From positions 1-21,440 of the forward strand of contig JBDRZZ010000027.1 in assembly GCA_039804165.1 (NCBI GenBank): a stretch of 21,440 bases of DNA, read 5' to 3'. Both the position numbers and the translations under genes were made by a program. This stretch comes from a candidate division WOR-3 bacterium (GTDB lineage: Bacteria; Hydrothermota; UBA3072). How positions within the stretch are numbered: the stretch's first letter is position 1; each line of letters begins with the position of its first letter. Under the pieces are notes generated by a model, which saw only the letters and a list, made by a program, of their open reading frames with translations, had not been told where the DNA came from and searched no databases. Below, in pieces: positions 1-21,440 of this stretch.

Positions 1-153
1 AAGATAAAACCACCCAGGATTTGTAAAATCACCAGTACCAACAAGATTAACACCTTTAGCTTTTGCCTCTTTTGCGATAAAAGGCAACTCCATATTTTTA
101 CTTGTAGCCATAGAGAATTTAGAGTGAATATGAAAATCAGCATAATATTTCAT
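1..153 (-). CDS. EndoQ-like PHP-domain endonuclease, 5' part only
   Basis: Only the first 51 codons lie in the window; the gene continues past the left edge. The ATG at 153 is preceded by a GAGG ribosome site about 5 nt upstream, and the gene begins 7 nt after the EIIA stop, so it is the last visible gene of the ATPase operon. The visible N-terminus reads MKYYADFHIHSKFSMATSK and later VGTGDFTNP. The HIH metal-binding motif of the PHP superfamily, followed by this spacing and a TGD motif, is typical of endonuclease Q, a family that cuts DNA 5' to deaminated bases and is often misannotated as a UvrD-type helicase. Assignment to EndoQ rather than another PHP phosphoesterase rests on the N-terminal motif alone. 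Why a DNA-repair gene follows an ATPase operon is not clear. Confidence 0.7.
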   Translation of the reverse strand, partial: MKYYADFHIHSKFSMATSKNMELPFIAKEAKAKGVNLVGTGDFTNPGWFYL

Positions 154-160
154 AAGAACC

Positions 161-616
161 TCAAACACTATTAAACTTCTTTAAAATGGAAATCACTTCA
201 GAAGGCGAATTTGCAGCAATTAGAGCCTTTCTAAATTCTTCCTGCCTACACATTCTGGAAATTCTGGCTAGGACTTGAATGTATTTACTCTTCGCCTCTT
301 CTGGTGCAACAATCAAGAAAACAACATAAACCGGCTTACCATCAAGAGAATCAAAATCAAGGCCTTCTTTAACAATTCCAATAACCATTAAGAGATCTTT
401 AACTGCTTCTGTTCTTGCATGTGGAATTGCTATTCCCTCAATCACTCCAGTGCTTTCTAATTCCTCTCTCTCTCTAATCTTTTGAAGAATTGGCTCCCTT
501 GTTATTATTATACCTTTTTTAAGAGCTTGATCAATCATCTTTTCAATCATTTTGAACTTATCAGGAGCCCTATCTATAACAATTACTAAATCCTCATCAA
601 GAAATTCTTCTATCAT
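161..616 (-). CDS. Lone PTS EIIA domain, fructose/nitrogen (PtsN) type
   Basis: A 151-residue stand-alone EIIA domain of the fructose/mannitol/PtsN fold. The motif GIAIPHAR places the phospho-accepting histidine at residue 66, the usual position in this family. The start at 616 is chosen over a longer reading from 652 because AAGGAGG lies about 6 nt upstream and the ATG overlaps the stop of the preceding gene as ATGA, indicating translational coupling. No EI, HPr or sugar permease domain is visible nearby, so transport is unlikely. Stand-alone EIIA proteins of this type usually act as phosphorylation-dependent regulators, and they recur beside UspA proteins and cation transporters. Here the location behind a V/A-ATPase operon suggests control of ion or energy metabolism, which is inference. 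Confidence 0.85.
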   Translation of the reverse strand: MIEEFLDEDLVIVIDRAPDKFKMIEKMIDQALKKGIIITREPILQKIREREELESTGVIEGIAIPHARTEAVKDLLMVIGIVKEGLDFDSLDGKPVYVVFLIVAPEEAKSKYIQVLARISRMCRQEEFRKALIAANSPSEVISILKKFNSV

Positions 617-1053
617 TTTCTTCCTCCTTCTTTTTCTATAAGAATTGGGCAAGGAACATATTCAATCAACTGTTCAATCGTTCTCTCCTCCTTCTTCCCT
701 TCTATCCCTTGACCACCCCTATATCCTACTATTAAAAGTTCAATTTTCTTCTCTTTAACAAAATTCTTGAGAACATCTATTATGTCTCCTTCTTCAACAA
801 AAAGGGCTGTTTTCACCTCCTTACTAATAGCAAGTTCCTCAAGATAGTAAAGGTATTTCCATCCCTCTTCTTCCAATTGTATAGCTACTTCTACCTCACT
901 AATCCCTCTTAAAGCTGACATCGTTTTAACAATTTCTTTATCTACAATAAATAAGGCAAATAAAGTGGCTTCTAAACTCTTACTAATTTCAATTGCTCTC
1001 TCCCACGAAGCTCTTGTTTCTCCTGATACTATATATAAAAGTATTCTTTCCAT
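613..1053 (-). CDS. UspA-family universal stress protein
   Basis: A 146-residue single UspA domain. The N-terminal strand (MERILLYIVSG) and the C-terminal end VPCPILIEKE are characteristic of the fold. The usual ATP-binding signature G-x2-G-x9-G-(S/T) is altered: after VGYRGGQGIEG comes a charged stretch (KKEERTIEQLIEY) with no clear G-S/T, so nucleotide binding may be lost or changed. It starts 5 nt after the stop of the ATPase D subunit gene and ends in an ATGA overlap with the EIIA gene. The SD-like GGGGGA is about 10 nt from the ATG, which is long. UspA proteins are cytoplasmic stress or energy-status proteins; a role in ATPase regulation is inferred from position only. Confidence 0.82.
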   Translation of the reverse strand: MERILLYIVSGETRASWERAIEISKSLEATLFALFIVDKEIVKTMSALRGISEVEVAIQLEEEGWKYLYYLEELAISKEVKTALFVEEGDIIDVLKNFVKEKKIELLIVGYRGGQGIEGKKEERTIEQLIEYVPCPILIEKEGGRK

Positions 1054-1058
1054 AATAA

Positions 1059-1661
1059 TTATTTTCCCCCTTTTTTCAATACCTTCATTCTAAAAAATTC
1101 TTCTCTTTCCTCTTCTTCAAGATTTTCTTCAATTATACCAATTTCTTTCTTATACTGGGGAATAAAGACCTTCTCAAGAGCATTAACTCTCTTTTGAGTC
1201 TTTCCTATTTCCATTCCGAGTTTCCAAATAAGAACTTCCTTTTCTACCCATTTCACAATTAGCGGAAGCACTTCTCTGAACTTTGTAAAAGCTTCATCAG
1301 AATATTGGCTAGTAGAATTAAGACTAACTTGAACTTTTTTAGAAGGAATATCTATAAAGATTTCTGGTATCGCAATTCCCATTATTGACCTCAACTTTAC
1401 TTTAATCTCTGGTTCAGGATTCACTTTTCCTAAAATTTCAAGCTTTTCTTTGCCAGAATGAATCCATACAGTTTCAAGAGTGCCATAAGCTTCTTTCAAC
1501 TTCTCGGTAAGACTTTCTTCCATTTCTTTAAATCCACGAATATTTCTTAAAAGTTCCATAATTAAAACTTCTCTTTTTTCCTTAAGAAGGCTATGACCTT
1601 CTAACGCAACATTCAACTTCCTTTTAAGTTTCAACAAATTAGTCAAGGTAGACGCGATCAT
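1059..1661 (-). CDS. atpD: V/A-type ATPase subunit D (central stalk)
   Basis: A 200-residue subunit D, the coiled-coil rotor shaft that fits inside the A3B3 head and passes rotation to the membrane ring. The N-terminus ([20 protein letters not shown]) is the classical family signature, and a second long helix follows at about residues 140-190 ([20 protein letters not shown] and onward). Length matches the family. The ATG at 1661 overlaps the subunit B stop as ATGA, with GGAG about 6 nt upstream. It is the last ATPase gene of the operon and is followed after 5 nt by the UspA gene. Confidence 0.95.
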
Positions 1662-3037
1662 TTAAACTCCAAAAATTCATTTATCTCTTCCTCTTTCACT
1701 TTTGTTAATTCGCTTTTTGGAAGCTTCTTAAGCACTTCCCATCCTTTATCTAAGGTTTCCTCAATGCTTCTTAATTCCTTTGGATCTTGCTTTATAAATT
1801 CCTTTTCGAATTTCTCTCCAAAAGCAAGATAACTCCTATCCACTTCTGATAATTCTTCTTCTCCTATTATTGAAGCAAGAGAACGAACTTTTTGAACCCT
1901 CGAATAGGAAGTATATAGTTGATTGTAAAGATTAAAGTGGTCTTTTCTTGTTTTACCATCGCCAATTCCGTCTTTCATCAATCTTGAAAGAGAGGATAAA
2001 GTGTCAAAAGGAGGATAAATCCCTTTTTGATGCATTTCTCTTGAAAGGACAATTTGTCCCTCTGTTATATAACCTGTGAGATCTGGAATTGGATGAGTAA
2101 TATCATCATTTGGCATTGTTAAGATTGGTATTTGAGTTATAGACCCTTTTCCCCCTTTTACTTTTCCGCTTCTTTCGTAAATTGAAGCAAGATCACTATA
2201 AAGATATCCAGGGTATCCTCTTTTAGAAGGAACTTCTCCTCTAATAGATGAGATCTCTCTTAGAGCTTCGCAGTAATTGGTAATATCAGTCAAAATGACA
2301 AGAACGTGTTTTTCTTTCTTAAAAGCAAAAAATTCAGCTACAGAAAGAGCACACCGAGGAGTAATAAGTCTTTCCACAGAAGGGCTATCTGCAAGATTTA
2401 AAAATGTAATAAGTCGATCTAATTTTCCGCCCTCTTCAAAGCTCTTAAGGAAAAAATCAGCTTCAACAGCTTTTATTCCAATCGCCGCAAAAACAATTAC
2501 AAATTCTTCATTCTTATAAATTTGGGCTTGATTTACAATTTGAGCAGCCATTTCATTATGAGGTAAACCCGAGCAAGAAAAAATTGGTAATTTTTGACCC
2601 TGAATTAGAGTAGCAAGTCCATCTATTGCAGATATTCCTGTTATTATATTATCTCTCGGATATTCTCTTACCTCTGGATTTAAAGGTAGTCCATTAATAT
2701 CTACTTCCTCTTCTCCTATAACTTCTCCACCTCCATCTATTGGCCTCCCTATCCCATCAAAAACTCTACCAAGCATTTCTTCTGAAACAGAAATGGTGAT
2801 TGGAGAACCTGTAAATCTTATCTTTACTCTATTTCTATTAAGTCCGCTTGTCCCTGAAAATATCTGGATAATAGCTCTGTCTTCATCAACCTCAACTACT
2901 CTTCCCACTCTTTTCTCCTCTTCCTGCTCTATTTCCACCATTTCCCCAAACCCAACTCCTTTAATCTTTTCCACAAAAAGAAATGGACCACTTATTGCAG
3001 TAGCACCGATATGCTTTTTCTCAAAAATGTTATCCAT
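1658..3037 (-). CDS. atpB: V/A-type ATPase subunit B (non-catalytic)
   Basis: A 459-residue regulatory head subunit. The P-loop position reads SCSGLPHN (about 154-161) in place of GxxxxGKT, which is diagnostic of non-catalytic B subunits. The beta-barrel ([16 protein letters not shown], about 88-103) and the SRLMKDGIG segment with a probable arginine finger near R352 are present. In the complex B contributes that arginine to the catalytic site of the adjacent A subunit. The start at 3037 overlaps the end of the A gene by 8 bp, and the stop overlaps D by 4 bp, keeping A, B and D at coupled expression. Confidence 0.97.
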
Positions 3038-4790
3038 ACTTTTCTCTTAAATTAGAAAATTCCTCTTTTATCTTTTCTTTTAGCTCATCAAATTTAAAAA
3101 TTTCTTCATTTCTAATTTCTTCTCCCATTCTCTTAATCATAGAAAAAATAGGTGATTCTTCTATCTTAAATAATGGAACTCCTATTTTCAAGAGTTCCTC
3201 TACTTCATCTGCAAAATAAAATATTATTTCCAGCATTTTGTATTGTTTTTCTGGACTACAGTATGCATCAGTAGAAGAAAGAGCATTTTGTTGGAGGAAT
3301 CCCTCTTTTATAAGTTCAGCTATCCGTAGCGTGAGTCTCTCCTTTTCAGGTAAAGCCCCTTCTCCAACCAATTGCACAATTTCTCTTAAAGAAGCTTCCG
3401 CAATTAAAACATTCATCAATCTTTTGCGAAACTCAACAATCGGCAATCCTTTTTCTTCCCACCACTCACTCACCTTATCAAGATAATCCGAATAAGACTC
3501 CATCCATGAAATAGCTGGATAATGTCTTGAATAGGCAAGCTCTCTATCCAAAACCCAAAGTGCTCCTATAAATCTTTTGGTGTGGCTTGTAACCGGTTCA
3601 GTAAAGTCCCCACCTGGAGGGGACACAGCTCCTACTATACTAATAGACCCTATTCTATCTTCTGTTACCTTTGCACAACCTCCCCTTTCGTAAAATTCGG
3701 CAAGTCGGCTTCCAAGATAAGCTGGATAACCTTTCTCTGCAGGCATCTCTTCCATTCTTGCGGATATTTCTCGGAGAGCTTCTGCCCAACGTGAGGTTGA
3801 ATCAGCAAAAAGAGCAACATCGTATCCCATATCTCGAAAATACTCAGCTATTGTTATCCCAGTGTATATACTAGATTCTCTTGCAGTAACCGGCATATTT
3901 GATGTGTTAGCAATAAGAACTGTCCTTTCAAGAAGGAACCTATCCGTTCTTGGATCCTTAAGTTTTGAAAATTCTTCCAAAACCTGAGCCATCTCATTGC
4001 CTCTTTCTCCACAACCAATATAAACAATTAAATCGACATCTGACCACTTCGCAAGAGAGTGCTGTGTGACAGTTTTACCTGTTCCAAAGCCCCCAGGAAT
4101 TGCCGCAACACCTCCTTTCGCAATTGGAAAAACCGTATCTATAACTCTCTGACCAGTAACCATTATTTCCTTTGGAGGGATTCTTTCTAAAATTGGTCTT
4201 TTTCTCCTAATAGGCCAGGAGTGAAATAATTTTATCTCTACTCTTTCTCCATTTTCTTTTTCTAATAGGCAAATGGTATCTGTTACAAGATATTCAGATT
4301 TTTCCTCCACCTCAATAACTTTCCCTCTTATTCCAGGAGGGATTAAAATTCTGTGTTTAATTAAAGAAGTTTCCTCTACTTCTCCAACAATTGAATTTGG
4401 TCCCACCACATCTCCCTTACGAACCTTTAGTTCAACTTTCCATTTTCTCTCTCTTGAAAGAGGTGTAACTTTTGCTCCTCTTTTTACAAAAATTCCTTGT
4501 TTTACCTTTATAGTTGCAAGTGGACGCTGAATCCCATCAAAGGTATTTGAAACAAGACCTGGACCAAGCTCAGCAGATAAAGGCTTGCCTGTGCCAAAAA
4601 TCTTAATTCCAGGATAAAGACCTATTGTATCTTCATAAACCTGAACAGTAGCCTCATCTCCATTAATCTTTATCACCTCTCCGATTAACCCTTCTTCTCC
4701 GAGAAGGACGACTTCATTCATATGAAAGTCCTTCGTCTCCTTAGAAACAACTATAGGGCCTTCAACCTTTTTTATTATAGCTTCACCCAC
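3030..4790 (-). CDS. atpA: V/A-type ATPase subunit A (catalytic)
   Basis: The 586-residue catalytic head subunit. It shows the Walker A motif GGFGTGKT at 233-240, the catalytic GER at 261-263, and the extra non-homologous region (about 110-190) that separates V/A-type A subunits from F-type beta. Length is typical. The start is a GTG at 4790, supported by AGGAG about 7 nt upstream and by alignment of the first residues ([15 protein letters not shown]) with the family; no ATG is suitably placed. It overlaps subunit E by 8 bp upstream and subunit B by 8 bp downstream. It hydrolyses or makes ATP on the cytoplasmic side. Confidence 0.97.
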
Positions 4791-5361
4791 TTCTTACTCC
4801 TAATTTATCTGCAATCTTTCTCATATTTTGCTTTATTATTTTATTTGCAATTGTAGAAAAACGAAAATCGTATTCACTTTCTTTCCCTATTATTAGAAAA
4901 CCTCCTATAATGGATCTAGGAGAAAAACTTAAACCTTTTATTCCATCACAAATATTCTTAAAACGATCAAGTTCTTCTTCTTTTGCGACTAAAACGATCT
5001 CTCCTTCTTCCTTAGCAATCCTTTCGCAAGAAATTCTTATCCAACTATTGAGTTTTCCTTCTTTAAACATTGAAGTAAGTTTTTCTATTAAATCATTTTG
5101 CAACATCTCAAATAGCTGTTTCCTCAAAAAAAGGATTCCTTTTCTTTCATTTATTTTTTTTCTGAAAAAGAATTTCTCTTTACCCTTTTCAAACAGGGAT
5201 TTTCCTTTTTTTTCTGCTTCTTCTTTTACCTTCTTTTCTTCTTCTCTTGCCTGAGTTAGGATTCTTTCTCTTACCTTTTCTGCTCTTTGAAGAATAATTT
5301 CCGCTTCTTTTCTTGCATTACTTATTATTTTTTCTTTCAACTCGTTTATATTTTCCTTCAT
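4783..5361 (-). CDS. atpE: V/A-type ATPase subunit E (peripheral stalk)
   Basis: A 192-residue peripheral-stalk subunit. The first 75 residues or so are a highly charged, Ala/Glu/Lys-rich helix (for example ARKEAEIILQRAEKVRER) expected to form the heterodimeric coiled coil with the G/H-type subunit. The C-terminal part (IIGGFLIIGKESEYDFRFS, about 150-170) matches the globular head-binding domain of E subunits. The position between F and A is the standard gene order. It begins in an ATGA overlap with the F gene and ends overlapping the GTG of subunit A by 8 bp. Confidence 0.9.
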   Translation of the reverse strand: MKENINELKEKIISNARKEAEIILQRAEKVRERILTQAREEEKKVKEEAEKKGKSLFEKGKEKFFFRKKINERKGILFLRKQLFEMLQNDLIEKLTSMFKEGKLNSWIRISCERIAKEEGEIVLVAKEEELDRFKNICDGIKGLSFSPRSIIGGFLIIGKESEYDFRFSTIANKIIKQNMRKIADKLGVRSG

Positions 5362-5660
5362 ATTTTAATCATTAAAACCTTCTTAAAAAGCTCAAGGGCT
5401 TTCCCTCTTTCCTTCCACCCGCTCCTTCCTGGAATTTCCACAACAAGAGGTAACTGACCTTTGGTCTTTTGTTTTGTAATTTTGTCTCTGATAAGCTCGG
5501 CTTCATTTTCTGTAATTAGAATAATTCCAAGGTCATCTTCTTTGAGAGCCTTCTCAAACTCCTTCTCAACAGATTCCTTATCTTCAACGGAGACTGTGGA
5601 AACTCCCAAAAGAGCAAAGCCAATACAAGCGAATTCATCACCAATAACCTTTATCTTCAT
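5358..5660 (-). CDS. atpF: V/A-type ATPase subunit F
   Basis: A 100-residue subunit F, the small Rossmann-like regulatory subunit bound to the D shaft. The N-terminal MKIKVIGDEFACIGFALLG is the family signature (I-G-D-x-x-x-x-x-G-F-x-L-x-G), and GIILITENEAELI and PLVVEIPGR complete the core strands. ATGA overlaps join it to both K (upstream) and E (downstream), so it is translated as part of a coupled chain. Confidence 0.93.
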   Translation of the reverse strand: MKIKVIGDEFACIGFALLGVSTVSVEDKESVEKEFEKALKEDDLGIILITENEAELIRDKITKQKTKGQLPLVVEIPGRSGWKERGKALELFKKVLMIKI

Positions 5661-6028
5661 ACTTTTATTAAGATTAAAACAGCGACAATTAATCCCCAGA
5701 TGGAAAGTCCCTCAGCAAGTCCCGCAAAAACGATTGCAGCTCCCATAATTTCAGGCTTCTCAGCAAGGGCAGCCATAGCACTAGAACCAATCTTTGAAAG
5801 AGCAATTCCGGCGCCAAGCACAGAAACGGATATTGAGAGCCCAGCAGCAAGAAAAGCCCATCCCGCATAACTCCTACTTACTGGCTGAGCAGAAACACCC
5901 TCTTGTCCAAAAAGAGAAACGGGCGTTAGAACCAAACCAAAACCAGTCAATCCTAAAATTAGAGCAAGAGTTAAAAAAACAACATTAAACTTTTTCAATC
6001 CTTCCATTATTTCTTCAAATTTATCCAT
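5657..6028 (-). CDS. atpK: V/A-type ATPase subunit K (membrane rotor ring)
   Basis: A 123-residue proteolipid forming the rotor ring. It has three hydrophobic segments: an N-terminal one at about 14-36, then a c-type hairpin at about 54-80 and 95-121. The ion-binding carboxylate is E106 in GLAEGLSIWG. It is a single-hairpin form rather than the duplicated four-helix NtpK of Enterococcus; the first hydrophobic segment is an extra anchor or signal-like span. The polar Na+ ligands of known sodium rings are not seen (no Gln in the first hairpin helix, and Gly-Leu rather than Ser/Thr after E106), so coupling to protons is the likelier reading. GGAGGT lies about 6 nt before the ATG. Confidence 0.93.
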   Translation of the reverse strand: MDKFEEIMEGLKKFNVVFLTLALILGLTGFGLVLTPVSLFGQEGVSAQPVSRSYAGWAFLAAGLSISVSVLGAGIALSKIGSSAMAALAEKPEIMGAAIVFAGLAEGLSIWGLIVAVLILIKV

Positions 6029-6038
6029 AAATTACCTC

Positions 6039-7934
6039 CTATTTTATTTTTATGGGTTTATAAATTTCTTTCCCTCTTTCAAAAAAGCGAGAATAAAATT
6101 CATAGTATTCAAGCCTTAAACTTTGAATAAAAACAATCATCCCTTCAAGACCTACAACGAGAAAATTCCCAAAAATCAATGTTGTAGCGCTTCCTCTCCC
6201 AATCATTTTTTCAAATATACTCGAAATTTCAAGAAGAGACATTGTCAAGATAATATGTCCAATATTAAAAGCTGCAACTCGGATAAAAGAAAGAGTATTA
6301 GAAATCATTGCAAGGAGAAGATGGATAAATTCTCCTAAAGAGAGTAATAATTTATTCGAGCTGATTCCTTCTTTAAAAGCGTCTTTTAAAGGAATACCAA
6401 GAGCAACAACTAAAGCACTCATCCCAATAATTGCTCCTTCCGATATAATAAATTTACTACTGATTCTCCTTATTAATGAAAAGGTGAAAGCAAGGGAAGA
6501 AAGATAAAAAATAAAACCTGGTAACCCATAACCCGATAGAAATAACTCTTCTTTATTCCCTTCCATAATAAATTCTACCAAGCGAAGAATAAAACCAAAA
6601 CTTACAATTACAACTCCAAGATATACAGCGAAAAGCATTGCTTTTTCAGGTTCTCTGAAAGGAGAAAACCATAGAGGCTGAAAAGGATGAGTTCCAAAAA
6701 ACTCTCCAAAAATTACTCCAAAAATTGCAGAAGAAATTCCCAATAACACAGGGAGAATGGCGAATTTTCTCATAACCCTAATGAAAAATAAGGCAATACC
6801 TATTGAAATTAAAATAAGCCCATGTCCAAAGTCTCCAAACATAATTCCAAAAAATAGCAAAAAAGAAATTGTTGTAAAAATGGTAGGATCTATTCCTCTA
6901 TAGGAAGGAATCCCATAAGTATTAACAAGGAGTTCGAAAGGACGAAAAAGAAAAGGATTATTAAGTTTTGTGGGAGTTATTTTTGCCTCTTCGTTTTTCC
7001 TTTTTATTGTTTCTTCTTTCAAAATATAAATATTAAGATTTTTCGCCTTTTGTTTAACTTCAAAGACCACCTTAGTTGGTAAATAAGCACTTATGAAAAA
7101 TATCTTATCGGATCTTGCGGTCTTGCTTAACCAAACCAACTCTAAGAGTGAAATATCTATTTCTCTATTCAATCTCAAGATATTTTCTTCTATGTTTCTA
7201 CCCATTCTTTTAATAGAAGCCTGAAGAGTGGCTCTCTCTTCCTTTATTTCCCAAAATTTACTCTCAATTTTATCTTTCAATCCCAGAATAGAACCTTCCA
7301 ATTTAGAAAAAACCTTAAGTTCTTCGAAATGTACACTTTCTAAAACTTTCCCTAAAGATTCCTCCTCAAAAGAGGAGAAAAAGATAATAATTGGGGTTAT
7401 CCCCTTTTGGAATTTCCTTTTAAAAACAAGAACGTCTCTTCCCTTCAAAATCTCGTAAAGATTTTTTTCTTCTGACGAGGGAATAGTTCCGCCAATCATT
7501 TTAATAAATTTACCTTCCCGGATTTCTTCAATAGGGGTATCTATCTCTGGAAGTAAAGCTAAAAGTTCTGAAACAAGATTCAACTCTGTTTCCTCCTCTT
7601 TTAATGTTGTAAGCCTACTTCTTTTCTCTCCTAATTTTCCTTCAAATTCATTAAGAAATTTCTCTGCTTCTTCCCTAACCTTATTTATGTCCACAGCTTT
7701 TAATGGAATTTCCTTTAGACTTTTAATTCCAAAATACTCAATAATTTCCTTTATCCTTTTACTGGATTCCTCCAACTTCCTATAGATTTCTTTATATTGG
7801 GTTTCCTTTAGCCAGCGATGAGAAAACTCTACAAGATGGAATTTCCCTTCTTTTCCAATAAAATCAAGAGCTGCTTGTAGATCTTCTTCAACTACCCCAA
7901 GCAAAAAATGCGTCATTTCTTCAGGAACCCACAT
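6039..7934 (-). CDS. atpI: V/A-type ATPase subunit I (membrane stator, a-type)
   Basis: A 631-residue stator subunit. Residues 1 to about 330 form the soluble, helix-rich part. The C-terminal half is multi-spanning and contains the family motif MFGDFGHG (about 365-372). The essential arginine is in LSFIRVAAF (about R552), and a second conserved arginine lies near 607 in SLRLEYYEFYSRF. Together with the K ring these form the two half-channels for the ion path. The ATG at 7934 overlaps the end of subunit C by 14 bp and has GGAGG at 7 nt. The length is in the usual range for bacterial and archaeal I subunits. Confidence 0.95.
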   Translation of the reverse strand: MWVPEEMTHFLLGVVEEDLQAALDFIGKEGKFHLVEFSHRWLKETQYKEIYRKLEESSKRIKEIIEYFGIKSLKEIPLKAVDINKVREEAEKFLNEFEGKLGEKRSRLTTLKEEETELNLVSELLALLPEIDTPIEEIREGKFIKMIGGTIPSSEEKNLYEILKGRDVLVFKRKFQKGITPIIIFFSSFEEESLGKVLESVHFEELKVFSKLEGSILGLKDKIESKFWEIKEERATLQASIKRMGRNIEENILRLNREIDISLLELVWLSKTARSDKIFFISAYLPTKVVFEVKQKAKNLNIYILKEETIKRKNEEAKITPTKLNNPFLFRPFELLVNTYGIPSYRGIDPTIFTTISFLLFFGIMFGDFGHGLILISIGIALFFIRVMRKFAILPVLLGISSAIFGVIFGEFFGTHPFQPLWFSPFREPEKAMLFAVYLGVVIVSFGFILRLVEFIMEGNKEELFLSGYGLPGFIFYLSSLAFTFSLIRRISSKFIISEGAIIGMSALVVALGIPLKDAFKEGISSNKLLLSLGEFIHLLLAMISNTLSFIRVAAFNIGHIILTMSLLEISSIFEKMIGRGSATTLIFGNFLVVGLEGMIVFIQSLRLEYYEFYSRFFERGKEIYKPIKIK

Positions 7935-8799
7935 AGAGTTTCCTCCACATTTCTATTATTTCTTGGGGCTTTAATTGTAGTAATTTAGCCCTATAAATAG
8001 AAAGAATTTCATTTATTTTTTCATTAAGAAGAAAGAAAAAAGCAAGGATTGCTCTCATCGTAAACATTCTAAATTTAAAATCCTTATAGCAAATTTTACT
8101 AATCTCTCTCCTAAAACTCCCTTCAGATAGACCTTTTTCTTCTTTTATATTTTCATAAACTTCTCCAATAGGGATTAAAAGCTTTTTTATTTCAAAATCG
8201 CTCAAAGCATAAAAATTCTTTAGCCGGAAAAGATAAACTCTATTCTTTAAGTTTATAAAACTTAGAAGAAACTCTCTAACTTGTGACCTTTCCTTTGAAG
8301 ATAAATTTCTTGTCTCTTTTAAAAGGGAATAATAGTAATAGCGATCAAGGGGAAGTTCAAGCTCAATTTTATCCTTTTTCTCTTCATACCTTGAATACCC
8401 ACTATTCCAAGGAATCTTCCAAAATCTATTTTGCATATAGGTATTCAATTCTTCTATACTTAAATTCTTATCCCTTAGTTCTCGAGTGAAGAATCCTTTC
8501 CCTCCACGAATTATGTTCTTAATATCTTCTAACTCATAACCTCTAAGATAAGCCTCAAAAAAAAGAACCGATGGCTCAGACATTTGTTTTCTTACTTTTT
8601 CTCCAAGGGAAAAAGGGATCCTCCTTAAATGAGATTCAATATCAGAGTCTATAAGAGGGAATCTTTTTAAAAATCTCATCTCAATAACATGATTTTTAAA
8701 CTCTGAAACATCCTTAGAATAGAGAAGCTCTTCTGTTTCAGCAGAAGTAGGTAGAAATGAATATATTGCTCTTAATTTAGGATATATTGAATAGCTCAT
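7921..8799 (-). CDS. atpC: V/A-type ATPase subunit C
   Basis: A 292-residue protein of the AC39/subunit C (eukaryotic d) family, the cytoplasmic funnel linking the central shaft D/F to the membrane ring K. The sequence is helix-rich with aromatic repeats; segments such as FFEAYLRGYELEDIKNIIRG (about 74-93) and FYALSDFEIKKLLIPIG match the three-fold helical pattern of the family. Similarity in this family is always weak, so the call depends partly on position between H-like and I genes. It starts 35 nt after the H-like gene with only a weak A-rich ribosome site. Confidence 0.85.
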   Translation of the reverse strand: MSYSIYPKLRAIYSFLPTSAETEELLYSKDVSEFKNHVIEMRFLKRFPLIDSDIESHLRRIPFSLGEKVRKQMSEPSVLFFEAYLRGYELEDIKNIIRGGKGFFTRELRDKNLSIEELNTYMQNRFWKIPWNSGYSRYEEKKDKIELELPLDRYYYYSLLKETRNLSSKERSQVREFLLSFINLKNRVYLFRLKNFYALSDFEIKKLLIPIGEVYENIKEEKGLSEGSFRREISKICYKDFKFRMFTMRAILAFFFLLNEKINEILSIYRAKLLQLKPQEIIEMWRKLYVGS

Positions 8800-8834
8800 T
8801 TATTTTCTTTTTGATTTTCACATTTTAATGAGTT

Positions 8835-9146
8835 TTATATAGGCAGGAAAGATTTCATCAACTCATCAAGTAATTCTTCTTTTACTTCTTCATAAATTTT
8901 TAACCCGGTTTTTCTTATATTTATTTCTTTTTCCTCATTCTCTTTTTCCTCTTCTTTCAAAAAAGAGGAAAGTCTTACCTTATAGGTGGCAATTATAGAT
9001 TCTGCCTCCCTCTTTGCTTCCAAAATAATCTCCTCAGCTTTTTTTTCAGCTTCTTTTCTTATTTGGTCTGCTTTATTTTCAGCCTCTTCAACGATTTTTT
9101 TTGCCTCTTTTTCAATCTCAAGAATTTCTTTAATCTCTTTTTCCAT
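8835..9146 (-). CDS. atpH: V/A-type ATPase subunit G/H-like (peripheral stalk helix)
   Basis: A 103-residue, almost entirely charged protein with an uninterrupted Ala/Glu/Lys helix (EKEAKKIVEEAENKADQIRK and onward), as expected for the G/H subunit that pairs with subunit E in the peripheral stalk. The fold gives few diagnostic residues, so the call rests on composition, length and its place at the head of the ATPase genes. The ATG lies inside the end of the upstream 45-codon gene (17-bp overlap). Its SD-like AAGGA is unusually close to the start, so re-initiation from the upstream gene may help its translation. Confidence 0.8.
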   Translation of the reverse strand: MEKEIKEILEIEKEAKKIVEEAENKADQIRKEAEKKAEEIILEAKREAESIIATYKVRLSSFLKEEEKENEEKEINIRKTGLKIYEEVKEELLDELMKSFLPI

Positions 9147-9267
9147 TTCCTTTTTGTTTTCTTATAAATTTTCTGAGTTCAAAAATGATAAAATAAATAA
9201 TTAGAAAAAATATAACAGTTCTTACAAAAACAAAGAACCATAAAACGCCAACTTCAAGTTTATCCAT
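9130..9267 (-). CDS. Small single-span membrane protein, first gene of the ATPase operon
   Basis: A 45-codon ORF, too short for usual gene callers. The protein starts MDKLEVGVLWFFVFVR, has one strongly hydrophobic span at about residues 8-29, and ends in a basic tail (LRKFIRKQKGNGKRD), so by the positive-inside rule the C-terminus should be cytoplasmic. It overlaps the next gene (H-like) by 17 bp. There is no SD before its ATG; a candidate promoter places the transcript start at or within 1-2 nt of the ATG, fitting a leaderless mRNA. I do not recognise a family. It may assist assembly of the membrane sector, or serve as a translated leader for the H gene. Both are inference. Confidence 0.6.
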   Translation of the reverse strand: MDKLEVGVLWFFVFVRTVIFFLIIYFIIFELRKFIRKQKGNGKRD

Positions 9268-9272
9268 AATTT

Positions 9273-9300
9273 AAAATAAAGAATATACCCAAAAAGTCAA
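9273..9300 (-). promoter_or_regulatory. Candidate promoter of the V/A-ATPase operon (-35 in IS end)
   Basis: On the minus strand TTGACT (9300-9295) and TATTTT (9278-9273) are separated by 16 bp. The -10 ends 5 nt before the ATG at 9267, so transcription should start at about the ATG. The -35 hexamer coincides with the terminus of IS remnant copy 1, and the -10 lies outside it. The cspA promoter has the same layout, spacing and -10 sequence. Confidence 0.6.
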
Positions 9301-9891
9301 GACTCACAAAAATTGTAAACCTTAAATCCAAACTAGGTGGTATACTCTTTGGAGAGGTTTTCAGGACAAAAAGAATAAACCTAAAAGGAGTTATGAAAAA
9401 AGTATCTTGCAAAAAGATATGAGCTTTACAGAATTACGAGGTTATAAAAATATACACACCATTTGATCTTCCAAAACATACTAAAAAGAGTCTACACCCG
9501 AGAGGGATCGAATTTTCAATGTGGGAGCTTAAGAGAATTTGACAAATATGGCATAGAAGGTTTATAATCGCCCGAGAGCTCCTCATAAAGTCCATAAGAT
9601 GCTTTTACTCAAATAGATATAGATACCAAGCATCTGAACGACATTCCATTTTGCTATCTTTTTATGAAAGCCCTCTGATTACTAAAACATCAGTAACTCA
9701 TTCCTACATATTTTTGCTAAGTTTTTATGTGAGTTAGGGAGGAAATATTTAAGGAAGATAACCACCAGGGCAATGGACGTAAAATTTGAATTTAGAAACT
9801 GTTCATGCTTATGAAGAGACCTTATGAATTATATCTCAAAGTTTAAACATGCTAGCTTTGGAACGCTTAACAAACATTGTAAAACTTGACA
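9295..9891. mobile_element. Decayed insertion sequence, copy 1 (IS481-like, rve transposase)
   Basis: This is the only stretch of more than 300 bp between the ATPase operon and the mannosidase gene. Its left part (9295 to about 9460) and the region 9535-9600 match the second remnant at 20805 onward: both have a near-identical end (GTCAAGA, then TTAAATCCAAA about 26 nt inward, then AGGTGGT and TTTGG), and both share the tract ACAAATATGGCATAGAAGG or near it. The proposed ends are AGTCAAG (degenerate TGTCAAG) at 9295 and CTTGACA at 9885-9891, an inverted pair ending TGT/ACA as in IS481-type elements. At 597 bp it is far below a full element; the middle of the transposase is deleted. No target duplication is obvious. 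Confidence 0.7.
9393..9800 (+). pseudogene. Broken integrase-core transposase of IS copy 1
   Basis: Fragments are recognisable in several frames. EFDKYGIEGL at about 9535-9564, ended by TAA at 9565, matches the segment after the helix-turn-helix in copy 2. TQIDIDTKHLNDIP at 9607-9648 resembles the first catalytic-Asp region of rve/DDE transposases. CAATGGACGT with its flanks (about 9768-9790) resembles a decayed DNGREFEF second-Asp motif. Roughly the part between the HTH domain and the first Asp is missing, and many stops and frame changes interrupt the rest, so no functional protein is possible. The boundaries given are approximate. Confidence 0.65.
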
Positions 9892-9913
9892 TTAAAGGAT
9901 CCCCTCTTAAATT
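9886..9913 (+). promoter_or_regulatory. Candidate promoter of the beta-mannosidase gene (-35 in IS end)
   Basis: TTGACA (9886-9891) and TAAATT (9908-9913) are separated by 16 bp. The predicted start of transcription (about 9920) is 1-3 nt before the ATG at 9922, and no SD precedes that ATG, so the message is probably leaderless. The -35 is exactly the right terminus of IS remnant copy 1. The -10 matches consensus at only four of six positions. Confidence 0.5.
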
Positions 9914-9921
9914 AAAAGCAA

Positions 9922-12462
9922 ATGGGAAGGAACCAATTTTTTGAAATAAAGGAAAACTGGGAATTTAGAATGATTGGCAACCAAGAATGGTTTCCTGCAA
10001 AGGTTCCCGGATGTGTTCATAAAGATCTTCTTACAAACAAATTAATTCCAGAGCCTTTTTATAGAGACAACGAAACAAAACTTTATTGGATTGATAAGGT
10101 TCCTTTCGAATACAAGACAACCTTTAATATTACTAAAGATTTTCTTAAATACGAAAATATTGAATTACATTTTAAAGGGCTAGATACTTATGCTAAAGTA
10201 TACCTAAATGGAAAGCTAATATTAGTCACTAATAATATGTTCAGGGAATGGAAAGTGGAAATAAAAAAACTTCTAAAAGAAGGTGATAATCTACTCCTAA
10301 TTTATTTTGATCCTCCATTTTTGAAAGGACTCTTAGAAATGGAAAAATCGGAAGATAAAATTCCTTACTATATTTCACCTCTTTATGAATTTCCAAAAGA
10401 ACCTTTAGTAAGTCCATTTACCAGAAAAGCTTCCTATCAATATGGTTGGGATTGGGCTCCAAAATTAACAACAAGTGGAATATGGAGAAAAGTTTTTATT
10501 CACGGATGGGATAAGGCGCGGATAAACTACCTCCATATTCTTCAGAAAAAATTAAATAAAGAAAAAGCTTCTCTCTCAGCCTTATTTGAAGTAGAAACGA
10601 AAACTAACCAAGAAGCTGTCTTAAAATTGTCTTATAAAATAAGAAAAGAAGAACATAAGGTCCCTCCAGTAAGAGTAACATTAAGAAAGGGAATAAACCA
10701 AATCCCTATAAATTTCGAAATCATAAAACCAAAATTGTGGTGGCCAAATGGCTTTGGAGCTCAACCAATCTATGAGTTTACTGGGAAGATTATTATTGAT
10801 AATAAAGAAATTGACTCTATTAAAGTTAAAACAGGGTTAAGAGTAGCAAAGCTTATTCGAAATAAAGACAAAAAAGGAGAGTCGTTTTATTTTGAAATTA
10901 ATGGAATTCCAATATTTGCGAAAGGAGCCAATTACATTCCCTGCAGTATTTTCCCGCAAGAAGCTTTAGAAAAAAATTACAGAGAAATTCTAAGCTCTGC
11001 CAAAGAAGCTAATATGAATATGCTCAGAGTTTGGGGTGGCGGAATTTATGAAGAAGATCTATTCTACGATTTGTGTGACAAATATGGAATTATGATTTGG
11101 CAAGATTTTATGTTTGCTTGCCATTTATATCCTGGAGATAAAAATTTTTTTAAAAACGTAGAAAGGGAAATAATAGATAATATAAAACGTCTTAAAAATC
11201 ATCCTTGCATTGTAATTTGGTGTGGAAATAACGAAATTGAAATAGTAAAAAATAGAATCCAAAAAGAAATTAAAGAAAACTATCCTGAATTAATTCCTAA
11301 AATCCAAAAAGCTTATGAAGACCTTTTTTATAAATTGCTTCCAAAATTATGTAAGAAATATGATAACTCACGCCCATATTGGCCATCCTCTCCCTGCGGG
11401 GGATTTAGAAAAATGGAAAATTCTAATTCTGGAGATGTTCATTACTGGGGAGTTTGGCATAAGAATCATCCTTTAGAGAAATTTCAAGAAAAAAAAGGAA
11501 GATTTTTCTCAGAATGGGGGTTTCAGGCTTATCCTCCACTTAAGACAATTGAAGAATTTACAAACCAAGAAGATTTACAAATTTTTTCTTATGTAATGAA
11601 ATTACACCAAAAAAGTCCTCTTGGCAATGAGAAAATAGATTCTTATTTAAAAATTTATTATAGACCTCCCAAAAATTTTGAACATTATATATACGTTTCA
11701 GAACTCCTTCAAGCTGAGGCTGGTAAGCTTGCAATTGAAACTCATCGGAAATGGAAACCCTATACAATGGGAACCCTTTACTGGCAATTAAATGATTGCT
11801 GGCCTGCTATTTCCTGGTCAAGTCTCGACTACAAGAATAGATGGAAAGCGTTCCACTATTATGCCAAAAAAGCTTATACTCCAATTCTACCTATCGTTTC
11901 TATCTATAAGGGTTTTCTTGAGGTGAAAGTTGTTTCTGATCTCTTAAAACCATTTTTAGGAAAATTGGAGATGAAGATTATAGATTTTAAAGGGAAAGAA
12001 AAATGGAAAGACTTAAAAGAGATAAAAATAGAACCAAACAGTTGCAAAAGCTTCTTTAAAGAAAAAGAAACAAAACTCCTTAAAGGCATTAATAAAAAAT
12101 CTTCTGTTTTTGTGGTTAGCTTAACTTGTAAAGATAAAGTTTTCACTACTAACTTATTTTATTTTCTCCCTCCTAAAGATTTAATTTTGCCAAAACCTAA
12201 AATTACAAAAAAGATTCGTTCTACAAAAAAAGGTTATGAAATCGAGCTTTTCTCTGAAAATCTTGTTAAAAATGTTTACTTAAGTTTTGAAGGAGAGGGT
12301 TTCTTTTCAGATAATTTCTTTGATTTACTTCCAAAGGAGAAAAAAATTGTATCTTTTGTAGGCAAGGAGAAAGATTTTATAAAAAAATTGAAAATAATTT
12401 CTCTTTTTGACATATATAAGGAGGAAAAAGATGCAAAAAATAATTTCTATTACCACAGATAA
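9922..12462 (+). CDS. GH2 beta-mannosidase
   Basis: An 846-residue glycoside hydrolase family 2 enzyme predicted to release beta-linked mannose from the non-reducing end of manno-oligosaccharides. The order is: sugar-binding jelly-roll at about 1-200 (with VPGCVHKDLL at 28-37), Ig-like domain at about 205-310, TIM barrel from about 325, and beta-sandwich C-terminus. The family motif RVWGGGIYEEDLFYDLCD is at 369-386. The acid/base is E438 in WCGNNE and the nucleophile E531 in FFSEWGFQ. Both are intact, and length is close to characterised bacterial enzymes (about 860). There is no signal peptide, so it is cytoplasmic and would act on imported oligosaccharides. No transporter or other glycosidase is in the window. 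Its last 32 bp overlap the next gene. Confidence 0.93.
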   Translation: MGRNQFFEIKENWEFRMIGNQEWFPAKVPGCVHKDLLTNKLIPEPFYRDNETKLYWIDKVPFEYKTTFNITKDFLKYENIELHFKGLDTYAKVYLNGKLILVTNNMFREWKVEIKKLLKEGDNLLLIYFDPPFLKGLLEMEKSEDKIPYYISPLYEFPKEPLVSPFTRKASYQYGWDWAPKLTTSGIWRKVFIHGWDKARINYLHILQKKLNKEKASLSALFEVETKTNQEAVLKLSYKIRKEEHKVPPVRVTLRKGINQIPINFEIIKPKLWWPNGFGAQPIYEFTGKIIIDNKEIDSIKVKTGLRVAKLIRNKDKKGESFYFEINGIPIFAKGANYIPCSIFPQEALEKNYREILSSAKEANMNMLRVWGGGIYEEDLFYDLCDKYGIMIWQDFMFACHLYPGDKNFFKNVEREIIDNIKRLKNHPCIVIWCGNNEIEIVKNRIQKEIKENYPELIPKIQKAYEDLFYKLLPKLCKKYDNSRPYWPSSPCGGFRKMENSNSGDVHYWGVWHKNHPLEKFQEKKGRFFSEWGFQAYPPLKTIEEFTNQEDLQIFSYVMKLHQKSPLGNEKIDSYLKIYYRPPKNFEHYIYVSELLQAEAGKLAIETHRKWKPYTMGTLYWQLNDCWPAISWSSLDYKNRWKAFHYYAKKAYTPILPIVSIYKGFLEVKVVSDLLKPFLGKLEMKIIDFKGKEKWKDLKEIKIEPNSCKSFFKEKETKLLKGINKKSSVFVVSLTCKDKVFTTNLFYFLPPKDLILPKPKITKKIRSTKKGYEIELFSENLVKNVYLSFEGEGFFSDNFFDLLPKEKKIVSFVGKEKDFIKKLKIISLFDIYKEEKDAKNNFYYHR

Positions 12463-12835
12463 AAGAGAAGGGCTATATGACATCACTCAAGCTGTAGAGA
12501 AATTTGTTAAAGAATCTAAGGTAAAAACAGGATTTGTAAATGTTTATGCTCAAGGTGCAACTGCCGCTATAATGATTCAAGAAAACTGGGACGAAAGCGT
12601 TCAAGAAGACGTGATAGATTTACTCCAAAGACTCATCCCAAGGGGAATTTGGAGACACGATATTCAAGATGGAAATGCAGACGCACACTTAAAAGCCGGA
12701 ATCATTGGACCTAGTGAAACAATACCAATTATTAATGGTAAATTGGGTCTTTCAACTTGGCAAAACATCTTCTTTTGCGAATTTGATGGTCCAAGAGAAA
12801 AGAGGAACATTCTATTAACAATATCAAAGGCGTAA
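12431..12835 (+). CDS. UPF0047 (YjbQ) family protein
   Basis: A 134-residue protein of the YjbQ/UPF0047 family. Diagnostic segments are RHDIQDGNADAHLKAGIIGP (about 75-94, with H76 and H86) and LSTWQNIFFCEFDGPR (about 107-122). Some members show weak thiamine-phosphate-synthase activity, but the physiological role is unsettled. The ATG at 12431 is preferred over 12407 because AAGGAGG precedes it by about 6 nt and the family begins there. It starts inside the mannosidase gene, so the two are co-transcribed and probably coupled; no metabolic link is known. The stop codon lies inside a terminator hairpin. Confidence 0.9.
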   Translation: MQKIISITTDKREGLYDITQAVEKFVKESKVKTGFVNVYAQGATAAIMIQENWDESVQEDVIDLLQRLIPRGIWRHDIQDGNADAHLKAGIIGPSETIPIINGKLGLSTWQNIFFCEFDGPREKRNILLTISKA

Positions 12836-12852
12836 AATTACGCCTATTTTTT
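12828..12852 (+). terminator. Rho-independent terminator between convergent genes
   Basis: AGGCGT-AAAATT-ACGCCT (with further A-T pairing in the loop) is followed by ATTTTTT. It ends the mannosidase-yjbQ transcript. The yjbQ stop codon is in its 5' arm and loop, and the stop of the convergent aldolase gene is at its 3' base. In the minus direction only TTTGATATT follows, so it is probably weak or inactive for the opposite operon. Confidence 0.8.
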
Positions 12853-13395
12853 GTAAAGTTCATAGTAATAAAAAATCTTACAAAAATGTTCCAGAGTGGT
12901 TACATTTATATATGCATCTATAATATTACTACCTCTCACAAATGTTCCATGATTTTTCACAATACAGGTTTTGTGTTCTCTAAGAGCACTTGAGACAGCA
13001 GAAGCTAATCTTGGAGTTCCGCTTTCTCCTTCAACAATGGGAATTACTCCGATTATTTTCTCTCCCTCCATAGTTTTGGGGACAATTTCAGATTTTTCTG
13101 CAATAATTGAGAGCAAAACTGCAAATGGAGAATGAACATGAATTATTGCGCAAGCAGGTGTTTCTTTATAAATACTTCTATGAACAATGAGCTCACAAGA
13201 TGCTTTAAAATCAAACTGAGAAGGACCTTCAAGAGGAACCTCAATTATATCTTCTTCCTTCAACTCATCCAACATTGTTCCTGTTCCTGTAATAAGAATC
13301 TTTTCTCCAACTCTTTCACTCATATTCCCAAAATTAGCATATATCAAATTATCCTGAGCTAATTTTTTCCCTATTCTAATAAAGTCTTGCACCAA
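12844..13395 (-). CDS. Class II aldolase/adducin-type sugar-phosphate aldolase or epimerase
   Basis: A 183-residue protein of the L-fuculose-phosphate aldolase/L-ribulose-5-phosphate 4-epimerase/methylthioribulose dehydratase superfamily. It has GNMSER (23-28) for phosphate binding, zinc ligands H86 and H88 (HVHSP) and H149 (KNHG), and candidate catalytic E68 (SCELIVHR). The sequence does not decide the substrate; a short chain of about 180 residues is nearer archaeal-type fuculose-phosphate aldolases. The start is TTG at 13395, with a possible GTG one codon later; the ribosome site (AAAGAAAAG) is weak. It follows ssb by 13 nt in the position where rpsR or rplI is usually found, and ends at the shared terminator. 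Confidence 0.85.
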   Translation of the reverse strand: MVQDFIRIGKKLAQDNLIYANFGNMSERVGEKILITGTGTMLDELKEEDIIEVPLEGPSQFDFKASCELIVHRSIYKETPACAIIHVHSPFAVLLSIIAEKSEIVPKTMEGEKIIGVIPIVEGESGTPRLASAVSSALREHKTCIVKNHGTFVRGSNIIDAYINVTTLEHFCKIFYYYELYKK

Positions 13396-13408
13396 CTTTT
13401 CTTTTTAA

Positions 13409-13858
13409 CTAAAAAGGAAGCTCTTCCTCATCAGGAGGGAGAACTTCTTCCTCTGAGGTAGCTTCTTCTATTTTTTCTTCCTCAGCCTCTGCTTCTCCCT
13501 CTAGATATGGGGTTCCTGTCTTAAGCAAAACTTGAACCCTAAATGCTCTTACACTAACTTCGGTTCTCTTAAACCCTTCCACTTCTCTTGTATAACTGGA
13601 CAGTCTTCCTTCTATTAAAACAGGGACTCCTTTCTTAATTACCTCGCTTAGCCTTTCTGCTTGATCTCCCCAAAGAGTTATCCCTACAAAAGTTGTTTCC
13701 TCTTGCCACTCCCCATCTTTACTTCTAAAATTCCTATTAGATGCAATCCTAAACCGTAGATATGCCACTCCTTTCTCCGTATAACTTAAAACAGGATCCG
13801 AAGTTGTTCTTCCAGATATTATAACATAATTTACATTTGGAATTCTATATTCAGACAT
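13409..13858 (-). CDS. ssb: Single-stranded DNA-binding protein
   Basis: A 149-residue SSB. The OB fold covers about residues 7-110 (NYVIISGRTTSDPVLSYT, then FVGITLWGDQAERLSEVIKKG). An acidic linker rich in Glu follows, ending in DEEELPF, the conserved acidic tip that recruits replication and repair partners. It starts 3 nt after the rpsF stop, the usual rpsF-ssb pairing. The start agrees with the family N-terminus. It coats single-stranded DNA in replication, recombination and repair. Confidence 0.95.
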   Translation of the reverse strand: MSEYRIPNVNYVIISGRTTSDPVLSYTEKGVAYLRFRIASNRNFRSKDGEWQEETTFVGITLWGDQAERLSEVIKKGVPVLIEGRLSSYTREVEGFKRTEVSVRAFRVQVLLKTGTPYLEGEAEAEEEKIEEATSEEEVLPPDEEELPF

Positions 13859-13861
13859 AAA

Positions 13862-14146
13862 TTACCTCTTTTGGGTTAATAAAATATATCTTAAAATGTT
13901 GCTATTTTTCCTCATATACTCTTTAAAATCATTAACCTTATCGGGTTTAGCCTCGAAATTTATTACTGTATAAAACCCTTTATCATATCCATCAATTTCG
14001 TAAGCAAGTTTCCTAATACCCCACTCATCAATCTTTTCAATTTTCCCTTTCTCTCCCTCAAGCTGATTTTTGACCTCCTCTATAATTTGCTTAACCTCGT
14101 TTTCCTTATCTGGATTAATAATAAAGGTGCACTCATATCTTCTCAT
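13862..14146 (-). CDS. rpsF: 30S ribosomal protein S6
   Basis: A 94-residue S6 with the canonical N-terminus MRRYECTFIINPD, the middle segment WGIRKLAYEIDGYDKGFYTV (about 42-61) and the C-terminal NILRYILLTQK. It binds S18 in the small-subunit platform. AAAGGAGG about 9 nt upstream gives a strong ribosome site that overlaps the end of pth. The usual downstream partner rpsR is absent from this operon and must be elsewhere. Confidence 0.96.
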   Translation of the reverse strand: MRRYECTFIINPDKENEVKQIIEEVKNQLEGEKGKIEKIDEWGIRKLAYEIDGYDKGFYTVINFEAKPDKVNDFKEYMRKNSNILRYILLTQKR

Positions 14147-14167
14147 TAAAAATAAACCTCCTTTTAA

Positions 14168-14725
14168 TCAATTTTTGTTTATTCTAGCCATTGCTATTTC
14201 AATATCTTCTTCTGCCCAAAGAAATACAGCTTCTTTTGCTCTTTCTAATATTCTACTCATCTCTTTTTCTTCAGCTTCGCTAAACTTAGATAGAACCCAA
14301 GTCGCATTATCAATAGATTCTGGTGGACTTCCAACGCCAATTCTCAATCTTGGAATATTCTCACTACCAAGATGGTAAATCACCGAATAAAGACCTTTGT
14401 GACCTCCATCACTTCCCTTTCTTCTTAACCTTAACTTCCCAAAAGGTAAGTTTATATCATCCAATATAATAAGGATGTCTTCTAAAGAAAGAGAAAAGTG
14501 TTGAAAGACCTCTAAAGCAACAAATCCACTTTCGTTTACAAAAGTTGTAGGGTAAATTAACAAAAGATTTCCTTTTTTCGAGTAATAATAATGTCCCTTA
14601 CCCGGTTTGAGATTTAAATTTTCCTCTCTGCATATAAACTCTATCACCCTAACTCCAAGATTGTGCCTAGTTCCTTTGTATTCTAAGGAATAATTCCCAA
14701 GACCTATCGCTGCACGATAATTTAT
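14168..14725 (-). CDS. pth: Peptidyl-tRNA hydrolase, apparently with an AUA start codon
   Basis: Pth frees peptides from prematurely released peptidyl-tRNA. The reading frame with the essential N-terminal motifs, GLGN (N11) and KGTRHN (H21), is open only back to an ATA at 14725; a TGA lies two codons further upstream. From the ATA the protein is 185 residues, the normal family length. The ATA overlaps the rplY stop as ATAA, and GGAG is 8 nt upstream, exactly where a start is expected. The first standard in-frame start, GTG at 14647, would remove both catalytic residues. D89 (ILDDINLP) is present, but the position of E. coli N114 is K110 (GGHKGL), and GLGN is followed by Tyr rather than Pro. 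Alternatives are a sequence error or genuine AUA initiation. Confidence 0.85.
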   Translation of the reverse strand: MNYRAAIGLGNYSLEYKGTRHNLGVRVIEFICREENLNLKPGKGHYYYSKKGNLLLIYPTTFVNESGFVALEVFQHFSLSLEDILIILDDINLPFGKLRLRRKGSDGGHKGLYSVIYHLGSENIPRLRIGVGSPPESIDNATWVLSKFSEAEEKEMSRILERAKEAVFLWAEEDIEIAMARINKN

Positions 14726-15408
14726 TTTTCACTCTCCTCTTTTTGCTCCTCTTTAGCCTTCTCAGAAGAAGCCGCCTTTGATATAACCTCGGGTTCCGCT
14801 ACTTCCTCAACCAACGGAGTTTCTGGTGCAGTAGGAGCTACTTCCACGATCTTTCTTGGAGATAAAACATTCACGATAGTTGCATAAGGATCTTCCTCCA
14901 CCTTTACCATTTCTGGAACTTTAAGATCTTTAACATGAAGAGATTGCCCTATCCCAAGAGAAGAAATATCTACAGTAATCTTCTCTGGAATATTCCGTGG
15001 TAAGCACTTTACCGTCAAATATCTGTGCTCAATATTTAAAATCCCGCCTTCCTCTACACCTTTAGCCTTTCCTACAAATTCAAGCATAACATGGACGCTC
15101 ACTTCTTCTTCCTCATGTATGTGTTGAAAATCCACATGGAGTAATTTCTCATTCAGCGGATTTCGGGTTACCTCCCGAATTATAACCTGCAAGTCTTCAT
15201 TTTCACAACGTAAATTCAAAAGCGTAGCTTCAGAATGAAGGCTATGAATGAGTTCCTTTAAATCTTCCTCTTTTACCTTAATAAGCCTACTTTTCTCCCC
15301 ATGCCCATAAATAACTCCAGGAACCCATCCCTCTTTTCTTATTTTTTTTACTTGATTTTTACCAATTTCTTTTCTTTCTTTTACTTCTAACTTCTTTGCT
15401 CTTATCAA
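14722..15408 (-). CDS. rplY: 50S ribosomal protein L25, CTC/general-stress type
   Basis: A 228-residue long-form L25. The N-terminal 5S rRNA-binding domain (KKIRKEGWVPGVIYGHGEKS, about 22-41) is followed by the TL5/CTC beta-domain (about 95-185, with LNIEHRYLTVKCLPRNIPEK). After that comes a low-complexity Glu/Ala/Lys tail (about 190-228). The start is TTG at 15408 with GGAGG at 5 nt; no ATG fits the family N-terminus. It lies 19 nt after prs, and its stop codon overlaps the pth start. This rplY-pth pairing is widespread in bacteria. Confidence 0.94.
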   Translation of the reverse strand: MIRAKKLEVKERKEIGKNQVKKIRKEGWVPGVIYGHGEKSRLIKVKEEDLKELIHSLHSEATLLNLRCENEDLQVIIREVTRNPLNEKLLHVDFQHIHEEEEVSVHVMLEFVGKAKGVEEGGILNIEHRYLTVKCLPRNIPEKITVDISSLGIGQSLHVKDLKVPEMVKVEEDPYATIVNVLSPRKIVEVAPTAPETPLVEEVAEPEVISKAASSEKAKEEQKEESEK

Positions 15409-15427
15409 GTTTGCCTCCTATTTTTTT

Positions 15428-16366
15428 CTATACAAAAAGTGATGATACAGATTGATTTTTATGAATTCTTATTATAGCCTCGCTTAAAAGCTCAGCTACA
15501 GAAACAACCTCTATCTTTTCACTTCTTTTATCATTTAGAGGTATTGTATCTGTAACAACAAGTTTGTCAAGAGCTGAAGAGTTAATTTTACGGATTGCCT
15601 CTCCTGAAAGCACAGGATGAGTTATGTACCCATAAATAGATTTTGCTCCTTGCTTTTTCAATTCATTAGCTGCTTCCGTTAAAGTTCCTGCTGTATCTAC
15701 TATGTCATCAATTATAATAGCAAATTTATCTTTTACATTTCCTATTATATGAACGACTTCACAATGATTTGGTTCAGGTCTTCTTTTATCTACAATCGCA
15801 ATTGGTATATTAGAACTAATCTTTTTTGCAATAGCTCTTGAAACCTCAACTCTTCCTACGTCAGGAGAAACAATTACAATTTCCTCTTCTGATAATTTCA
15901 TCTCTTTTATGTGTTTGATGAATACGGGAGCTGCAAAAAGATGATCCACAGGAATATCAAAAAAGCCAGCTATCTGAGGCGCGTGTAAGTCAATAGTTAA
16001 GATTCTATCAGCCCCTGAAGTCTCCAATAAATTTGCAAATAGTTTAGCGGAAATTGGGACTCGAGGTTTGTCTTTTTTCTCTTGCCTTCCATATCCATAA
16101 TAAGGTATAACAGCTGTTATTCTCCCCGTTGAAGCTCGGCGTAAAGCATCAATCATTAGTAAAAGCTCTATAAGATTCTCTGCTGGAGGATTTGTAGATT
16201 GAACAACAAAAACATCTCTCCCTCTAACATTTTCCTTTATCTGGACAAAAATTTCTCCATCGGAAAATTTCTTTCTTTCAATGGAAGATAAAGATATATT
16301 AAGGTATCTAGCAATCCCTTCCGCTAATTTTAAACTCCCTGAACCTGAAAAAACTTTTAGCTCCAT
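15428..16366 (-). CDS. prs: Ribose-phosphate pyrophosphokinase (PRPP synthetase)
   Basis: A 312-residue class I enzyme making PRPP from ribose 5-phosphate and ATP for nucleotide, His and Trp synthesis. It shows the ATP-site region PYYGYGRQEKKDKPR (88-102), H128 in TIDLHAPQ, the flexible catalytic loop KRRPEPNH (194-201) and the PRPP-binding DDIVDTAGT (220-228). The ATG at 16366 is 13 nt after the 3' end of tRNA-Gln, and that leader is only A and T with no SD. The message may be made by tRNA processing or start from a TATAAA-like box in this gap; both are inference. Confidence 0.96.
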   Translation of the reverse strand: MELKVFSGSGSLKLAEGIARYLNISLSSIERKKFSDGEIFVQIKENVRGRDVFVVQSTNPPAENLIELLLMIDALRRASTGRITAVIPYYGYGRQEKKDKPRVPISAKLFANLLETSGADRILTIDLHAPQIAGFFDIPVDHLFAAPVFIKHIKEMKLSEEEIVIVSPDVGRVEVSRAIAKKISSNIPIAIVDKRRPEPNHCEVVHIIGNVKDKFAIIIDDIVDTAGTLTEAANELKKQGAKSIYGYITHPVLSGEAIRKINSSALDKLVVTDTIPLNDKRSEKIEVVSVAELLSEAIIRIHKNQSVSSLFV

Positions 16367-16379
16367 TTTTATTTTATAT

Positions 16380-16451
16380 CTGGGGCGGTAGGATTCGAAC
16401 CTACGAATGCGAGACCCAAAATCTCGTGCCTTGCCGCTTGGCGACGCCCCA
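16380..16451 (-). tRNA. tRNA-Gln (TTG)
   Basis: A complete cloverleaf on the minus strand: acceptor TGGGGCG/CGCCCCA, D arm GCC/GGC, anticodon arm CGAGA/TCTCG with loop TTTTGGG, and T arm GTAGG-TTCGAAT-CCTAC. The anticodon is TTG, the discriminator base is G, and no CCA is encoded. It sits between spoVG and prs in the same direction and must be cut out of their shared transcript if it has no promoter of its own. Confidence 0.95.
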
Positions 16452-16480
16452 AATTTCTTAAATATAACTTAAAATTTTAC

Positions 16481-16882
16481 CTAAAATCCTTCTGCGTTAC
16501 TTCCCTGAATATCAGCTTGGTAGTTAGATGCTTCCTCCTTTGATCCCTTATTCTCTATGTTAATGTTATCCTCTGGAGCTTCAAAATCTTCCTGCTCAAT
16601 TTTAGAACTTCTTGGCTTTCTGCCTTCTTCTTCACATTTCTTGTAATACTTCTCAAGAACAATTCTTTCCAGTTTCTTTCTCATATTGTTATTTATCGGA
16701 TGTGCGATATCTCTAAAAACTCCATCTCTCCCTTTTCTGGAAGGCATAGCCACAAAAAGTCCTTTCTTTCCTTCAATAACCTTCATTCCTCTAACAACGA
16801 AGTCGTCATCAAAGGTGACATTTACAAAAGCCTTTAATCTAGGTTCATCTCTTAATGTTACACGTACTTCTGTGAGTTCCAT
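16481..16882 (-). CDS. spoVG: SpoVG family RNA/DNA-binding regulator
   Basis: A 133-residue SpoVG. The core at about 1-84 carries the family motifs MELTEVRVTLRDEPRLKAF and VAMPSRKGRDGVFRDIAHPI (about 44-63). The tail from about 85 is acidic and probably disordered, longer than in the roughly 97-residue Bacillus protein. SpoVG proteins bind nucleic acids and act as post-transcriptional or transcriptional regulators in many non-sporulating bacteria, so the name does not imply sporulation. The ATG abuts the ispE stop directly (TAAATG), with GGAGG at about 6 nt. Confidence 0.94.
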   Translation of the reverse strand: MELTEVRVTLRDEPRLKAFVNVTFDDDFVVRGMKVIEGKKGLFVAMPSRKGRDGVFRDIAHPINNNMRKKLERIVLEKYYKKCEEEGRKPRSSKIEQEDFEAPEDNINIENKGSKEEASNYQADIQGSNAEGF

Positions 16883-17770
16883 TTAGTCCTCCTTTTGTTT
16901 TAACAAGGTGAAGTACTCTTTACGGGAGATACTATGGCAGCTAATTACATTGCATTCTTTCTCTATATCTCCCACCATAAAGTTGGAACTTTCTGATCCA
17001 AGTATAGCAAATATAACAGGACCAGAACCACTTAACATAACATTTATTGGTTTCATTCTTTTTAAGCTTTTCATAATTTCTCTTAAATAAGGGTATTTTT
17101 GTCTTATTACTTCCCAAAAAGAATTACGTAACTTACTCAAACTTTCCTTTTTCCCTTCTTGCATTTCTTGAAGTATAAATCTTAAATCCTCATTTGTCAA
17201 GTGTTTTTTTTTATAATTATCCCACCAGGTATAAGCATCTTTTGTAGCTATCCGAAACCTAGGAATTACAAGAAGAAAATTAAGAATGGGAATATCTTTT
17301 ACCCACTCAACCTCCTCCCCTCTACCTTTAACAAGGGCTGTCCCTCCTTTTAAGAAAAAAGGAACATCAGAACCAAGTTTTTTGGCATCCTCTAATAGTT
17401 CTTCCATATTTTTAGGATACCCTAAAAGTTTGTTTAAAGTCAAAAGAGTCACACCTGCATTTGAGCTACCTCCACCCAATCCAGCTCCTATTGGTATTCT
17501 TTTTTCAACTTTTATTTTAACGCCTAAAGATTTAATCTTATCTTTAAATAGTTGAGCTGCTTTATAAATCAAATTAGAAGAATCCTTTGGAAAATCTGGC
17601 TCATCACAAATTATTTCTATTTGGCTTCCTTCTAACTTAAAAGAGAGTAAATCTTTTAGAGATATTGTCTGAAAAATAGACTCAATAGAATGAAAACCAT
17701 CCTCTCTTTTCTCTTTAATATAAAGGCCAAGGTTTACTTTAGCAAAAGACGGAACCGTAATCCACTCCAT
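16883..17770 (-). CDS. ispE: 4-diphosphocytidyl-2-C-methyl-D-erythritol kinase
   Basis: A 295-residue GHMP kinase of the MEP isoprenoid pathway, phosphorylating CDP-ME. It has the N-terminal PSFAKVNLGLYI with K11, the ATP-binding PIGAGLGGGSSNAG (93-106), catalytic D135 in LGSDVPFFL, and the C-terminal GHMP motif MLSGSGPVIFAI. The start is ATG at 17770, 13 nt after the stop of the DUF2723 gene. No SD is visible before it, so it may depend on ribosomes finishing the upstream gene. It abuts spoVG, a neighbour seen in many bacteria. Confidence 0.95.
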   Translation of the reverse strand: MEWITVPSFAKVNLGLYIKEKREDGFHSIESIFQTISLKDLLSFKLEGSQIEIICDEPDFPKDSSNLIYKAAQLFKDKIKSLGVKIKVEKRIPIGAGLGGGSSNAGVTLLTLNKLLGYPKNMEELLEDAKKLGSDVPFFLKGGTALVKGRGEEVEWVKDIPILNFLLVIPRFRIATKDAYTWWDNYKKKHLTNEDLRFILQEMQEGKKESLSKLRNSFWEVIRQKYPYLREIMKSLKRMKPINVMLSGSGPVIFAILGSESSNFMVGDIEKECNVISCHSISRKEYFTLLKQKED

Positions 17771-17783
17771 ATTGGGTTAACTT

Positions 17784-20441
17784 TTATTTTTCTTGAAGCT
17801 TCTCAATCAATAAGTCTACTTTTGAAGCATCTCCAGGATACAACTCCTTCCATAAATTAAGTAGTTTTATTGCGCACTTTGGTTCGTATCTCATAACAAC
17901 AAAAAATGTAGTCTCCAAGGCAACAGAATCTTTGCTAAGCTCTATGAGCACCTCTTTCAATTTGTTAGAATCATTATAATAAAGCTTAACGAGACCCACA
18001 TAACCTAAAGGTTTATATTCTTCGTCCTTAAGTAATAATTCAAAACTCCTTTTGGCTTCCTCAAAATCCTTTTCAGCTTCCTCTATATTCATTTCTCCCT
18101 TGAAAAGATGCATTTCCCCTCTTAGAAGATGCAAGGCAGGATATTTTTTATATAAATAAAGAAGAGAATCACAAAAATCAGTAGCTCTTCTTTCTTCCTT
18201 AATAAGTGAGTATATTTTTTTAAGATTTTCTGCTACAGAAGTAGTAACTCCAATAGAGAGTTTGGAATCTATAGAGAAAAGGAAAGCCTTTTTAAAAATT
18301 TCTTCTAACAAAATGAGTGTATCCCTTTCCGCCTGAGATAACTCTTTTCTATTGATAAATTTTTGAAGAGCATATTCACCAAAATTTAAATAAAGAAAAG
18401 AGTGATTGCCTAATGGCTGTTTCTCAGCTGGCCCTGTATAAATATTAGGATTTTCACAATAACTTGTCTTAAATTTGTTTACAAGATTATCAAACATTCT
18501 CTCGTAATTTACCAATCTCTTTCCCTTCTTTCCAACAAGACGATAAGCGAAGCCTTCTAACTCAAGATGGCGACCAAAGACTCTTGTAGAGTAAGTCTCT
18601 ACAGGGAAAGAAAAATAAATATTAATAGAAGGATTGAAATCTTCTTTTATATACTTGTTAACAAAAGAATCCGCAGGAATAAGGAAATCTTCAGAAGAAG
18701 GTGTTATTCCAAGAGATGAAAGGATAATATTTCTTACCACAATGTCTGAGACTCGAAGCCATTTACGATCCTCAGTCATTATAGGGGCAATGTTTTCTAT
18801 AACCCAATCCTCAAATTCCAAGTTTGTTAATCCTTCTCTTTTCTCACTATGATATTTTCTTTCAATCCCTGTTCCCCTAAAAGGAGAATCAAAATCCATA
18901 GGGATACCACTAAGCTTTAGTTGTTTTATATACCATGAGGTATTCATTAGAGAGAAATTTGCTATTCGAACACCCTTCTTGTTCACAGGATCAAACTTCC
19001 TAAAGGATTTCACTTCCTGAAGGAACCAAACAGGAAAAGTATCATTATCTCCATAAGTAAAGAGAATTGAATTATCCTCAGGTGTTATCAACAAATTATG
19101 AGCATAATCTGAAGCAATCCAATCTCCTCTCCTATTTACATGACTTTTTATATTAGAAATCAATGGCAAAAAACCAAGAAGGAAAGCCAATCCTAAAATG
19201 AAATAACTGGATAAAGCCTTTCTTTTCTTTATCTCTTCGTATAAAGAATATAAACCAATTGATACATAAAACATAAATAGAAAGAAAGCAGGCGCCCAGA
19301 AATAGTCTCTCTCTCTAACTTCTCTATCTTGATGAGCTGGATTGGGATCAGAGGGGGAGAATTTTAAATTGAGATAGGTAACAAGCCCAAGGGTTAAAAG
19401 AATATACAAAATAAAGAATAACCAAAAAGAGTCTTTATCCCTTTTAAAATGGGCATAAATCCCCAAAAGCCCTAAAAAAACATATAAATATGTTCCTACT
19501 ATTGAAGAATACTTAAGAAGATTGTTTGTTAGCTCTCTTGGATATGGAAAGAATTGCCATGAAAAATATTTAAAGAATATTTTTACCTGCTCAAAAAAAG
19601 CAACAAAGGTTGATAAATGTGTGTCTATTTGAGTTTTTCTTGGAAGAATTTTCATCGGACCATATTGCTCTCGGGAGATTACATCCCATAATGCGGATAG
19701 AGTACTTGGATCTGCTTCATTTATAGAAGGATTAGCTTTGGCTCTAATCATAAGATAACAGTAAGTTGAAACACCCACCAATATAAGAATAATTGAGAAG
19801 CAAATTAACTTAGGATTTTTAAATGCCTTAGGATTTCTAATTATTACAAAAATTAAGACCGCAGGGATAAGAAGTAAAGGAAGTAAGTGTATCCCAAACG
19901 AAAGCGAAATTAGGTAAACAACTAGCCAAAGATAATTGTTATACCCTCTTGTGCCTCTTTTATCATCCCAATAAAGGATAAGCCATAAACACAAAATAAT
20001 AATTAGAATGGAGGGAGTATAAACCTCTGCCTCAACAGAACTATCCCATACACTAAAACATAAGCCAGCTCCTATTGAAGAGAAAATCGCAAATAAGTGA
20101 TGTGCTAAAGAAAGTTTTTTACCTTTATTCTCTCTAAATCTTTGAAATACTAAAAGTATTACAATATAGAGAAAGCCACCTGCTAAAGCACTTGAAAGAG
20201 CCGAAATAAAATTTACTCTCTTTGCTACTTCTTTAAAAGGAAGAAAAATGTCAAAAACTCTACCAATAATAACATAAAAGGGAGTCCCCGGAGGGTGAGG
20301 AACTCCCAAAATATGAGAACAAGCTATAAATTCTCCACAGTCCCATAAAGGGACGGTAGGCGCAATTGTATATAAATATATTGATAATAGTATAACAAAT
20401 ACTATTAAAAAACCTACAATTTTCTCTCTGCAAAAAGACAA
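17784..20441 (-). CDS. DUF2723 multi-span membrane protein (TMEM260-like, probable glycosyltransferase)
   Basis: An 885-residue membrane protein. The N-terminal DUF2723 domain (about 10-180) begins with a transmembrane helix followed by LWDCGEFIACSHILGVPHPP (32-51). In GT-C-type enzymes the acidic residues of such a first loop (D34, E37) are candidate catalytic residues. About ten more hydrophobic segments run to about residue 430. A soluble domain follows with the conserved GDNDTFPVWFLQEV, then a helical, TPR-like C-terminal part (about 700-880). The family includes TMEM260, an O-mannosyltransferase, so transfer of a sugar from a lipid donor to exported proteins is plausible. The start is TTG at 20441 with AAAGGGG at about 7 nt. 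No SD-supported ATG is nearby. Confidence 0.85.
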   Translation of the reverse strand: MSFCREKIVGFLIVFVILLSIYLYTIAPTVPLWDCGEFIACSHILGVPHPPGTPFYVIIGRVFDIFLPFKEVAKRVNFISALSSALAGGFLYIVILLVFQRFRENKGKKLSLAHHLFAIFSSIGAGLCFSVWDSSVEAEVYTPSILIIILCLWLILYWDDKRGTRGYNNYLWLVVYLISLSFGIHLLPLLLIPAVLIFVIIRNPKAFKNPKLICFSIILILVGVSTYCYLMIRAKANPSINEADPSTLSALWDVISREQYGPMKILPRKTQIDTHLSTFVAFFEQVKIFFKYFSWQFFPYPRELTNNLLKYSSIVGTYLYVFLGLLGIYAHFKRDKDSFWLFFILYILLTLGLVTYLNLKFSPSDPNPAHQDREVRERDYFWAPAFFLFMFYVSIGLYSLYEEIKKRKALSSYFILGLAFLLGFLPLISNIKSHVNRRGDWIASDYAHNLLITPEDNSILFTYGDNDTFPVWFLQEVKSFRKFDPVNKKGVRIANFSLMNTSWYIKQLKLSGIPMDFDSPFRGTGIERKYHSEKREGLTNLEFEDWVIENIAPIMTEDRKWLRVSDIVVRNIILSSLGITPSSEDFLIPADSFVNKYIKEDFNPSINIYFSFPVETYSTRVFGRHLELEGFAYRLVGKKGKRLVNYERMFDNLVNKFKTSYCENPNIYTGPAEKQPLGNHSFLYLNFGEYALQKFINRKELSQAERDTLILLEEIFKKAFLFSIDSKLSIGVTTSVAENLKKIYSLIKEERRATDFCDSLLYLYKKYPALHLLRGEMHLFKGEMNIEEAEKDFEEAKRSFELLLKDEEYKPLGYVGLVKLYYNDSNKLKEVLIELSKDSVALETTFFVVMRYEPKCAIKLLNLWKELYPGDASKVDLLIEKLQEK

Positions 20442-20470
20442 TTATTTTCCCCTTTCTCTTTTTAAAGCTA

Positions 20471-20498
20471 AATATAACGATTTAGAATAATAAATCAA
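20471..20498 (-). promoter_or_regulatory. Candidate promoter of the DUF2723-ispE-spoVG operon
   Basis: TTGATT (20498-20493) and TATATT (20476-20471) on the minus strand, 16 bp apart. Transcription from about 20464 would give a leader of about 23 nt containing the AAAGGGG ribosome site. It lies between cspA and the operon, with no strong cspA terminator before it, so some read-through from cspA is likely. Unlike the other three promoters here it does not coincide with an IS end. Confidence 0.6.
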
Positions 20499-20529
20499 GG
20501 GGGCAATTCTTAGGGAAAAAATTAAGATC

Positions 20530-20730
20530 TTAACGAATCTTTCTCACATTTTCAGCTTTTGGTCCCTTTTCGCTTTCCACAAGTTCAAACTCTACCTTAT
20601 CACCCTGAGAAAGAGTAACTAATCCGTCCTTAAGAGACGAATTGTGCACAAATACATCTTTTGAATTTTCCATCGTGATAAAACCATAACCCTTTCTGTC
20701 ACTAAACCACTTCACTTTACCTATAGCCAT
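20530..20730 (-). CDS. Cold shock protein (CspA family)
   Basis: A 66-residue single cold-shock domain with RNP1 KGYGFI (13-18) and RNP2 VFVHNSS (26-32), the nucleic-acid-binding motifs of the fold; Asn replaces the common Tyr in VFVHYS. It is probably an RNA chaperone. AAGGAGGT lies about 8 nt before the ATG. It has its own promoter at 20783-20810, giving a leader of about 45 nt, which is short compared with the long thermosensing leader of E. coli cspA. The stop is followed by a short palindrome and T-run but no convincing terminator. Confidence 0.95.
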
Positions 20731-20782
20731 TTAAAAAACCTCCTTAAAGTTTTTAAAGTAGGTGATAGAAACTTAACTTTAA

Positions 20783-20810
20783 AAAATATTCTTTTTTTAT
20801 CTTTTGTCAA
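20783..20810 (-). promoter_or_regulatory. Candidate promoter of cspA (-35 in IS end)
   Basis: TTGACA (20810-20805) and TATTTT (20788-20783) on the minus strand, 16 bp apart. The -35 is the outward-facing terminus of IS remnant copy 2, the -10 lies in flanking DNA, and the spacing and -10 are identical to those of the ATPase operon promoter. The start of transcription would be at about 20776. Confidence 0.65.
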
Positions 20811-21440
20811 GAGTCATTAGAAAAAGAGTGTTAAATCCAAAGCAGGTGGTTTACACTTTGTGGAGGTTCTGGGGATAAAGAGGGTAGATTTAAATATAAA
20901 CCTAAAAAATATAAGGTATTTTTCAAAAAAAAAGATGAGATTTATAGAGAGATAAGCGAAATTGTTCTAAATTGTTGGTTAGAAGAATTAAGGAGTTGCA
21001 ATGATTGTTAAAATAAATCCCCTCCTTTTAAAGACAAACAAAAAAGGAGGAAACACGTTTTATTATCAATAGGGCGAGGTTATAAAAATATGCAACCCTT
21101 TGATAAGGTAAAAATTCATTTTGAGATGGTAAAAATCCGAAAGAAGACTCTATAGAGATGTAGCCCGTATTTTTAACCCAGGAAGGCCTACCGTTTACAA
21201 ATGGCTTAAAATTTGGATAAATATGGCATAGAAGGCTTATATAACCCTTCCAGAGCACATCAGGGAGTCCATAATAAGACACTCAAACACATAGAAAAAC
21301 GCAAAGAGAAGGGTAAAATGTCAATAAAGGCATTGGTTAGAGATTTCTAAGTTCCTGTTTCCCATGAAACCGCCAGAAGGATTTTACATGCGAGAGGAAT
21401 TACCTAGAGAAAAGAGAGAAGGAAAAGGATGGCTTTTAAT
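20805..21440. mobile_element. Decayed insertion sequence, copy 2, running off the right edge
   Basis: The element begins at TGTCAAGAGTCA (20805), the fuller version of the end seen at 9295. Shared landmarks with copy 1 in the same order are TTAAATCCAAA, AGGTGGT, a TTTGG/GGAGG tract, ATGAGnTTTAnAGA (20935 and 9419), GAGGTTATAAAAATAT (21076 and 9438) and the KYGIEGL-coding tract. Between the third and fourth landmarks pairs, copy 2 has 127 bp where copy 1 has 5. This stretch includes an inverted repeat, CCTCCTTTT (21021-21029) and AAAAGGAGG (21042-21050). No other gene is visible here. Confidence 0.7.
21151..21440 (+). pseudogene. Broken transposase N-terminal part of IS copy 2
   Basis: A helix-turn-helix segment YRDVARIFNPGRPTVYKWLK is readable from 21151. 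A one-base shift at about 21216 moves the frame to DKYGIEGLYNPSRAHQGVHN. In-frame stops follow at 21348 (TAA) and 21405 (TAG), with recognisable protein continuing beyond them (VPVSHETARRILHARGIT). Together with the integrase-core motifs in copy 1 this indicates an IS481-like rve transposase. The catalytic part lies beyond the window. The copy cannot make a functional enzyme. Confidence 0.75.

Follow-up and report, generated by a model that had tools for sequence, protein, structure and literature searches.

The window analysed here, the whole 21,440-nt stretch of DNA, is contig C27 of the genome of an uncultured WOR-3 bacterium (G000; 49 contigs, 1.96 Mb). It carries two insertion sequence (IS) copies that share one orientation (Table 1). 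Copy 2, whose transposase gene is disrupted by stops and frameshifts, reaches the contig end and lies next to a cold-shock gene. On the minus strand, this gene is preceded by TTGACA, a 16-bp spacer, TATTTT and then an RBS and ATG, and the IS starts with TGTTAAATCC 18 bp outward of TTGACA. Copy 1 abuts the V-ATPase operon, with the left terminus at approximately 9320, further blast matches at 9437-9467 and 9527-9597, and an approximate right limit. The TTGACA-N16-TATTTT promoter in front of cspA and the common orientation of both remnants relative to cspA and the V-ATPase operon were features of the original prediction that are indeed present; for copy 1, the predicted 16-bp spacer and TATTTT were found as well, but the sixth base of the -35 element is T (TTGACT) rather than A.

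Table 1 Features of the window
Feature	Position	Strand	Description
V-ATPase operon promoter, -10 TATTTT	9273..9278	-	16-bp spacer to TTGACT
V-ATPase operon promoter, -35 TTGACT	9295..9300	-	Host; 19 bp from the end of IS copy 1
IS copy 1	9320..9600	+	Ancient degraded remnant; basis, blast matches to other copies
cspA-like cold-shock protein gene	20530..20730	-	66-aa ORF downstream of the TTGACA-N16-TATTTT promoter
cspA promoter, -10 TATTTT	20783..20788	-	16 bp from -35; basis, sequence
cspA promoter, -35 TTGACA	20805..20810	-	Host DNA outside the IS; kept in IS-free G003 and G005
Gap between -35 and duplication	20811..20814		4 bp; basis, sequence
Target-site duplication, promoter-side copy	20815..20828		14 bp, CATTAGAAAAAGAG
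Terminus of IS copy 2 on the promoter side	20829		TGTTAAATCCAAAGCAGGTGG...
IS copy 2	20829..21440	+	IS481-like, ~1.03 kb if complete, truncated by the contig end; genomic copies alignable inward from 20829; best family of the pieced translation, IS481

A search of the whole source genome identified more than 20 places with sequence of this IS; one further pattern match (C9:35168) was set aside as an apparent chance match within a coding sequence. The copies are 88-95% identical internally and have nothing in common outside TGTTAAATCC, and the 17-18 bp that separate this terminus from TGTCAAG, the motif containing the -35 hexamer on the opposite strand, differ in each aligned copy. The opposite terminus reads ...CACCTGCCTTGGAAGGTCT. 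Judging by the target duplication, the window contig runs on through the IS into contig C1 (C1:1-286), where CATTAGAAAAAGAG is repeated, with 14 of 14 positions matching, directly past the opposite IS end; being exact at both IS boundaries, this sequence is a target-site duplication. Altogether, seven left/right flank pairs with duplications of 13-15 bp adjoining the IS were found: window/C1, C2/C31 (15/15 matches), C10 (14/14), C15_45273/C11 (13/13), C30/C12 (14/15), C25/C34 (13/14) and C15 (11/13). Most of these pairings are based on the duplications alone, and most second flanks lie on separate contigs because the IS interrupts the assembly. In the seven insertions, the duplication takes up the stretch that separates the IS from the -35 element, with TTGACA 4-5 bp past the duplication. 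Given that the duplication directly adjoins TGTTAAATCC, the IS boundary lies at TGTTAAATCC and TTGACA is host DNA. Thus, TGTCAAG is not the IS end for which it had been taken: the copies share sequence from TGTTAAATCC inward only, and IS-free orthologues carry the -35 element.

IS elements with an outward -35 that forms hybrid promoters with host sequences are well known. The original prediction offered two alternatives, a preference for insertion 16 bp from a TATTTT-like sequence and selection of insertions which create promoters, and saw in the IS a mobile promoter module. That TTGACA almost always lies close to the IS is in line with the hybrid promoter idea. However, this hexamer lies 18-19 bp outside the IS, past the duplication, and is present in orthologous loci that lack the IS. 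The cspA orthologues, 71-72% identical to the window gene at the DNA level, are preceded by CTTGACA-N16-TATGAT in a member of the same genus (G003) and by CTTGACA-N16-TATATT in another member of the family (G005), both without the IS of the source genome; the homology to the window starts at the -35 element and is lost where the duplication and the IS begin. Likewise, the V-ATPase orthologue in IS-free G005 (L169) has TTGACT-N16-TATTTT, exactly as in the window. Because the IS-free orthologues retain both elements, the cspA and V-ATPase promoters are, on comparative sequence evidence, host DNA older than the insertions. These comparisons refute the hybrid promoter reading at both window loci, and for the element as a whole we consider it almost certainly wrong; neither the creation of promoters nor the mobile module proposed on this basis is upheld. 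More generally, calling an IS with an outward -35 from one or two copies can confuse a host promoter with the IS end.

What does hold across the copies is the fixed distance. When all copies were tabulated, as the original prediction had suggested, 17 of 19 TGTTAAATCC-type ends proved to have TTGAC[A/T] starting at a distance of precisely 18 or 19 bp on the outer side (5 at 18 bp and 12 at 19 bp), the exceptions being C47 (13 bp) and C5 (without a promoter). Against a background of 0.00055 TTGAC[A/T] per position, estimated from 112 kb of the source genome, the binomial probability of this placement is ~1e-48. The fitting ends then show a -10 element at 16-17 bp (T...T at 16 bp in nearly all), so that the observation of a fixed distance survived an examination of the other copies for the lack of such an element. 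Column counts over the 17 targets gave TTGAC in 17/17, a preceding C in 15/17, the first T of the -10 element in 16/17 and its last T in 17/17, with a 16-bp spacer. By contrast, none of the 12 AGACCTTCC-type ends has TTGAC[A/T] at 18-19 bp, and one has it within 13-24 bp (TTGACA at 15 bp), a significant difference in promoter placement between the two ends (Fisher 1e-5). Three ends (C2:136905, C18:360 and C41:6694; L024, L028 and L025, respectively) have the left-type terminus TGTTAAATCCAA ahead of a right-type core and face a promoter. An inverted insertion, a flip of the core or an assembly chimera are candidate readings of these ends; reciprocal ends, with a left core and AGACCTTCC, that would prove a simple core inversion were sought in the source genome and none was found. 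Since the three right-core ends bearing TGTTAAATCC face promoters too, it is the terminus TGTTAAATCC, not the core, that predicts the promoter-facing side.

The targets are complete promoters rather than TTGACW alone because TANNNT follows at 16 or 17 bp in 22 of 27 targets vs 24 of the 105 other TTGACW sites in the genome (Fisher 3e-8). Promoters of this type are readily detectable in the source genome, with 103 matches to TTGACA-N15-19-TATAWT compared with 8 for the reversed control. A spacer of 16 bp is the commonest one (59 of 100 among the matches listed), and the identical spacing at the two window loci, originally regarded as a special sign, loses this significance. The target genes, named by eye from ORFs, with the promoters judged by sequence, are functionally unrelated and include, in addition to cspA and the V-ATPase operon, a tRNA-Leu-like gene, a gene for a PilB/GspE-like ATPase and lipoprotein-like genes.

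The best family match of the transposase is IS481 (NF033577), both for intact relatives in other genomes (L129, E = 5e-43; L104, E = 2e-48) and for the protein pieced together from the source genome (E = 2e-11). Because all scores, those of the intact relatives (148-165 bits) as well as that of the pieced protein, fall below the NCBI curated cut-off of 224 bits, the transposase is, as judged by these profile matches, a divergent branch or relative of the IS481 family. The intact relatives (~350-377 aa, the IS of the source genome being ~1.03 kb) combine HTH_28/HTH_32 and rve_3 domains and, in their alignment (A1), show the invariant DDE residues D154, D227 (in TDNG) and E270; the corresponding gene is broken in the source genome copies. 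A plasmid collection yielded only distant relatives (27-29%), annotated as IS481 family. Membership in the Mutator superfamily was rejected on the basis of the HMM matches, there being no Mutator-type family (IS256, ISLre2) among the NCBIfam and Pfam matches of the intact relatives, and of the duplication length (13-16 bp vs 8-9 bp). The IS1202 family was also discarded, given its size of ~1.5 kb and TnsB-like transposases of 441-457 aa. No intact copy was found in the source genome, with the transposase gene broken in all copies searched, and the sole other rve match in this genome (C17, L098) contains an internal stop. A search for this IS elsewhere in the phylum was negative, with the matches outside the source genome resembling chance. 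Because the copies are ~94% alike despite the broken transposases, this implies, on sequence evidence, a recent spread of a non-autonomous family with a transposase absent from the assembly as seen.

A second lineage of IS481-like elements displays the same behavior. Intact relatives are present in the family to which the source bacterium belongs (L103/L130 and L105/L129 in genomes G001 and G004), and ends of this lineage, which begins with CGGGAAAG and has the left ends GGGAAAGTTCATGCACATGGTGGTACAG, were also found in G003, in G129 from the same order and in G066 from another family. The ends were located with a pattern that tolerated up to 3 mismatches, and their positions were fixed to within 1 bp by termini and duplications. 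In 7 of the 10 ends from G001, G003 and G004, TTGACA lies ~19-20 bp outside the end and is followed by a -10-like element at 16-17 bp, whereas the other 3 of these family ends deviate; two further sites, in G129 and G066, bring the total to ~9 fitting sites. This lineage has duplications of 15 bp (CTAAATTTAGACCTG) and 16 bp (CAACACCTGGCCGCAC), and in both lineages the promoter is faced by the end upstream of the transposase gene. One end of the second lineage adjoins an apparent groESL promoter. For several more weakly related elements from outside the family, no clear promoter was seen 5' of the transposase, although the IS ends are undefinable there. A single additional case is L154, on a UBA9088 contig, where a similar terminus, TTAAATCCAACTCAGATGG, precedes the transposase match by ~276 bp, and TTGACA with a -10 element lies only ~3 bp outside the terminus.

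Collectively, these sequence comparisons make it very probable that this IS481-like IS targets, always in one orientation, sites just upstream of existing sigma70-type promoters. The copies could instead have inserted at random, with survival or favour only for those upstream of promoters, because insertions within genes would be removed and sites upstream of promoters tolerated; yet harmlessness alone predicts a wide spread of distances, in contrast to the 18-19 bp observed, and explains neither the fixed orientation nor the pattern of the second lineage, which renders this scenario highly unlikely. It is perhaps even harder to credit that the IS end is a regulatory element of fixed phase (UP-like or an activator site) for which insertions were selected: the predicted cuts do coincide with the binding region of alpha-CTD and activators, but the targets are unrelated in function and the pattern is common to two elements with different termini.

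Under the directed insertion model, strand transfer would have a stagger of ~14-16 bp. The cut nearer to the -35 hexamer would fall 4-5 bp upstream of it and the more distant cut 18-19 bp upstream (approximately -40 and -54 from the transcription start, respectively), and the IS would be joined with its TGTTAAATCC terminus towards the promoter and AGACCTTCC away from it. Positions around -40 and -54 delimit the region where alpha-CTD and activators bind, so the cuts would flank this region, adjoining sigma region 4 on the -35 element. The promoter would remain intact and still drive the host gene; for this reason, the insertion is probably nearly harmless, and more than 20 copies could thus persist in a 2-Mb genome. 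As the transposase is broken in every copy searched, mobilization of the copies probably occurred in trans, through an intact enzyme that is absent from the assembly as seen. The transposase might be guided by the RNA polymerase holoenzyme or by the -35/-10 DNA itself. Direct recognition of (C)TTGACA...TAnnnT by the transposase, independently of RNA polymerase, is a serious possibility that we would put at somewhat below an even chance: the -35 element with its preceding C is the best conserved feature, and the distance is fixed relative to it, but the -10 element, far from the cuts, is conserved too, and the conservation is limited to normal promoter elements. Guidance by promoter-bound polymerase and direct reading of the promoter both fit the data, and the sequences do not speak for either. 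We lean towards the protein-guided mode because ISAjo2, through XerC, and TnGBS are thought to act in this way.

Promoter-directed transposition is known from TnGBS and ISLre2 (p-MULT 3) of the Mutator superfamily, which insert in an oriented manner 15-17 bp upstream of the -35 element of sigmaA promoters, with IRr towards the promoter and duplications of 8-9 bp; in ISKra4 (p-MULT 4), promoters occur at either side of those members whose repeats are near-perfect (Guerillot et al. 2014, PMC3942029). The same study ascribes the orientation to inequality of the inverted repeats, and here too it is the terminus that predicts the promoter-facing side. The element described here works alike, landing oriented at a short fixed distance upstream of -35, without being a member of these groups: it and its relatives are IS481-like, with duplications of 13-16 bp and a distance of 18-19 bp, and the promoter-side end is the one upstream of the transposase gene rather than IRr. 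IS481 elements produce duplications of 2-15 bp, mostly 6 bp, although some are ~15 bp (Kojima and Bao 2023, PMC10045372). Our element resembles this family in its HMM matches and perhaps also in its termini and duplications, with a TGT-type terminus, TGTTAAATCC at one end and AGACCTTCC at the other, and duplications of 13-15 bp in the source genome and 15-16 bp in the second lineage. Such duplications are longer than those of most members, and we found no report of promoter targeting by IS481 elements in the open-access literature. Single-transposase IS of the ISAjo2 group of the IS1202 family also insert in one orientation and at a fixed distance, there from the XerC-bound dif/pdif site (Harmer et al. 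2023, PMC10132070); they differ in having 5-bp duplications, a 441-457 aa transposase and dif sites instead of promoters as targets. The yeast Ty3 integrates at a fixed place beside promoters via the transcription machinery (cited in PMC3942029), in its case at eukaryotic Pol III genes and by a demonstrated protein contact, which for our element is a candidate mode of guidance.

The novelty therefore is that a habit known in Mutator elements occurs in an IS481-like element. Bacterial promoter-directed transposition has so far been deemed unusual and linked to a signature in the sequence of Mutator-type enzymes; the IS481-like case indicates at least two origins of this strategy. It also points to promoters as a candidate target of long-duplication IS481/IS1202 elements, for which, in the long-duplication IS1202 group, a target was previously sought without success (PMC10132070). 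In a more speculative and rather doubtful extension, IS481-type transposases with long (~15 bp) duplications would have acquired, independently of Mutator, the ability to dock on RNA polymerase holoenzyme bound at a promoter. The geometry of this complex would then account for the stagger of 14-16 bp (-40 to -54), and other long-duplication IS481/IS1202 elements may target promoters too.

Finally, the insertions mark the positions of real promoters and provide a natural promoter map for an uncultured phylum. In the V-ATPase operon (window 9265-9278), the first small ORF begins 5 nt past the -10 element, an arrangement kept in G005, and the transcript looks leaderless from the sequence; ORFs start similarly near other targeted promoters (C25:24349 and C2:137959). 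At C34:168 (L091), the far side of the insertion has an outward promoter of its own, TTGACA-16-TAAAAT, so that the IS lies between divergent promoters.
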